A stretch of 64,000 nucleotides of DNA, from assembly GCF_011765465.1 (NCBI RefSeq), contig NZ_CP050265.1, forward strand, positions 2,137,501-2,201,500. Direction: 5' to 3'. Origin of the DNA: Erythrobacter sp. (GTDB lineage: Bacteria; Pseudomonadota; Alphaproteobacteria; Sphingomonadales; Sphingomonadaceae). This document shows positions 1-64,000 of this stretch, piece after piece (the first letter of the stretch is position 1; each line of letters starts with the position of its first letter). A program made the position numbers and the translations under genes. The notes beneath the pieces were generated by a model, which saw only the letters and a program-made list of their open reading frames with translations, made no database searches and was not told the DNA's origin.

Positions 1-1134
<1,134 letters not shown>

Positions 1135-1369
1135 GTGTCACACACCAATCAAGCACGGGGAAAACCCCGCCGACCCGACTGGCATGAGCTTCAAGGAGCC
1201 GATACCTGCACTGTCAAACGTAATGGATACGAATGGACATGCATCATCGCGACCAGACTGTGGAGCCTGGAAGGATGTGGCAATCGGCTTTAGGTTATCC
1301 AGCTACCGCGACCTTGAGCTTCGCGGGCTGGGCGCCGTCGCCCACATGTCCCTTCATCAAAAACCAACG

Positions 1370-1381
1370 ATGTCAAAGAGC
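1370..1381 (-). promoter_or_regulatory. boxA antitermination element in the rrn leader
   Basis: On the minus strand the leader carries GCTCTTTGACAT, a close match to the bacterial rrn boxA (core GCTCTTT). It lies about 240 bp upstream of the mature 16S 5' end and about 130 bp downstream of the predicted start site. boxA is bound by NusB-NusE and protects rRNA transcription from termination; that role is known for the element and inferred here. Confidence 0.75.
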
Positions 1382-1509
1382 CGCCAAGACATTAAAAGCG
1401 GACAGCGATGGTTTCCCCGACTTTCACCGGGGGACCGGCTATCCGATTATGTTGGCGACCGATCGCTGCGGGGCCGGTTGAAAACCGTCAGCGCCGCGTC
1501 GGTGGAGCC

Positions 1510-1565
1510 CATCTAGGCGGGGTCTCGGATTCGGTCAACGCCTTTTTGCAATTTTATTTCGGTCC
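1510..1565 (-). promoter_or_regulatory. rrn operon promoter with UP-like AT tract
   Basis: Minus strand: -35 TTGACC at 1538-1533, a 17-bp spacer, -10 TAGATG at 1515-1510, so transcription should start near 1503 and run through boxA into 16S. Immediately upstream of the -35, at 1541-1560, lies the only strongly A/T-rich tract nearby (AAATAAAATTGCAAAAAGG), placed as an UP element would be. Hexamers, spacing and tract are seen; use as the rrn promoter is inference. Confidence 0.65.
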
Positions 1566-1756
1566 GGCGCATCTTTCGCAGATTTCCGCGGGTTTCGCGC
1601 CTCCCGGTCTCGGTAAGAAATGGGGCTGCCGCCTCGACTCTTCAAGCCGCATAGGCCCCGCCCGCCGACTCACGCGGGGTGAATCGCATCCGTCCCGCGC
1701 CGGGAAAGCCACCGGAAATGGCCGGAATCTTCACGTTTTCGCGCTAACTCGGCCCG

Positions 1757-3367
1757 ATGAACGAGAATCGCCCCCTTCCCGAATCGAGCACCCGCGATTC
1801 GACGCGCGACCAGTCGCCCGCGCTTGATTCGGAAAGGGCCGCGGGTTTCGCCGCCCGTGTCCGCTCGGCCGTCGCATGGCGCTATGGCGGACAGGTGGCA
1901 GCCCAGGTCATCACGTGGAGCTCGACCATCCTCGTCGTGCGTCTGCTCGATCCGTCCGACTACGGCCTCTTCGCGATGAGCCAGGTGCTCGTGACAGCAC
2001 TCGCCTTTATGAACGGCTATGGTTTCGCGACCTCGCTGATCCGCGCGGCCGAGGTCGCTCGGCGCGACATCGCGCAGGTCTTCGGCCTGTTGCTGCTGCT
2101 CAACGGCGCGCTCGCCGCTACGCTGCTTCTGATCGCGCCTTTCGCCGCAGCCTATTTCCGCGAGCCGCAGGTCGCCGAGATCCTGCGCGTCCAGATCGCG
2201 CTGTTCCTCGTCGTACCCTTCATCGCCCTGCCCGAAGCGATGCTGGCTCGCCGGCTCAAGTTCCGCCCGCAGGCGCTGGCGAGCATGGCGGGCGCGGTCA
2301 CCGGGGCGAGCGTCGCGCTCCTTCTCGCGTGGCGGGGCTGGGGCGTGTGGGCGCTGGTCTATGCGCCGATCCTCGCCTTCGCCGCACGCGCGCTGGCGCT
2401 CAGCATCGCTGCGCCCGCCTACACCATCCCGACCTTCGATTTCCGCGGAGCGCGCGCGATCATCACTTTCGGCGGCGCGCTGACGCTGTGCCAGTTCTTC
2501 TGGATCATCCAGAGCCAGAGCGACGTCTTCATCGCGGGCCGCATCTTCAACACCCACGAACTCGGACTCTATTCCGAGGCGCTGTTCGTCGCGCTGATCG
2601 TATCGGGCCGCTTTCTGCCGCCAATCAACGAAGTCGCCTTTCCCGCCTATGCCGAATTGCATCACGCCGGAAAGCGGCTCGGCCCTTACTTCCTCCGGGT
2701 CCAGCGCACCGTCGCGCTGGTAGTCTTCCCGCTTTACATCGGTCTCGCCCTCACCGCACCCGAGGCTGTCGCCACCGTGTTCGGGGAGAAGTGGCTCGGC
2801 ATGGCGCCGTTGCTGCAGGACCTTGCGCTGGCGATGCCGCTGCTTGCGCTGCACATCGTGTGCAGCCCGGCGACCAATGCGATGGGGCGCCCGCGCATCT
2901 ATCTCTCCACCTCGATCCTCGGTGCAGCCTTCTTCGCGTCCTGCTTCCTCGTCGGGGTCGAATGGGGGCCGGAAGGACTGGCCCGCGCCTGGTGGGTCGC
3001 GACGCCTGCCCTTCTTGCCGCTACGCTGTCTCTGACCCTGCCTGCAGTGGGCCTTGCCCCGCTCGATCTCGCACGTGCGCTGCTGCCGCCTTTCGCCGCG
3101 AGCGGGGCGTTGGCGCTCGCCGTGTCGGGCGTGGGGGCGGTCCTGGCCGGGATTGCACCGGAGATGGAGCCCTGGTGGCGGCTCGCGGTCATGGTGCCGG
3201 TGGGCGGTGCGACCTATCTCGCCACGCTCCTGCTCGCCTGGCCGCAGGTCGTGCGCGATGCCTGGGCGATGCTCAGGGCCGCGCGGGAGGAAGCGGGCGA
3301 AACGCCTCCATCCGCTCCCGCATCCGTGCCAGTGCCTTCCGATCGAACGCAAACCATAGCGGGCTGA
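1757..3367 (+). CDS. Lipopolysaccharide/exopolysaccharide flippase (MOP superfamily, WzxC-like)
   Basis: 536-aa polytopic membrane protein. After a hydrophilic N-terminus of about 45 residues comes the family-typical opening VRLLDPSDYGLFAMSQV, then repeated hydrophobic helices to the C-terminus, consistent with the 12-14 helix fold of the MOP family. Such proteins move undecaprenyl-linked oligosaccharide units across the inner membrane. A glycosyltransferase gene faces it on the other strand, and its last 95 bp overlap that gene tail to tail. I see no Shine-Dalgarno in front of the ATG, so a later start is possible. Substrate unknown. Confidence 0.88.
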   Translation: MNENRPLPESSTRDSTRDQSPALDSERAAGFAARVRSAVAWRYGGQVAAQVITWSSTILVVRLLDPSDYGLFAMSQVLVTALAFMNGYGFATSLIRAAEVARRDIAQVFGLLLLLNGALAATLLLIAPFAAAYFREPQVAEILRVQIALFLVVPFIALPEAMLARRLKFRPQALASMAGAVTGASVALLLAWRGWGVWALVYAPILAFAARALALSIAAPAYTIPTFDFRGARAIITFGGALTLCQFFWIIQSQSDVFIAGRIFNTHELGLYSEALFVALIVSGRFLPPINEVAFPAYAELHHAGKRLGPYFLRVQRTVALVVFPLYIGLALTAPEAVATVFGEKWLGMAPLLQDLALAMPLLALHIVCSPATNAMGRPRIYLSTSILGAAFFASCFLVGVEWGPEGLARAWWVATPALLAATLSLTLPAVGLAPLDLARALLPPFAASGALALAVSGVGAVLAGIAPEMEPWWRLAVMVPVGGATYLATLLLAWPQVVRDAWAMLRAAREEAGETPPSAPASVPVPSDRTQTIAG

Positions 3368-4154
3368 GCCGCGGCCGGAAGCGCGGCAGGTAGTCGCCAT
3401 AGAGCGAGGCGAGTTCGCGCGGCAGGCCCGCCGGCCCCTCCCCCCGCATGATGTCGCTCACGATCCGGTTCTGGAAATGGCGCACCGAATAATTGACCAT
3501 GCGCGCCGCCTGCTGGCGCAGTCCCCTCGCGTCGAGCGCGTTGGGCTCGCACCAGAAGCCCGCTTCGGCGACCGGCACGACGCGGACATTGCTCCAGCCG
3601 CTTTCCGGGCCGAGATCAGTGCAGGCGAGCGCCCGCACGAGGCCGTCCTCGCCGATGATGTCGTCGGGCAGGCGAATGCCGCGCTCGCGCATCCGTCGCA
3701 CGAAATCGCCCGCAAGAGCATAGCAATCGCCGAACAGCCCGCTGTCGGCGGCAATGGAGCGGCGATAGGCTTCGACTCGCCGTCCGTTCATCGGCAGGCC
3801 CGAGGCGGCATTGGCGCGCGGGTCGGCAGCGAGCGCGCGGGCGAGCGCATCGACCGAGCCGGGAACGAGCTGCGCGTCGCCATCTACGAAGACGAACACG
3901 TCCGCCTCACGCGCCCCGTCCAGCACGAAGCGGTTCCAGCTCCGCGCCTTGCCGCCCTGTTCGTATTCGACCAGTTCGACACCTTCATGCGCGCGGACGA
4001 TGTCGGCGGTGCGGTCGGTGGAGCCGTTCACCACCACCGTCACGGTCACTCCGGGCTCGCCCACCGGCAGGCTTGCAAGGCACGCGGCGATGCGCGCCTC
4101 TTCGTTATGGGCAAGCACCGTCACCTGGACACTTGAATGTTGCGCATCGGGCAT
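3273..4154 (-). CDS. Family 2 glycosyltransferase
   Basis: About 293 aa from the chosen ATG (MPDAQHSS). The reading frame stays open to 4250, but the extra residues are low-complexity and lack family features. The N-terminal half is a GT-A fold: VTVLAHNEEARIAACLASL, then NGSTDRT, and FVFVDGDAQL with the DxD-type metal-binding motif at about residues 85-92. It probably transfers a sugar from a nucleotide donor onto a lipid or polysaccharide acceptor at the inner membrane. The facing flippase gene suggests a shared role in surface polysaccharide. The two genes overlap tail to tail by 95 bp, so both C-termini are encoded on the same DNA. Confidence 0.85.
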   Translation of the reverse strand: MPDAQHSSVQVTVLAHNEEARIAACLASLPVGEPGVTVTVVVNGSTDRTADIVRAHEGVELVEYEQGGKARSWNRFVLDGAREADVFVFVDGDAQLVPGSVDALARALAADPRANAASGLPMNGRRVEAYRRSIAADSGLFGDCYALAGDFVRRMRERGIRLPDDIIGEDGLVRALACTDLGPESGWSNVRVVPVAEAGFWCEPNALDARGLRQQAARMVNYSVRHFQNRIVSDIMRGEGPAGLPRELASLYGDYLPRFRPRLSPLWFAFDRKALARMRERMEAFRPLPPARP

Positions 4155-4310
4155 CGTGATATCCCGTCTAGCAGCCGCGCGCGGCTTGCCAATCGCGCGG
4201 AGGGCGTCAGGCACGCAGGTGTGCCGGATTTGGGCGATCGCGCGGCTCATGGTAATCTCCTCGCCAAGGCGCCGCAGCGATCACCGCGCGAGCGCCCAGG
4301 ATGGGACAGG

Positions 4311-5318
4311 ATGCACTACCTATACAAGGGAGCGCTGGGCGTGGTCGCGGCGCTCGGCCTCGCCTTCACTGCCGCTTCGGCGGAAAGCCATGCGGTCGAA
4401 CCGCCGCCACCGCCATTCGAACAGGGACCGATCGCGCCCGATTTCGGCGGGCCGGGGACCGATATCCTCGCGCTCGAGGAAGAACGCTTCGCCCGCTTCA
4501 CCGTGCCGGTACTGATCGACGGGGCGGGCCCGTTCGATTTCATGATCGACACCGGCAGCGAGGCGACCGCGCTCACGCACGAGATCAATATCGGCCTCGC
4601 CCTGCCCCCGCAGGGAAGCGCGATTCTCGTCGGCATGGCGAGCCGGCGCGCGGTCGATCTCGTCGCGGTCGGCGCGCTGACGGTCGGCAGCCACACGGTG
4701 ACCGACCTCACCTCGCCGCTGCTCCACCGCGCCCATGTCGGGGCGGACGGCATACTCGGGCTCGACACGCTGCAGGATTTCCGCGTCCTGATCGACTTCC
4801 GCGAAGAGACCATCGCGCTCGAGAACACGCGCGACGAGGAAGCCTCGCGCGGGGGGTTCGAGATCGTCGTGCGCGCGCGGCCGCGGCTCGGCCAGCTGCT
4901 CATCACCGATGCCGAGGTCGAAGGCGTGCGCGCCACGGTCATCATCGACACCGGCGCGCAGATGAGCCTCGCCAACACCGCCCTGCGCGACCGGCTGCGG
5001 GCCAAGCGGTCCGAGGAAGTCACCGCGACCGACGTCAACGGGGTCGACATCGTCGGCGAACTCGCGGTCGTGCGCGATCTCAAGATCGAGGGGCTGTCGC
5101 TCAAAGGCGTGCCGCTGACCTTCGCCGACCCGCCCGCTTTCGAGCAACTGGGCCTCAAGGACGAGCCGGTGATCTCGCTCGGGATGCAGCATCTCAAGAT
5201 CTTCGACCGGGTGGCGATCGATTTCGCGAGCCAGCGCGTATTGTTCGACCTGCCGCGCGATGTCGCGCGCGCGCTCAGGCGGGCGCAGCGGGGGACGAGT
5301 TACCGGATGGGCCGCTAG
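4311..5318 (+). CDS. Periplasmic retropepsin-like aspartic protease with two DTG sites
   Basis: 335 aa with a cleavable-looking signal peptide (hydrophobic residues 8-23, then AASAES). Two half-domains each carry an aspartic protease signature: FMIDTGSEAT with Asp near 80 and VIIDTGAQMS with Asp near 213, each followed by a hydrophobic G-L/I-G turn (ILGLDTL, ISLGMQHL). Retroviral-type proteases form one active site from two such halves; here both sit in one chain. The ATG at 4311 is preferred because the signal peptide begins there, although the frame is open from 4137. Divergent from the glycosyltransferase. Exact substrates unknown. Confidence 0.8.
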   Translation: MHYLYKGALGVVAALGLAFTAASAESHAVEPPPPPFEQGPIAPDFGGPGTDILALEEERFARFTVPVLIDGAGPFDFMIDTGSEATALTHEINIGLALPPQGSAILVGMASRRAVDLVAVGALTVGSHTVTDLTSPLLHRAHVGADGILGLDTLQDFRVLIDFREETIALENTRDEEASRGGFEIVVRARPRLGQLLITDAEVEGVRATVIIDTGAQMSLANTALRDRLRAKRSEEVTATDVNGVDIVGELAVVRDLKIEGLSLKGVPLTFADPPAFEQLGLKDEPVISLGMQHLKIFDRVAIDFASQRVLFDLPRDVARALRRAQRGTSYRMGR

Positions 5319-5379
5319 GCCCGCTCGCGGCCGAGCGGGGTTGCGGCGCGGCGCGGCTGCGCCCACATTCGCCCAGCCG

Positions 5380-7215
5380 ATGCCGCCCGACCATCCCTCT
5401 TCCTCCGACCCGCGCGAGATCGACGGCTGGCACCTGCTGCGGCGGTTCCTCCCCTATCTCTGGCCGAAGGACAAGCCGGGGCTGCGCTGGCGGATCGTCG
5501 GCGCGATGGTCTTCGTGCTGGCGGCGAAGGCGGTGGTGCTCGCCCTGCCGCTCGCCTTTTCGGGCGCAGTCGATGCGCTGAGCGAAGCGCAGGGCACGCG
5601 CGGCATGGAAGGCGCGGGCTTCGTCGCGCTGGCGCTGGTGCTCGCCTACGGGCTCGGGCGGTTTTCGTCGGTCCTGTTCGACAACCTGCGCAAGATGGTG
5701 TTCGAGCGCGTAGGCCAGACCGCGACCCAGACGTTGGCCGAGGACGTGTTCCACCGGCTCCACCAGCTGTCGCTGCGCTTCCACCTCGGGCGGCGCACGG
5801 GCGAGGTCACCAAGATCATCGAGCGCGGGACCAAGAGCATCGACATGATGCTCTATTTCCTGCTGTTCAACATCGCGCCCACCGCGATCGAACTGGTCGC
5901 GGTGGCGGTGATATTCTGGACCCTGTTCGGCTGGGAACTGGTGCTGGCGACCGCGATCACGGTCGTCACCTATGTCGCGGTCACCCGCTGGATCACCGAA
6001 TGGCGCACCAAGCTCAGGCGCGAGATGAACGATCTCGACGGGCAGGCGCTCCACCGCGCGGTCGATTCGCTCCTCAATTATGAAACCGTGAAATATTTCG
6101 GCGCCGAGGCGCGCGAAGAGGAACGCTACGCCCGTTCGGCCCGCGCCTATGCGCGCGCGGCGGAAAAGTCCGAGAATTCGCTCGGAATGCTCAACATCGT
6201 GCAGGCTTTCATCACCAATGCGCTGATGGCCGGCGCTATGGCCTTCGTGGTGTGGCGCTGGAGCGAGGGCGCGCTCACGGTCGGCGATCTCACCGCGGTC
6301 AATATGTACCTGATGCAGCTCTTCCGCCCATTGGACCTGCTCGGCTGGGTCTATCGCACGATCCGGCAGGGCCTTGTCGACATGGGCGAGATGTTCCGGC
6401 TGGTCGATACCGAGATCGAGGTGAAGGATGTCCCCGGCGCCCCGGCTCTGATCGTCCGCGAACCTTCGATCCGGTTCGAGAACGTGACGTTCGGCTATGA
6501 CGAGGGCCGCACGATCCTGCGCGACCTTTCCTTCGAAGTGCCCGCCGGGACCGCGACCGCGATCGTCGGGCCTTCGGGCGCGGGCAAAAGCACGATCGGG
6601 CGGCTGCTGTTCCGCTTTTACGACCCCACCTCGGGCCGCATCCTGATCGACGGGCAGGACATCGCGCAGGTGCAGCAGGCGAGCGTGCGCGCGGCGATCG
6701 GGATCGTCCCGCAGGACAGCGTGCTGTTCAACGACACGCTCGGTTACAACATCGCCTATGGCGCGCAAGGCGCCGACGAGGAGGCGGTGCGCGAGGCGGC
6801 GCGCGGGGCCGCGCTGACGGGGCTTATCGAGCGCCTGCCCGACGGGTTCGACACGCTGGTGGGCGAGCGCGGGCTCAAGCTGTCAGGCGGCGAGAAGCAG
6901 CGCGTCGCGATCGCCCGCACCCTCGTCAAGAACCCGCCGATCCTGCTGCTCGACGAGGCGACGAGCGCGCTCGACACCCGCACCGAGCAGGAAATCCTCG
7001 ACACGCTTCACCGGATCGAGCGCGGGCGGACCACCATCGCCATTGCGCACCGCCTGTCGACCGTGGCCGACGCCGACCGCATCCTCGTGCTCGACCAGGG
7101 CGAGCTTGCCGAGGAAGGCGACCATGCCTCGCTGCTCGCCAGGGGCGGGCTCTACGCCGAGATGTGGGCGCAGCAGGCGAGCGAGCGCAGCGAGCGCGCC
7201 GAGGCGGCGGAGTAG
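5380..7215 (+). CDS. Atm1/HMT1-type ABC exporter (fused permease and ATPase)
   Basis: 611 aa half-transporter: an N-terminal six-helix transmembrane domain (about residues 30-320), then an ATPase domain with Walker A GPSGAGKST near 397, signature LSGGEKQR near 501 and Walker B ILLLDEATSALD near 520. The motif NYETVKYFGAE in the membrane domain is typical of the Atm1/ABCB7 group, which exports glutathione-linked sulfur or metal species to maintain Fe-S and metal balance. The frame is open from 5260, but family-like sequence (DPREIDGWHLLRRFLPYLWP) begins just after the ATG at 5380. Its stop lies one base from the stop of the convergent M16 gene. Confidence 0.9.
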   Translation: MPPDHPSSSDPREIDGWHLLRRFLPYLWPKDKPGLRWRIVGAMVFVLAAKAVVLALPLAFSGAVDALSEAQGTRGMEGAGFVALALVLAYGLGRFSSVLFDNLRKMVFERVGQTATQTLAEDVFHRLHQLSLRFHLGRRTGEVTKIIERGTKSIDMMLYFLLFNIAPTAIELVAVAVIFWTLFGWELVLATAITVVTYVAVTRWITEWRTKLRREMNDLDGQALHRAVDSLLNYETVKYFGAEAREEERYARSARAYARAAEKSENSLGMLNIVQAFITNALMAGAMAFVVWRWSEGALTVGDLTAVNMYLMQLFRPLDLLGWVYRTIRQGLVDMGEMFRLVDTEIEVKDVPGAPALIVREPSIRFENVTFGYDEGRTILRDLSFEVPAGTATAIVGPSGAGKSTIGRLLFRFYDPTSGRILIDGQDIAQVQQASVRAAIGIVPQDSVLFNDTLGYNIAYGAQGADEEAVREAARGAALTGLIERLPDGFDTLVGERGLKLSGGEKQRVAIARTLVKNPPILLLDEATSALDTRTEQEILDTLHRIERGRTTIAIAHRLSTVADADRILVLDQGELAEEGDHASLLARGGLYAEMWAQQASERSERAEAAE

Positions 7216-7216
7216 C

Positions 7217-10081
7217 CTAGTCCGCGTCGCTGCCCGGCACGCCGCCCGCCATGTCGGGCGCGCGGCGCAGGCTCGGCGAGGAAAGGTCGAGCTCGCTCGC
7301 GCGGATCACCTCGACCTCGCCGCGCAGCGCGCGCACGTCCTCGATGAATGTCTCGGCATCGCCGACGATGACGATGGTCGCCTTGTCGGGGTCGACATAG
7401 GTCTTCGCCGCAAGGCTCGCGGCGCCCGGATCGACCCCGGCAAGGCGCTCGGCATAGGCGTTCGCTTCCTCGGCCGGGAGGCCCTGCTGGAGCAGGGTGG
7501 CGACGATCGCGTTGAAGCCGCCGCTGGTTTCGAGCGCGCGAGCATAGCCGCCCGACAGGAACAGCCGCCGCTTCTGCAGCAGGTCCTCGTCAAGCGGTTC
7601 GCTTCCCAGCCGCTCGAATTCGTTGAGGAAGATCTGCGCGACCTCGGCAGCGCTTTCGTTCTTGGTCTGCGCGCTCGCGGTCAGGATCGAATCGTCGGCC
7701 CGGTCGGCGAAGCCCGAATAGGCGCCGTAGGACAGTGACCGCTTGGTCCGCACTTCCTCGAACAGGCGCCCGCTCGACCCGCCGCCGAGAACGGAATTGG
7801 CGAGTTCGAGCGGGAAATAGTCGGGGTCGATCCGCGCCGGAGCGCGCACCGCGGCAAGCACCGCGGCCTGCCCCGCGCCCGGCAGGTCGACCACGATGGT
7901 GCGCACGCCGGGCGCTTCGCCTGCGGCTTCTGCGGGCAGCGGGCCGGGGCGCATATCCTGCCGCCAGTCTCCGAACATATCCTCTGCAAGCGCGATCGCA
8001 CTCTGCGGGTCGATCCCGCCGCTGACGACGATCTTCATGCGGTCGGGATGGAAATAGACCTGGCGGTGGAGCAGCAGGGCGTTGCGGTCGATCTTCGCAA
8101 GGCTTTCCTCGGTCCCGTCGGGCTGGCTGCCATAGGGCGCATCGCCATACATCGCGGTGCGCAGGACATAGCGCGCGAGGCTGCCCGGTTCCTTCATCGC
8201 GACCTTGAGCCCCTCGATCGCGCGGTCGCGTTCGCGCGCGACCTTGTCCTCGGGATAGATCGCGCCCTTCACGATATGCGCCGCCAGCGCGCCCGCCTCG
8301 TCGAGATTGGCCGTGGGCGCGGTGAGCGAGAAGCTTGTCCCGTCCGAGCCCGCCCCGCCGCCGAAGGCCGCGCCGAGGCTTTCGAAGCGCGCGGCGATTT
8401 CCTCGGCGGTGTAATCATTGGTCCCCTTGTCGGCGAGGCTCGCGGCGAGCTGGGCAAGGCCGGCCAGTTCGCGCGGATCGGTCTTGCTGCCGCCCGGGAA
8501 CAGCATAGAAATGGTCGCGATCGGCACCTCGCCGGTCTGCACCGCGACGACGGGGATGCCGTTCGAGAGTTCGGCTTCGACGATCTCGGGCTTGGCCACT
8601 TCGGGCGCAGGGCCGGGGCCGGGAGGCGCCATGCGCTCGCCCTCGGGCTTCACCTGCCGGATCTCGCCGGTCGCGGGCGGCAGGGTCCGGAAGGTCGGCA
8701 TCGGGACCGGGTTGGCATAGGAGGCCGGGTCGGCCTCGCCGGAGGAATAGGTCACCGTCACGCGCTTCTGCGGGTCGAGATATTTCCTTGCGACGCGCAT
8801 CACGTCCTCGGCGCTGACCGCGCCGATCGCGGCGAGCCGCTTGTCCGCAAAGCCCGGATCGCCCGAAGAGACCAACGCCTCTCCCAGTTCGAAGGCCCGG
8901 CCGCGGGCAGTCTCGCGGCGGCGCAGCGTGGAGGCGATGATCTCGTTCTTGGCCTCGGCGAGTTCGGCCTCGGTGACGGGCTCACTGCGCAGCTTTTCGA
9001 GTTCGGCATCGAGCGTCGCACCAGCCTGCTCGATCCGGTCGGGCCGGGCGATGGCATAGGCGCCGAGCGCGCCTGCCTCGCGGTAGGACTGGACGGTGGC
9101 GATCACCTGCACCGCCTCGCCGGTATTGACGAGCGCCTTGTCGAGCCGGCTGTTGTCGCCCGAGACGAGGATCGCCTCGAGCACTTCGAGCGGCGCGGCA
9201 TCGGGATGGGTGACGGGCACGCCCTTCCAGATCCCGCCATAGACCGGCAGCGGGACATTGGGCGCGGTGGCATTGACGGTGCGCGGAGAGGTGCGTTCGG
9301 GCTCGCGCGTGTCGATGGCGAGCGGCACGGGGTTTGTGCGCGGCGGGATGTCGGCGAAATATTCGTCGACCAGCGCCTTCAGGTTAGCCAGTTCGAAATT
9401 GCCCGCCACGATCAGCGTCGCCGTATCCGGCCCGTAATAGGCTTCATAAAAGGCGCGCGCATCGTCGAGCGTGGCGCTGTCGAGATCCTCGATGCTGCCG
9501 ATCCCGGGGCGGCGATGCGGCATCACGTCATAGGCGTTTTCGGGAAAGACGAAGCGCTGGAGGCGGCCATAGGGCGGCGCGAGGACGCGCTGGCGCAGTT
9601 CTTCCTTCACCACGCCGCGCTCGGTTTCGAACACTTCTTCATCGACAACGACCTTCGCCATGCGTTCGCGGTGGGTCCACAGCATGGTTTCGAGATAGGC
9701 CGCCGGGACCTGCTCGTAGTAATTGGTCCGGTCGATCCAGTTCGACGCGTTGCGCGTGCCCCCGATATCCGCGGTCAGCGAATAGATCATGTTGTAGGGC
9801 ATATTCTCGGTCTTGCGGCTGAGGATATGCTCGAACAGGTGGGCGAAGCCGCTGCGGCCCTCGGGGTCGAGCTTGGAGCCGATGTCGTACCACAGCGACG
9901 TGGTGACCGTGCTGGTCGTCGCATCGGGAATGGCGATGACGCGCAGCCCGTTGTCCAGCGTCCACATCTCGTATTCGATCGCGGGCGCGCTGAGCGCGGC
10001 GGCGTCGTCCTGTGCGGAGGCGGGCGCGGCGACGGCGAAGGCGGCAAGCGCGGCGCTCGCCAGCATTGTGGTGCGGATCAT
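7217..10081 (-). CDS. M16 family zinc metallopeptidase, tandem-domain, exported
   Basis: 954 aa. The signal peptide (LASAALAAFAVAAPASAQ) predicts a periplasmic enzyme. The first M16 domain has the inverted zinc motif HLFEH (HxxEH) near residue 83 and the downstream glutamate region ERGVVKEELRQ. The second half (from about 510) is the usual zinc-less partner domain, recognisable from VRTKRSLSYGAYSGF with the conserved R/Y pair. Pitrilysin-type enzymes enclose peptides between the two halves and degrade them. A Shine-Dalgarno GGGGAG precedes the ATG. Length near 950 is normal for the fused form. Confidence 0.93.
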   Translation of the reverse strand: MIRTTMLASAALAAFAVAAPASAQDDAAALSAPAIEYEMWTLDNGLRVIAIPDATTSTVTTSLWYDIGSKLDPEGRSGFAHLFEHILSRKTENMPYNMIYSLTADIGGTRNASNWIDRTNYYEQVPAAYLETMLWTHRERMAKVVVDEEVFETERGVVKEELRQRVLAPPYGRLQRFVFPENAYDVMPHRRPGIGSIEDLDSATLDDARAFYEAYYGPDTATLIVAGNFELANLKALVDEYFADIPPRTNPVPLAIDTREPERTSPRTVNATAPNVPLPVYGGIWKGVPVTHPDAAPLEVLEAILVSGDNSRLDKALVNTGEAVQVIATVQSYREAGALGAYAIARPDRIEQAGATLDAELEKLRSEPVTEAELAEAKNEIIASTLRRRETARGRAFELGEALVSSGDPGFADKRLAAIGAVSAEDVMRVARKYLDPQKRVTVTYSSGEADPASYANPVPMPTFRTLPPATGEIRQVKPEGERMAPPGPGPAPEVAKPEIVEAELSNGIPVVAVQTGEVPIATISMLFPGGSKTDPRELAGLAQLAASLADKGTNDYTAEEIAARFESLGAAFGGGAGSDGTSFSLTAPTANLDEAGALAAHIVKGAIYPEDKVARERDRAIEGLKVAMKEPGSLARYVLRTAMYGDAPYGSQPDGTEESLAKIDRNALLLHRQVYFHPDRMKIVVSGGIDPQSAIALAEDMFGDWRQDMRPGPLPAEAAGEAPGVRTIVVDLPGAGQAAVLAAVRAPARIDPDYFPLELANSVLGGGSSGRLFEEVRTKRSLSYGAYSGFADRADDSILTASAQTKNESAAEVAQIFLNEFERLGSEPLDEDLLQKRRLFLSGGYARALETSGGFNAIVATLLQQGLPAEEANAYAERLAGVDPGAASLAAKTYVDPDKATIVIVGDAETFIEDVRALRGEVEVIRASELDLSSPSLRRAPDMAGGVPGSDAD

Positions 10082-10176
10082 GGACAGCTCCCCTGTGAAA
10101 TAGTTGGGACCAGTAAAGCCTGCCCCGGCGCGCTGCTCAACCGCGAAGGGACGTGCGCCCTATCAACCGTCCATTC

Positions 10177-10566
10177 TCATCGACGCGCGTCATGCGAAAG
10201 CGCCTCGAGGATGCCGAGCGCCTCGACGCCCCGTTCCCAAGGCACGAAGAGGTGGTCGTGATGAAAGCCCGCGATCACGTTGCAGGCGATCCCCTTCGCC
10301 GCGAGCGCCGAGGACACGGCGGCGGTAAGGCCGACGCCTTCGAGATCGGAATGGACGGCAAGGGTGATGCGGGCGAAGAGCGGCTCGGCATCCTGCGTAG
10401 GCACGATAGCGGTCGTGCCTTCGGCTTCGTGTACCAGCGCGAAGGCATTGCCCGGCGCGGAGGCCCCGTCCTCGATCACGACGAAGACGAAGGACTTGTC
10501 GTCCAGTTCGGGCCGCATACCCGCCAGCATATCGGCACAGTCGCTGACGGGCCCTGCTCCGCTCAC
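10177..10566 (-). CDS. ACT domain protein (DUF2241/COG3602-like), coupled to hslU
   Basis: 129 aa from a GTG start that overlaps the hslU stop by four bases (GTGA), a sign of translational coupling. N-terminal half [12 protein letters not shown] and C-terminal half [29 protein letters not shown] show two ACT-like beta-alpha-beta units, with the glycine turn before the second helix where ligands usually bind. ACT domains sense small molecules, often amino acids; no enzymatic domain is attached. The ligand is unknown. The role next to the HslVU protease is not established. Confidence 0.8.
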
Positions 10567-11861
10567 AGGATGTATTTCGACAGGTCCGAATTGCCCGCGA
10601 GGTCGGCGAGGCGCTCCCTCACGTAGCCCGCATCGACCGTGATCGTCTCGCCGACGTGCTCCTCGGCTTCGAAGCTGATTTCCTCGAGCAGCTTTTCCAT
10701 CACCGTCTGGAGCCGCCGCGCGCCGATATTCTCGACGCTTTCGTTGACCTGGGCGGCAATGCGCGCGACTTCGCGAACCGCGTCGTCGGTGAAATCGAGC
10801 GTGACGTCCTCGGTCCCGATCAGGGCGCGGTATTGCTGCACGAGGTTGGCGCGGGTTTCCGACAGGATGCGGACGAAATCCTCTTCGGTCAGCGCGCGCA
10901 GGTTCACCCGGATCGGCAGGCGGCCCTGCAATTCGGGGAGCATATCGGAAGGCTTGGCGACGTGGAACGCGCCCGAGGCGATGAACAGCACGTGGTCGGT
11001 CTTCATCGGCCCGTGCTTGGTCGAGACGGTCGTCCCCTCGATCAGCGGCAGCAGGTCGCGCTGCACGCCTTCGCGGCTGACGCTGCCGCCGCGCACGTCG
11101 GAAACGGCGATCTTGTCGATCTCGTCGAGGAAGACGATCCCGTTGGTCTGTGCATTCTCGAGCGCGACGCGCGCGACATCGTCGTCGTCGAGCCGCTTGT
11201 CCGCTTCCTCGTCGACCAGCTTATCCCAGGCATCGGGCACGCGCAGCTTGCGCTTCTTGGTGGGGCGCTTGCCGAAAGCCTTACCCATCATGTCGGAGAG
11301 GTCGATCATCTGCATCGAGCCGCCCATGTTGCCCATGTCGAAAGGCATTCCGGGGGTCTCGGCGACCTCGATCTCGACCTCGACTTCGTTCATCGCGTTC
11401 TGCACGATGCGCTCGCGGAAGCTCTGGCGGGTGGCTTCGGACGCATTCTCACCGACGAGCGCGTTGAGCAGGCGCTCCATTGCAGCCTCGGATGCGGCTT
11501 CGCGCACGCTTTCGCGGCGGCGTTCCTTCTCCAGCCGGATCGCCTCTTCGACGAGATCGCGCGCGATCTGTTCGACATCGCGCCCGACATAGCCGACCTC
11601 GGTGAACTTCGTCGCCTCGACCTTGACGAAGGGCGCTTCGGCGAGCTTCGCCAGCCGCCGGCTGATCTCGGTCTTGCCGCAGCCGGTGGGGCCGATCATC
11701 AGGATGTTCTTGGGCGTCACCTCGTCGCGCAGGTCCGGGCCGAGCCGCTGGCGGCGCCAGCGATTGCGCAGTGCGACCGCGACTGCGCGCTTGGCTTCCT
11801 TCTGGCCGATGATGTGTTCATCGAGCGCGGCGACGATCGCCTTGGGAGTAAGATTGTCCAT
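10563..11861 (-). CDS. hslU: ATP-dependent protease ATPase subunit HslU
   Basis: 432 aa AAA+ unfoldase of the HslVU (ClpYQ) protease. Visible: N-terminal [21 protein letters not shown], Walker A GPTGCGKT at 57-64, pore loop GYVGRD at 90-95, Walker [10 protein letters not shown], sensor region and the conserved C-terminus DLSKYIL that inserts into HslV and opens it. The I-domain insert (about 110-240) is present. Length matches the family. Transcribed after hslV with a 20-bp gap, and followed by an overlapping ACT gene. Confidence 0.98.
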
Positions 11862-11881
11862 GTGTGCTTTCGGGGGTCCGC

Positions 11882-12442
11882 TCAGACCGTCTCGACGGTC
11901 ACGTTGCCATTGGTGAAGACGCAGATGTCGGCTGCAACCGCCATCGCCTTCCTCGCGATCGCTTCGGGATCGTCCTCGTAATCGGACAGGGCCCGCGCGG
12001 CGGCGAGTGCGTAGTTGCCGCCCGACCCGATCGCCGCGATCCCGCCTTCGGGTTCGAGCACGTCGCCATTGCCGGTCAGCACCAGCAGCGCGTCCTTGTC
12101 CGCGACGATCATCAGCGCTTCGAGATTGCGCAGGTATTTGTCGGTGCGCCAGTCCTTGGCGAGTTCGACGGCGGCGCGCATCAGCTGGCCGGAATACTGC
12201 TCGAGCTTCTTTTCCAGCCGCTCGAACAGCGTGAACGCATCGGCGGTCGCACCTGCGAAGCCGGCGATCACCTTCTCGCCCTCACCGATCCGGCGGACCT
12301 TGCGGGCATTGGGCTTCATCACGGTGTTGCCCATGGAAACCTGCCCGTCGCCCGCGATGACTGTCCTTTCGCCGCGCTTGACGCCGACGATGGTGGTGCC
12401 GTGCCACTGGACGAGGCCGTGGCTGTCGCTCGAATTGCTCAT
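11882..12442 (-). CDS. hslV: ATP-dependent protease peptidase subunit HslV
   Basis: 186 aa proteasome-beta-like peptidase, partner of HslU in the cytoplasm. The catalytic threonine lies in [10 protein letters not shown], so residues 1-15 are a short propeptide removed on maturation, as in other alphaproteobacteria. [13 protein letters not shown] and [14 protein letters not shown] are conserved core blocks, and [19 protein letters not shown] marks the later helices. First gene of the hslV-hslU-ACT set, divergent from nothing and following bamE by about 40 bp on the same strand. Confidence 0.98.
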
Positions 12443-12484
12443 GCCGCGCGATATGGGCGCTGCACGAGGGGGGTCAAGCCTAGC

Positions 12485-13006
12485 CTACGGCCCGCCCGGC
12501 CCACCCGGCCCGCCGCCCGGCATACCGGCGCCGCCCACGCGGCCGATATTCCCGAACAGGTCCTCGAGGAAGCCACGCTCGCGGCCGAGCGTCGGGGTCT
12601 TGTCGCCGTCGGGCCGCAGATAGACGACTTCGTCGATGCCGGAGCGATCGACCTCGGAGACATTGCCCGCCTCGTCGAAGCGCACGGCGAGCACGCTGTG
12701 CTGGCGGATGCGCGGACGCACGAAGGGTTTGCGCCCCGTCGTGCTCGACACGTAATACCAGGTCGGCTCGCCATAGGCGCTGGTGAAGGTCGGACGGCCG
12801 AGCGTGCCTTCGACCGAGCGCCGGTTGTCGATGCCGGGCTGGATCACCTCGGTCAGGATCGGGTCGCGGATGTAGCCGCGCGATTCGCGGATCGAGGAAC
12901 AGCCGGCCAGCATCATCCCCGCCGCGAGCGCGACGAGCGCGATGCGTGCGAACCGCTGCGACCGATTATTGGTGTCCGCCCCCGCGAAGCTGCGCTCGAT
13001 ATCCAA
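12485..13006 (-). CDS. bamE: Outer membrane assembly lipoprotein BamE (SmpA/OmlA)
   Basis: 173 aa. Lipoprotein signal with lipobox LAGC (Cys near 36), so the mature protein is lipidated and sits on the inner face of the outer membrane as part of the BAM beta-barrel assembly machine. The domain is seen in VEGTLGRPTFTSAYGEPTWYYVSS, the classic SmpA/OmlA G-x-P-x-W-Y-Y pattern. The C-terminus carries a Gly/Pro-rich tail (from about 155) not needed for the fold. Divergent from the ubiquinol-cytochrome c chaperone gene. Confidence 0.92.
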   Translation of the reverse strand: MDIERSFAGADTNNRSQRFARIALVALAAGMMLAGCSSIRESRGYIRDPILTEVIQPGIDNRRSVEGTLGRPTFTSAYGEPTWYYVSSTTGRKPFVRPRIRQHSVLAVRFDEAGNVSEVDRSGIDEVVYLRPDGDKTPTLGRERGFLEDLFGNIGRVGGAGMPGGGPGGPGGP

Positions 13007-13217
13007 GGTGACCGATTCCCGTCTGTTCTCGTGCGGCGCGCATGAGCACGCTCATTCCATCTCGCAAGGCGCTTTAGGCCCCGCAGGCGCGGCTGGCAAC
13101 GCCGCAGGGCGAGGCAACCCCGCCATGCGCCGGAACCGCATTGCCTGCGCGAGGTTGAATCCGCACTGAACGCCTGCCACTTGGCGCACCGCCACGCTCC
13201 TGCCAGAAAGCCGCTCC

Positions 13218-13772
13218 ATGCCGACCGAGGACAAACCCCGCCCGCTCGCCTTCCTCGCCAGGGTCTTCGGGACCGCCCCCGACCCGCGCGAGCGCATCCG
13301 CCCGCTGTGGCACCGCGTCATCGAACTGGCGCGCGAAAAGACCTTCTACTCCGATTGCAAGGTCGCCGACACGGTCGGGGGCCGCTTCGACCTCATCACC
13401 GCGGTCCTCAGCGTCGTCATCGTGCGCGTCGAGGCTTCGGAAATGCGCGCCGAAAGCGCCCTGCTCGCCGAATTGTTCGTCGAGGACATGGACGGCCAAT
13501 TGCGCGAATTCGGGGTCAACGACGTCGTCGTGGGCAAGAAGGTGGGCAAGCTGATGAGCCTGCTCGGCGGGCGGCTCGGCGCCTATCGCGGCGCTCTGAA
13601 CGACAAGGACCGCGAACGGCTGATCGCGGCGGTCGGGCGCAATGTCCAATTCGCCGAAGACGCCGACGAGGAGGCGGGCGCGGCCTGCGTCGCGGACAAG
13701 CTGCTCGCCCTGTCGGAGCGGTTGTCGCGCTTCAGCGACGAGGAACTGATCAAGGCGAGCGGAATCTGGTAA
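13218..13772 (+). CDS. Ubiquinol-cytochrome c chaperone family protein (CBP3-like)
   Basis: 184 aa, soluble, no signal. The pattern RPLWHRVIELAREKTFYSDCKVADTVGGRFDLI and later LAELFVEDMDGQLREFGVNDVVVGKKV matches the bacterial relatives of mitochondrial Cbp3, which helps cytochrome b mature in the bc1 complex. In this group the gene commonly precedes the DUF177/YceD gene, as it does here with a 10-bp gap, so the two are likely cotranscribed. Confidence 0.87.
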   Translation: MPTEDKPRPLAFLARVFGTAPDPRERIRPLWHRVIELAREKTFYSDCKVADTVGGRFDLITAVLSVVIVRVEASEMRAESALLAELFVEDMDGQLREFGVNDVVVGKKVGKLMSLLGGRLGAYRGALNDKDRERLIAAVGRNVQFAEDADEEAGAACVADKLLALSERLSRFSDEELIKASGIW

Positions 13773-13782
13773 GGCGGCAAGG

Positions 13783-14313
13783 ATGACCGACGCCCCCGAA
13801 ATGTCCCGCCTCGTCAAGGCGCGCCCGCTGCCCGCCGGCCCCGTCGTGATCGAGGCCGACGCGGCCGAGCGCGAAGCGCTGGCGCGACGCTTCGGCCTAG
13901 GCGGGATCGATTCGCTGCGCGCCGAGGTCACGCTGGAAGAAAGGGCGAAAGCGATCCGCGCGAGCGGTGTGCTGAACGCCGCCGTGCAGCAGGTCTGCGC
14001 GATTTCGAACGAGAATTTCCCGGTGACGATCAGCGAGTCCTTCGACCTCAGCTTCGTCCCGGAGACCGCCCGCCCGGCGGGTGAGGAGGACGCGGTCGAG
14101 ATCGAACTCGAACGCGAGGAACTCGACGAAATCGAATATGCGGGCGATGCCTTCGATCTCGGCGAGGCGGTGGCGCAGACACTGGGCCTCGCGATCGATC
14201 CCTATGCCGAAGGTCCGGGCGCCGAGGCCGCGCGGGCCGCAGCCGGGTTGACCGACGAGGACACGCCGAGCGGCCCCCTCGCCGAGGCGCTGGCGGCGCT
14301 CAAGAAGGACTAG
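13783..14313 (+). CDS. DUF177 / YceD family protein
   Basis: 176 aa, acidic. The motifs LEERAKAIRASGVLNAAVQQ and CAISNENFPVTISESFDLSFVP fit DUF177, whose E. coli member YceD affects 23S rRNA accumulation. In many bacteria this gene is followed by rpmF and plsX. Here it ends against a convergent transporter gene with a four-base stop overlap, so that linkage is absent. The second of the conserved cysteines usually seen in bacterial YceD is not evident. Function inferred from family only. Confidence 0.82.
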   Translation: MTDAPEMSRLVKARPLPAGPVVIEADAAEREALARRFGLGGIDSLRAEVTLEERAKAIRASGVLNAAVQQVCAISNENFPVTISESFDLSFVPETARPAGEEDAVEIELEREELDEIEYAGDAFDLGEAVAQTLGLAIDPYAEGPGAEAARAAAGLTDEDTPSGPLAEALAALKKD

Positions 14314-15239
14314 CCCTTCTCTTCCTCGCCGCCTTTCGCGTGTTCGAGGATCATCAGCACCAGCCCTGCAAAGACCAGCCCGAACCCGGCGAGGTGGACC
14401 CAGCGGAAGGCTTCGCCGAGCAGGACATAGGAAAGGCCGAGCGCGGTCAGCGGCATGACCGACATCGCGCCCGCGGTCAGCGCGCCGGGCGCTTTCCTCA
14501 CTCCGTTGTACCACAGCACCGGGGCGAGGCCGCCGGTCCCTGCGCCCCAGAACAGCAGCGCGTAAAGCGAACGCTCGGTCCCGCGCGAGAAATCGAACGG
14601 GGCGGGGTCGAAGACGAAGGCGAGCGCGACGAACAGCGGCGCGGCCAGCAGCGAGGCGGCGAGCGTCGCTTCCAATGAGGTGATCCCGTCCGACAGCTTG
14701 CGCGAAAGCAGCGTGTAGGCCGCCTCGAAACACACCGCGACGAGCACCAGCAGACCGCCCAGCAGCATGGCATCGCCGCCGCCCCCGCCGCTGCGGAAGA
14801 GGTTGATGACCACCACCCCCACCACCGCGAGCGCGAGCGCCCCGCCCTTGCGCCAGTTCATCGCCGCGCCGAAGAACACGACCGCCGCCGCCGCGGTGAT
14901 CGCGGGTGAGGCGCTCATGATGGTCGAACCGATGACGCCTGTCGTCAGCCGCATCCCGAACAGCATGGTCGCGGTGAAGCCGACCATGCCGAAAGCGGCA
15001 ATGGCCGCGATCACGCCCCAGTCGGAACGCTGGGTGTCGCGGTAACGGCTGGTCAGCGCGAGGACGAAAGGCGCGAGCACGATGCTGGCGATCACCATGC
15101 GAAGGCAGCTCGCGGTGAAGACCGGGTAATGCTCGCCGATGATCTTGGAGAGCGGCGTCGCGCTGCCGAACAGGCCCATCCCGGCGATAAGCTGGCCGAT
15201 CGTGAGCGGCGAGGCGGAGGTGTTTTCGGGCGATGCCAT
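14310..15239 (-). CDS. EamA/DMT family transporter
   Basis: 309 aa with about ten hydrophobic helices arranged as two EamA repeats. The first repeat is seen in GMGLFGSATPLSKIIGEHYPVFTASCLRM and the second begins near LLGGLLVLVAVCFEAAYTLLSRKLSDG. The short basic/acidic C-terminus (EHAKGGEEEKG) is cytosolic by the positive-inside rule. Drug/metabolite transporters export small metabolites; the substrate cannot be told. Convergent with the DUF177 gene. Confidence 0.9.
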   Translation of the reverse strand: MASPENTSASPLTIGQLIAGMGLFGSATPLSKIIGEHYPVFTASCLRMVIASIVLAPFVLALTSRYRDTQRSDWGVIAAIAAFGMVGFTATMLFGMRLTTGVIGSTIMSASPAITAAAAVVFFGAAMNWRKGGALALAVVGVVVINLFRSGGGGGDAMLLGGLLVLVAVCFEAAYTLLSRKLSDGITSLEATLAASLLAAPLFVALAFVFDPAPFDFSRGTERSLYALLFWGAGTGGLAPVLWYNGVRKAPGALTAGAMSVMPLTALGLSYVLLGEAFRWVHLAGFGLVFAGLVLMILEHAKGGEEEKG

Positions 15240-15322
15240 GGCGTCACGGCATCAATGGGCGCGCGCCCCGAGCGTTCCGCAGGCGCTATGCCGCGCCCCG
15301 CCCTCTCAAGAGGATGCCGCGA

Positions 15323-15865
15323 TCAGAATGGAATGTCGTCGTCGAGGTCGTCGTAGCCGCCCGAACCGCCGCCCGAGCCGCCCCCCGAACCGCCGCCGCC
15401 CTGGTTCCAGCCGCCACCGCCGCCGGCGGGCTGGCCGCCGGCACCGCGATCGCCGTAGCCCGCCCCGCCGCCGAAGCCGCCGCCCGAGCGACCGCCGCCG
15501 CCGCCGCCGCCCGGCGCACCGTCGAGCATGGTCATGACGGAGCCCGGCCCGCGCAGCACGACTTCGGTCGAATAGCGGTCATTGCCGTTCTGGTCCTGCC
15601 ACTTGCGGGTCTGGAGCTGGCCCTCGAGATAGACCTTGCTGCCTTTCTTCAGGTAGCGTTCCGCCACCCCGGCGAGGCCTTCGTTGAAGATCGCGACAGA
15701 GTGCCATTCGGTGCGTTCCTGCCGCTCACCCGTGTTGCGGTCCTTCCACGTCTCGCTCGTCGCGACGCGCAGGTTGCAGACCTTGCCGCCGTTCTGGAAC
15801 GTGCGCACTTCGGGGTCCGCCCCGAGATTGCCGATCAGCATGACCTTGTTGAGCGAACCCGCCAT
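15323..15865 (-). CDS. ssb: Single-stranded DNA-binding protein
   Basis: 180 aa. The OB fold covers about residues 1-110, opening with [18 protein letters not shown] and containing [33 protein letters not shown]. Then comes a long Gly-rich disordered linker and the acidic tip DDLDDDIPF, which recruits replication and repair partners. Shine-Dalgarno GGAAGGA lies upstream. The linker is unusually glycine-dense (nearly all Gly, Ser, Asn or aromatic between 118 and 168). Confidence 0.98.
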
Positions 15866-15996
15866 TTCGAAACGTCCTTCCCGTCAATTCATCCGCGCGG
15901 AGCACGAAGCCCGGCGATTCTCTCAAGCGTTAATAGGCCAGCGCGGCCCGGGACGCGAGGACGCGGGGCCGTTTTCCACTTCCGATATGGAGGTTT

Positions 15997-16689
15997 CTAC
16001 CTAGACGGGTAGCGCAGGCGGCCGAGAAAGCGCGTCAGGCTCGGCAGTTCCCGGTCGCCGCCGGTGAGCTGCGCCTTGAACTTCTCGAACTTCATCACGC
16101 CCTCGATCCGCCGGTCGAGGAAGGCATAGGTGTCCTCCTTGCCCTCGCTGTCGTCGTTCACGAACACCGCGAGCGTCGCCGAATAGAGCCCGGCGAGGAT
16201 CGCGCGCTTGGTGTAGTGGTTGTAATCGGTCGCCGTGTCTCCCGCGAGCCGCCACATCCGGTCGGCCGATTCCCAGCCGAGCCTCAGCGCGCGCGGCGCG
16301 TTCTGCGGCATCGCCATGATCGCAAGCGCGCGGCGCACCGCTTCGTCGATGTCGGCGACCTCCTCGAGCCGGAAGGCGACGAGCGTGCGGATGCGCTCGC
16401 GGATCTTGAGCCCGGCGAGCCGTTCGGCAGGCCATTCGGCTTCCATCGCCTTGTCGACAGAGCGGATCCACGCCTCGATCATCTGCATCGCCCGTCCGTT
16501 CGCGCTGTCCGCCGGGAAGGCGAGTTTCGCCACGTCGAGATCGGCCCCGGCCATTTCGGCGGCGGCTTCGAGCGCGGTGTCGTTCCACCCGTCGAACACC
16601 GCGGAGGCGGCGATGTCGGGGGCGAGCGCAATGGCAAGCTCGTCGAGCGTCATGTCGGCGAAGTCGGGCTGGTCGGTCATCGTGTCCAT
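15997..16689 (-). CDS. COQ9 family protein (ubiquinone biosynthesis)
   Basis: 230 aa. The COQ9 C-terminal domain is seen in the stretch RALAIMAMPQNAPRALRLGW followed by DTATDYNHYTKRAILAGLYS, a signature of the family. COQ9 binds lipid and presents quinone intermediates to COQ7 in eukaryotes; the bacterial form presumably does likewise. ATG at 16689, with another Met three codons on (MTDQPDF). It begins one base after the ankyrin gene stops, so the two are likely one transcript. The gap to ssb upstream of 15997 is about 130 bp. Confidence 0.9.
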   Translation of the reverse strand: MDTMTDQPDFADMTLDELAIALAPDIAASAVFDGWNDTALEAAAEMAGADLDVAKLAFPADSANGRAMQMIEAWIRSVDKAMEAEWPAERLAGLKIRERIRTLVAFRLEEVADIDEAVRRALAIMAMPQNAPRALRLGWESADRMWRLAGDTATDYNHYTKRAILAGLYSATLAVFVNDDSEGKEDTYAFLDRRIEGVMKFEKFKAQLTGGDRELPSLTRFLGRLRYPSR

Positions 16690-16690
16690 G

Positions 16691-17395
16691 TCAGAAGGAA
16701 GGCCCGTATTGCTGCTTGGTTCCCTCGCCTTCGCGCGCCTTGTCGGCGGCCTCGAACTCGGCCCGCATCAGCGAATTGCCGCGCTGCAGTTCCATGTAGT
16801 CGCGCGCCGAGCGGCCCGAATTGTCGTTGCGATCGGGATCGGCCCCCTGCGCGAGCAGGCGGCGGACCAACGGCACGTTACGCTGGTGGACCGCAGCGAT
16901 CAGCGGGGTTTCGCCCTGGCTGTCGGCGACGTCGACCTGCGCGCCCTTTGAGATCAGTTCCTCGACCGCTTCGACTTCGCCCAGGGTGGTGGCGATCTGG
17001 AGCGGGGTCAGTCCCTTGTTGTCGCGGATATTGGGGTCCGCGCCGCGCTGGAGCAGGAACCTGACCCACAAGACGTCGCGGCGCGCCGCCGCGATGTGGA
17101 GCCCGGTCTCGCCCGTGGTGATGTCGCGCGCGTTGATCACGGTCGTGCCGGGCTCGTTGAGCATTTCGGTCACGACATCGCCGTCGCGGTCGCGCACGGC
17201 TTTCAGAAACTTGTAGCCTTCCGAATAGAACTGCGCCTGGACGGGCGGCGCGAACGCCGCGCCATGGCCCAGCCCGGCGGCGACACCGACGACGACGAGC
17301 GAACCCAGCGCGGCCCTCGCAATCCGCGCAGGGCTTCCTAACTTGCGCAAAACGGGTGCGAACACGCTTTTGTCCTTTCGCATTTCCTGCCACAT
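16691..17395 (-). CDS. Ankyrin repeat protein, exported or membrane-anchored
   Basis: 234 aa from ATG 17395 (ATG 17383 is an alternative; both have purine-rich upstream bases). A single hydrophobic segment at about 25-50 ends in a QAQF-like cleavage site, so the rest is probably periplasmic. At least four ankyrin units follow, including TGETGLHIAAARRDVLWVRF, GADPNIRDNKGLTPLQIATT and DSQGETPLIAAVHQRNVPLV. Ankyrin stacks bind other proteins. The frame remains open upstream to 17965 but that part is antisense to the SCO gene. Paired with COQ9 one base downstream. Confidence 0.88.
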   Translation of the reverse strand: MWQEMRKDKSVFAPVLRKLGSPARIARAALGSLVVVGVAAGLGHGAAFAPPVQAQFYSEGYKFLKAVRDRDGDVVTEMLNEPGTTVINARDITTGETGLHIAAARRDVLWVRFLLQRGADPNIRDNKGLTPLQIATTLGEVEAVEELISKGAQVDVADSQGETPLIAAVHQRNVPLVRRLLAQGADPDRNDNSGRSARDYMELQRGNSLMRAEFEAADKAREGEGTKQQYGPSF

Positions 17396-17449
17396 TCCTT
17401 TCACGGGACCGGCGATCAGCCCCGGTGCATCGTCGCCAGTTAGCAGAGC

Positions 17450-18085
17450 ATGAACCCACACGCCAAGACCTCCGCCCGATCCGTCATCGCGAGAACCTTC
17501 GCAGCCATGCTCGGCGTCGCCGCGCTCGTCGCCTGCGCGCCCGAGGCATCCGCGCCGCTCGACCCGCCGCTCGCGGGCTCGAGCATCGGCGGCCCGTTCG
17601 AGCTGGTGAACAGCGCCGGCGAGACGGTGCGGTGGGACGATTTCGCGGGCAAGTATCGCGTGGTCTATTTCGGCTTCGCCTATTGTCCCGACATCTGCCC
17701 GACCGATATGCAGCGCATCGCGCAAGGGATGAAGGCGCTGGAAGAGCGAGCGCCCGATCTCGCCGCCAAGGTCCAGCCGATCTTCATCACCGTCGATCCG
17801 GAACGCGACACGCCCGAAGTGGTGGGCGAATTCACCAGCGCCTTCTCGGACGACATCATCGGGCTCACCGGCACACCCGAACAGGTCGACGCCGCGCGCG
17901 ATGCGTTCAAGGTATATGCCGAGAAGGGCGAGGCGACGCCCGATGGCGGCTACCTCGTCGACCATTCGGCGATCACCTACCTGTTCGGGCCCGATGGCGA
18001 GCCGCTCGCCACGCTCCCGACCGACCAGCCGGGCCGCGAGGGCGCCGCAGCCTTCGCCGCCGAGATCGAGAAATGGGCGAGCTGA
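17450..18085 (+). CDS. SCO1/SenC family copper chaperone, lipoprotein
   Basis: 211 aa. The signal ends at lipobox LVACA (Cys near 29), so it is probably anchored to the outer face of the inner membrane. Thioredoxin fold with the copper ligands C79 and C83 in FAYCPDICPTDM and the distal histidine in LVDHSAITY near 171. SCO proteins deliver copper to the CuA site of cytochrome c oxidase. The next gene starts inside its last codons. Confidence 0.95.
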   Translation: MNPHAKTSARSVIARTFAAMLGVAALVACAPEASAPLDPPLAGSSIGGPFELVNSAGETVRWDDFAGKYRVVYFGFAYCPDICPTDMQRIAQGMKALEERAPDLAAKVQPIFITVDPERDTPEVVGEFTSAFSDDIIGLTGTPEQVDAARDAFKVYAEKGEATPDGGYLVDHSAITYLFGPDGEPLATLPTDQPGREGAAAFAAEIEKWAS

Positions 18086-18579
18086 GGGAGCGTTTCTGGG
18101 AGCTGCCGCTGGGCGAGCTCACGCGGCCCGAATGGGAAGCCCTGTGCGACGGCTGCGGCAAGTGCTGCCTGCACAAGATCGAGGATGCCGACACCGGCGA
18201 GATTTCCGACACGAATGTCGCCTGCAAGCTGCTCGACACCGGCACGGCGCGCTGCAGCGACTATCGCAACCGCAAGGCTTTCGTGCCCGACTGCCTGCGG
18301 CTGACCCTGTCGATCGTCGAGGACGTGCCGTGGCTGCCGTCGACCTGCGCCTATCGCCTGCGCGCGGCGGGGCGGCCCCTGCCCGGCTGGCACTATCTCG
18401 TCTGCGGCGACCGCGAGGCGGTGCACCGGGTCGGTGTATCGGTCGCAGGCCGGGTCGTGAGCGAGACCGAGGCAGGGCCGCTCGAACACCATATCGTCGA
18501 ATGGCCCGCGCCCGACCTCGACGCGCTCGAGCCGCCGGTGCTGGCGGCAAGCGCGGAAAGACGCGGGGAAGGGGGATGA
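18073..18579 (+). CDS. YcgN/UPF0260 family cysteine-cluster protein
   Basis: 168 aa. Starts 13 bases before the SCO gene ends, in another frame. Cysteine pattern CDGCGKCCLHKI near residues 24-33, then CSDYRNR, PDCLRLT and STCAYRL, giving the metal-binding arrangement of UPF0260/CxxCxxCC proteins, a small zinc- or iron-sulfur-binding family of unknown role. Tightly coupled between the SCO gene and a metallopeptidase gene (ATGA overlap with the latter). Confidence 0.88.
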   Translation: MGELRERFWELPLGELTRPEWEALCDGCGKCCLHKIEDADTGEISDTNVACKLLDTGTARCSDYRNRKAFVPDCLRLTLSIVEDVPWLPSTCAYRLRAAGRPLPGWHYLVCGDREAVHRVGVSVAGRVVSETEAGPLEHHIVEWPAPDLDALEPPVLAASAERRGEGG

Positions 18580-19298
18580 TCGACTGGCTGCGCCGCGCCG
18601 CGATCGATCCGGAGATCGAACTGAACGGCGAGCGCGTGCCGATCGTCCTGCGCCAGCACGCTCGCGCCCGCCGCCTGACCCTGCGCCTCGCCCCCGACGG
18701 CAGCGAAGTGCGGCTTACCGTGCCGCACTGGGCTCCGCGCGCGCAGGCGATCGCCTTTGCCCATGCCCGCGCCGACTGGCTTGCCCAGCAGCACGCGAAG
18801 ATCCCGCGCCGCATGACGCCCGGTCCCGGCACGGAGATCCTCCTGCGCGGCGCGCCGCTGCGGGTCGAGTGGGACGAGCGCGCGCCCCGCACCCCGCGCG
18901 CCACGGACGGAAACCTGCGCGTTGGCGGGTCGCTGTCCGGCCTCGAAGGACGGCTGAGGCGCTGGCTCGAACGCGAGGCGCTTGCGCTGTTCGAGGCCGA
19001 TATGCGCGATTACTGCGCCGCCGCCGGGCTCGAGCCGGTCCCGGTCGCCCTGTCGCGCGCGCAGCGGCGCTGGGGGAGCTGTTCGGACCGCAGCCGCATC
19101 CGCATCAACTGGCGGCTGGTGCAGGCGCCCGATTTCGTCCGCCGCTCGGTCGTCGCGCACGAGGTCGCGCATCTCGTCCATTTCGACCATTCGCCCGCGT
19201 TCCACGCGCTGCTGGCGAATATCTACGAGGACGACATCGCCTCGGCCGACCGCTGGCTCAGGCAGCGCGGCCGTTCGCTCTACGCCGCTTTCGGCTGA
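18576..19298 (+). CDS. YgjP-type (SprT-like, M48/DUF45) metallopeptidase
   Basis: 240 aa. Zinc motif HEVAHLVHFDHS with ligands H195, H199 and H205 and catalytic E196, preceded by RRWGSCS at 165-170, both diagnostic of the YgjP/DUF45 group. The N-terminal part, RLTLRLAPDGSEVRLTVP, is the family beta domain. No signal peptide, so cytoplasmic. Its start overlaps the upstream stop as ATGA. Substrate not known. Confidence 0.92.
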   Translation: MIDWLRRAAIDPEIELNGERVPIVLRQHARARRLTLRLAPDGSEVRLTVPHWAPRAQAIAFAHARADWLAQQHAKIPRRMTPGPGTEILLRGAPLRVEWDERAPRTPRATDGNLRVGGSLSGLEGRLRRWLEREALALFEADMRDYCAAAGLEPVPVALSRAQRRWGSCSDRSRIRINWRLVQAPDFVRRSVVAHEVAHLVHFDHSPAFHALLANIYEDDIASADRWLRQRGRSLYAAFG

Positions 19299-19350
19299 CA
19301 CGCGCGATCCCTTAGAAACCCGTTAACCATGGGGCGCTAGGACAGCGGCC

Positions 19351-19923
19351 ATGTTGGCACGGTTTTCCCTGCTCATCGCGGCCCTTTGCGGGCTTGCCCT
19401 GCCTGCCACCGCGCCGCCGGTGCTGGCCCAGGGCGCGTGCCCGCAGTGCGACCTGCCGCCCGGCTGCCGGGGCAAGGGCAACCAGAACGGCAATGGCCGG
19501 GGCAACCGGAACCGCAATTGCCAGCGTCTGTCGATCGAGATCGATTCGGACATTGATTTCGGCCGTGTCGTCATCATCGGCCGGGGCGAGGGCCGCGTCT
19601 TGCTCGACCTCGACACGGGCGAAAAGCGCCTGTTCGGCGATGTCGACGATCTCGGCGGGATGCCCGTCACGGGCCGCGCGATCGTCAGCGGCGCTCCCTT
19701 GGAGCCGATCAATGTCGCACTGCCCTTCGAGATCGAAATGGGCGGCCTGCTCGGCGGGCGGGCGCGGCTACGCGATTTCGTGACCTCGCTTCCCGCCATG
19801 CCGATGCTCGACGAGAACGGGCGGCTCGAGTTCTCCTTCTCCGCGACGCTGGTAGTCAGCGGGGAGGAACGCGCCGGCGGCGACCTGCGCGCGCGGGTTC
19901 CGATCAGCGTCACCTATCTCTAG
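19351..19923 (+). CDS. DUF4402 family secreted protein
   Basis: 190 aa with a signal peptide (LLIAALCGLALPATAPPVLAQ). A Cys/Gly/Asn-rich stretch (CPQCDLPPGC, then GNQNGNGRGNRNRN) precedes the DUF4402 beta domain, recognisable from IDFGRVVI, MPVTGRAIVSG and the end FSFSATLVVSGEERAGG. DUF4402 proteins resemble pilin or surface adhesin subunits; no chaperone or usher lies nearby. The lone Asn/Arg/Gly repeat near 40-55 is unusual. Confidence 0.8.
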   Translation: MLARFSLLIAALCGLALPATAPPVLAQGACPQCDLPPGCRGKGNQNGNGRGNRNRNCQRLSIEIDSDIDFGRVVIIGRGEGRVLLDLDTGEKRLFGDVDDLGGMPVTGRAIVSGAPLEPINVALPFEIEMGGLLGGRARLRDFVTSLPAMPMLDENGRLEFSFSATLVVSGEERAGGDLRARVPISVTYL

Positions 19924-19998
19924 GCGCGAGAATGAATTGGCGCGCCCAAGGGCGCAAGGAAACTGGCGCGTCCTGCGACAAGCCCCTATATTGCGGCC

Positions 19999-20457
19999 AT
20001 GTTCTCCCGAATGCTCTCCAATTCGCGCTTCAACCCCAAGGCTGGCGCGGTGGATTTCTGGCACGAATTCACCAAGCCCAATCCCTATCGCTGGCCGATC
20101 CTCGCGCTGTCCTGCCTGCCGCTGGTCGTGATCTTCGTCTGGCTTTCTTCCGAGGTCCATTACAAGGAACCCGCGCGGCCCTCGATCACCTACATCACCA
20201 CTCTCGATCCCGACCGGAGCGACGAGGAGATCATGGCCTCGAACCTCGAAAACCAGGAAATCAAGGACCTGCGCGCGGCGCGCGAAGAGGAAATCGCCGA
20301 GCGCAAGCGCGAACTCTACAAGGCGCTGGGGCGGGCGACGGGCATGGATGTCGACGAGATCGAACGCCAGGCCGAGGCCGAGCGTGCCGCCGAGAATGCG
20401 CGGGGCGGGGACGCCGAGCCCGCCAAAGCGAAACGAGCCGAAGGAACCGCACGATAG
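19999..20457 (+). CDS. Hypothetical membrane protein, possibly leaderless
   Basis: 152 aa, no known family recognised. A transmembrane helix at about 34-50 (ILALSCLPLVVIFVWLSS) is followed by a charged, helix-rich tail (about 80-152) rich in Glu, Lys, Arg and Ala that looks coiled-coil. Found between DUF4402 and ribD. A TATATT hexamer ends six bases before the ATG, so the mRNA may start at or next to the initiation codon. No Shine-Dalgarno is seen. Confidence 0.7.
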   Translation: MFSRMLSNSRFNPKAGAVDFWHEFTKPNPYRWPILALSCLPLVVIFVWLSSEVHYKEPARPSITYITTLDPDRSDEEIMASNLENQEIKDLRAAREEEIAERKRELYKALGRATGMDVDEIERQAEAERAAENARGGDAEPAKAKRAEGTAR

Positions 20458-20486
20458 GCGCGCAGCCACCGGACGATGCCGCGTGG

Positions 20487-21446
20487 ATGGCGGCTGCCGC
20501 GCGGCTCGCCATGCGCGCCCGTCCGCTGTGCCGACCCAATCCGGGCGTCGGCTCGCTGCTTGTTTCGGGCGAAGGCAAGGACACCCGCGTCCTCGCCCGC
20601 GGATGGACCCGTGAAGGCGGGCGCCCCCACGCCGAGGCGGTCGCGCTCGCCGGTTTCGCGGGGGGCGGCGCCGAGGGCGCGGCGCTTTACGTGACGCTCG
20701 AACCCTGCGCCCATGCCTCGCCGCGCGGCCCTGCCTGCTGCGACGTTGTCGCCGATGCCCGCCCGGCGCGCGTCGTCATCGGCCAGCGCGACCCCGACCC
20801 GCGCACCTCGGGCGAAGGCATCGCCCGGCTGGAGCGCGCAGGGATTGCAGTCACCGTTCTGGACGATACCGCATCGGCCGCAAGCCTTGCCGACTACCTC
20901 ACCCTTCGCCGCGAAAACCGACCGCGCGTCACTCTCAAGCTCGCGATGTCGCTCGACGGCTGCATCGCGCTTGCCGACGGGACGAGCCGGTGGATCACCG
21001 GCGAAGCGGCGCGCGCCCATGTCCACGCGATGCGCGCGCGGCACGACGCGATCCTCGTCGGCGGGGGCACGTGGCGGGCCGACCGCCCGCGCCTCGACGT
21101 GCGCCTGCCCGGACTGGAGGACAGGAGCCCGCAGCGCCTCGTCCTTACTCGCGGGGTAAAGCCCGACGGCGTCACGGTCATCAACGAACCCGCCCGCATT
21201 ACCGACCTCGAAGGGGTGCTGTCGGTCTATGTCGAAGGCGGCGCGGGGGCGGCTTCGGCCTTCCTCTCCGCCGATCTCGTCGACGAAATCCACCTCTACC
21301 GCGCGCCCATCGTGATCGGCGACGGGCTGCGCGCGGTGGAAGGCATCGGGCTCGGCAGTCTGGACGAGGCTCATGGCCGCTGGCGGCAGGTCGCGGCCTG
21401 CGAGCTTGGCAGCGACCGGTTCACCGCCTATCAGCGCATCCGCTAG
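20487..21446 (+). CDS. ribD: Bifunctional riboflavin deaminase/reductase RibD
   Basis: 319 aa from the ATG chosen. The deaminase domain has HAE near 48-50 and the second zinc half PCAHASPRGPACC near 73-85. The reductase domain follows, from RPRVTLKLAMSLDGCIALAD, with GTWRADRP and VEGGAGAASAF later. It performs two consecutive steps of riboflavin synthesis in the cytoplasm. The frame is open further upstream, but nothing RibD-like lies there apart from a few residues (QPPDDAAW). ribE follows after 20 bp. Confidence 0.94.
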   Translation: MAAAARLAMRARPLCRPNPGVGSLLVSGEGKDTRVLARGWTREGGRPHAEAVALAGFAGGGAEGAALYVTLEPCAHASPRGPACCDVVADARPARVVIGQRDPDPRTSGEGIARLERAGIAVTVLDDTASAASLADYLTLRRENRPRVTLKLAMSLDGCIALADGTSRWITGEAARAHVHAMRARHDAILVGGGTWRADRPRLDVRLPGLEDRSPQRLVLTRGVKPDGVTVINEPARITDLEGVLSVYVEGGAGAASAFLSADLVDEIHLYRAPIVIGDGLRAVEGIGLGSLDEAHGRWRQVAACELGSDRFTAYQRIR

Positions 21447-21466
21447 CCAAGGAGAGCCCCGCCCCC

Positions 21467-22093
21467 ATGTTCACCGGCATCGTCACCGCCATCGGCACGA
21501 TCGAAAGCAGCGAGCAGCGCGGCGACCTGCGCGTGCGCATCGCCGCCCCGCTCGATCCCGAACGGATCGACATCGGCGCTTCGATCGCCTGTTCGGGCGT
21601 GTGCCTCACCGTCGTCGCGCGCGGCGGGGCGAAAGGCGATGCGTGGTTCGATGTCGATGTTTCGGGCGAAACCGTCTCGCGGACCGTGCCGGGGATGTGG
21701 GAAACGGGCCGCCGGCTCAATCTCGAACCTTCGCTGCGGCTGGGCGACGAACTGGGCGGGCATATCGTGACCGGCCATGTCGATTCGGTGGGCGAGGTGC
21801 GGACTTTCCAGAAGAAGGGCGATTCGTGGCTGGTCGCGATCCGCGCGCGGGCCGAGATGGCGCCCTTCATCGCGGCCAAGGGCTCGATCACGGTCGACGG
21901 CGTCTCGCTGACCGTGAACGATGTCCGCGACCTGTCCGACGGAACCTGCGATTTCGCGCTCAACATCATCCCCCACACCGCCGAGGTGACGACGCTCGGC
22001 AGCCTCGAGGAAGGCGCGCGCGTCAATCTCGAGATCGACGTGCTGGCGCGCTACCTCAAACGGATGCAGGGGCTCGCCGCCAGCTCGCGGTAA
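21467..22093 (+). CDS. ribE: Riboflavin synthase alpha subunit
   Basis: 208 aa with the two repeated lumazine-binding domains: MFTGIVTAIGTI with CSGVCLTVV, and HIVTGHVDSVGEV with VDGVSLTVNDV. Converts two lumazine molecules into riboflavin. Shine-Dalgarno AAGGAGA lies 8 bp before the ATG. Downstream of ribD on one transcript. No FMN riboswitch is visible in front of either gene, so regulation at that level seems absent here. Confidence 0.97.
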   Translation: MFTGIVTAIGTIESSEQRGDLRVRIAAPLDPERIDIGASIACSGVCLTVVARGGAKGDAWFDVDVSGETVSRTVPGMWETGRRLNLEPSLRLGDELGGHIVTGHVDSVGEVRTFQKKGDSWLVAIRARAEMAPFIAAKGSITVDGVSLTVNDVRDLSDGTCDFALNIIPHTAEVTTLGSLEEGARVNLEIDVLARYLKRMQGLAASSR

Positions 22094-22175
22094 AACGGCC
22101 CGAACCCGCGGCACTCAGGAACACGAGGCGGGCAGCTCCCGTTGCGGGAACAAGCAACGAAACGGGAGAGCCGCC

Positions 22176-23528
22176 ATGATCCTCGAAACCATCAAGACAC
22201 CGGGCCTGTCGCACCTGTCCTATCTCGTCGGCGCGGGCGGGAAGGCGGCGGTGATCGACCCGCGCCGCGATTGCGAAATCTATCTCGAAAAGGCGCGCGC
22301 GGCCGGGCTGGAGATCACCCATATCCTCGAAACCCATCGCAACGAGGATCTCGTCTCGGGCTCGCCGATCCTTGCCGCCATGACCGGGGCGAAAGTGCTT
22401 CACGGCCCCAATCCCGAACGGCCCGTGGTCTTCGCCGAGACCGCGCGAGAGGGCGAGATCGTCGAGATCGGCCAGCTGCGGATCGAGGTGATCGAAACGC
22501 CGGGCCACACCGACGACCATCTCGCCTATGCCCTCCACGACAGCGCCTATCCCGATGGCGCGGTCGGCGTCTTCACGGGTGACGCGCTGTTCATCGGCGA
22601 TGTCGGGCGGACCGACTTCTATCCCGACCGCAAGCGCGAGGTCGCGGGGCTGCTTTACGATTCGCTGCAGAAGCTGCTCGCCCTGGGCGACCAGGCAATC
22701 GTCTATCCGGCACACGGCGCAGGCTCGGTCTGCGGTTCGGGCATGGCCGAGCGCGAATTCTCGACCATCGGCCACGAACGCCGCAACAACCCGCGCCTGC
22801 AGTTCGAAAGCCGCGACGATTTCATCGCCTTCAAGATCGAGGAGCACCATTACCAGCCGCCCTATTTCCGCACGATGGAGCGGCTCAACATGGACGGGGC
22901 CGAGGCGCCGCCGCGCGTGCTGCGGCCGAAAGTCCTCTCGCTCGGCGAACTGCGCGAAGCGGGGTGCGACCACATTGTCGACGTGCGCGACCCGCTCGCC
23001 TTCGCCTCGGGTCATCTCGCCGGGGCGATGAGCCTTCCGACCGGCATGATCAGCGCCTTCGCCGGCTGGTTCATGGGCGAAGAGGAGCATATCGGCCTCG
23101 TCGCCTCGGACGCAGCGCAGCTGGCCGCGGCGATGGAGCATCTCGTGCGGATCGGGTTCGACCGGATCGCGGGCGGCCATGTCGGCGTGGTCCCTGCCGC
23201 TGCGAGCGGCGCGGATATGCGCACCATCCCGATGGTCCAGACCGAAACGGTCGAGCATCGGCTGGGCGAGGCCCGCGACGACTGGACCCTGCTCGACGTG
23301 CGCGACGCGGACGAACGGGCGAGCGGGGCGATCTCGGGATCGGAGCACCTCTATGTCGGCCAGCTCAACGAGGGCTGGCGCGACCTCGATCCCGATCGCC
23401 ACTACACGCTGATGTGCGCGAGCGGGATGCGCGCGACGGTGGCGGCCGGCTGGCTCGCCTCTCGCGGGTTCGCCAGGCTCGACATCTATCTCGGCTCGAT
23501 GGGCGCGTGGGCACAGGCCCACGGCTAG
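22176..23528 (+). CDS. MBL-fold hydrolase with two rhodanese domains (persulfide dioxygenase-like)
   Basis: 450 aa. The metallo-beta-lactamase domain (about 1-250) shows THRNEDLVSG at the metal-1 site, ETPGHTDDHLAY, FTGDALFIGDVGRTDF and YPAHG. Rhodanese domain 1 (about 258-350) has no cysteine at the active position (GLVASDAAQ). Rhodanese domain 2 (about 358-450) has it: MCASGMRATVAAGWLAS. MBL-rhodanese fusions handle glutathione persulfide and related sulfane sulfur. The usual HxHxDH is here HRNEDL, as in a known subfamily. Shine-Dalgarno GGGAGAG precedes the ATG. Cytoplasmic. Confidence 0.9.
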   Translation: MILETIKTPGLSHLSYLVGAGGKAAVIDPRRDCEIYLEKARAAGLEITHILETHRNEDLVSGSPILAAMTGAKVLHGPNPERPVVFAETAREGEIVEIGQLRIEVIETPGHTDDHLAYALHDSAYPDGAVGVFTGDALFIGDVGRTDFYPDRKREVAGLLYDSLQKLLALGDQAIVYPAHGAGSVCGSGMAEREFSTIGHERRNNPRLQFESRDDFIAFKIEEHHYQPPYFRTMERLNMDGAEAPPRVLRPKVLSLGELREAGCDHIVDVRDPLAFASGHLAGAMSLPTGMISAFAGWFMGEEEHIGLVASDAAQLAAAMEHLVRIGFDRIAGGHVGVVPAAASGADMRTIPMVQTETVEHRLGEARDDWTLLDVRDADERASGAISGSEHLYVGQLNEGWRDLDPDRHYTLMCASGMRATVAAGWLASRGFARLDIYLGSMGAWAQAHG

Positions 23529-23543
23529 CGCAGTGCGTTGCGC

Positions 23544-23960
23544 CTAAAGCAGCGTCCCGCGCCGCCCGCGCGAGAGCGGCGGGAGATCGTCGAGCCTCTC
23601 GCGCCTGCCTTGCCGGTCGGCGCGGGCATTCGCCGCGAGGGCCAGCAGCGAGGCGCGCACGAGCTTTTCGACCACCGTCGCATGGAGCGGTTCGGCCAGT
23701 TCGAGCCCGGCAAGACCGTCCTCCGACCATGCCGCGCACACGACCTGCATCTCGATCCCTTCGATCCGCAGGCTGTAATGCCTTCCCGGCGTCAGCCGCC
23801 CCGCGCCGTCGCAGCGGAACAGGCAGCCGGTTTCGGAAATATTGCACAAGGTCCCGTGATACTCGCTCCCGTCGGTCCCTTTCAGCACGGCGGCCATGTT
23901 GATGTGACGCCGGCGCGCGGCGCGCCGCTCGGCCTGCGTCAGGTCTTCGTTGATGCCCAT
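23544..23960 (-). CDS. PilZ domain protein
   Basis: 138 aa. Start at ATG 23960; the frame is open further upstream only because it lies antisense to another small gene. The N-terminus is basic (ERRAARRRHINMAAVLKG) and gives the RxxxR-type c-di-GMP site of PilZ, and the (D/N)xSxxG box is seen as CNISETGCLFRCDG. PilZ proteins sense c-di-GMP and change motility or surface polysaccharide. It follows a small DRR-repeat gene by 17 bp. Confidence 0.85.
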   Translation of the reverse strand: MGINEDLTQAERRAARRRHINMAAVLKGTDGSEYHGTLCNISETGCLFRCDGAGRLTPGRHYSLRIEGIEMQVVCAAWSEDGLAGLELAEPLHATVVEKLVRASLLALAANARADRQGRRERLDDLPPLSRGRRGTLL

Positions 23961-23977
23961 CTGCGCTCGATGCCTTC

Positions 23978-24157
23978 TCAATCCCGATCCGCGCGGCGTT
24001 CGAAGCCCGAGCGACGTTCGTACTTGCGGCGGTCGGTGCCCGAGCGGCGTTCGCCCTTGCGGCGATCGGGGCCATCGAAGGGTAATTGGGCCTTGCGGCG
24101 GTCGCCCTTGCGGCGGTCGCTGTCGGGCTCGTCGCAATCGGTCGGATTGGTGGCCAT
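23978..24157 (-). CDS. Small DRR-repeat protein upstream of PilZ
   Basis: 59 aa from ATG 24157, with Shine-Dalgarno GGGGAGA. It is almost entirely charged and consists of near-repeats of a unit like DRRKGDRR: one at SDRRKGDRRK, then DRRKGERRS, DRRKYERRS and FERRAD, spaced about 10-12 residues apart. The repeat bases differ in third positions, so they are kept at protein level. No family recognised. Close linkage to PilZ (17 bp) suggests a nucleotide-related or PilZ-partner role, which is inference. Confidence 0.65.
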   Translation of the reverse strand: MATNPTDCDEPDSDRRKGDRRKAQLPFDGPDRRKGERRSGTDRRKYERRSGFERRADRD

Positions 24158-24392
24158 GTCGTCTCTCCCCGTGAACATTTGCGGTGCGACCCGGCCGGTA
24201 TTCTTCCTGTCCCAAACCTAGGCTTGAGAACGTTCACAAGCCGTTAATTCCGTGTTTACGATGGGAAATCAAAGGCTTGTATAAATGCGCCAAGCCGCTC
24301 GGCGGGGAACGCTCCCACCGTTGTGGAATGGGACCGGCGGCCGCAGCGGTCGCCGGCAAATATGACTGAAAAGGATTGCGAAACCGCCGTCC

Positions 24393-25568
24393 CTAGCCGG
24401 TGACGGCGGCGATTGCCTCGACGAAGCGGTCGATATTGCCCATGGTCAGCCCGGCGACGTTGATGCGGCCCGACCCCGCCATGTAGATCGCGTGATCCTC
24501 CCGCAGGCGGGCGACCTGTTCCTTCGTCACCGGCAGCATCGAGAACAGCCCGTTCTGCGCGCCCAGCGGGGCAAGGTCGACGCTGCCCGCCATGCCGGCC
24601 GCGGCAAGCCGGTCGCGCACCTGCCGCATCCGCGCGCGCATCGCATCGAGTTCGTCCTGCCACATCTGCGTGAGTTCGGTGTCGCGCAGGATCAGCCGCA
24701 CCGCCGCCGCGCCGTGATCGGGCGGCATGGACCAGCTCGCCCGTGCAAGCGCATTGGCATTGGAGAAGGCGGTATCGAGCGTCCCCTTGCCGTCCGAAAG
24801 GATGTAGAACGCCCCGACCCGGTCGCGATACATCCCGAAGTTCTTGTCGCAGCTATAGGCGATAAACGCCTCCGGCACGCGCGCAAGAACCGTGCGCAGG
24901 CCCGCCGCGTCCTCGTCCAGCCCGCGTCCGAGCCCCTGGTAGGCCGTGTCGATGATCGGGAAGGCACCTGAACTCTCGAACGCCTCGGCAATCGCTTCCC
25001 ACTCCTCGCGCGAGTAGTCGATGCCCGTCGGATTGTGGCAGCAGCCGTGCAGCAGCACGCCTTCGTCCGCGCCCGCACCCCGGATCGCGCCCAGCACGGC
25101 GTCGAGATCGGCGGTCCCCTCTTCGCGGGCATGATCGAAGGGGGCGAGTTCGAGGCCGAGATCGCCGAGGATCTGAGCGTGGTTGGGCCAGCTCGGCACG
25201 CCCATGTGGAGCCGCGTCATCCCGGCCTTTTGTGCGAGCGCCGCGGCGAGGCGCACCGCGCCCGTCCCGCCTGGCGTCTGCATCCCGGCGATCCGCCCGC
25301 CCATCGTGGCGTCTTCGCCGAAGATCCACGGCATCAGGGCGTTGACGAAGCCCATGTCGCCTTCAGGCCCGAGATAGGACTTGCTGTCCTGCTCCTCGAC
25401 CAGTTGCCGTTCGGCCGCCTTGATCGCGGCGAAGACCGGGGTCGCGCCGTCCTCTGTGCGATAGACGCCGACGCCGAGGTCGATCTTGTCGCCGCGCGGG
25501 TCTGCGGCATGGAGCTTGATCAGCGCGAGCAGCGCGTCGGGCGATTGGGGTTCGAGTCGGTCGAGCAT
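24393..25568 (-). CDS. Aromatic amino acid / aspartate aminotransferase (class I, PLP)
   Basis: 391 aa. Opening DLGVGVYRTEDGATPVFAAIKAAE is the signature of the Ia aspartate/tyrosine aminotransferases (TyrB/AspC). The PLP lysine is in SYSCDKNFGMYRDRVGAFY-type context (K242 in CDKNFGMYRDR). ASN/PTGxD region HNPTGIDYSREEW and IDTAYQGLGRG fit. Active as a dimer in the cytoplasm. Length is normal. hppD and bch genes lie 13-14 kb away, so no tight linkage. Confidence 0.93.
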   Translation of the reverse strand: MLDRLEPQSPDALLALIKLHAADPRGDKIDLGVGVYRTEDGATPVFAAIKAAERQLVEEQDSKSYLGPEGDMGFVNALMPWIFGEDATMGGRIAGMQTPGGTGAVRLAAALAQKAGMTRLHMGVPSWPNHAQILGDLGLELAPFDHAREEGTADLDAVLGAIRGAGADEGVLLHGCCHNPTGIDYSREEWEAIAEAFESSGAFPIIDTAYQGLGRGLDEDAAGLRTVLARVPEAFIAYSCDKNFGMYRDRVGAFYILSDGKGTLDTAFSNANALARASWSMPPDHGAAAVRLILRDTELTQMWQDELDAMRARMRQVRDRLAAAGMAGSVDLAPLGAQNGLFSMLPVTKEQVARLREDHAIYMAGSGRINVAGLTMGNIDRFVEAIAAVTG

Positions 25569-25641
25569 GGCGCGGCTGTCCTGCCGCGCGCAGCGGCGCG
25601 CTGCAACCGCGAATCGCGTGTTTCGCGCGGTTTCGCTCCGT

Positions 25642-26571
25642 TCAGAAGGGCAGCCAGCGCTGCTTCTTGGAGAACTTCATGTAGCCCGCATTGACGCCGA
25701 GCCTGAGCCCCGCACCGACCCGGATCGGGATCAGCACGATGTCGCCCTTGCGCAGGTAACTCGCGGTCAGACCGCCGACGAAATAGGCTTGCCCCTCGCC
25801 CGCGGGGAAGCGTTCGAAAAGGTCTTCGGTGTCGAACAGGTTGTAGACGAGGACGAAGGTGTTGCCCGCATTGGCGCCCGCGTCGAACCCGATCGAGGGG
25901 CCGGTCCAGTAGACCTTGCGCGTGCCTTCGACCTTGTGATGCAGCGTGCCCGATCCGTAGCGCGCGCCGACGATGAAGGCGCCGCCCGCTTCGCGCCCGA
26001 CGATATAGCCGTTGGGCTCGCCCTGTTTCCTGAGCAGATCCTCGATCAGCCCGGCGAGCCCTTCCGCGCCCTTGCCGAAGACACCCTCGGCCGCGCCGAT
26101 AAGGTCGTCCTCGCCGTAAGTGTCGCTGGTGGCGGCCGCTGCGCCGGGCTCGGCCGCGGCGACATCGCCTGTCTCGGCCGGGACGGGATCGCGGACCCAG
26201 TCGGGCAGATCCTCGGCCGGCACGCCCTGCGCGGTGCCTTCGTCGGCGTATTCGGCGAATTCGTCGTCGAAACCGGGCGCGCGCGATGTCTCCACCTCGG
26301 TCGGCCCATCGGGCACCGGTCGAGGCTCGGATGGGGGTTGGGCAAGATCGGCGTCGATCGCCCCGCTTCCCGCAGGCTCGGCCGGGGCGGAATAGGCATC
26401 GTCGGGATCGAAGCTTTCGAGCGTGTCCTGCGCCGCGAGCGGAGCCGCGAGCCCGGCAAGGACAAGGGCAGACAGCAGGGCACAGAGCAGGGCGAACCGG
26501 GCACGCAATGCGGAGGGGTAATGCAGCGCCGGGGCGAATGCTCGACGAGCGGTCACAATGGGTCCAGTCAT
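25642..26571 (-). CDS. EipA family (DUF1134) exported protein
   Basis: 309 aa from ATG 26571, which has Shine-Dalgarno GGAGGG. A signal/hydrophobic segment at about 12-40 is followed by an acidic, Pro/Ala-rich disordered region (about 45-150) and a C-terminal DUF1134 domain (about 165-309), seen in YIVGREAGGAFIVGARYG, VYWTGPSIGFDAGANAGN and ASYLRKGDIVLIPIRVG. DUF1134 members (EipA of Brucella) sit in the periplasm and support envelope integrity. The gene lies on the minus strand and its own promoter should be near 26587-26885. Confidence 0.88.
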   Translation of the reverse strand: MTGPIVTARRAFAPALHYPSALRARFALLCALLSALVLAGLAAPLAAQDTLESFDPDDAYSAPAEPAGSGAIDADLAQPPSEPRPVPDGPTEVETSRAPGFDDEFAEYADEGTAQGVPAEDLPDWVRDPVPAETGDVAAAEPGAAAATSDTYGEDDLIGAAEGVFGKGAEGLAGLIEDLLRKQGEPNGYIVGREAGGAFIVGARYGSGTLHHKVEGTRKVYWTGPSIGFDAGANAGNTFVLVYNLFDTEDLFERFPAGEGQAYFVGGLTASYLRKGDIVLIPIRVGAGLRLGVNAGYMKFSKKQRWLPF

Positions 26572-26586
26572 GGTGCAGCCCTCCAT

Positions 26587-26885
26587 CTTGAGCCTTGCTT
26601 TGCGTGACGCCGCGCGCCCTTCCCGACCGCGGCTTGTCCGCCATTCCCTCGCGAGGCGGCAATCGAAGGGCGGTCAAGCGAATCGAAAACGCGACGAGGC
26701 GAATCGGCTATCGCATCGCGCCTGAACGCCCGGCGAACCGCGCGCGCCGATTTCCCGACGCTGCGCCGCGCGTCTGCTGCGCTCCCGCCCTCCTGCGACA
26801 GCGAACCGAGCGAAGCGCAGATGCGACCTTGAAGCGGAACGCCAGCCCGACTATAGCGCGCGGCTCGCAGCCGAGATTGCGTCGC
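26587..26885. other. Intergenic region between eipA and tRNA-Ser
   Basis: 299 bp. It must carry the eipA promoter on the minus strand and a tRNA-Ser promoter on the plus strand, but I could not define convincing -35/-10 pairs. No repeat or ORF of note was seen. Confidence 0.5.
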
Positions 26886-26978
26886 GGAGACGTGGGTGAG
26901 TGGCTGAAACCAGTCCCCTGCTAAGGGACCATACCGTTTATAGCGGTATCGAGGGTTCGAATCCCTCCGTCTCCGCCA
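26886..26978 (+). tRNA. tRNA-Ser (anticodon GCT)
   Basis: 93 nt including an encoded CCA. Acceptor arm GGAGACG pairs with CGTCTCC (26886-26892 with 26968-26974), discriminator G. Anticodon loop CTGCTAA gives anticodon GCT, in a 5-bp stem GTCCC/GGGAC. The long class II variable arm (ACCG ... CGGT) and TTCGAAT in the T loop confirm a serine tRNA. It reads AGC/AGU codons. Confidence 0.97.
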
Positions 26979-27085
26979 ACGCATCCTGTCGTGTGATACC
27001 GGCATTTCTTCTGGTTCATCGCCTTCAGCCGTCGGGGCGCCTCGATGCTCGTCACGAGAGGCATCCTTCCGGGCTGCCCTATCGT

Positions 27086-27583
27086 TCAATCAGGGACGAC
27101 AACGAACCGAAAGGAAGCGTGGCAGGTATTGCAGGTTCCCAAGGCTTTCAGCCGTTCCGCCCTGTACTGGTCGAGATCGCCTTCGGACAGGTGCTCCTCC
27201 ATCGCCGCGAAAGATGTTCGTGTCGTCCGGCTCATCGCGCGAAAAGTTCCGGGCAATCGGTCCCGAAACCCTTCCGGAGGTTGGCTTTTACCCGGCCCAT
27301 GCGCCCCTGCCGCGCGGGCCATCGCACCGATATCTCCTCGCAACTCGGCCTCATCGAGAGTTTCGATCGTTTCCAGAAAACCGCGCATCTGTCCAAGGGC
27401 GAATTGCATCTGTTCGGCATTCAAGGGCACGGCCTCGCGCGGATCGTTCGAGACGTGCTGCGCGTCGCCTTCGGACAAGCCACGTTCCGGAGGCTCGCCG
27501 CCGGGCTCCCAGGCGATGAATGCAAGAATGGCGGTCGCGATTGCCAGCAGCAGGACGATGGCATTGGAATGCGTTTTCGACAT
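27086..27583 (-). CDS. Membrane-anchored cytochrome c'-like protein
   Basis: 165 aa from ATG 27583. A hydrophobic helix at about 7-27 (AIVLLLAIATAILAFIAW) is followed by helical sequence and a single heme c motif CNTCH at about 151-155, near the very C-terminus, where cytochrome c' carries its heme. Residues GFRDRLPGTFRAMSRTTRTSF give the preceding helix. Cytochrome c' proteins bind or detoxify NO and CO in the periplasm. The C-terminal heme motif is seen; the cytochrome c' assignment is inference from motif position and helices. The frame is open for 70 further codons upstream. Confidence 0.72.
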   Translation of the reverse strand: MSKTHSNAIVLLLAIATAILAFIAWEPGGEPPERGLSEGDAQHVSNDPREAVPLNAEQMQFALGQMRGFLETIETLDEAELRGDIGAMARAAGAHGPGKSQPPEGFRDRLPGTFRAMSRTTRTSFAAMEEHLSEGDLDQYRAERLKALGTCNTCHASFRFVVVPD

Positions 27584-28296
27584 CTCTTCGCTCTGGCCTT
27601 GCCTTGCGGAGGTCCAACCGGAAGCCATCTGGCCCTTGCCGGACAGCCTAATGCGAAGCCCTGCCGGTGCGCAACACACGCTCGCCCCATAGCGCGCGGA
27701 TTGCCCTGGCGAATTGACCGCACCTGCGCGGCGGGTCCGATGCTGCGGCTCGCAATGGCGCTGCCATGATCGGAACCTTCGGCCAAGCCGCAATCAGGAG
27801 AGGGCAGCCCGCCAGCGCTGCGACGAGCGAGCCTCTTCGACCCATTGCGAGCAGGGGGCCTTGGCCAGGGTCTTCTCCACGGCCTCGCCCATTGCGGTCG
27901 CGCCGCAGGTCACAACGGCGCCTTCCGGCCCGAGGAAAGCGGTAATCTCCTCTCTCGCGAGGGCGACGGCGTCCTGCATTTCGGCAATTGGGGCGGCCTT
28001 CCGTTGAAATTCGCCTATCTGGTCTTCAGGCTTTCCCTGTGCCTCGTCGTGGCCTCGGGGCTGAGCATCTATTTCGCAAGGCGCAAAGCGAACGGGAAGC
28101 CGGCACCGCGCATGGCCGATGCCTGGCAGGGCGCCGTTTGGGGAACGCCCGCAATGCTCGCGCTCGCGCTCGCCGCATCCTTGCTCGGCCTTTCGGGTTC
28201 GGGCCTCGTGGCGCTGTTCTGGGCAGGTGTTGCGACCATGAGCGGCCTTGCTTCGGCTATTCGGTCCGGATCATCGAGACCTTGGGTTTGCCCGCG
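27584..28296. other. Decayed intergenic region between cytochrome c'-like and CHAT genes
   Basis: 713 bp. Only the PepSY remnant at about 27962-28270 was recognised. The rest lacks a credible start, ribosome binding site or family match. A short minus-strand frame at 27794-27979 is open but shows no recognisable motif. Confidence 0.55.
27962..28270 (+). pseudogene. Remnant of a PepSY-associated transmembrane protein (C-terminal part)
   Basis: In one plus-strand frame there is the family phrase LHFGNWGGLPLKFAYL, then a hydrophobic helix (LVFRLSLCLVVASGLSIYFA), ARRKANGKPAPRMADAWQ, and another helix pair (MLALALAASLLGLSGSGLVA). This is the C-terminal region of PepSY-TM proteins, which reduce or handle iron outside the membrane. 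The N-terminal two thirds is missing and the frame runs on antisense into the CHAT gene, so this looks like a truncated gene. A frameshift just upstream is possible. Confidence 0.55.
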
Positions 28297-31278
28297 TCAG
28301 TCGATCAGCACGAAGGGGCCCCACGCCTCGGGACGGTCGGCGCCGGGAAGGCCGCTTTCGCCGCGCAGGCTGGCGATCGCTTCGGCAAGGGCTCGCGGCT
28401 TGTCGCCGTGTTCGCGGTAGCGCCGCAGGGTGTGGACCGCGACATAAGCGGCGACATCGTCGCGCACCTTCCAGTGGGTCGCAAGCAGGCTTCCCCCGCC
28501 GGCGAAGCGGAACGCGGCGACGAGGCCGGAGAAGGCCGTCGCCCCGCCCTCGAACCCGGCCGCACTGTCGCAGGCGGTCAGCAGAACCCAGTCTGCGGCA
28601 AGATCGAGCCGGGCGATCTCGCTCGCAGTCAGCAGGCCGTCGCGCGCCGCGCCGCTCTCGCCGCCGCCGCCGCCGCCACGCGCGAGGACCAGGGCCGGCT
28701 CGGCGATACCTTCGAGCTCGCCGCCGACGAGCCCGTGGGTCGCGAATAGCAGGATCCGCGCCTGCGACACCGCCGGATCGGCGAGGCGTGCCTCGCTCGC
28801 TTCATTGCCCAGGAACAGGCGCGTTTCCCCGCCCTCGTATTCGCGCGCGATCATGCGCGCCTCGCGTTCCGAGCCGGGCAGCGGCGGGAGCGCGGCGAGC
28901 CGCGCGAAATCCGCGCCCGAGCGGGCGAAATAGGCGGCCGGGGCAAGCACCGCGTCCTGCCTGCCCTGTCCATCCTCCAAGCGTCCGAACGGAGTCGGCG
29001 CGGCGAAGGCGACGAAGCCGCTCGCGCGGCGCTCGGGAACCGCCGCTGGCCGGTCGAACGAAGCCACGTTCGCAAGCGCGAAGCGGTCGGCGAGGAAGGC
29101 GGGCGCGGGCCCGTTGTCCAGCACCAGCACACCGAAAGGCAACGATGCGAGCGGACCTCCGGCAAGGATGCGCAGCGTATCGGCCTCGGCCAGAGCCGCG
29201 CGCTCGCCGGCAGGCAGAAGCGCCTCGGCCAGACGCGCGGACACGGCCGCGTCGAATTGCCCTGCGGCTGCCCCGTCGCGCACCGCCGCCGCGACCGCGA
29301 CCAGCTCGGCGCGCGGCAGGGCGATGCGGTTCATCAGCACCTCGCCGGGCGTCACCAGCAGCGAATAGGCCCCGTCATAGGCCGGCGCGATCGCGAGCAG
29401 CGCTTCGCCCTCGCCCAGCCGCGCCCGGATCGCAGGGATAGTCACGCGATCCGCTTCGAGCAGTCGGCCGAGCGCCGCGTCCCGCCCCTTGAGCGCCGCG
29501 AAAGCCTCGTCCCGCACCCGCACCGCCTCGCCCAGCCGCGCGCGCGCCGCCGCGATCCCGCTCCCCGCCGCCAATGCCCGCAGCAGGGCACGGTCGGCCG
29601 CTTCGAGCGCGGCCTCGGCCTCCTGCAGCGCCTTGAGCGCGGCTGCGATGTCGCCGTCGCGCGCCGCCAGCCGCTCGGCCCGCAGGGCGCTCGCCTGCGC
29701 GATGCCCGAGCCGGTCGCGAGCGCGATTGCCTGCGCCAAGATGTCGGGCTCGTTCGCGGCGAGCGCGATCTCCATGATGAGATCGAGCGCCGCGCGCTCT
29801 TCGGCCTGCCACGCGCCCGAAGCGCGCACCCGTCCGGCTTCGAGGAAATAGAGCATGGCGCGCGCATCCGCCGCCGCGCCGCCCGGATCACCCGCCAGCG
29901 CGGCCTTCGCATAGGCATCGACCAGCACGGCGTGGCGCAGTGCGAAGGCGCCTGTGTCCTCGGTCTCGATCAGCCGCGCCCGGTCGCGCGCCGCGATCCG
30001 CGCGGCCTCCTCCACCTCACCCGCCCGCACCAGCGCGCGCACGAGGTCGGGGCCGATGCGCTTGGCGATCTCGGTGTCGACATCGCTCGCCGCCATTCGC
30101 GCATCGAGAGCGCGCAGCCGTTCGAGCGCCTCCGCCCCCCGCCCGAGCGCGAAGGCCCCTTGCGCGGCATAGCCCTGCGAACCGAGGCCGAAGGGGCTGC
30201 CCTCACCCTGGTATTTCGCAAAGATCGGCGCGGCCTCGTCGAACAGCGGGACCGCCTCGGCATAGCGTTCGCGCTGGTGCAGGATCGTGGCGAGCAGGTG
30301 GATGCCGTAGCCGAAGAAGAGGCTGTCCGCGCCCTCGTGCTCGCGCTTCAGCTCGAGCGATCGGACAAGGTAATCGGTCGCCTCGATCGGGCGCCCGCTG
30401 CGCGACAGGATGATCGCGAGCATTTCCAGCGCGCGGGCATAGCTCGGATGCGAAGGATCGACATGGGCCACCGCGCGCTCGACCGCGACGCGGGCCTCGG
30501 CCTCGGCCTCCTCCATCCTGCCAGCGCGGCGCAAGGTGCCTGCTAGCCCATAGACCGAAGCGATCGTGTCCGGATCGTTCGGCCCGAGGTATTGCTCGCG
30601 CGTGGCGAGGCTCGCGCGCTGGTAGTCGAGCGCTTCCTCGATCCGGCTCAATTGCAGCATGACCTGCGAGAGCGAGAATTCGAGATTGCTCTTGGAGACC
30701 GCCTCGCTGCGCCCGATTTCCTCCGGGCCGAGCGCATTGAAACTCGCCGTGTAGTCGCGATAGCCCTCCTCCAGCGCCGCGACCGCCGCATCCGCCTCGC
30801 CCGCCTGCGCGAGCAGCGTGCCGAGCAGCGCCACGCCCTCGGCGCGCACCGCGAGCGTATCGGGATCGTCCGCCGCGAGCCCGGCAAGCCCGGCTTCGAC
30901 CGCCTCGCGCGCCGCATCGTTGCGGCCGAGATTGTAGAGCTGGGATGCGATGGGAATCGCGGCGCGCGCGATCGCGGGATGGTCGGGGTCGATCCGCCGC
31001 GCGGCCCGTTGCACGTCCTCCCACGCGGCGATGATCGCGGCCGCGCCTTCGGCATCGGGGGTGGTGGCGTTGAAGACCTGCGTCGCCCGGTCGATCAGGC
31101 GAGCGACCTCTGCTTCGGGATCGGGCACCTCGGAGGCTGCTCGCCCATTCTCCTGCGCCGCGAGCGCAGCGAGCGGCGCAGCCCCCGCCAGCGGCCCCGC
31201 CAACGCTAACGCCAGCGCGAGCGCCAACGCCGGCCCCATGCCGCGCCGCCCTGCGCGCTTCGCTCCATCCCCGTCCAT
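28297..31278 (-). CDS. Secreted TPR-CHAT protease (caspase-like)
   Basis: 993 aa. A signal peptide (LALALALALAGPLAG then AALAAQ) predicts export. Residues about 45-500 are helical repeats of TPR kind (units such as IEEALDYQRASLATREQYLGP, and DDPDTLAVRAEGVALLG). The C-terminal CHAT domain (about 640-993) has the catalytic His in LLFATHGLVGGE near 848 and Cys in LLTACDSAAGF near 903, followed by GLVAAFRFAGGGSLLATHWKV. So the dyad is intact. CHAT proteases are caspase relatives used in defence and signalling; this one is outside the cytoplasm. Last gene of a coupled four-gene operon. Confidence 0.88.
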   Translation of the reverse strand: MDGDGAKRAGRRGMGPALALALALALAGPLAGAAPLAALAAQENGRAASEVPDPEAEVARLIDRATQVFNATTPDAEGAAAIIAAWEDVQRAARRIDPDHPAIARAAIPIASQLYNLGRNDAAREAVEAGLAGLAADDPDTLAVRAEGVALLGTLLAQAGEADAAVAALEEGYRDYTASFNALGPEEIGRSEAVSKSNLEFSLSQVMLQLSRIEEALDYQRASLATREQYLGPNDPDTIASVYGLAGTLRRAGRMEEAEAEARVAVERAVAHVDPSHPSYARALEMLAIILSRSGRPIEATDYLVRSLELKREHEGADSLFFGYGIHLLATILHQRERYAEAVPLFDEAAPIFAKYQGEGSPFGLGSQGYAAQGAFALGRGAEALERLRALDARMAASDVDTEIAKRIGPDLVRALVRAGEVEEAARIAARDRARLIETEDTGAFALRHAVLVDAYAKAALAGDPGGAAADARAMLYFLEAGRVRASGAWQAEERAALDLIMEIALAANEPDILAQAIALATGSGIAQASALRAERLAARDGDIAAALKALQEAEAALEAADRALLRALAAGSGIAAARARLGEAVRVRDEAFAALKGRDAALGRLLEADRVTIPAIRARLGEGEALLAIAPAYDGAYSLLVTPGEVLMNRIALPRAELVAVAAAVRDGAAAGQFDAAVSARLAEALLPAGERAALAEADTLRILAGGPLASLPFGVLVLDNGPAPAFLADRFALANVASFDRPAAVPERRASGFVAFAAPTPFGRLEDGQGRQDAVLAPAAYFARSGADFARLAALPPLPGSEREARMIAREYEGGETRLFLGNEASEARLADPAVSQARILLFATHGLVGGELEGIAEPALVLARGGGGGGESGAARDGLLTASEIARLDLAADWVLLTACDSAAGFEGGATAFSGLVAAFRFAGGGSLLATHWKVRDDVAAYVAVHTLRRYREHGDKPRALAEAIASLRGESGLPGADRPEAWGPFVLID

Positions 31279-31320
31279 CCTCGCAAACTCCCGCGGGTTT
31301 TCCGCGATGATAGGATCCCG

Positions 31321-31908
31321 TCAGTCGAACACGATGTAAAATTTCGACACTCGGGGGCCATCATTGGCGATCTCGATCCGGTGGCGCTGGGTGTAGAGCG
31401 GGGTCCAGCGGCATTCGACCGGATCCGCGCGCCCGTCGCACACTTGTCGGTCGGCCTGGTCGCGCACGGTGAGGCGCAGGTCCGGCCCCTTTGCGACCCT
31501 TAGGACGATCTGCGCCGCGCGCCCGCCGAGGAAGGTCTGTTCGAGCGTCGCACTTGCCCCCGGGTCCAGCGTGCCCGAGCGGTAGGCGGGACCGAGCGCG
31601 CGCCCGCGCATCGGCGGGGCGTCTTCGGGAAGCGCTTCGAGCCAGCGGGCGAGCCGTGCCTCGTCGGCCTCGCTCGCGGCTTCGGGAGCGATCCGCGCGA
31701 GCCGCTCGGCCGCCTCGGCCAGCGCGGGCCCGTCGTCCGCCGCCTCGGCGCGCTCGGCCGCCAGCAGCGTGCGGGCGAGGCGCGCGGCGCGGCTCTCGCT
31801 CGCGGCGGTGGGCGAACCGGGCGGAGGCGCGACGTCTGCCGGCGCGGTTGCGCAGGACGCCAGCGCCAGCCCGGCCAGCCCCGCCGCGATGAGGCGCGCC
31901 CCGATCAT
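31321..31908 (-). CDS. Lipoprotein linked to the CHAT protease
   Basis: 195 aa. Lipobox LASC with Cys near 19. Then an Ala/Glu-rich helical stretch (about 40-95) and a C-terminal beta-rich region (about 110-195) including TLEQTFLGGRAAQIVLRVAKG and RIEIANDGPRVSKFYIVFD, which looks like a prepeptidase-type (PPC-like) sandwich. No family recognised with certainty. Overlaps the kinase gene by four bases (ATGA) and is 42 bp from the CHAT gene, so likely cotranscribed with both. Confidence 0.75.
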   Translation of the reverse strand: MIGARLIAAGLAGLALASCATAPADVAPPPGSPTAASESRAARLARTLLAAERAEAADDGPALAEAAERLARIAPEAASEADEARLARWLEALPEDAPPMRGRALGPAYRSGTLDPGASATLEQTFLGGRAAQIVLRVAKGPDLRLTVRDQADRQVCDGRADPVECRWTPLYTQRHRIEIANDGPRVSKFYIVFD

Positions 31909-33257
31909 GCCCGCTCCGCCACGCGGAAAACCGCACCCGTCGGCCCGCCCTCGCGCGGCGGATCCAGCGTCAGGTCGAGTTCGTGCCGTTCCGCGATCGC
32001 GCGGGCGAGCGCAAGGCCGAGCCCGCTGCCCGGCGCCTCGCCCACGCGCCGCTTGCCGCGATAGAAGCGTTCGAAGATGCGCTCCGCTTCCGCAGGGTCG
32101 ATGCCCGGGCCGTCATCGGCCACCACTAGCACCGGCCCGGGATCGAGCGTCACTTCGATCCGTCCCCCCTCGGGCACGTATTTGAGCGCGTTGTCGAGCA
32201 TATTCGTCACCAGCCTGCTCAATTGCCGTTCGTCCCCCTCGATCACGACGCCCGGTTCCAGCCGCCATTCGAGTGCGATGCCCGCCTCCTCGGCGCTGCC
32301 GGCATAGAGCTCGCAGATCGCGCCGACCATATCGCCGAGATCGACCGGGCCAAGCCCGGTGCGATCGCCCCGCCGGGCCTTGCTCGCGGCGATGTCGAGC
32401 AGGGATTCGAGCGTCTGCACCAGCCTCCTGATCTCGCCCCGAGCCTCGACCAGCCGTTCGGCGACGATCGGTTCGGGCTGTGCCTCGAGCGCTTTCACCA
32501 GCCGGTTGTCGAGGTGCGAGAGCGGCGTGCGGATTTCGTGCGCGAGCTGTTCGGAAGTGTCGCGATAGGCTTCCATCAGGTCCCCCACCCGCGCCAGCGC
32601 GGCGGCGCTGTGGGCGGCGAGTTCGTCGATCTCGTCGCCCCCGCCGGGCCGCGCGGCGAGCAGGTCCCGGTCACCATGCGGCTCGCGGAAGGCGCGGTTG
32701 ATCCGCCCGATCCGGCGTTGCAGCCCGGCAGCGGCGAAGCGGCCGACGAGCGCCACCAGCAGCACGAAAACCGCGCCCCCGGCGGCAAAGGAAAAGGCGA
32801 TGCCCGAAAGCACCGGCGCGTCGATGTCGGCCGTGCGCGCGACGACGAGGCGAAGGTCGGGGCCAAGCTGAACCGCGCGCGCATAGCCCTTCGAGCCGGC
32901 TCCGATCGCGATCACCCCGCTTTCCGAAACGCGAGCGTCGAGGTCGGGCCAGGCGGCAAGATCGCCCGCTATCCGGCGCCCGCTGTCATCGGCGAGCAGG
33001 TAATGCGGCGCGCTGCCTTCGGCCGGGGTGAGCGCGATGCGATCGGCGATGCGCGCGGCCAGTTCCTCGCGCCCGCCGCTCGCGTAGATGTCGACGAGGC
33101 CGGCGAGATCGACATCGACTTCGGCCTCGGCGGCGGCTTCGAGCGTTGCCGCGACGGTCTGGTGGGTAAACCACCATAGGGCAGCGAGCAGCGCCAGAGA
33201 CAGCGCCATCGCCGCGACCACCAGCCGGGTGAAGATCGACCGGCGCGCTTCGCTCAT
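31905..33257 (-). CDS. Sensor histidine kinase
   Basis: 450 aa. Two membrane helices (about 10-30 and 150-172) enclose a periplasmic sensor of about 120 residues. A HAMP-like segment follows, then the H-box LAHEIRTPLSH with His 240, N-box NMLDNALKYV, and ATP-lid boxes VVADDGPGIDP, IFERFYRGKRR and GSGLGLALARAI. It phosphorylates the regulator encoded upstream. Starts with a four-base overlap with that gene and ends with one into the lipoprotein gene. Confidence 0.94.
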   Translation of the reverse strand: MSEARRSIFTRLVVAAMALSLALLAALWWFTHQTVAATLEAAAEAEVDVDLAGLVDIYASGGREELAARIADRIALTPAEGSAPHYLLADDSGRRIAGDLAAWPDLDARVSESGVIAIGAGSKGYARAVQLGPDLRLVVARTADIDAPVLSGIAFSFAAGGAVFVLLVALVGRFAAAGLQRRIGRINRAFREPHGDRDLLAARPGGGDEIDELAAHSAAALARVGDLMEAYRDTSEQLAHEIRTPLSHLDNRLVKALEAQPEPIVAERLVEARGEIRRLVQTLESLLDIAASKARRGDRTGLGPVDLGDMVGAICELYAGSAEEAGIALEWRLEPGVVIEGDERQLSRLVTNMLDNALKYVPEGGRIEVTLDPGPVLVVADDGPGIDPAEAERIFERFYRGKRRVGEAPGSGLGLALARAIAERHELDLTLDPPREGGPTGAVFRVAERA

Positions 33258-33976
33258 GGGCGGCGTTCGCCGCTCTGCGGCTTCGCGCGCCCGTCGAGCA
33301 GGCGGTAGCCCGAACCCCAGATCGTCTCGAGCGCGGGGCGGTCGAAACCGTCCTCGAGCTTGCGCCGCAGCCGGCCGATATTGACGTCGACGACATTGGT
33401 CTGCGGGTCGAAATCCATGTTCCAGACATCGCGCAGCAGCATTTCGCGAGTCACGATCTCGCCCGCGTTCTCCATGAAATAGCGGAACAATTCGAATTCC
33501 TTGGGGCTCAAGGCGATGTGGCGGTTGTCGCGGAACGCGGTGCGCGCCTTCACATGGCATTCGAACGCGCCATAGAGGATCACCGCCGAATGCTCGCGCC
33601 CGGTCGAGCGGCGATGCAGCGCGCGCAGGCGGGCGACCAGTTCCTCCGGCTCGAAGGGCTTGGCGAGGTAATCGTCCGCGCCGGTGTCGAGCCCGTCGGC
33701 GCGGTCGCTGGTGCGGCCGAGAGCGGAGAGGATCAGGATCGGCGTGCCGATGCCGCTTTCGCGCAGGCGCTTCGTGATGGTGAGCCCGTCGATGTCGCCC
33801 AGCATCCGGTCGAGAATGATGACGTCGAAGGCTTCCATCCCGGCGCGCAACAGGGCCGCGCTGCCATTGTCCTCCCACACCAGCACGTCGCCCGACGCGG
33901 CGAGGATTTCCGCCACCGCCGCGGCGCTCTTGGGGTCGTCCTCGACGTGGAGGATCCTAAGAGCCTGTCGTTCCAT
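33254..33976 (-). CDS. OmpR-family response regulator
   Basis: 240 aa from ATG 33976. Receiver domain: acidic pair HVEDD near 10-14, phospho-acceptor D56 in VIILDRMLGD, threonine/serine ILSALGR near 78, and K in LAKPFEPEELVARL. C-terminal winged helix: LSPKEFELFRYFMENAGEIV, then NVVDVNIGRLRRKL and ETIWGSGYRL. It binds DNA when phosphorylated by the neighbouring kinase. First gene of the operon that ends with the CHAT protease. Confidence 0.95.
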   Translation of the reverse strand: MERQALRILHVEDDPKSAAAVAEILAASGDVLVWEDNGSAALLRAGMEAFDVIILDRMLGDIDGLTITKRLRESGIGTPILILSALGRTSDRADGLDTGADDYLAKPFEPEELVARLRALHRRSTGREHSAVILYGAFECHVKARTAFRDNRHIALSPKEFELFRYFMENAGEIVTREMLLRDVWNMDFDPQTNVVDVNIGRLRRKLEDGFDRPALETIWGSGYRLLDGRAKPQSGERRP

Positions 33977-34078
33977 CCCGCCTCCCCGCTTTGCGAAAGC
34001 GTCCCGCCCCCGGCGTGCTGCCACCACTCGCGCGGGGGCGCAAGCGGCGGCGGGGCGCGCCGGGCGGCAGCGCGCGCG

Positions 34079-34969
34079 TCAGTCGAGGCTCTCGATCGAG
34101 ACCCAGCCCTTGGTGCCGAAATTGTCCTCGGCCTCGATGAACAGGCCCTCGCGCCGCCCGGTCGGGGTCAGCGTCGTGCCCACGCCGAGGCTGCGCAGCG
34201 CCTTCGCTTCGGCGGAGGGCATTTCGAACAGGCTGGTGGCGACGCGGACGGTGGCGTATTCGGGCTCGGCGCTCGCAGCGGCCATGCGCGGGACCGAAGC
34301 GATCGTATCGCGCTGGGCGACGACATTGTTGAAAGCGATGACGAAGGCTTCGACCAGCATCCGCCCCTTCTTGTCGCGGGCATATCCGGCAGCGTCCGCG
34401 CCCGCATCCCACGCCGCCCCGCCGCCGAAGTCGATGGTCGATTTCCTGACCTCGCCCGAACCGGTGACGATGGTGAGCCCGTTGGCCGGGCTGAGCAGCT
34501 TGATGCCCGCGGCATAGCGCTTCTTCTTGCCGCCGAAGCCGCCGAACATCCCCAGCACGGCACCCGCGCCGGGCACGCTGGAGAGCACCGAACTCGCCGC
34601 GCCCGAGCGCACGAGCCCTTCCATCGCCGCGCTTTTGGCGAGCTCGATCGACTGGTCGACCTCCTCACTGGTCCCGGCGACGATGTTCATCAGGAAGTCC
34701 GCCGGCTCGCCGCCCGCTGCGCTGTGCGGCGTGAAGCAGCCGCTTTCGCTGGCGAGCGCATTGACGAGCGCGCGCGGGGAGCCGAGGCCGAATTCCGACC
34801 AGCCCTGGGTGTCGCCGTCGACCACAGCGATCGTGCCGAGGCTTTCGCTGCAGGTGACGAGTTCGACATCGTCGTCCTTGGCCTGGGCGGGCGGCGCGAC
34901 AAGCGCTGCGGAAGCGGCGAGCGCGGCGATGAAGGTGCGGGGGAAAGTGCGGGTGAAGGTGTGCGTCAT
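34079..34969 (-). CDS. Secreted CsgG-like protein with C-terminal SH3-like domain
   Basis: 296 aa from ATG 34969, with Shine-Dalgarno AGGGAGGG. Signal peptide (FIAALAASAALVAPPAQA). The body (CSESLGTIAVVDGDTQGW then VVTG-type segments and MLVEAFVIAFNNVVAQ) resembles CsgG/HfaB outer-membrane lipoproteins, but the lipobox Cys is absent. The C-terminus (RSLGVGTTLTPTGRREGLFI to the end) looks like a bacterial SH3 domain. Lies 102 bp upstream of the response regulator gene, same strand. The CsgG-like call is tentative. Confidence 0.6.
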   Translation of the reverse strand: MTHTFTRTFPRTFIAALAASAALVAPPAQAKDDDVELVTCSESLGTIAVVDGDTQGWSEFGLGSPRALVNALASESGCFTPHSAAGGEPADFLMNIVAGTSEEVDQSIELAKSAAMEGLVRSGAASSVLSSVPGAGAVLGMFGGFGGKKKRYAAGIKLLSPANGLTIVTGSGEVRKSTIDFGGGAAWDAGADAAGYARDKKGRMLVEAFVIAFNNVVAQRDTIASVPRMAAASAEPEYATVRVATSLFEMPSAEAKALRSLGVGTTLTPTGRREGLFIEAEDNFGTKGWVSIESLD

Positions 34970-35339
34970 GGAATGTCCCTCCCTTGTGCTTGGGTGGGCC
35001 AAGGATGAAGCGGGCCCGCGCGCGCCCCCACACACATGGCCAGCCATCTTCATGACAAGACCTGTCATCCCATCGTTTCGGCGCGGCTCGGCTGTGGCGG
35101 CGCCGGGGAAGGTGACGAACCCGCCCATCACCCGCTCCACCTCGCGAATCGCATCGCGCCGTCCGGCAGGATTGCGCCGGGCCCCTGCGCCGCGCGCCGC
35201 GCGCCGCTGCGTGCCGGCCCGATCGTCTTGTTCGTCACGCTGTGCCGGCCCCAGGGGTCTTGCAGGAACCTCGGGCAGGCATGGCTCGGGCATTTTCATC
35301 TGTCCGTGACAAGCCGCGTCACGGGGATGACCAATCCGG
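34970..35339. other. Intergenic region upstream of the CsgG-like gene
   Basis: 370 bp. Contains a perfect palindrome ATGACA-N5-TGTCAT at 35052-35068 and a second pair GTGAC/GTCAC at about 35307-35323. No ORF with a family match. The CsgG-like gene promoter should be here, and the end of bchJ is at 35340. Confidence 0.5.
35052..35068. promoter_or_regulatory. Candidate operator palindrome ATGACA-N5-TGTCAT
   Basis: Six-base arms in perfect inverted repeat with a five-base spacer, 83 bp before the start codon of the minus-strand CsgG-like gene. Placement upstream of a start fits a repressor or activator site. The regulator is unknown. Confidence 0.35.
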
Positions 35340-35987
35340 TTAGGCAGGAGCCTCGCGAGGGGTGGGGCGCGGATCGTCGGCACGGCGGCCGCTGCAAGCG
35401 ATGCGATAGCGGCCCAGCAGGGGCTCGCCCTTGTCGGCGGCGAGCATGGCGCATTCGGCGCGCGGTGCGACCAGCTCGCGGAACAGGCGGGTGAAGACCG
35501 CGCCATACCATGTGAAGAGGCTGGCGGGGGGCGCGGGGTCGTCGCCCGCATCCTTGCGGTCGATGGTGAAGCGCCAGCCGCCTTCCGGCGTGAACCGCCC
35601 CGCCCCGACGAAGGTCCACGCGTGCTTGCGGATCGCCGCCATGAGGAGCGGCGCGGCGAGCGCGGCGGGGAGCAGGCGCAGCAGCGCCTTCGCCGGGGCC
35701 GGGATGCGGTTGGCGATGATGTAGTCGGCTGTCGCCTCGCCCGAGGCTCGCGCAATTGCGTCGGCATCGCCGGGCCGGCAGCGCGCGATCGCCCGGTGCA
35801 GCGCGATCGCTTCGGCCTCGCGGATCATCCTTTCGCCGCTCGGCAGGCGCGCAATCCCCGCCTCGGCGAGGATCGCCGCGCCTACCTTCGCGCCCAATCG
35901 CTCCTCGATCACCCGCACCGTCTGGAGCACGGCGTTGGGACCGATCTCCGCCTCGCCGGGGGAAGGAGCGCGCGCCTCAGGCGTCAT
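35340..35987 (-). CDS. bchJ: Bacteriochlorophyll 4-vinyl reductase-like protein BchJ (V4R domain)
   Basis: 215 aa from ATG 35987; ATG 36002 is an alternative. It overlaps the end of bchE by about 11 bp. The V4R fold is seen in [19 protein letters not shown] and in the later [17 protein letters not shown]. BchJ was described as the 8-vinyl-type reductase of bacteriochlorophyll synthesis; later work favours a helper role. Directly downstream of bchE on the same strand, so cotranscribed. Confidence 0.88.
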
Positions 35988-37605
35988 TTCCCGCCCCGAC
36001 ATCGAGCCGGTCGCGTTTGCGCTCTTCGGCGCGTTCTTTCATCTGCTTGCGCACCGCCTCTCGCCGGGCGGCGGCCTGCGCGGCCTTGTCGGCATTGGTC
36101 TGCCAGTCGGTCGCCGCATCCTCGGCCGCCGCGCGGCTTTTGTCGAACTGGAAATCGACCTTCTTCTGCGTCTGCGGCCCCCAGTAGCCCGCCTTGCCGA
36201 GGTCGTAGAAGGTCCGTTTGAAGCCGGCGCGCAGGAAGGCGTAGAGGCAGCCGAGCAGGTAACGCCGGCGGAAGCCCGTCCCGCGCCAGGGATAGTGGAA
36301 CAGCGCCTTCTGCATATAAAAGCGGCGGTAGTTCTTCATCACGCCGTTGAGCAGCTCGCCGCGTTCCATCGCTGCGGGTTTCATGATCGGCGTGACGAAA
36401 TTGTACTTGCTGAAATCGTGAATCTCGACCTGGTCCTTGATCTCCTCGAACAGCGGGGTGAAGGGCCAGGGCGTGTACATCGCCCAGTTCGCGAGGTCCG
36501 GCTGCCAGTCCCACGCCATGCGATACGTCTCTTCCAGCGTCTCGGGCGTTTCGTTGTCCAGCCCGACGATGAACTGGGCTTCCACGAAGATGTCGGCATC
36601 GCGCAGCAGCTTGATCGCCTGCTTGTTCTCCTCGACCTTGGTTTCCTTGTTGAAACGGTCGAGCTTCATCTGCGCGGCAGCTTCGGTGCCGAGGCTGACA
36701 TGGACGAGGCCGGCCTTGCGGTAGAAGGGCAGGAGTTCCTTGTCGCGGTAGATGTCGGTGACGCGGGTGTTGATCCCCCACTTCACCTTGTCGGGCAGGC
36801 CGCGGTCGATCAGTTCCTGGCAGAACTCGATGAATTTCTTGCGGTTGATGGTCGGCTCCTCGTCCGCGAGGATGAAGAAGCCGACGCCGTGGTTCTCGTG
36901 CAGGTCCTCGATCTCGTCGACCACGTCCTTGGGACCGCGGATGCGGTAGTCGCGCCAGAACTTCCATTGCGAGCAGAACGAACAGGTGAAGGGGCAGCCG
37001 CGCGCAAGGTTGGGGATCGCGACCTTGGTGCCCAGCGGCAGGTAGATGTACTGGTCCCAGTCGAGGATGGTCCAGTCGGGCTTCAGGGTGCTCATGTCCT
37101 TGACCGTGTCGGCGGCGGGCGTGGCGACGATCTTGTCGCCGTCGCGGTAGGCGAGGCCCTTGATACCGCTGCGCTCGTCCTTCCAGTTGCCCCGCTCGAT
37201 CGCGGAGAACAGCTCGACCGCAATCTCCTCGCCCTCGCCGCGCACGATGACATCGATATGCGGCGCTTCGGAAAGCACCTGCTTGTACATGAAGGTCGCG
37301 TGGACCCCGCCCAGCACCCGCACGGCTTTGGGCACGTTCAATGCCGCGATTTCGAGAACGCGTTCGGCGGCGTAGATCGAGGGGGTGATCGCGGTCGTGC
37401 CGACGACGTCGGGCTGGAGCGCGAGCATCCTCTCGCGCAATTCCTCGTCGCTGACCCCTTCGGTCATCGCGTCGATGAAGTGAATGTCGGTGAAGCCCGC
37501 GCGCTTGAGCGGACCCGTCAGGTAGGCGACCCATGCGGGCGGCCATGTCCCGGCGATCTCGGCCCCGCCCGAGCGGTAGTTTGGATGGACGAACAGAATA
37601 CGCAT
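35977..37605 (-). CDS. bchE: Anaerobic Mg-protoporphyrin IX monomethyl ester cyclase BchE
   Basis: 542 aa. N-terminal cobalamin-binding domain with [19 protein letters not shown]; radical SAM domain with CPFTCSFC, cysteines at 204, 208 and 211 binding the 4Fe-4S cluster; conserved GTEAA and QFIVGLDNE blocks. It forms the isocyclic ring of bacteriochlorophyll using water as oxygen source, needing B12 and SAM, and is oxygen-sensitive. Aerobic AAP bacteria of this family commonly carry it. A hairpin covers its ribosome binding site. Second strand-mate of bchJ and 81 bp from the VOC gene. Confidence 0.97.
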
Positions 37606-37610
37606 GAGCC

Positions 37611-37648
37611 GACTCCCCCTTCTTGGATGTCGCCAAGGTGGGGGAGTC
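37611..37648 (-). promoter_or_regulatory. Hairpin sequestering the bchE Shine-Dalgarno
   Basis: Just upstream of the bchE ATG (37605) an inverted repeat of 16 bp with two mismatches and a six-base loop is seen: GACTCCCCC at one arm and GGGGGAGTC at the other, with inner CTTGG/CCAAG. The SD-like GGGGGAG of bchE (minus strand, at plus positions 37613-37619, about 7 nt from the ATG) is entirely inside the 3' arm of the RNA stem. Folding should block ribosome entry. The structure is seen; its use as control is inference. Confidence 0.6.
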
Positions 37649-37673
37649 GCCGCGCGCGCGCTTTGTTCGAGAT

Positions 37674-37695
37674 CAAAAAGGGCCGATCAGCCCTT
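37674..37695 (-). terminator. Rho-independent terminator at the end of the hppD-VOC operon
   Basis: On the minus strand: AAGGGC, a six-base loop, GCCCTT followed by TTT and overlapping the VOC stop codon (37687-37689). It would end the hppD-VOC transcript before bchE, unless read through. bchE then needs its own promoter in the 68 bp left, or antitermination. Confidence 0.6.
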
Positions 37696-38253
37696 CGCCG
37701 CGTGCTCGGCCCGCGCGATTTCGTGCAGCCAGTCGGCGTGGCGGGGGGCCTTCTTGGTCTGCGACCACTCTTCCAGCATCAGCGGCGCGACGCGGGCGAG
37801 TTCGGCGTATTGTTCGTCCGTCCCGATGTCGGCGGCGAGTTCGACGCGGTGGCCGTTGGGGTCGAAGAAGTAGATCGACTTGAAGATGCCGTGATGCGTG
37901 GGGCCGAGCACCTCGATGCCCTCGGCCTCGACATGGGCCTTGGCCGCGAGCAGCGCGTCCTCGTCCGGCACCTTGAAGGCGAGGTGCTGCACCCAGGCGG
38001 GCGTATTCTCGTCGCGGCCCATGTCCTTCTGGTTGGGCAGTTCGAAGAAGGCCAGCACGTTGCCGCCGCCTGCATCGAGGAAGACGTGCATATAGGGATC
38101 ATATTCGCCGGTCGAAGGCACGTGATCCTCGGCGAAGGCGGTGGTGTAGCCCATGCCGAGCACGCGACCGTACCATTCGACCGTTTCCTTGGCGTCCCTG
38201 CAGCGATAGGCCGCGTGGTGGATGCCGCCCAATTTCACGGGATGCTCGCTCAT
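37687..38253 (-). CDS. VOC (vicinal oxygen chelate) family protein
   Basis: 188 aa. One glyoxalase/dioxygenase-type module pair: [27 protein letters not shown] begins with the metal-binding His, and the later [11 protein letters not shown] and VELAADIG positions supply further ligands. Starts with a four-base overlap with hppD (ATGA), so it is translated with it. Its role is probably in aromatic degradation near homogentisate, but the exact reaction is unknown. Confidence 0.86.
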
Positions 38254-39380
38254 TCGGCGGGCTCCTTCGCCCCCACGTCGAGCGCGCCGCGGCGGATCTG
38301 GTCGCGTTCCATGCTTTCGAACAGGGCCTTGAAATTGCCCTCGCCGAAGCCTTCGTCGCCCTTGCGCTGGATGAATTCGAAGAACACCGGCCCGACCTGC
38401 GCCTCGGCGAAGATCTGGAGCAGGAGGCGGGGCGAGCCGCCCTCGGTGGTGCCGTCGAGCAGGATGCCGCGCGCCTTCAGCGCCTCGACATCCTCGCCGT
38501 GCCCCGGCAGGCGTTCGTCGAGCATCTCGTAATAGGTTTCGGGCGGCGCCGTCATGAAGGGCACGCCGTATTCTTTCAGCCGGTCCCAGCAGGCCACGAG
38601 ATCGTCGCAGATCAGCGCGATGTGCTGGATGCCCTCGCCGTTGAATTCGCGCAGGAATTCCTCGATCTGGCCCTTGCCGCCCTCGCCCTCTTCGTTGAGC
38701 GGGATGCGGATCTTGCCGTCGGGCGCGGTCAGCGCCTTCGACGTGAGGCCGGTATATTCGCCCTTGATGTCGAAGAAGCGGATCTCGCGGAAGTTGAACA
38801 GGCTTTCGTAATAATCGGCCCAGTACTTCATGCGGCCGGTGTAGACGTTGTGCGTGAGGTGATCGATCGTGTGGAAGCCCGCGCCTTCGGGATAGGGATC
38901 GACACCGGGCAGGTAATCGAAATCGATGTCGTAGATCGTCAGGCTCTTGCCCTCGGCCCCGGCATAGCGATCGACGAGGTAGAGGATCGCGCCGCCGATC
39001 CCGCGGATTGCGGGGATGCGCAGCTCCATCACGCCGGTTTCGACATGGACGGGTTCGGCGCCCTTTTCGATCAGGTGGTCATAGGCCGCCGCCGCATCGC
39101 GCACGCGGAAAGCCATGCCGCAGGCCGACGGGCCGTGCTCGCGCGCGAAATACCACGCCGCGCTGCGCGGCTCGTAATTGGCGATGAGGTTGATGCCGCC
39201 CTGCCGCCACAGGTGCACGTCCTTCGAACGGTGCTTGGCGACGCGCGTGAAGCCCATCGCCTCGAACACGGGTTCGAGCACGCCTTTCTCGGGCGCGCAG
39301 AACTCGACGAATTCGAAGCCGTCGAGACCGGCGGGGTTTTCGAACAGGTCGCCTTCGTGGACGGGGGCGTGCTTGGTCAT
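38250..39380 (-). CDS. hppD: 4-hydroxyphenylpyruvate dioxygenase
   Basis: 376 aa Fe(II) enzyme that turns 4-hydroxyphenylpyruvate into homogentisate in tyrosine breakdown. N-terminal half without metal, then ligand regions [18 protein letters not shown] and the end block [28 protein letters not shown] lies 9 bp before the ATG. It has a clear promoter on the minus strand with a palindrome over the start site. First gene of hppD-VOC. Confidence 0.97.
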
Positions 39381-39413
39381 GGGCGGGGCCTTCTTGCGGG
39401 GTGTGACAATATG

Positions 39414-39427
39414 GTTACAGTTGTAAC
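39414..39427. promoter_or_regulatory. Candidate operator at the hppD start site
   Basis: Perfect palindrome GTTACAGTTGTAAC directly after the hppD -10 box, covering the expected transcription start (about 39421). This placement suits a repressor. It lies between divergent hppD and VOC/CMD transcripts, so one regulator might act on both. Regulator identity unknown. Confidence 0.6.
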
Positions 39428-39456
39428 TATCTACGCGATCGCCGCGGCATTGTCAA
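39428..39456 (-). promoter_or_regulatory. hppD sigma70-type promoter
   Basis: Minus strand: -35 TTGACA (39456-39451), 17-bp spacer, -10 TAGATA (39433-39428). A full match at -35 and 5 of 6 at -10 makes this one of the clearest promoters in the window. Start about 39421, giving a leader of about 41 nt before the hppD ATG. Confidence 0.75.
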
Positions 39457-39526
39457 AGCCATCGAACCTCCGGCGATTGAAAGCGGCGCGTTCCCGGTGC
39501 AGTCTGGCGCGCAAAGGAGGAGCCCC

Positions 39527-40063
39527 ATGATCCGCACGAAAGGCATCAACCACGTCGCGCTCGTCTGCCGCGACATGAAGGAGACGGTCCGCTTCTACAC
39601 CGAGGTGCTGAAGATGCCGCTGTTCAAGACCGTGCAATTGCCCGACGGCGGCCAGCATTTCTTTTTCGATTGCGGCGGCGGGGCATCGGTCGCCTTCTTC
39701 TGGTGGAAGGACGCGCCGCCAGCCGCGCCCGGCATCGCGTCGGTCAGGAAGTTTCCTTTCGACGCGAAAACCGCGCACGGCTCGATGAACCACCTCGCTT
39801 TTCACATGGAAGAGGACGAACTCGAAGCCGCGCTCGAAAGGCTCGAAGAGGCGGGGGTCGAACACACCCACATGGTCTTCAACCACGACGACAGCCCGTC
39901 GGGCTATGCCAGGGAAATGCACGAGGGCGTCTTCGTGCGCTCGGTCTATTTCACCGATCCGGACGGCATATTGCTCGAATTCGCGGCGACGACGAAAAAG
40001 TTCGGGCCCGAGGACGTGGCCCATGAACCGGCGGGCGCAGCCGACGCGCGGGAGGACGCCTGA
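39527..40063 (+). CDS. VOC family protein (glyoxalase/extradiol dioxygenase-like)
   Basis: 178 aa from ATG 39527 with SD AAAGGAGG. Pattern GINHVALVCRDMKETVRFYTEVLKMPL opens the fold; NHLAFHMEEDELEAAL and FTDPDGILLEFAA supply later metal-ligand positions. Cytoplasmic. Its stop overlaps the next gene by one base (TGATG), so it is coupled to a carboxymuconolactone decarboxylase-like gene. Probably acts on an aromatic-derived intermediate. Confidence 0.85.
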   Translation: MIRTKGINHVALVCRDMKETVRFYTEVLKMPLFKTVQLPDGGQHFFFDCGGGASVAFFWWKDAPPAAPGIASVRKFPFDAKTAHGSMNHLAFHMEEDELEAALERLEEAGVEHTHMVFNHDDSPSGYAREMHEGVFVRSVYFTDPDGILLEFAATTKKFGPEDVAHEPAGAADAREDA

Positions 40064-40701
40064 TGCCCCGGCTGCGCGAGGTTCCCAAGGCCGAGGCCGA
40101 GGAAAAGACCGTCCTGCCGCTTTACGCCATGCTGTTCGGGGAGCGGGATCCGGTGGCCGAACCGGGCACGGCGACCGGCACGCCGGGCGACTGGTGGACC
40201 GTGTTCGCCAATTCGCCAGCAACGCTGAAACACGCGGCACAGGGCTTCGCCTATTACCGCTCGCCCGAGCGCAAACTCGACCCCGTGTTGCGTGAACTCG
40301 GCCAGACCTGGGCGGGCTGGGCGACGGGTTCGCAATTCGTCTTCTCGCAGCATTGCAAGTCCCTGCGCGGCCTCGCCGTGCCGGAGGAGAAGATCGAGGC
40401 GATCCCGACATGGCAGACATCGGACGTGTTCTCGGCGAAGGAGCGGCTGGTGCTCGCCTATGCCGACCGGCTGGTGTGCCATGCGGGGCGCGTGCCCGAC
40501 GACTTGTTCGCGCAGGTGAAAGCCGAGTTCAGCGACGAGGAAATCCTCGAGCTGACCTACATCACCTGCCTCTACCAGATGCACGCGGTGATGAGCCGCG
40601 CGCTGCGGACCGAATTCGACGACCGCGACGATCCGATCACCGAAGTTCCCGCGCCCGAAGGCTTCGACGCGCTGGATTTCCTCGGCGGCGAACGGCGCTA
40701 G
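40063..40701 (+). CDS. Carboxymuconolactone decarboxylase/AhpD-like family protein
   Basis: 212 aa. Helical core LRELGQTWAGWATGSQFVFSQHCKSLRGLAVPEEKIEAI is CMD/AhpD-type, with Cys and His in SQHCK and later ELTYITCLYQMHAVMSRAL. Classical AhpD has CxxC; here only one Cys is at that position, as in gamma-carboxymuconolactone decarboxylase relatives. Coupled to the VOC gene and convergent with a thiolase-like gene. Confidence 0.82.
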   Translation: MPRLREVPKAEAEEKTVLPLYAMLFGERDPVAEPGTATGTPGDWWTVFANSPATLKHAAQGFAYYRSPERKLDPVLRELGQTWAGWATGSQFVFSQHCKSLRGLAVPEEKIEAIPTWQTSDVFSAKERLVLAYADRLVCHAGRVPDDLFAQVKAEFSDEEILELTYITCLYQMHAVMSRALRTEFDDRDDPITEVPAPEGFDALDFLGGERR

Positions 40702-40711
40702 AAGCCCCCCG

Positions 40712-42253
40712 CTACAGGCCGGGCATCGGCGCGAGGCGGCCGATGGTGCGCCCGCGCTCGTCGGTTTCGAGCGCGAGCGTGTCGCCGAAAGGCTCGCCGC
40801 TTTCGAACAGCTCGCGGGTGGCCTCGTCCGTCATGTCGGCATTGCCGACGACCCGCTCACCCGCCGCGTTGCGCCCGATGAAGATCGCGTCGCTGCCCGA
40901 CTTCCCATGGTTGATCGTGTAGGTCTCGACCGTCGCCCGCTCGCCCGGCTCCTTCGCCAGCGGGACGGCGTCCTGCGCCAGCGGCAATTTCTCGAAGCGG
41001 TCGCCCGCCGACCAGTCGGCCGGAGCGGTCGAATAGATGCCCGTCGCATACTTGCTCATCCAGCCGCCGTTCGCGCCGACCAGCGCGAAGGCGCCCGGAT
41101 CGCGCCGCGCGCGCTCCACGGCTTCCGCGATGGCATGGGCGGAATAATTGTTCCCCGCCCCGCCGAAGAAGGGCAGGCCGCCCGTCAGCGTCAGACCGCG
41201 CGGATCGTCGATGCCGAGGCCGAAATGGTCGACCTGGTTGAACACGGGGATGGCGAAGCACGAATAGAAATCGATGTAGCCCATGTCCTCGATCCCCTTC
41301 CCCGCACGCGCGAGCGCCGCTTCGACGCTGGCGATGGAGGCGGGGGCGGCGGACAGGTCGGGGCGCTGCGAGAGCTTGAGTTCGGTCGATGCGGAAACGG
41401 CGTGGATATGGACCCACTTGTCCTCAGGCACGCCGAGTTCGCGCGCCAGCCCGGCGCTCGCGACGATGATCGCGGCGGCCTGGTTCACCTGGTCGCGCGC
41501 CACGGTCATGCGCGGATAGGGCTCGGCGACGATGCGGTTGCGCTCCGTCACGGTCGCCAGTTCCTCGGCGCTGCGGTGGACGGGCGCGGCGGCGTGAGGA
41601 TTGGCGGCGGCGATGCGGGTGAAGGGCTCGAACAGCTTGCCGATGTCGAGCCGGTATTCCTCGAGGCTCTTGCCGAGCTTCGCCCGCCGTGCGTTTTCGG
41701 CCAGCGCATAGAGCGGGATCGCCCCGCTCGCGCCGTGGGCGAAGAGCGCGGGCTCCATCAGTTCCTCGATGCCGAAGCCCTGGTCCTCGTAGTCGCCGCC
41801 GATGTCCTCGGACCAGTCGGGCTTTTCGCCCTTGGCCGCGAGCGCAAGCACGGTCGAGATCGCTTCCGAGCCCACCACCACGGCGCAGCGCGAATCGCCC
41901 GCCGCGATGGCGCTGGCGAATTCGCCGACGAGCTGCTGGTTGGTCTGCCCGCCCGTCGTTGTGAGGATCTTGCGCGCCGGGTCCGCGCCGACGCGCTTGG
42001 CTATCGCGCCCGGAATGTTGTCGGGCGCGCCGAAAGGCGGCTCCTTGCCCGGGCGCGACATTTCGAAGGCGCGGATCGCGGCGAGCGTGTCGATGGCGTC
42101 TGCCACCTTGCCGCTCGCCCCGCTGTCCGCAATCGCCGCCGACAGCGCCCGTCCGGCGAGGTCCATGTAGTTGAGACCCTCGTAGCCGGGCTCTCCGACA
42201 CGTTCGGAGAATTGCCCGACCCCGATGACGACGGGCGTGCTGTCGGCGATCAT
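40712..42253 (-). CDS. Thiolase-like protein (acetyl-CoA acetyltransferase family, TLP1-type)
   Basis: 513 aa, longer than ordinary thiolases because of an extra C-terminal domain of about 90 residues. The thiolase frame is recognisable (VVIGVGQFSERV, VVGSEAISTVL, FFGGAGNNYSAHAIAEAV). At the place of the usual nucleophilic Cys it reads TTGGQTNQQLVGEFA, with no Cys, and the C-terminal catalytic CxG is also not evident. This fits thiolase-like protein type 1 rather than an active thiolase. Convergent with CMD; same strand as the thiolase gene next door. Confidence 0.8.
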   Translation of the reverse strand: MIADSTPVVIGVGQFSERVGEPGYEGLNYMDLAGRALSAAIADSGASGKVADAIDTLAAIRAFEMSRPGKEPPFGAPDNIPGAIAKRVGADPARKILTTTGGQTNQQLVGEFASAIAAGDSRCAVVVGSEAISTVLALAAKGEKPDWSEDIGGDYEDQGFGIEELMEPALFAHGASGAIPLYALAENARRAKLGKSLEEYRLDIGKLFEPFTRIAAANPHAAAPVHRSAEELATVTERNRIVAEPYPRMTVARDQVNQAAAIIVASAGLARELGVPEDKWVHIHAVSASTELKLSQRPDLSAAPASIASVEAALARAGKGIEDMGYIDFYSCFAIPVFNQVDHFGLGIDDPRGLTLTGGLPFFGGAGNNYSAHAIAEAVERARRDPGAFALVGANGGWMSKYATGIYSTAPADWSAGDRFEKLPLAQDAVPLAKEPGERATVETYTINHGKSGSDAIFIGRNAAGERVVGNADMTDEATRELFESGEPFGDTLALETDERGRTIGRLAPMPGL

Positions 42254-42263
42254 GCGGCTGTCC

Positions 42264-43532
42264 TCAGTTCATGAAGTCGTCGACGCGCTCGACGATGATG
42301 GCCGGAGCCATGCCGCCCGCCGCGCACATGGTGACGAGGCCGGTCTTGAGATCGCGGCGTTCGAGCTCGTCGATGATCGTGCCGATCAGGATCGAGCCCG
42401 TCGCCCCGATCGGGTGGCCCAATGCGATCGAGCCGCCGTTGACGTTGACCTTGTCCCAGTCGAGCCCGAGGTCGCGCACGAACTTGGCGGCGACGACCGC
42501 GAAAGCCTCGTTGATCTCGAACAGGTCGATGTCCTCGAGGGTCATGCCCGCCTTCTTGAGCACCTTCTTCGCCGCCGGGACCGGCGCGTTGAGCATCAGC
42601 GTCGGGTCATCGCCCATGTTCGCCGTGGCGACGATCCGGGCGCGCGGCTTCAGGCCATGCTTCTGGGCGTATTCCTTGGAGCAGACCAGCACGGCGGCCG
42701 CGCCGTCGACCACGCCCGAAGAATTGCCGGCATGGTGGAAATGCTCGATCTTGAGGTCCGGATATTTCTGGTTGATGAGGCTGCGGAAGGTCGTGCCGTT
42801 CTTGTCGAGCGGCACGTCGGCGATCTTGGTGAAGGCGGGCTCGAGCTTGGCGAGATCCTCCATCGTCGTCTGCGGGCGCGGATATTCCTCCTTGTCGAGG
42901 ACCACGTTGCCGTCATCGTCCACCACCGGCACGACGGACTTGGCAAAGCGGCCTTCCGAAATCGCCTCGGCGGCGCGCTGCTGCGAGCGGTAGCCGACCT
43001 CGTCCAGCTCCTCGCGGGTGAAGCCCTCCATCGAGGCGATCGCGTCGCCGCAGATGCCCTGGTGCGACTGCGGGTGCACCTTCTGCAGCCGCTCGTTGTA
43101 GCTGCCCATCATCGGCGGCTTGAGCCCCGCCTGCATCTTCTCCTTCGACATGGCAGCGGTGAGGCTCATCATCTCGGTTCCGCCCGCGACGATGCAGTCC
43201 TCCATCCCGCTCATCACCTGCGCCGCGGCGAGGTTCACGGATGTGATCCCGCCCCCGCAGAACCGGTCGAGCGTCGTGCCGGACGAGGTGATGTCATAGC
43301 CCGCATCGAGCGCCGCCATGCGCCCGAGGTCGCCCGCCTGCATCCCGTCCTGCGTCGAGACCGACCAGATCACGTCGTCGACCGTGCTCGTGTCGAGCTT
43401 GTTGCGCTCGGCAATCGCCTTGAGCACGGTCGCGGCGAGGTGCTGCGGGTGCTGCTCGGCGAGCGCGCCCTTGCCCTGCTTGCCGATCCCGCGCGGGGTG
43501 CGCACTGCGTCGATGATGTAGGCTTCGCCCAT
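42264..43532 (-). CDS. Acetyl-CoA acetyltransferase (thiolase II)
   Basis: 422 aa from ATG 43532. Nucleophile Cys in DRFCGGGITSVNLAAAQV, His region GGSIALGHPIGATGS and final catalytic CAAGGMAPA are all present. It catalyses thiolysis or condensation of acyl-CoA. Ends 10 bp from the next same-strand gene. Divergent from an enoyl-CoA hydratase gene, with about 130 bp between. Confidence 0.94.
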   Translation of the reverse strand: MGEAYIIDAVRTPRGIGKQGKGALAEQHPQHLAATVLKAIAERNKLDTSTVDDVIWSVSTQDGMQAGDLGRMAALDAGYDITSSGTTLDRFCGGGITSVNLAAAQVMSGMEDCIVAGGTEMMSLTAAMSKEKMQAGLKPPMMGSYNERLQKVHPQSHQGICGDAIASMEGFTREELDEVGYRSQQRAAEAISEGRFAKSVVPVVDDDGNVVLDKEEYPRPQTTMEDLAKLEPAFTKIADVPLDKNGTTFRSLINQKYPDLKIEHFHHAGNSSGVVDGAAAVLVCSKEYAQKHGLKPRARIVATANMGDDPTLMLNAPVPAAKKVLKKAGMTLEDIDLFEINEAFAVVAAKFVRDLGLDWDKVNVNGGSIALGHPIGATGSILIGTIIDELERRDLKTGLVTMCAAGGMAPAIIVERVDDFMN

Positions 43533-43664
43533 GTCTCTGGTATCCTCTGCTTTTGCGGATTGCGGTTTATCGAAATCGCGGTTGACGTTTCCGTAAGGCC
43601 CCTGCACCACTCGCACAAGAATTCAGTTGCAATTCGAAACGCCGAAATTTGATAGGAGAGCAAA
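43533..43664. promoter_or_regulatory. Divergent promoter region between thiolase and crotonase
   Basis: 132 bp between two diverging fatty-acid-type genes. It contains the imperfect palindrome GAATTCAGTTGCAATTC at about 43619-43635. A TetR- or GntR-type regulator would be expected from the context, but none is encoded nearby. Tentative. Confidence 0.35.
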
Positions 43665-44438
43665 TTGAGCGATACCGAAACCCCCGAAGTCCTCACGCAA
43701 GTCGACGACGGAGTCCTGATCGTCACGATCAACCGACCCGAGGCGAAAAACGCCATGTCCAAGGCCGCGGCCGAAGGCATCGCGGCCGCGATGGACCGGC
43801 TCGACAACGAGGACGACCTGCGCGTCGGCATCCTGACGGGCGCGGGCGGGACCTTCTGTTCGGGGATGGACCTGAAAGGCTTCCTGCGCGGCGAATCCCC
43901 CACGGTCGAAGGCCGCGGTTTCGGCGGCGTGGTGCAGGCCCCGCCGGCCAAGCCGCTGATCGCGGCGGTCGAGGGCTATGCGCTCGCAGGCGGGCTCGAA
44001 CTGATGATCGCCTGCGACCTCGTCGTCGCCAATTCTGGCGCGAAATTCGGCATTCCCGAAGTCAAGCGCGGCCTCGTCGCGGCGGCGGGCGGCGTGATGA
44101 TGCTGCCCGACCAGATCCCCGAACGGATCGCGATGGAACTCGCGCTGACGGGCGATTTCATCGATGCTAGCCGAGCCTACGAGCTCGGCCTCATCAACGA
44201 GGTGACCGACGGCTCCGCGCTCAACGCGGCCAAGGCGCTCGCCGCGCGGATCGCCGCCAACGGGCCGCTTGCCGTCAAGGTGTCGAAGCAGGTGATGAAG
44301 GAATCGCGCGGCTGGGCGATGGACGAACGCTACAAGAAGCAGGGCGAGCTGATCGCGCCGGTCTTCGTCTCCGAAGACGCGCGCGAAGGCGCCGCCGCCT
44401 TCGCCGAGAAGCGCAAGCCCAACTGGAAGGGTAAGTAA
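43665..44438 (+). CDS. Enoyl-CoA hydratase (crotonase family)
   Basis: 257 aa from a TTG start with SD ATAGGAGAG; no ATG is available nearby in frame. Crotonase motifs: INRPEAKNAMS, GTFCSGMDLKGFLRG (first oxyanion loop) and YALAGGLELMIACDLV (second), with E in GIPEVKRGL. Length is normal. Divergent from the thiolase gene and followed by an acyl-CoA dehydrogenase gene on the same strand. Confidence 0.92.
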   Translation: MSDTETPEVLTQVDDGVLIVTINRPEAKNAMSKAAAEGIAAAMDRLDNEDDLRVGILTGAGGTFCSGMDLKGFLRGESPTVEGRGFGGVVQAPPAKPLIAAVEGYALAGGLELMIACDLVVANSGAKFGIPEVKRGLVAAAGGVMMLPDQIPERIAMELALTGDFIDASRAYELGLINEVTDGSALNAAKALAARIAANGPLAVKVSKQVMKESRGWAMDERYKKQGELIAPVFVSEDAREGAAAFAEKRKPNWKGK

Positions 44439-44581
44439 GAAAGTTTTGTATTTCGGTGCGCGCCATGCGGCGCGCGCCGAGCCGCCCGCTCCCTCCACCC
44501 TTCCACCCGGATTGTGCCCGGTGGGAACCAGGTGAAAGGGTGGAGGAAGCGGGTGGCACTGGGATCAAGAGGAGAGAGACA

Positions 44582-45745
44582 ATGCCCGTCATCGACGTAC
44601 CGCAGCCCGAATTCATGGAAGACGAGGAAATCTCGATCTTCGCCGACGCCGTGGGCAAGTTCTACGAACAGCACGCGCCCATGAAGCGCATCGAGAAATG
44701 GCGCGAGGACGGCCAGGTCGAACGCGAATTCTGGCGCGAGGCGGGCGCGGCCGGCCTGCTCGGCGTTTCCGTTCCGGAAGAATACGGCGGCCACGGCGGC
44801 GATTTCCGGCATGACATGGTGGTGATCGACCAGCAGGCCAAGCACGGGGTCGAAGGCTTCGCCGCCTCGCTCCACAACACGATCATCCTGCCCTATCTCG
44901 TGCGCCACGGGACCGAGGAGCAGAAGAAGAAATACCTCCCCCGTCTCGTCACCGGCGACCTCGTCAGCGCGATCGCGATGAGCGAACCCGATGCGGGCAG
45001 CGACCTTCAGAACATCAAGACGACGGCGCTGAAGGACGGCAACGGCTATCGCCTCAACGGGTCGAAGACCTGGATCTCGAACGGCCAGACCGCCGATTTC
45101 ATCATCGTCGTCGCCAAGACCGACCCGAGTGAAGGCGCGAAGGGCATTTCGCTGATGCTGCTCGAGACCGAAGGGGCCGAAGGCTTCCAGCGGGGCAAGA
45201 AGCTCGACAAGATCGGGCTGGATGCGCAGGACACCTCCGAGCTGTTCTTCGACGATGTCTTCATTCCCTCCGACAACGTGCTCGGCGGGGTCGAGGGGCG
45301 CGGCTTCTACCAGCTGATGGGCGAGCTTCCGCAGGAACGCCTCGTGATCGCGATGGGCGCGATGACGGGCATCGAGAAGGCGCTCGAGGTGACGGTCGAA
45401 TACGTCAAGAACCGCAAGGCTTTCGGCAAGACGATCTGGGATTTCCAGAACACCCAGTTCACCCTCGCCGACCTCAAGGCCCGCGGCACGGCGGCGCGGG
45501 TGTTCGTCAACGACTGTATCGCCAAGCTTTTGAAGGGCGAGCTCGACGTGCCGACCGCGAGCATGGCGAAATACTGGGTGACCGAGCTGCAATCGGAGGT
45601 CGTCGACAAGTGCCTCCAGTTCCACGGCGGGGCGGGCTACATCAACGACTACGCCATCGCCCGGATGTACCGCGACACCCGCATCGCGCGGATCTACGGC
45701 GGCTCGAACGAGATCATGAAGATGCTGATCGCGCGTTCTATGTAG
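44582..45745 (+). CDS. Acyl-CoA dehydrogenase
   Basis: 387 aa FAD enzyme. Starts with SD AGGAGAGAG about 6 bp upstream of ATG. Landmarks: AAGLLGVSVPEEYGGHGGDF, the FAD-binding IAMSEPDAGSDLQNI and TWISNGQTADF, and the catalytic-end pattern QFHGGAGYINDYAIARMYRDTRI. It removes two hydrogens from an acyl-CoA. Together with the hydratase, thiolase and thiolase-like genes it gives a beta-oxidation set. Confidence 0.95.
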   Translation: MPVIDVPQPEFMEDEEISIFADAVGKFYEQHAPMKRIEKWREDGQVEREFWREAGAAGLLGVSVPEEYGGHGGDFRHDMVVIDQQAKHGVEGFAASLHNTIILPYLVRHGTEEQKKKYLPRLVTGDLVSAIAMSEPDAGSDLQNIKTTALKDGNGYRLNGSKTWISNGQTADFIIVVAKTDPSEGAKGISLMLLETEGAEGFQRGKKLDKIGLDAQDTSELFFDDVFIPSDNVLGGVEGRGFYQLMGELPQERLVIAMGAMTGIEKALEVTVEYVKNRKAFGKTIWDFQNTQFTLADLKARGTAARVFVNDCIAKLLKGELDVPTASMAKYWVTELQSEVVDKCLQFHGGAGYINDYAIARMYRDTRIARIYGGSNEIMKMLIARSM

Positions 45746-45748
45746 TTT

Positions 45749-45768
45749 CGAAGGCCCATCCGGGCCTT
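45749..45768 (+). terminator. GC hairpin after the acyl-CoA dehydrogenase gene
   Basis: Perfect 9-bp stem CGAAGGCCC/GGGCCTTCG with a short loop, immediately after the stop. The T-tract is weak, so it may be a 3' stabiliser rather than a strict terminator. Confidence 0.5.
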
Positions 45769-45806
45769 CGTCCTCGGTGCTGTTCCGGGGCTTTCGCCCC
45801 GGGCAC

Positions 45807-46004
45807 CTGCGGGGCGGCCGCGTGGCCTTGCGGCTGCTGCGCAGCCGGGTGGGGTGCGCTGGGCTTCGCGCGAGTTCCGCGCGGGCAGGAGCTCATTCGG
45901 CCTTGCGCTCCACCTGAGGGAGGTCACCTCATTCTCGGGGACTTAAGCTGGGAGCGCCGACCCGACGCCGAGAGGCGTCGCAAGGCCACGCGGCCGCGCC
46001 GCAG
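45807..46004. repeat. Inverted-repeat bounded intergenic element
   Basis: The 26-nt arms, 45807-45832 and 45979-46004, are reverse complements with a single mismatch (shared core GCGGCCGCGTGGCCTTGCG). About 146 bp lie between, with further small hairpins. No ORF is seen inside. It could be a mobile palindromic unit or a small MITE-like element. Whether copies exist elsewhere cannot be seen here. Confidence 0.45.
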
Positions 46005-46068
46005 CGGGTCCGTAGCGAAGCGGAGGACGCATAGCGAGGACGCACCCACGGATGCGGGTGCGCAAACA

Positions 46069-46103
46069 AAAAACGCCCCGGTTTCCCGAGGCGTTTTTCG
46101 TTT
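46069..46103 (-). terminator. Bidirectional rho-independent terminator
   Basis: A hairpin with 7-8 paired bases (CGCC-CGG and CCG-GGCG, one mismatch), flanked by A-tract on one side and T-tract on the other, so it works in both directions. It lies after the minus-strand TonB receptor gene ends (46116) and after the plus-strand acyl-CoA dehydrogenase. Confidence 0.8.
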
Positions 46104-46115
46104 GGCTTGCGCCGA

Positions 46116-48710
46116 TCAGAACTTCGCGCGGAAGACCACGCCGTAGGTGCGCGGCTGCAGCGGGAAGGCCGAGCGCGAGTTCGCCGCGCCGCTTCCGCGC
46201 AGGGTGGTGTTGAAGGTCACGCCCCGCGTCACGTTGTCGGTGAGGTTGTTGACGAAGCCCTCGATCGCATAGGCCCCGTCGTTGAAGCGAAGCCCCGCGC
46301 GCAGGTTGATGAACTCGTTCCCGTCCTGCACGTCGGCGACGATCAGCGGCTGGTTGGCCGCGGCGGCCTGGACCTGCTGCTGGGTCGGGTTCGAGCCCGG
46401 CGGGAAGCTGGGCGGGACGATCGCCTGCGTCGAGGTGCGCTGGTCGCTTTCCAGCCGGATCTGGCCCGACAGGAAGAATTCCGCGCTGTCGCTGATCGGC
46501 TTCTCCCACAGCGCCCCGAACAGGCCGACGACCTGCGGCGCGTTGGTGAGATCGTAGCCGCACAGCGACACCACCTGCGGCGCCGTCTGGTCGCCCGCGC
46601 AATCCTCGGGATAGCTTGCCTCGAGCACGGTCGCCGCGATGTTGAAGGTCAGCTCGCGGTTCGGGCGGATGAGGCTTTCGATCTCGATCCCCTGCGTCTC
46701 CGCGATCGGCACGTTGAAGGTCTGGAACGCGGTGCCGGTGAATTCGAGCACCTGGAAGTTCGTGAATTCCTCGTAGAAGGCGGCGAGGTTGAACGTCACC
46801 GCGTTGTCGAGGAACCGCGTCTTCAGGCCGAATTCGATCGCATCGACCTCTTCCGACAGGAAGGTGGGGTCCGCCCCGTTCACCGCGGCGGTCGTGTCGA
46901 GGTTGATCCCGCCAGCCTTGTAGCCGTGGGTGAAGCTGCCGTAGACGTTCACCTCGGGGCTGAATTCATAGGCGGCGCGGATCGTGTAGATCAGCTCCTC
47001 GTCGCTGAAATCGGCCTGGAAGGTGCGCGGCAGGAACAGCGCGGGCAGGCCCGGCTGGGTCGCCTGCGGCAGGTCCGCGGGCGCGGTGAAGCCGAAGCAG
47101 CCGAGCTGCACGGCCGCGCCCTGCAGCGGCGCCGGAACGGCCCCGGCCCCGACCGAGCCGAGAATGGCCGGGCAGATCTGGTTGTCGACTGCGGTCTGGG
47201 TGAAACCGCCTTCCTTCTCCTCCCACGAATAGCGCGCGCCCAGCGTCAGCTCGAAGCCGTCGAACACCTCGAAGGTGTTGTGGGTGAAGAGCGAATAGCT
47301 CTGCGCGCTCTGCTGGAAGCGGTTGGTGTTATTGGTCCCCGCCGGGTTGACCCCGCCGCTCAGCGTCTGCAGCGGAGCGGCGCCGAACGCGCCGCCGGTC
47401 GGCACGAACAGCAGCGCGCCGACATTGGCGTCGTAGTCCTGCCCGAGGCTGAAGCTCACCGACTGGTCGATCTGCTCGTCCGAATAGAAGCCGCCGATGA
47501 TGTAGTTGAGCTTGCCCTCGAAAGCCTCGCCCTGCAGGCGCAGTTCCGCGGTGATCGTCTCGAGCTCGAGGTCGACGAGATCGACATTGAAGATGTCGGC
47601 CGCGGTGAAGTCGGAATCGTAGGTCTCGTTGGAATCGAACTTGCGGTAGGACCCGATGAAGATGAGGTCCGCGCTGTCGCCGACCGGCATTTCGACCTCA
47701 CCCATGATGCCCCAGTTGTCGATGTCGACGATCGGGGCGAAATTGGCCGAGGCGACCTGGTCGCTCAGCGCCTCGCGGAAAGTCCCGGCATCGAACGGGT
47801 TGGTGGCGACGGTCGGCTGGCCGTTGCCGCCGTTCGCGCCGAGCCCGACCGCGGCATAGGCGCCGCCCGTGACCAGCGGCGACTGGTAGAGCTCGATCGG
47901 GCTGCAGCAGCTCGAATTGCTCTTGGAATAGTCGCCGACGATGCGGCCGCGCACGCCGCCTTCGGTCTCGAAGCCCAGCTGCGCGCGGACCAGCCACTGG
48001 TCCTGGTCGTTGGAATCGTCGAACGGCGTGCCGGTCTCGTCCACGAGCGTCAGGAAGCCGTCGCGTTCGCGATAGGCGCCGGTCACGCGCAGCGCGAGCG
48101 AATCCTGCACGATCGGCACGTTGACCGCGCCCTGCAGGCTGACCTCGTCGTAATTGCCGTAGCCCGCATTCACGAAGCCGCCGAACTCGTAAAGGTCGGG
48201 ACGCTTGGTTGTGATGTTGAGCGCACCCGCCGAGGTGTTGCGGCCGAAGGTCGTGCCCTGCGGCCCGCGCAGCACCTCCACCCGTTCGAGGTCGACCAGT
48301 TCGGCCAGCGCCACGCCCGGGCGCGACTGGTAAGTGCCGTCGATGAAGATGCCGACCGCGCTTTCGAAGCCGATATTGTTCGAGGTCGTGCCGATGCCGC
48401 GGATACGCAGCACGACCGATCCCGATGCGACCTGCGCGTTGGAAACGGTAAGGCTGGGGGCGACCGCGACGACTTCCTGGATGTTGTCGACGCCCTGGTT
48501 GTCGAGCTGCTGCGGCGAAACCGCGGTCACGGCGAGCGGAATGTCCTGCACGTCCTGCGCGCGGCGGGTGGCGGTCACGATGATGACGCCGTCATCCGCC
48601 TCGGGCGTTTCGGGCATCTCGGGCATTTCGGCGTCCTGCGCAAAGGCGGGTACGGCGAACGCACTGCTGGCCATGAGACCGGCAGCAAAAGCTGCAAGCT
48701 TACGTGTCAT
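46116..48710 (-). CDS. TonB-dependent outer membrane receptor
   Basis: 864 aa from ATG 48710 with SD GGAGAGGAAA. Signal peptide ends AFAVPAFAQ. Plug domain: VIIVTATRRAQDVQDIPLAVTAVSPQQL then VSVAPSLTV-type text, and GPQGTTFGRNTSAGALNI. The barrel ends with FRAKF, terminal Phe as usual. It imports a large or hydrophobic ligand using the TonB motor. Lies beside the beta-oxidation genes. Confidence 0.95.
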   Translation of the reverse strand: MTRKLAAFAAGLMASSAFAVPAFAQDAEMPEMPETPEADDGVIIVTATRRAQDVQDIPLAVTAVSPQQLDNQGVDNIQEVVAVAPSLTVSNAQVASGSVVLRIRGIGTTSNNIGFESAVGIFIDGTYQSRPGVALAELVDLERVEVLRGPQGTTFGRNTSAGALNITTKRPDLYEFGGFVNAGYGNYDEVSLQGAVNVPIVQDSLALRVTGAYRERDGFLTLVDETGTPFDDSNDQDQWLVRAQLGFETEGGVRGRIVGDYSKSNSSCCSPIELYQSPLVTGGAYAAVGLGANGGNGQPTVATNPFDAGTFREALSDQVASANFAPIVDIDNWGIMGEVEMPVGDSADLIFIGSYRKFDSNETYDSDFTAADIFNVDLVDLELETITAELRLQGEAFEGKLNYIIGGFYSDEQIDQSVSFSLGQDYDANVGALLFVPTGGAFGAAPLQTLSGGVNPAGTNNTNRFQQSAQSYSLFTHNTFEVFDGFELTLGARYSWEEKEGGFTQTAVDNQICPAILGSVGAGAVPAPLQGAAVQLGCFGFTAPADLPQATQPGLPALFLPRTFQADFSDEELIYTIRAAYEFSPEVNVYGSFTHGYKAGGINLDTTAAVNGADPTFLSEEVDAIEFGLKTRFLDNAVTFNLAAFYEEFTNFQVLEFTGTAFQTFNVPIAETQGIEIESLIRPNRELTFNIAATVLEASYPEDCAGDQTAPQVVSLCGYDLTNAPQVVGLFGALWEKPISDSAEFFLSGQIRLESDQRTSTQAIVPPSFPPGSNPTQQQVQAAAANQPLIVADVQDGNEFINLRAGLRFNDGAYAIEGFVNNLTDNVTRGVTFNTTLRGSGAANSRSAFPLQPRTYGVVFRAKF

Positions 48711-48944
48711 AGATTTCCTCTCCACAGATCCCAGCCGGGCCTTTTGACCTTTTCATCGGCTTTCGCGGAAGGGGAGACTATCAGCGCTTTTGCCGCTGCC
48801 AAGAGTCCGCGCGCGGCTTTTCGCGGAAACGGTGCAAAAATACAACAAATCGCGCTGCGGCGCAGCAATGCGTCGGCAAAGCCCGCAAAAGCCTAGGAAT
48901 CTTGCAACATGATCAAGTGTTGCATCGAGGACACTGCAAAAAGC

Positions 48945-50972
48945 CTAGAAGCCGTAGCGTAAACCCGCCCACAGCGTGCGCGGCACGCCGAGATCGATCG
49001 CTCCGCCCGCATTGCGGGTGACGATCTCCTCGTCGGTCAGGTTCTCTCCGCGCAGCACGAGGGAAAATGCGCGCCAGAGCGGAATCTGCGCGAATGCATC
49101 GAGAGTCGTGGCGGCAGGAAGCACGTCGCTTTCCTGGTCGTCCTCGAATTGCCGCGCCGTATGGCGCAGCGTCGCGGCGAGCCGCCAGCCCGCCGCGGGC
49201 TCCCACGCAAGCGTCGCGGAGGCCGCGAAATCGGGCGTCTGGGGCGGGCGGTTGCCGTCCAGCGGGAGCGACGGTCCCTCGCCCGCGATAACGGCATCGG
49301 TGTAGGCGAGGCTGGCGTTCAGGCTCACCTGCCCCAGCGCGAGCGCGAGATTGCCCTCGATCCCCTGCGCCTCGATCGCGGGCAGGTTGCGGCGCTGGCG
49401 CAAGTTCGCCTCCAGCGTGACATTGGCGATGGCGTTCTCGACCCGGTTGTCGAACGCGGTGAGCGAGACTTGCAACGCCTCGCCCGCCTGCCAGTCGAGG
49501 CCGACCTCGAAGCCTTCGAGCCGCTCGTTCTCCAGCGCGGCATTGGCCTGCGTCACCACGGGGAAGACGACGAAGGGGCGGTAAAGCTCGTTCAAGGTGG
49601 GCAGGCGCAGCCCGGTATAGGCCGCCGCGCGCAGGCGCAGGCTATCCGATGCCGCATAGGCCGCGCCCGCGCGCCAGCTCAGCGTCCAGTCGGAGCGGTC
49701 CGGGGCGCGCGTTTCCTCGACCACCGCGCCCGAGGCATCGACCGCGCGGAAGAAACCGTCCGAAATCACCGTCCGGTCGGCGCGCAGGCCGCCGGTCAGC
49801 AGCAGGGGGCCGAGGCTCCAGTCGTCCTCGACGAACAGGCCGAGATTGGAATTGACCCCGCCCGCGCGCCGCCGCTCGCGCAGCGCGCCGGTGAAGGCGC
49901 TGTAGGCTTCCTCCTGCAATTCCCCGTCGGCGCGGCGGTAATCCACCCCGAGCCGCAGGGTGTGGTCCTCGCCCACGGGCGGGCGCAGCTCGAACTTGCC
50001 GCCGAGCCCGGTCGAAGGCGTGTTCCTCTGGTCGAGCACGCGGGTGAAGCGGCTGGAGGAAATGATGATATTGGAGAAATTGCGCGCCTGGACATAGGCG
50101 AGCGCATCGAAGGCCCACTCGCCCCGCCCGACCACGCGCAGGCTCGCATCCTGGCCCTCATTGGTCGAATCCGCGCCGTCGAAGCGCAGCGTGCGGCGGT
50201 CCTCGAAGACGTTGACGCGGGCCTGCAGCTCGATCCTGTCGCCCAGCGGCGCAACCCCGCGCAGGCCCGCCTGCCAGTTGTCGAAGGCGGCGCGCGCGCT
50301 GGCGGGAACGCGCTGGTCTTCGGGGGTCGTGAAAAAGCCCTTGCCCCGGTCCCAGCGCCCGCTCGCCACGGCGAAGCCCGCGCCGAGTTTGCGGGTCAGC
50401 ACCGCGCTCGCCTCGGTCTCCGCCCGGTCGTTGACAGCGCCGCTGGCGAGCAGCGGGTCGAGCGTCGCCGGCCCCGCGCTTTCGAGTTCGATCGTGCCCG
50501 CGAGCGCGCCCGCCCCGAACGGCCCCGCCCCGCCGCCGCGCGTCACGCGGATTTGCGCAAGCGTTTCGGGCTGGATCGCGTTGAAGGGGATGTAGCCGAA
50601 AAAGGGATCGGCGATCGGCACGCCGTCCAAGAGCACCAGCGCGCGGCTCGTCGCGTTGCCGCCCAATGCGCGCAAGGTCGCGCCCTGCGCGGTCGGATTG
50701 GCCGAGCGGCTGTCCGAACGGCGGAACTGCTGGAAGCCCGCGACATCGCGCAGCACGTCCTCGATCCGGCCCGAGGCGGTGGAGACGATCCGTTCGCGCT
50801 CGATTTCGGTGACGGCATAGGCGCCCTGCGACGGGGCCTCGTCCAGCCCCTCGCCGGTGACGATGATGCGTTCGGGGTCGGGGCGGGCGGCCTCCTGCTC
50901 CTGCGCGGCGAGCGGCGCGGCGAGCGCGAAGGCGAGGGCGGGAAGGGATACGGCAAGCGGGCTGGTTTTCAT
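48945..50972 (-). CDS. TonB-dependent receptor (CirA/BtuB-like)
   Basis: 675 aa from ATG 50972. Signal peptide LPALAFALAAPLAAQ. Plug: GAYAVTEIERERIVSTASGRI, and VLLDGVPIADPFFGYIPF; barrel end GLRYGF. A TonB box-like stretch is near the start. Substrate unknown; a vitamin or siderophore is typical for this form. Divergent from the Baeyer-Villiger monooxygenase gene. Confidence 0.9.
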   Translation of the reverse strand: MKTSPLAVSLPALAFALAAPLAAQEQEAARPDPERIIVTGEGLDEAPSQGAYAVTEIERERIVSTASGRIEDVLRDVAGFQQFRRSDSRSANPTAQGATLRALGGNATSRALVLLDGVPIADPFFGYIPFNAIQPETLAQIRVTRGGGAGPFGAGALAGTIELESAGPATLDPLLASGAVNDRAETEASAVLTRKLGAGFAVASGRWDRGKGFFTTPEDQRVPASARAAFDNWQAGLRGVAPLGDRIELQARVNVFEDRRTLRFDGADSTNEGQDASLRVVGRGEWAFDALAYVQARNFSNIIISSSRFTRVLDQRNTPSTGLGGKFELRPPVGEDHTLRLGVDYRRADGELQEEAYSAFTGALRERRRAGGVNSNLGLFVEDDWSLGPLLLTGGLRADRTVISDGFFRAVDASGAVVEETRAPDRSDWTLSWRAGAAYAASDSLRLRAAAYTGLRLPTLNELYRPFVVFPVVTQANAALENERLEGFEVGLDWQAGEALQVSLTAFDNRVENAIANVTLEANLRQRRNLPAIEAQGIEGNLALALGQVSLNASLAYTDAVIAGEGPSLPLDGNRPPQTPDFAASATLAWEPAAGWRLAATLRHTARQFEDDQESDVLPAATTLDAFAQIPLWRAFSLVLRGENLTDEEIVTRNAGGAIDLGVPRTLWAGLRYGF

Positions 50973-51101
50973 GGCGCGCCGCCTAGCGGCTCGCGTCACC
51001 CGCGTCACCCGACAATCAGTTTCGTTTTGCAATCAAGGACTCGCATTTGCCGCCCGCCTGTGGTTTTATCGCAGGCAAGAGAGAAGAGAGAGGATCACCC
51101 A

Positions 51102-52610
51102 ATGCCAGCCAGCCCCCCAGACGTAGACGTGCTGATCGTAGGCGCCGGCATTTCCGGCATCGGCATGGCCGCGCACATGGAAATGAAGGCGAAGCATCAC
51201 TCCTACGCCATCGTCGAGCGGCGCGAGAATCTCGGCGGGACGTGGGACCTGTTCCGCTATCCCGGCATCCGTTCGGACAGCGATATGCACACCCTCGGCT
51301 TCGATTTCGAACCGTGGAAGCACGAAAAGTCGATCGCCGATGCGCCCGCGATCCTCGATTACCTGAACAAGATCGTCGATGAACGCGGCATCCGCCAGCA
51401 CATCCGTTTCGGGCTCAAAGTGATCTCGGCCGATTTCCGCTCCGACGAGGCGCGCTGGCACGTCGAGATGGAGCGCGAGGACGGCAGCCGGGTGCAGATG
51501 ACCGCGAACTGGCTCTACCTCGGCGCGGGTTATTACGACTACGACGATCCCTATGACGCGGGCTTCGATTTTTCGGAATACGAAGGCGAGGTGGTCCACC
51601 CGCAGTTCTGGCCCGAGGATCTCGACTATGCGGGCAAGAAGGTGCTGGTGGTCGGATCGGGCGCGACCGCGGTCACGATCGTGCCCTCGATGGCGGACAC
51701 CGCGGCCAAGGTCACGATGCTCCAGCGCACGCCGACCTGGATGTTCGCGCGCCCCGCCAAGGACCGGATCGCGAACCTGTTGCGCAAGGTGCTTCCCGAG
51801 GAGATCGCCTACAAGATCACCCGGTTCAAGAACATCCATATGCAGGATCTCAGCTTCAAGACCGCGCGCGACAAGCCCGAAAAGGTCAGCGAGAACCTGC
51901 ACAAGCGGATCGAGAAGGCGCTGGGCGAGGACTACAATCCCGAGGACTTCACCCCGCCCTACAACCCGTGGGAACAGCGCGTCTGCCTCGTGCCCGACAA
52001 CGACCTGTTCAAGGCGATGAAGGCGGGCAAGGCCGAAATCGTCACCGGCCATATCGACCGCTTCGAGGCGAAGGGCGCGCGGCTCACCGACGGCACGCTG
52101 ATCGAGGCCGACATCATCATCACCGCCACCGGCCTGCGCCTCGCCGTCGCGGGCAAGATCGCGGTCAGCCACGACGGCGAACCCGTCCAGTTCAACGAGC
52201 GGTTCTATTACAAGGGCTGTATGTTCTCGAACCTGCCCAACCTCGCGGTGGTGTTCGGATACCTCAACGCAAGCTGGACCCTGCGCGCCGACATCAATTC
52301 GGATTACATCTGCCGCGTCCTCAACACGCAGCGCGAGAAGGGCGCGGAAATAGTCACTCCCGTCCTCACCCCCGAGGCCGAGGCGCAAATCGAGGAAGAC
52401 GACGTGTTCGACTTCTCGAGCGGCTACATCCAGCGCTCCAAGCACATCATGCCGCGGAACGCGGTGCGCTATCCCTGGCGGCTCAACCAGGATTACCTCG
52501 CCGACCGCAAGCAATTGAAGGAAAGCCCGGTCGAGGACGGCCTGCTCACCTTCACCCGCGCCGGTTCAAACGCGCGCAGCGCCGAAGAGCAGCTCGAAGC
52601 GGCGGAGTGA
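51102..52610 (+). CDS. FAD/NADPH-dependent Baeyer-Villiger-type monooxygenase
   Basis: 502 aa from ATG 51102. FAD-binding GAGISGIGMAAHM and VVERRENLGGTWDLFRYPG, NADPH-binding GSGATAVTIVPSM, and the Baeyer-Villiger fingerprint YEGEVVHPQFWP with Y at the first position, not F. It inserts oxygen beside a ketone carbonyl. The frame reaches back to 49149 but that part is antisense to the TonB gene. Next gene is coupled by GTGA overlap. Confidence 0.93.
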   Translation: MPASPPDVDVLIVGAGISGIGMAAHMEMKAKHHSYAIVERRENLGGTWDLFRYPGIRSDSDMHTLGFDFEPWKHEKSIADAPAILDYLNKIVDERGIRQHIRFGLKVISADFRSDEARWHVEMEREDGSRVQMTANWLYLGAGYYDYDDPYDAGFDFSEYEGEVVHPQFWPEDLDYAGKKVLVVGSGATAVTIVPSMADTAAKVTMLQRTPTWMFARPAKDRIANLLRKVLPEEIAYKITRFKNIHMQDLSFKTARDKPEKVSENLHKRIEKALGEDYNPEDFTPPYNPWEQRVCLVPDNDLFKAMKAGKAEIVTGHIDRFEAKGARLTDGTLIEADIIITATGLRLAVAGKIAVSHDGEPVQFNERFYYKGCMFSNLPNLAVVFGYLNASWTLRADINSDYICRVLNTQREKGAEIVTPVLTPEAEAQIEEDDVFDFSSGYIQRSKHIMPRNAVRYPWRLNQDYLADRKQLKESPVEDGLLTFTRAGSNARSAEEQLEAAE

Positions 52611-53035
52611 GCTCGGGATACAGGCCGTCGCTATGGCCGCGGGCAGCGCTGGCCGTGTTTCTGGTGCTGTTCACCGGGGCTATCGTCACGGGCATCATCC
52701 TCGCTGAGCCGCTCGATCGCTACCCATCGCCCCGCCTTGCGCTCGCAGACCTCGATGGCACCTATGTCTCCGCCGACTGCCCCTCCATCACGATCACGAA
52801 CGGCCTCATGCGCGGGGGTGGGTTCGCCGTGCAGGGCGAACTGGACTATGTGAAGGGCGAGAACCTGCTCGTCACCGAGGGCGCGCTGCGTTTCCGGGAA
52901 ACGCCCTCGGGGTGCTCGTTGGAGCGCGTATCGGGCGGCTGGTTCAACACCGTGAGCCGGATCGACGGTGCTCCGGCGGTCCAGATCCATACGAGCGGCT
53001 TTGCGGAGGACCGTTGGTTCGTCAAGTCGCGCTGA
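52607..53035 (+). CDS. Small membrane-anchored hypothetical protein
   Basis: 142 aa from a GTG that overlaps the preceding stop as GTGA. A hydrophobic segment (about 13-33) then a soluble region with two Cys (DCPSITIT, PSGCSLERV) which could form a disulfide outside the membrane. Family not recognised. Coupled to the monooxygenase. Confidence 0.7.
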   Translation: MSSGYRPSLWPRAALAVFLVLFTGAIVTGIILAEPLDRYPSPRLALADLDGTYVSADCPSITITNGLMRGGGFAVQGELDYVKGENLLVTEGALRFRETPSGCSLERVSGGWFNTVSRIDGAPAVQIHTSGFAEDRWFVKSR

Positions 53036-53097
53036 CGAGGCGGGTCGGGGCCATCAGACCCTTTTGCTCGGCCCGAAACTCGCCTAACCATCCCCCC

Positions 53098-53859
53098 ATG
53101 AACTCCCCCGAGAAGATCTGGACCGCAGGGCTCGTCGTCATCGGTGACGAAATCCTCTCCGGCCGCACCCACGACAAGAACATCGCCCAGGTCGCAAGCT
53201 GGCTTCAGGTGCAGGGCATCCGCCTTGCCGAGGTCCGCGTCGTGCCCGACGTGCAGGAGCGCATAGTCGAGGCGGTGAACGCGCTGCGCGAGGCCTACGA
53301 CTACCTCTTCACCACCGGCGGGATCGGGCCGACCCATGATGACATCACGGTCGATGCCGTGGCCGAGGCGCTGGGCGTACCGGTCATCATCCATCCCGAC
53401 GCGCGCGCGCTGCTCGAACGCTACTACGCCGACAAGGGCGGGCTCAACGAAGGGCGCCTGCGCATGGCGCGCGTTCCCGAAGGCTCCGACCTCATCCCCA
53501 ACCGGATGTCGGGCGCGCCCGGCATCCGCCGGGGGAACGTCATCCTGATGGCGGGCGTGCCCCATATCACCGCGGGAATGCTCGACGCGCTCACTGGTGA
53601 ACTCGAAGGCGGCGCGCCGCTTCTGTCCGAAACCATCGGCTGCTGGGTCGCCGAAAGCGAGATCGCGGGCCTCCTGCGCGAAGTCGAAAGCGCGCACGAG
53701 AATTGCCAGATCGGCTCCTACCCCTTCTTCCGCGAAGGGCGCGTGGGGGCCAATTTCGTGATCCGATCGACCGATGCGGAAGACCTCGCCTCCTGCGTCG
53801 ACACCCTGTGCGACGGGCTCGCCACCTCGGGCTACGATTTCACGCCGGGCGGAATCTGA
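53098..53859 (+). CDS. MoaB/CinA-N-type molybdopterin-binding domain protein
   Basis: 253 aa. Domain pattern VVIGDEILSGRTHDKNIA, then FTTGGIGPTHDDITVDAVAEAL, is that of the MoaB/MogA fold as used in the N-terminal part of CinA. A full CinA also has a C-terminal amidase domain; that is absent here. No SD is seen in front of the ATG. Possible function: nucleotide or pterin-related; not sure. Confidence 0.85.
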   Translation: MNSPEKIWTAGLVVIGDEILSGRTHDKNIAQVASWLQVQGIRLAEVRVVPDVQERIVEAVNALREAYDYLFTTGGIGPTHDDITVDAVAEALGVPVIIHPDARALLERYYADKGGLNEGRLRMARVPEGSDLIPNRMSGAPGIRRGNVILMAGVPHITAGMLDALTGELEGGAPLLSETIGCWVAESEIAGLLREVESAHENCQIGSYPFFREGRVGANFVIRSTDAEDLASCVDTLCDGLATSGYDFTPGGI

Positions 53860-54161
53860 CGGCGGACGGATTGACGCAGAGGATGGTGATGGCTACCACG
53901 CCCGCCATGCATCGGATCGTGACCAACCTCCACCGATATCGCAGCGCCCGCTGACGGCGCGCCTTCCCGCGCGCCTGCATGGCGTGCGATCAGCCTTCGA
54001 TCTGGTCCACGGCTTGCCTTTCCACCGGGAGGGTAAAGCCAGTAGTTCTGGCAATCGGACTGTAAATCCGATCCCCGCGAGGGGGAGTGGAGCGTAACCA
54101 CACCCTCCCACCATCTTTTCCAAACGCGCCCTTAACCTTCGCCGCGCTATCCCCCCGCGCG
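53860..54161. other. Region between the MoaB-type gene and the deacetylase
   Basis: 302 bp. It contains the tRNA-Tyr-like sequence at 54027-54113 and a weak promoter-like pair (TTGACG at 53871, 17 bp, TACCAC at 53894) that might serve it. No protein gene is seen. Confidence 0.5.
54027..54113 (+). tRNA. tRNA-Tyr-like gene (GTA anticodon) with atypical D and T loops
   Basis: 87 nt including encoded CCA. Acceptor arm GGGAGGG pairs perfectly with CCCTCCC, discriminator A. Anticodon arm TCGGA/TCCGA is a perfect 5-bp stem with loop CTGTAAA and anticodon GTA. A class II variable arm CCCC/GGGG is present. But the D loop lacks the GG pair and its stem is only three G-C pairs (GCC/GGC), and the T loop reads AGCGTAA on a GTGG/CCAC stem, not TTCxANx. 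So the usual D-T contact is missing. Could be a tRNA-like or a divergent tRNA-Tyr. The ACCA end favours a real tRNA-like transcript. Confidence 0.6.
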
Positions 54162-55142
54162 ATGACGCGCGTATACATCACCATCGACACCGAGTATTCC
54201 TCGGGGCTCATGACTGGACCCTGCCCGGCCGACCGGGCGGAGAACTACGCGCGCTCGATCGCCTGCCTCACGCCCGAAGGCCCGGCGGGCATCACCCACA
54301 AGCTCAAACTGTTCGAACAATACGGCGTGCGCGCGGTGTTCTTCGTCGATCCCATGCCCGCGCTGCAATGGGGCGTCGCGGCGATCGAGGACATCCTCGC
54401 GCCGATCCTCGAAGCCGGGCAGGACGTGCAATTGCACTGCCACACCGAATGGCTCGCGATTGCGGGCGCAGGCGCGGGACACCCGCTCGCACGCGTCGGG
54501 ACGGGCCGCAACATCATGGATTTCGCCTTCGAGGAGCAATGCGCGATCCTCGCCTGGGCGCGCGATACCCTGGTCGCCGCCGGAGCGCCGCCGCCCATCG
54601 CCTTTCGCGCGGGCAATTACGGCGCGAACGACGACACCTTGCGCGCGCTTCGCCAGATCGGCCTTGCCTACGACACCAGCCATTGCCCCGCCCTGCCCGG
54701 CGCAAGCGGCATTTCGCTCGGCCCCGAGGACCGCGACCCGGTCATGCACCACGGCGTGATCGAAGTGCCCGTCGGCAGCATCGGCACGCATAGCGGCGGC
54801 CAGCGCCATGCCCAGATCACCGCGCTGTCGCTGGACGAGATGACCAGCGCGATCCGCCACGCGCGCGGGTGCGGGCGTAGCTCCTTCACCCTCGTCACCC
54901 ACTCCTTCGAGCTGATCAATCGCCGCCGCCTCGCGGTGAACCACATCGTCCGGCGCCGCTTCAACGCCCTGTGCCGCGAACTTGCCGCGATGCGCGGGGT
55001 CGAGACCGCCACCTATGCGGACAATCCGCCCGACATCGCCCCGCACGCCGCGCCGAGCGAGCCGCTGCCGGCCGACCCGCTGCGCACGGGGCTGCGCGTC
55101 GCCGAGCAATTCGTCTCGAACACGCTTTACGGCGCGCTCTGA
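54162..55142 (+). CDS. Polysaccharide deacetylase-like (WalW-type) protein
   Basis: 326 aa from ATG 54162. The start is MTRVYITIDTEYS, with the conserved D in IDTE, then AVFFVDPMPAL, the HCHTEW box (the metal-binding His pair) and FRAGNYGANDDTL. This is the NodB/polysaccharide deacetylase fold in the WalW branch. Catalyses removal of acetyl from a sugar polymer or acts as a surface sugar factor. 12 bp from the next gene, so likely an operon. Confidence 0.87.
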   Translation: MTRVYITIDTEYSSGLMTGPCPADRAENYARSIACLTPEGPAGITHKLKLFEQYGVRAVFFVDPMPALQWGVAAIEDILAPILEAGQDVQLHCHTEWLAIAGAGAGHPLARVGTGRNIMDFAFEEQCAILAWARDTLVAAGAPPPIAFRAGNYGANDDTLRALRQIGLAYDTSHCPALPGASGISLGPEDRDPVMHHGVIEVPVGSIGTHSGGQRHAQITALSLDEMTSAIRHARGCGRSSFTLVTHSFELINRRRLAVNHIVRRRFNALCRELAAMRGVETATYADNPPDIAPHAAPSEPLPADPLRTGLRVAEQFVSNTLYGAL

Positions 55143-55154
55143 GGGGGCGCGAAG

Positions 55155-56123
55155 ATGAACGCGCCCGCCCGCTTCCCCGAGCAATCGCCGGCCCCGCAGG
55201 TGACACGCGTCGGGATCGACTTCACCATCGGCGCGCGCCGCCTCGTCTCGGTCCCGCGCGCGCTTTCGACCTGGCGCTTCGCCCTTGGCGACGTGCTGGC
55301 GGGGCCATCCGCGAGGCTCTCTCCGCCCGCTCCCGGCCCCGACGGATTGCGCGTGCTCTCGGCCCCGAGCGACGCGGTTCCCGCCATCCTCGCGCACTTC
55401 GCAGACCATCTCGTCGGTTCGCGGCAGGATTATCCGCGCCATTACATCGACATGGGGGAAGAAGGCGCGCCCGACTTCGCCGCCTACATGGCGCGCTTTT
55501 CGGGTAAGACCCGCTCGACGCTGCGGCGCAAGGCGAAGAAGCTCGCCGCCGAGCCGGGCGGATACGAGGTCAGCGAACACCGCAGCCCGGCCGAGGTCGA
55601 GCGCTTCCTCGACCTCGCCCTGCCGCTCTCGGCGCGGACCTATCAGGCGCGGCTGCTCGATGCCGGGCTGCCCGATACGCCCGAGGCGCGGCGCGCAATG
55701 CTGGAGGCGGCGGAGGACGGGCGGATGCGCGGCTTCCTGCTCCATGCGGGCGAGAGCCGCGCGCCGGTCGCCTACCTGTCGCTGCCGGTCGAGGGGCGCG
55801 TGCTGGTCTATGCCCATCTCGGCTACGACCCCGACTTCGCGCGGCTGTCGCCGGGCACGGTGCTGCAGATGGAGGCGCTCGAGCGGCTCTATGCCGAAGA
55901 GCGCTTCACCCATTTCGATTTCACCGAAGGCGACGGGGCGCACAAGGCGATGTTCGCCACGCACTCGGCGCCGTGCGCGAGCTTCGTGCTGCTGGCGCCG
56001 GGCATGGCGAACCGCGCGCTGCTGGCGGCGCGCGGCGGGTTCGATGCCGGGGTGGCGGGCGCGAAGGCGCTTGCCGCGCGCTCGGGCCTACTCGCCCGCG
56101 CGCGGGCCGGGCTGCGCGGCTGA
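55155..56123 (+). CDS. GNAT family acyltransferase (BcsL/CelD type, Acetyltransf_6)
   Basis: 322 aa, no signal. Core AAYMARFSGKTRSTLRRKAKKLAA, then VAYLSLPVEGRVLVYAHLGYDPDF and FDFTEGDGAHKAMFA are typical of the FemAB/CelD-like GNAT proteins that modify surface polysaccharides. 12 bp after the deacetylase gene. A second member of the family is at 59536-60729. Substrate unknown. Confidence 0.82.
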   Translation: MNAPARFPEQSPAPQVTRVGIDFTIGARRLVSVPRALSTWRFALGDVLAGPSARLSPPAPGPDGLRVLSAPSDAVPAILAHFADHLVGSRQDYPRHYIDMGEEGAPDFAAYMARFSGKTRSTLRRKAKKLAAEPGGYEVSEHRSPAEVERFLDLALPLSARTYQARLLDAGLPDTPEARRAMLEAAEDGRMRGFLLHAGESRAPVAYLSLPVEGRVLVYAHLGYDPDFARLSPGTVLQMEALERLYAEERFTHFDFTEGDGAHKAMFATHSAPCASFVLLAPGMANRALLAARGGFDAGVAGAKALAARSGLLARARAGLRG

Positions 56124-56399
56124 ATCGCTTTCTCGCTCGGCGGCAAGCCGGCGCTGTTCGCGCAGGCGGTCGAATCGCTGGATCATCGCGTCGCGTTCGG
56201 ACGCGGGCTCGCCCGGCGGAGGGGCGAAGCGCAGGCGGACCCAGAGATAGAACAGGCCGATCAGCGCAAAGGCCGAGGCGACAGCAGCCCCGATTTTCAG
56301 GTCGAACGCCAGCACCATCGCCAGAGCGCCAAGCGCGAAGCCGATTACCAGCCATTTGGGGTCGAACGCGAAGTCCGACGTCGAAGACGGCAAGGGCAT
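56088..56399 (-). CDS. Small membrane protein with two helices
   Basis: 103 aa. Two hydrophobic helices (about 16-33 and 37-55), then a charged C-terminus (DAMIQRFDRLREQRRLAAERE), giving a cytosolic helical tail. No family recognised. It overlaps the end of the GNAT gene tail to tail by 36 bp. Confidence 0.6.
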   Translation of the reverse strand: MPLPSSTSDFAFDPKWLVIGFALGALAMVLAFDLKIGAAVASAFALIGLFYLWVRLRFAPPPGEPASERDAMIQRFDRLREQRRLAAERESDSAAQPGPRAGE

Positions 56400-56668
56400 A
56401 AGGCAGGGGTGTCCTTTGGAGAGGGGACAGGAAACGCGCGCGGCCGCCTTTGCGGCGTGTCCGTGTGCGTCCTTGATATATGTGGGCTTATTCGAGCGGG
56501 TTGCAAGACGGTAAATGGCACGCCGCGGGGTAATCGCGGAGGAATCGTGCGCCGCCGCGCATTTACGGGAAAGCCTTGCAGGCCCTGTCTTGCGCCGTGC
56601 CGTGAAAGGCGCGCATCGGGGCCCGCGGCGGCTCTAATGGGGGCGCGATTCGCGCCGGCAGTCCAGGA

Positions 56669-56932
56669 TCAGGCTTCGCGGCGCTTCATGCGCTCTTCCT
56701 GCGCGGCGTGGCGCGCGGTTTCGCGTTCGCGCTCGCGGCGGTTCTCGCGGGCGGCGCGTTCGGCCCGGTCGTAGTTGGCGCGGCTTGCGGTCTCGGTGCG
56801 CACGGTTGCCCACGCCATAGCCAGGAACAGACACACCGCACCGATCACCGGCGCGAGACGCGTGTCGAGCAGGAAACTGAGCGCAAAACCGATCGCGGCC
56901 AGCGCGGCGACAATCCATGCAAAGATCTTCAT
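56669..56932 (-). CDS. Small membrane protein with two helices and basic tail
   Basis: 87 aa from ATG 56932 with a good SD (AAGGAG, 7 bp). Two helices (about 3-22 and 27-45), then a tail rich in Arg, Glu and Ala. Layout is like the gene at 56088-56399, which lies downstream on the same strand, but the sequences are not alike. Unknown function. Confidence 0.65.
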
Positions 56933-57263
56933 CGAAAACTCCTTCGATGAATCAATGCGTTGGACGCGCAATATTTCCGAAGGAGCGGATGCAGACCCCG
57001 CAAGCCGCACCGCGCGCAGGACAAGCCGCGGCTGCGGGTGTTGGAAATATCCGGTCGCAAGTGGGAAATCGCGCCGGATCCAACAGGATTTTCGCAAAAT
57101 CGCCAGGGGGTATGACCGACGCGAACTATGCCGCCGCCCGAAAGCGTGCAGAGCCGTCCATCAGGATGAGGGAAAGGCCGCCCGCAGCGAAGCGGCAGGC
57201 CGACAAGAATACACCGCGTGAGCGAGGAGGGGCGGGCGCCGATGCGCCCGCCCACCCATCAGA
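56933..57263. other. Intergenic region between small membrane protein and rplA
   Basis: 331 bp. It has the promoter of the small membrane protein gene and a strong GC hairpin just after rplA (57230-57253). No further gene was recognised. Confidence 0.55.
57230..57253 (-). terminator. GC-rich hairpin after rplA
   Basis: Perfect 10-bp inverted repeat GGGCGGGCGC/GCGCCCGCCC with a four-base loop, 11 bp beyond the rplA stop. The following bases are not T-rich, so termination may rely on the stem strength or on Rho. Confidence 0.55.
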
Positions 57264-57956
57264 TTACGCCCCTTCGACCTCGGCGAGGTCGAGCTTGAGG
57301 CCCGGGCCCATGGTCGAGGTGACCGAGACCTTCTTGACATACTTGCCCTTGGCGCCCGACGGCTTGGCCTTGACCACGGCATCGGTCAGCGCCTTGAAGT
57401 TCGCCTTGAGGTCGGCATCGTCGAAGGAGAGCTTGCCGATCCCGGAATGGATGATGCCCTGCTTCTCGACGCGGAATTCGACCTGGCCGCCCTTGGCGTC
57501 CTTGACCGCCTGCTCGACGTTCGGGGTGACCGTGCCGAGCTTCGGGTTCGGCATCAGGCCCTTGGGGCCGAGCAGCTTGCCGAGCCGGCCGACCACGCCC
57601 ATCATGTCGGGCGTGGCGATGACGCGGTCATAGTCGACATTGCCGTTCTGCATATCTTCCATGAGGTCTTCCGCCCCCACCTTGTCGGCCCCGGCGGCGA
57701 GCGCCTTTTCGGCGTTGTCGCCGCGCGCGAAGACCGCGACGCGGGCGGTCTTGCCCGTGCCCGAGGGCAGCGAGACCATGCCGCGCACCATCTGGTCGGC
57801 GTGGCGCGGGTCGACGCCGAGGTTCATCGAAACCTCGACCGTCTCGTCGAACTTAGCCTTGTGTTCGCGCAGGACGCCCAGGGCTTCCTCGAAGGTGTAG
57901 AGCTTCTCGCGGTCGATTTCAGCGAGGGTCTTCTGCTTTTTCGTCATCGTCGCCAT
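57264..57956 (-). CDS. rplA: 50S ribosomal protein L1
   Basis: 230 aa. Typical L1: [32 protein letters not shown], and the C-terminal block [15 protein letters not shown]. Binds 23S rRNA at the L1 stalk and represses its own mRNA. Starts 4 bp after rplK. No rplJ-rplL follows: the next gene on this strand is an unrelated small membrane protein. Confidence 0.99.
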
Positions 57957-57960
57957 TGGT

Positions 57961-58392
57961 TCAGCCCTCCACCACGTCGAGGCCCATCGAGCGCGCGGAG
58001 CCCTCGATGATCTTCATGGCCTGGTCGATGTCGTTCGCGTTGAGATCGGCCATCTTGGCCTCGGCGATTTCCTTGATCTGGCTCGCCTTGATCGTGCCCG
58101 CGCTGACCTTGCCCGGCTCCTTGGAACCCGACTTCAGCTTGGCCGCCTTCTTGAGATAGAAGCTCGCCGGCGGGGTCTTGGTCGTGAAGGTGAACGAACG
58201 GTCGGCATAGACGGTGATGACCGTCGGGATCGGCGCGTTCTTTTCAAGGTCCTGCGTCGCGGCGTTGAACGCCTTGCAGAATTCCATGATGTTTACGCCG
58301 CGCTGACCCAGGGCCGGGCCGATGGGCGGCGAGGGGTTGGCGGTGCCCGCGGGCACCTGCAGCTTGATATAGCCTTCGATCTTCTTGGCCAT
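57961..58392 (-). CDS. rplK: 50S ribosomal protein L11
   Basis: 143 aa from ATG 58392, with start [20 protein letters not shown] and the invariant [20 protein letters not shown]. Binds the GTPase-associated centre of 23S rRNA. SD GGAGTG lies upstream. Promoter-like pair at about 58531-58558 (minus). Not adjacent to nusG, unlike in many bacteria. Confidence 0.99.
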
Positions 58393-58530
58393 GAGGCCAC
58401 TCCTTTCGCACTGTCGAGCGCGCGCCCCCGCGAAAGGGACGGTCATGCGCTCTCATGTTAAGCGGTCCGGCGCCGCCCAAGTGCATGGCGGCTCCCGCAC
58501 GGATTCGCCCCCGAAGGGGACGGAGCGCGC

Positions 58531-58558
58531 CACATAGCCGCTTCGCCGCGGATTGCAA
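58531..58558 (-). promoter_or_regulatory. Candidate rplK-rplA promoter
   Basis: Minus strand: TTGCAA (58558-58553), 16-bp spacer, TATGTG (58536-58531). It would give a leader of about 135 nt before rplK. Moderate match only. Confidence 0.4.
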
Positions 58559-58678
58559 GCCGCACGCCGCTGCGATCCGGGGTGACGGGCGCAGAGCGGG
58601 CCGGAGTTAACGAGGCTTTCACGCTCGCCATGCGATATGTTGTATCGCCTTGATGGAAGCAGGGAGGGTCGCGTTTCC

Positions 58679-59536
58679 ATGTCGTTCATCGACATCGCCC
58701 CGCCGCATCCCGCAGCGCCTCTCGGCGCGCGGGACCCGGAGCGGCTCGTCCATGCTCTCGGTGCGGAGCCGCTGCTGACCCGCGCCGCGCTGGCCGAGGC
58801 GGCGGCGCGCCTGCCCGAAAGCATGATCGAGCGGCGCGTCCATGATGCCGCCGATGGCGCGGGCTTCCGCGTGCTCCCCCCGCTCGCGGATCTTGCGCAA
58901 TGCCTTGGCGAAGGCGGCCCGCACCGCGCCTGGGTGATGCTGAAGGGGCTGGAAAGCCTGCCCGAATACGCTTCCCTGTTCGCGCGCTGCCTTGCCGTCC
59001 TTCCTCCTGCAATCCTCTCCGCGGCCGGGCCGGTGCGCGACGTTAGGGCCTTCGTCTTCCTGTCGGCCCCACATACCCGCACGCCGCTCCATTTCGATGC
59101 CGAATACAACGTGCTCTTCCACCTCGAGGGCACAAAGACCTTCACCACCTTCCCGCCCGGCGAGCCTTTTGTCAGTCTTGCCGCGCGCGAAGCCTATCAC
59201 GAAACCGGCGACAACCTGCTCGAGCCGAACGACGCGCACGCTGTCGGCGGGACACGCCACGAGCTTGGCCCGGACGATGCGCTGTTCGTGCCCTGGTGCG
59301 CGCCCCACGCGGTGCGGTGCGGACCGACGCCGTCGATCTCGCTGTCGCTGACCTGGCAGAACAGCTGGAGCCGCGATGTCGCCGAGGCGGTCCGCCTGGG
59401 GGCGCGATTGCGGCGGTTCGGCCTGACCCCGCGCGACCCCGTGCTCTCCGCCCGCCGACCGCGCCTTGCCGCGTTCGTCAGCCGGATGCTGCAGCGCTTC
59501 GAACGCGCCTTACAGAGCCGCGGGAGCGCGGCGTGA
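58679..59536 (+). CDS. JmjC/cupin-8 type Fe(II)-2-oxoglutarate oxygenase-like protein
   Basis: 285 aa from ATG 58679 with SD AGGGAGGG. The metal site is HFD (H138 and D140) in TPLHFDAEYNVLFHLEG, with the distal His in WCAPHAVRCG near 210, as in JmjC-like hydroxylases. It presumably hydroxylates a residue in a partner. Its stop overlaps the next gene (TGATG). Start region also allows ATG 58637. Confidence 0.83.
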   Translation: MSFIDIAPPHPAAPLGARDPERLVHALGAEPLLTRAALAEAAARLPESMIERRVHDAADGAGFRVLPPLADLAQCLGEGGPHRAWVMLKGLESLPEYASLFARCLAVLPPAILSAAGPVRDVRAFVFLSAPHTRTPLHFDAEYNVLFHLEGTKTFTTFPPGEPFVSLAAREAYHETGDNLLEPNDAHAVGGTRHELGPDDALFVPWCAPHAVRCGPTPSISLSLTWQNSWSRDVAEAVRLGARLRRFGLTPRDPVLSARRPRLAAFVSRMLQRFERALQSRGSAA

Positions 59537-60729
59537 TGCGGCCAGAACCCTCCTTCGCCCCCGCTCCCATGCCCGGCCCGGCGCGCCCCGCGCGCCGGGC
59601 CCCCTCGCCCGCCTCCGGCACAGGACTGGCGGTCGAATGGCTCACACCCGGGGCGCTCGCTCCCGGCGAGCAGGCACGCTGGGCCCGGCTGTCGGAGCGT
59701 TCGCCGGAGAGCAATGTTTTCGCGCTCGACTGGTTCATGGGGGCAGCGCTGCATCATTGCACCGGGAAGCAGCGCGTGCGCCTTGCCGTGGTGCGACAGG
59801 CGGACGGCGAATGGCTCGGCGCGCTGCCGCTCGCGCTGGCGGTGCGGATCGGGCGGACCCCGGTCCCCCACTGGCTGAGCTGGCGCGCCACCAACCAGTT
59901 CCTGGGCGGCCCGCTCGTCGCGAGCGGCGGCGAGGAAGCGTTCTGGCGGGCCTTGCTTGGCGCGCTCGACACGCGTCCCGGAGCGGGGCTTGCGCTTATG
60001 TGCGAGGGCCTGGCGGCGGACGAGACGGCCACTCTCGCCCTGCTTTCCACGGTGGCCGAGGACGGGCGGCGATCATGGATTCCCCGACGCACCGATCGGC
60101 CAGCGCGCCTCGGGCGGGGCGACACCGGGACCGCCGACGGAGCCGCTTCGCCTGCGCTCAGGAAGGCCCGCGCCCGGCTTTCCTCGCTCGAGCGGCGGCT
60201 GGCGCGCGACTTGGGCGAGGTGCGTGTCGAGCTGCACCCGCTCGACCGCGACCCGGAGGACTGGATCGCCCGCTTCCTCGATCTCGAACGGGCCGGCTGG
60301 AAGGGGCGCGGCGGGAGTGCGCTCGCCTGCGAACCGTGCAATGCCGCGCTGTTCCGCAAGACCATCCGCGAAGGCCATCGCCGGGGCCACGCCCGGCTTG
60401 CGAGCCTTGCCGCCGGAGGACGGGTGCTGGCGATGACGAGCTGGTTCGAATGCGGCGGGCGTGCCTTCGGCTTCAAGATGGCGCATGAGGAAAGCGCCCG
60501 CCGCCATGCGCCGGGCCGCCTGTTGATGCGCGCGGTGGCCGAGGAGCTTGCCGACCCCGCGCTCGCCTTCGACACTTGCGCGGGCGAAGGCGCGCCGGCC
60601 GACCCGTTCTGGCCCGACCGGCGACAGGTAATCGACTGCGTCGTGGCGATCGGCTCGCCCGCGCGGCGCGGCGTGCTGGCCGGCGCGATGGGCTCGGCGG
60701 CCCTGTGGCGGGGGCTCAGCCGGCCCTAG
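59536..60729 (+). CDS. GNAT acyltransferase (BcsL/CelD-like), second copy
   Basis: 397 aa. Patterns SNVFALDWFMGAA, LGALPLALAVRIG and DLERAGWKGRGGSAL with GRAFGFKMAHEESARRHAPG are typical of Acetyltransf_6. Coupled to the JmjC-like gene by TGATG. Related in type to the gene at 55155-56123 but not a tandem duplicate by eye. It ends against the MDR gene with a four-base overlap. Confidence 0.82.
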   Translation: MRPEPSFAPAPMPGPARPARRAPSPASGTGLAVEWLTPGALAPGEQARWARLSERSPESNVFALDWFMGAALHHCTGKQRVRLAVVRQADGEWLGALPLALAVRIGRTPVPHWLSWRATNQFLGGPLVASGGEEAFWRALLGALDTRPGAGLALMCEGLAADETATLALLSTVAEDGRRSWIPRRTDRPARLGRGDTGTADGAASPALRKARARLSSLERRLARDLGEVRVELHPLDRDPEDWIARFLDLERAGWKGRGGSALACEPCNAALFRKTIREGHRRGHARLASLAAGGRVLAMTSWFECGGRAFGFKMAHEESARRHAPGRLLMRAVAEELADPALAFDTCAGEGAPADPFWPDRRQVIDCVVAIGSPARRGVLAGAMGSAALWRGLSRP

Positions 60730-61727
60730 AGCTTCACCAGCATCTTGCCCCGGCTGCGCCCCGCCAGCAGATCGATGAAGGCGCCCGGCATCGCATCGAG
60801 CCCATGGGCGACCGTTTCTGCGACCACCAGCTTGCCGGCGCGTTCGAGCGCCGCAAACTCGGAAATGATTTCACCTGCCCGATCGAAATAGAAGCCCGCG
60901 TTGAAGCCGGTGAGCGAGACGTGCTTCTCGATCGCGGCGAACAGGTTGGCGGGTCCGGCGCGGTAGGCCCCGTCATAGCGCGCGATCGCGCCGCAAAGGG
61001 CGATCCGGCCGCGCGGGGCCATGGCATCTAGCAGGATCTCGAGCTGGTTGCCCCCGACATTGTCGAACGCCGCATCGAGCCCGCTTGGCGCAATTTCGGC
61101 AAGCCGGGCGGCGACATCCTCCTCGCGGTAATCGATGAACTGGTCCGCGCCGAGCGCGCCGGTCAGCCATGCGCCTTTCTCCGCCGAGCCCGCACTCGCG
61201 ATCACCCGCGCACCCGCCGCCTTCGCCAGCTGCACCGCGACCGAGCCGACCGCGCCCGCTGCCGCGTTGACGAAGACCGTCTCGCCCGGCTGCGGATCGA
61301 GCACGCCGCGCACCCCGCCCCATGCGGTGATACCGGTTAGGCCGTAAAGCCCGAGATGACGCTGCACGGGGCCTGTTGCAGGATCGACCGGAACCAGGTC
61401 GGCGGCAGGGACGACATAGGCTTCGCGCCAGCCATGGGCGCGGCTCATCACGAAACTGCCCTTGGGAAGCGCCTCGGCGCGGCTGGCAATCACTTCGCCT
61501 ACCGCTCCTCCGGAGATCGGGTCGCCCAGCGGGACAGTGCCGTGGAGCGAGCCTTCCTCGCCCATCGCGATGCGCATATAGGGATCGACCGAGAGCCAGA
61601 GGTTGCGCACCAGCACCTCGCCCTCGCCCGGCTCCGCGAGCGGCGCGTCCTCGATGCGAAAGTCGGCGGTCTGCGGTACGCCCTGGGGACGCGCGGCGAG
61701 GACGATCTGGCGGGTGGTGCGGCTCAT
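60726..61727 (-). CDS. NADP-dependent oxidoreductase (MDR superfamily, CurA/leukotriene-type)
   Basis: 333 aa. LWLSVDPYMRIAMGEE, then LTGITAWGGVRGVLDPQPGE and the dinucleotide fold VNAAAGAVGSVAVQLAKAAG. The zinc ligands of alcohol dehydrogenases are absent, so it is of the zinc-free double-bond reductase kind. Substrate likely an enone. 54 bp from rlpA-like on the same strand. Confidence 0.92.
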   Translation of the reverse strand: MSRTTRQIVLAARPQGVPQTADFRIEDAPLAEPGEGEVLVRNLWLSVDPYMRIAMGEEGSLHGTVPLGDPISGGAVGEVIASRAEALPKGSFVMSRAHGWREAYVVPAADLVPVDPATGPVQRHLGLYGLTGITAWGGVRGVLDPQPGETVFVNAAAGAVGSVAVQLAKAAGARVIASAGSAEKGAWLTGALGADQFIDYREEDVAARLAEIAPSGLDAAFDNVGGNQLEILLDAMAPRGRIALCGAIARYDGAYRAGPANLFAAIEKHVSLTGFNAGFYFDRAGEIISEFAALERAGKLVVAETVAHGLDAMPGAFIDLLAGRSRGKMLVKL

Positions 61728-61781
61728 GGGCTCAAGGGTAACGCGCCACGCGCACTCCTCGGCCTCACCAATTGGAGAGGG

Positions 61782-62345
61782 TCAGTCGAGCAGCAGCGCC
61801 ATGCGGACCTGGCCCACGCCGCTTTTCAGCAGGCCGATCTGGCGCGCGGCGGCAAGCGAGAGGTCGATCACGCGGTTGCCGTGGAAGGGTCCGCGATCGT
61901 TGATCCTGACGACCACGCTCTCGCCATTGGCGGGGTTCGTGACACGCACGCGGCTGCCCAATGGCAGGGTGCGGTGCGCGGCGGTCAGCTTGTTCGGATC
62001 GAAGCTCTCGCCGCTCGCGGTCGGGTTCCCGGCAAGCTCGTCGCCGTAATAGCTCGCCGCGCCGCCGCCGATGTCTTTGGAGGCCGGGGCGGCTTCGCCC
62101 GGATCGGGCAGAACGCCGGGCGCCATCGCCTCGACGCTCGCCCCGCCCTTGCCGAGCCGGATCATGTCGCGCGGCTCCTCGCGCGACCACAGGGCGGCGG
62201 TCAGCCCGAGCGCCAGCAGCGCGAGCGCGGCGAGCCCCAGCAGCATCAGCTGGCGCTGCGACTTGAGGCGCATCAGCACGCGCAGGCGCTCGCGCCTGGT
62301 CGGCATGGTGTGGTCGGAAGCGGCTGCGGCATTCGGCATCGTCAT
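61782..62345 (-). CDS. RlpA-like septal ring lytic transglycosylase family protein
   Basis: 187 aa. One N-terminal membrane helix (about 34-53) and then a double-psi beta-barrel: ASYYGDELAGNPTASGESFD, TAAHRTLPLGSRVRV and NDRGPFHGNRVIDLS with the catalytic Asp. No SPOR domain. Acts on peptidoglycan in the periplasm. 47 bp downstream of nusG. Confidence 0.88.
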   Translation of the reverse strand: MTMPNAAAASDHTMPTRRERLRVLMRLKSQRQLMLLGLAALALLALGLTAALWSREEPRDMIRLGKGGASVEAMAPGVLPDPGEAAPASKDIGGGAASYYGDELAGNPTASGESFDPNKLTAAHRTLPLGSRVRVTNPANGESVVVRINDRGPFHGNRVIDLSLAAARQIGLLKSGVGQVRMALLLD

Positions 62346-62392
62346 ACCGAATCAATGGGTTGCCCGGACAGCGGTTCCGGTGGGGAGCGGCC

Positions 62393-62929
62393 TTACTTGA
62401 CCAGTTCGACCTGTTCGAAATCGAGTTCCACCGGGGTCGCACGGCCGAAGATCGAGACCGAGACCTTGACCTTGGCCTTGTCGAAATCGAGTTCCTCGAC
62501 GACGCCGTTGAAGCTGGCGAAGGGGCCGTCGAGCACCTTGACCTGGTCGCCGATCTCGTACTCGACATTGACGTCCTTCTTGGGTGCGGCCTTGGCCTCC
62601 TCGACCCCGCCGAAATAGCGCGCGGCCTCTTTTTCCGAGATCGGCTGCGGCTTGTTGCCCGACCCGAGGAATCCCGTCACCTTCGGCGTGTTCTTGACGA
62701 GGTGGTAGATGTCGTCGGTCATGTTCAGCTTGGCCAGCACGTAGCCCGGCATGAACTTGCGTTCGACCTGGACCTTCTTGCCGCGCTTGACCTCGGTCAC
62801 GGTTTCAGTCGGGACCTCGATCTCCTCGACACCCTCGGACAGGCCGAGCCGATCCGCTTCGGCGAGGATCGCTTCCTTCACCTTGTTCTCGAAGCCCGAA
62901 TAAGCGTGAATGATGTACCAGCGAGCCAT
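62393..62929 (-). CDS. nusG: Transcription termination/antitermination protein NusG
   Basis: 178 aa. NGN domain begins ARWYIIHAYSGFENKVKEAI, then FMPGYVLAKLNMTDDIYHLV; KOW domain in DQVKVLDGPFASFNGVVEEL. Binds RNA polymerase, Rho and ribosomal S10. 50 bp after secE, as usual. rplK is not next. Confidence 0.99.
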   Translation of the reverse strand: MARWYIIHAYSGFENKVKEAILAEADRLGLSEGVEEIEVPTETVTEVKRGKKVQVERKFMPGYVLAKLNMTDDIYHLVKNTPKVTGFLGSGNKPQPISEKEAARYFGGVEEAKAAPKKDVNVEYEIGDQVKVLDGPFASFNGVVEELDFDKAKVKVSVSIFGRATPVELDFEQVELVK

Positions 62930-62979
62930 TGGTCGGTTCGTGTCCCTGTCTATGCGTTGTGCCTGGGTCCGCCGCGCGA

Positions 62980-63201
62980 TCAGGCGAGCGTCAGGAGGAA
63001 ATTGACGACAGCGTTGAACGCGCTGTCGATGCCGAGGAAGAAAAGCGAGAGAATCAGCGTCATGATGAAGACGAAGATCGCGGTGCGGATCGTCTCCTCG
63101 CGAGTCGGCCAGACGACCTTGGAGGTCTCCGTGCGGACCTGGTTCACGAATTCCGCGACGCTGGTCTTGCGCTTCTTCGGTTCGGTTTTCTGTTCGGCCA
63201 T
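62980..63201 (-). CDS. secE: Preprotein translocase subunit SecE
   Basis: 73 aa from ATG 63201. One C-terminal membrane helix (IFVFIMTLILSLFFLGIDSA) preceded by the conserved amphipathic VNQVRTETSKVVWPTREETIRT. Part of SecYEG. Short single-helix form typical outside enterics. First gene of secE-nusG. Confidence 0.97.
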   Translation of the reverse strand: MAEQKTEPKKRKTSVAEFVNQVRTETSKVVWPTREETIRTAIFVFIMTLILSLFFLGIDSAFNAVVNFLLTLA

Positions 63202-63523
63202 GAAACGGCGCCTCGATCTGTGGGTGCTGGGCAAGCGGAACGGCCCGCTTTGCCGAAAGTCTTTTCAGGTAGGTCTCCGCGCCGCCCGGGACAAGGTCGC
63301 CGGAGGGGCTTTTGAAACTACCAATGTCGGAAATTCATCCGAGCGCATACGCGCCCGCGCCGACAAAGGCAAGCGGCTGCGTGGCCTGCGGCCCGGCCGA
63401 CATCGCACTGCAACATTTCCTCTAGCCACGGCCCGCGCGCGGCCCTAGCGTGCGCGCTTCATGCGTCCGGGGAGAGACGGCCGGGCGTGCACGGGGATAC
63501 CAGCTTTCAGGGGATAGCCGCCA
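63202..63523. other. Intergenic region between secE and the symporter gene
   Basis: 322 bp between divergent genes. A weak minus-strand pair (TTGCCT, 17 bp, TATGCG) may serve secE. No tRNA-Trp is here, although it often lies before secE. No gene was recognised. Confidence 0.45.
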
Positions 63524-64000
63524 ATGGCTGCAGCAGACGCCGCCGATACCGCGCAAGCAGGCTCGACGGGCATCATCGATTTCATCGAAAACGTTTCGAA
63601 CGTGATCTGGGCAGGGACCTGGGAGGGGGCGACGATCATTCCCGTGCCGCCGATGGTCGTGATCCTGCTGGGCGCGGGGCTCTACATCATGTTCGGGTTG
63701 CGATTCTATCCGATCCTCCAGCTCGGCAGCGCCTTTGCCGGGCTGTTCAAGGGCCGCAAGGGCTCCGGCTCGGGCGAGATCTCGCCTTTCGCGGCACTCT
63801 CGACGGCGCTTTCCGGACAGGTCGGCACCGGCAATCTCGCCGGAGTGGCGACCGCGATCGCGCTGGGCGGTCCGGGCGCGATCTTCTGGATGTGGATCAC
63901 CGCGCTGATCGGCATGGCGCTCGCCTTTGCCGAGGGTTCGCTCGCGATCCGCTATCGCGAGACGACCAGCGACGGGACGTTGCGCGGCGGACCGATGAGC
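63524..64000 (+). CDS. AGCS family sodium:alanine/glycine symporter (N-terminal part)
   Basis: Partial: 159 codons before the window edge. SD AGGGGA lies 8 bp before ATG. The signature GEISPFAALSTALSGQVGTG followed by NLAGVATAIALGGPGAIFWM is diagnostic for the AGCS (AgcS/DagA) family, which takes up alanine or glycine with sodium at the inner membrane. Confidence 0.95.
   Translation, partial: MAAADAADTAQAGSTGIIDFIENVSNVIWAGTWEGATIIPVPPMVVILLGAGLYIMFGLRFYPILQLGSAFAGLFKGRKGSGSGEISPFAALSTALSGQVGTGNLAGVATAIALGGPGAIFWMWITALIGMALAFAEGSLAIRYRETTSDGTLRGGPMS

Follow-up and report, generated by a model that had tools for sequence, protein, structure and literature searches.

The stretch of Erythrobacter sp. 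DNA analysed here (the window; 64,000 nucleotides of contig NZ_CP050265.1) contains a sequence that looks like a tRNA-Tyr gene with abnormal D and T loops. Is it a working tRNA and, if so, what purpose could such a form serve? An earlier note, made from the letters alone, had suggested an RNA under divergent selection, a tRNA-like RNA with another job or a pseudogene kept by chance. We describe the element as follows.

54027 to 54113, plus strand: non-canonical 8/4 tRNA-Tyr(GUA) with encoded CCA, identified by a match to the family model R2 and by covariation

Much of the earlier description stands, namely the acceptor strands GGGAGGG/CCCTCCC, the anticodon loop CTGTAAA, the encoded CCA, the D loop without GG and the T loop AGCGTAA. 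The D stem, previously read as three pairs, has five (GCCAG/CTGGC) closing a 5-nt loop, and covariation in relatives backs this pairing. The anticodon stem has 6 bp (AUCGGA/UCCGAU). The seven acceptor pairs seen earlier are there, but an acceptor of 8 bp (with U8:A65), leaving a T stem of 4 bp, fits better. The folding energy of −43.4 kcal/mol (versus −28.3 kcal/mol for shuffles; z −4.4) was equalled by none of 200 shuffles, and R2 matches the element with 103.9 bits (E 6e-19), its sole match within the window. The tyrosine-type features are the anticodon GUA, A73 and G1:C72; G1:C72 and A73 are identity bases for TyrRS.

Scanned with standard models, as the earlier note had advised, the element goes unseen: ARAGORN does not detect it, and the Rfam tRNA model (RF00005) gives no match even at E 10, the sequence staying below the gathering score. 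A second, canonical tRNA-Tyr(GTA), which that note had wanted looked for, is present elsewhere in the genome on the minus strand (G000:C1:1562460-1562545; L027), so the element is an extra gene and not the sole tRNA-Tyr. Ordinary bacterial tRNA-Tyr (RF00005; L027) shares with it GUA, A73, G1:C72 and the extra variable arm, but its D stem has 3 bp and a long loop, and its T loop is TTCGAAT. The identity of the element as an additional tRNA-Tyr is well supported, and it would be expected to be charged by the host TyrRS and to decode UAU and UAC.

The tRNA is the last part of an inserted segment.

53860 to 54119, plus strand: the whole inserted module (borders approximate), with an empty site in genome G026 and the module present in genome G403

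The insert extends from just past the stop of the upstream gene to about 6 nt beyond the CCA. The window and G403, from two species of the genus, carry it at the same place, 3′ of a gene whose product has domains MoCF_biosynth and FLAD1_M; the two copies are syntenic and co-oriented. In the close relative G026 (L260), whose upstream protein is 96% identical, only 18 nt stand in place of the module. Between the window and G403 the tRNA is 95% identical and the flanks are 77% and 69% identical, in agreement with the earlier idea of an unusual tRNA-Tyr selected in its own right. None of the four substitutions in the tRNA breaks the structure, and two of them make a compensatory pair in the variable arm. 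Together with covariation in the D stem and the 18:55 coupling described below, this pair supplies the compensatory changes that had been proposed as a check. A decaying tRNA pseudogene would be overlooked by standard tRNA finders, as the element is, and one family member in G071 (L106:9753-9835), with intact internal arms, a broken acceptor end and no CCA, is probably decaying. We nevertheless give this explanation hardly any credence: the window's copy has perfect helices, an encoded CCA, compensatory changes and conservation above that of its flanks, and its substitution pattern refutes chance retention. The element is a genuine gene under selection. As a separate observation, the same genome has an intact tRNA-Arg(CCG) and, about 4 kb off on the same strand, a broken partial copy of it (G000:C1:2616538-2620719; L009, L073); the pair probably marks the ends of a small integrated island.

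A plain nucleotide search with the window's copy in 60 relatives, phages and plasmids found no relatives. A covariance model made from the single sequence revealed clear homologues in four other genomes of the bacterial family, scoring 61–113 bits versus 30–40 for ordinary tRNA-Tyr, and a second model, built from five sequences, recovered more members. Within the genus the element is present in 4 of the 114 genomes searched (110 are without a copy). A T-arm pattern hit 17 contigs in IMG/VR, 16 with a full-length family member and one with a truncated one, while a D-arm/anticodon pattern matched at least 120 viral contigs and, among the matches listed, nearly all score as members. The latter pattern yielded 14 matches among 84,980 bacterial and archaeal species; seven score as members, all of them in Sphingomonadales, where they are scattered. 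The matches in Mucilaginibacter, Pyrinomonadaceae, Chlamydiales, Hyphomonadaceae, Chitinophagaceae, Marinagarivorans and one gammaproteobacterium fail the model score and are taken to be chance. The element belongs to a tRNA family overlooked by standard tools, of which we found no published description.

The 74 distinct members that we parsed, most of which belong to phage tRNA arrays, follow one scheme. The 5′ strand of the seven acceptor pairs is followed by base 8 and AAA; next come the D arm (5-bp stem, 5-nt loop), a single base and an anticodon stem of 6 bp (the sixth position paired in most members). A variable arm of 9–15 nt and base 49 lead to the T arm (4-bp stem, 7-nt loop), after which base 65, the 3′ strand of the seven pairs and NCCA complete the molecule. 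The anticodon is GUA in 74 of 74, A73 is found in 73 and G1:C72 in 70. Positions 8 and 65 are U:A in 61 members, A:U in one, C:G in one and G·A in 10, and 49:65 is almost never paired; the 8/4 reading is supported because position 8 pairs with 65.

The same alignment (in which one member, L206, is mis-registered) bears on the claim that the D–T elbow is missing. The element has A18:G55, G19:C56 and A54/U58 instead of the canonical G18:U55, G19:C56 and U54:A58. Across the family 18:55 is G:U in 51 of 74 members and A:G in 21, the two sides covarying strictly; the two exceptions are L163, apparently recombinant, and L171, which has an aberrant T loop. The 19:56 pair is G:C in 73 of 74. The 18:55 coupling rules out a lost elbow. 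Members from phages L02, RcXuper, Phosso and Cellulophaga have a fully canonical T loop TTCGA, and some phage members have the complete canonical elbow set. Since such members exist, the type found in the window looks derived, its elbow altered or rebuilt and not lost. On the best tree made without the loops, a limited test, 18:55 switches 13 times (only three changes fall on supported branches), always on both sides together, and the supported changes all have the same direction. The coupled swap thus offers a natural experiment on the tRNA elbow. In L163 (L163:7794-7879, a viral contig) another tRNA seems to have supplied the T arm and acceptor of the 3′ half, an apparent case of tRNA-gene recombination.

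A 2020 review of non-canonical tRNAs lists 8/4 tRNAs of Sec, Cys and Ser/Ala identity (PMC7609411), and on that basis no Tyr member is known; the family adds tyrosine to a small set. With the selC* tRNA-Cys and allo-tRNAs it shares the 8/4 acceptor/T branch, the longer anticodon stem and the sporadic occurrence as extra bacterial genes (PMC7609411). It differs from them in being of Tyr type (GUA, A73) and not of Ser, Ala or Cys type, and in its five-nt D loop, its 18:55 swap and its abundance in phage arrays. No selB or extra synthetase was seen adjoining the element.

In viruses the setting is distinctive. Of the 61 distinct viral members, 55 have three or more further tRNA genes (median 12) within 6 kb; another recognised tRNA-Tyr is nearby in only six, and ARAGORN detects one of the 61. 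The array setting and the rarity of another tRNA-Tyr therefore make the element, in most cases, the tyrosine tRNA of the phage set, and a gene so overlooked helps to account for the seeming lack of tRNA-Tyr in many phage tRNA sets. Among named phages, the gene is carried by Erythrobacter phage vB_EliS-L02, Rhodobacter phage RcXuper, Sinorhizobium phage Phosso and Cellulophaga phages of the phi38:1/Calle group. None of the records of named phages that we checked annotates it as tRNA-Tyr; in Calle_1 the match shares part of its span with an annotated tRNA-Ser. Three further arrangements were observed. In vB_EliS-L02 an ARAGORN-predicted tmRNA gene ends the tRNA array (L131:5430-5838); in RcXuper the element lies directly 5′ of an annotated ordinary tRNA-Tyr, so that the two types adjoin (L132:3996-4172). 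A six-gene array (Ser, Ser, Leu, element, Leu, Ile) in Sphingopyxis sp. JAI128 (L112:1241-1760, L140) and L121 recurs on a 46.9-kb viral contig and is probably a prophage tRNA array.

The idea of a special job, raised by the earlier note, we keep in the form of a possible reserve tRNA-Tyr; a tRNA-like RNA active outside elongation, for example one that donates tyrosine in peptide or cell-wall chemistry or serves tRNA-Tyr nucleases as a decoy, strikes us as highly improbable. The altered elbow and the rarity of the element among hosts would suit such a role, and phage tRNA-Tyr has been discussed as decoy or supplement (PMC13096335). A non-decoding donor would however be free to vary its anticodon, whereas GUA is invariant in the 74 members; within phage tRNA sets the element takes the place of tRNA-Tyr, and at the chromosomal sites we saw no genes for peptide synthesis linked to it.

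Lone chromosomal copies (11 loci, at about eight different sites among ordinary genes) form a module of about 250 bp, made of a TTGAC box, a leader ORF, three mutually exclusive hairpins and the tRNA. In the window its first parts are:

53871 to 53876, plus strand: TTGACG, proposed −35 box, from the recurrence of TTGAC in the lone-copy loci
53894 to 53899, plus strand: TACCAC, proposed −10 region, placed by spacing only (17-nt spacer)
53907 to 53954, plus strand: leader ORF, ATGCATCGG...CGCTGA, encoding the peptide MHRIVTNLHRYRSAR, recognised from the peptides of relatives, indels in threes and the leader model R3

TTGAC occurs 36–39 nt 5′ of the leader ATG in 11 of 11 lone-copy loci, against a chance expectation of about 0.7% per locus; a generic promoter scan did not score the proposed −35 box TTGACG. 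From this spacing we infer that transcription starts at or close to the leader ATG. An ORF of 14–16 codons, starting 118–166 nt upstream of the tRNA, is found at all 11 loci; peptides of relatives include MHNIVTNLHRYPYAA, MNRIAASSYYYLVG, MANRSIRFEYYYPAN and MNMQVRHSYRYYRVI. Tyr codons lie in its later half, usually as YYY or YRYY, with only one in the window and, at the other ten loci, two or three among 14–15 codons (two in G403). Indels within the ORF come in threes, and the first indel of another kind follows the stop. Examined alike, L105 (beside a small tRNA cluster) and the degenerate L106 have no leader. R3, built without the loci of the window and G403, has the window's leader as its only match at E≤1e-3 across all 3.3 Mb of the genome; the score is no higher than that of chance matches in other genomes, so that the evidence is the position of the match and not its score.

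Around the leader stop, four segments can pair in competing ways:

53944 to 53948, plus strand: putative attenuator segment 1, GCGCC, pairing with segment 2
53956 to 53962, plus strand: putative attenuator segment 2, GGCGCGC, right after the leader stop, pairing with segment 1 or 3
53968 to 53975, plus strand: putative attenuator segment 3, CGCGCGCC, pairing with segment 2 or 4
53981 to 53988, plus strand: putative attenuator segment 4, GGCGTGCG, pairing with segment 3, with no U tract after it

The competing helices 1:2, 2:3 and 3:4 are matched by at most 2 of 300 dinucleotide shuffles in 9 of 11 loci (L141 and L143 do not beat the shuffles), and the window and G403 build them with letters unlike those of the other loci. 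We folded the free RNA after masking the footprint of a ribosome. For the window, helix 2:3 has P 1.00 with the ribosome at the Tyr codon and helix 3:4 has P 0.99 with the ribosome at the stop. The same switch is computed in 8 of 11 loci, the window included; L141, L146 and L123 do not switch. No intrinsic terminator (hairpin with U tract) was found between the window's leader and the tRNA, and hairpin 3:4 is not a standard one because no U tract follows it. An attenuator is supported by sequence, and its trigger would be the supply of charged tRNA-Tyr; transcription of the module and the direction of the switch are predicted likewise.

One could also read the tRNA as a constitutive, phage-derived accessory tRNA-Tyr serving dosage or codon supply only, with the leader region as mere 5′ flank or processing signal. 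In its favour, the phage copies examined sit in large tRNA arrays with no leader apparent, and the tRNA is preceded by no intrinsic terminator. We regard this reading as unlikely, given that the Tyr leader, the TTGAC box and the competing helices recur at about eight unrelated chromosomal sites, always before the element, that the genome is already served by one ordinary tRNA-Tyr and that no copy turned up in 110 of the 114 genomes of the genus that were searched. As the phage-array copies appear leaderless, a reserve role would cover the chromosomal copies only.

Building on the tRNA identity, family, structure, module, leader ORF and competing helices documented by comparison above, we think it quite probable that the element is a functional phage-type reserve tRNA-Tyr, attenuated by its leader and induced by shortage of tRNA-Tyr, with a fold that evades the loss of tRNA-Tyr. 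An 8/4 tRNA-Tyr of a phage-borne structural class would have been captured by some Sphingomonadales as the module of about 250 bp, in which a promoter precedes a leader ORF of very few codons, those for Tyr lying towards its end, and after this the three competing hairpins and the tRNA. With charged tRNA-Tyr in good supply, the ribosome would reach the leader stop, hairpin 3:4 would form and less transcription would read through into the tRNA; when tRNA-Tyr is short, the ribosome would stall at the Tyr codon, hairpin 2:3 would form and the reserve tRNA would be made, be charged by the host TyrRS and read UAU and UAC. The odd fold probably escapes whatever removes ordinary tRNA-Tyr, for example the anti-phage nucleases Septu and retron PtuAB, which cleave it.

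Such losses are documented. Retron-Eco7 depletes the tRNA-Tyr of the host, and infection is restored by that of the phage (PMC11555353); Septu cleaves the variable loop of tRNA-Tyr, and the T5 tRNA-Tyr withstands retron-Eco7 by virtue of its own variable loop (PMC13096335). Phage tRNA-Tyr counters both systems (PMC11555353, PMC13096335). The tRNA-Tyr genes of T5, SP15 and T6 resemble the element in being phage-borne, and that of T5 in resisting cleavage through a distinctive variable loop; we found no statement of an 8/4 fold for them in these reports (PMC11555353, PMC13096335). Phage vB_EliS-L02 has a gene for an RNA ligase close to its array of tRNAs. With these defences and this ligase in view, evasion of cleavage is the likeliest reason for the fold in phages; the family would then resist the nucleases, and the chromosomal module may be a back-up against the same damage. 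In its full form, a leader that gauges charged tRNA-Tyr through its Tyr codons and, when this fails, lets the cell make a disguised phage-derived tRNA-Tyr that the destroyer of the ordinary one does not recognise, we hold the proposal only tentatively, at somewhat less than even chances. If true, it would give the host a tRNA back-up circuit against immunity systems or toxins that cleave tRNAs.

The proposed leader resembles the trp and his leaders and Sinorhizobium trpL in its short ORF with codons of the regulated amino acid and in helices 1:2, 2:3 and 3:4; it differs from amino-acid attenuators in that the regulated gene is a tRNA and that no U tract follows 3:4 (PMC7298713). We found no attenuated tRNA genes in the part of the literature covered, an absence that is weak evidence. 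If the leader works as read, it would be the first case known to us of a tRNA gene attenuated by its own codons and would allow a direct test of how tRNA loss is sensed and repaired.

Weak R3 matches in other genomes (20–34 bits), as far as inspected, were mostly due to chance, lying in coding sequence with no element adjoining. The exception is L297:1501-1690 (G498, Sphingomonadales), where a Tyr-Tyr-Tyr leader peptide, MTNRVASTAYYYPATVGMS, precedes a terminator hairpin that has a T tract, and behind this lies a Biopterin_H gene, which codes for an aromatic amino acid hydroxylase. This is apparently a tyrosine attenuator of a tyrosine-making enzyme; a Tyr leader with a true terminator, found likewise in Sphingomonadales, suggests that such leaders are in use in this group for tyrosine supply.
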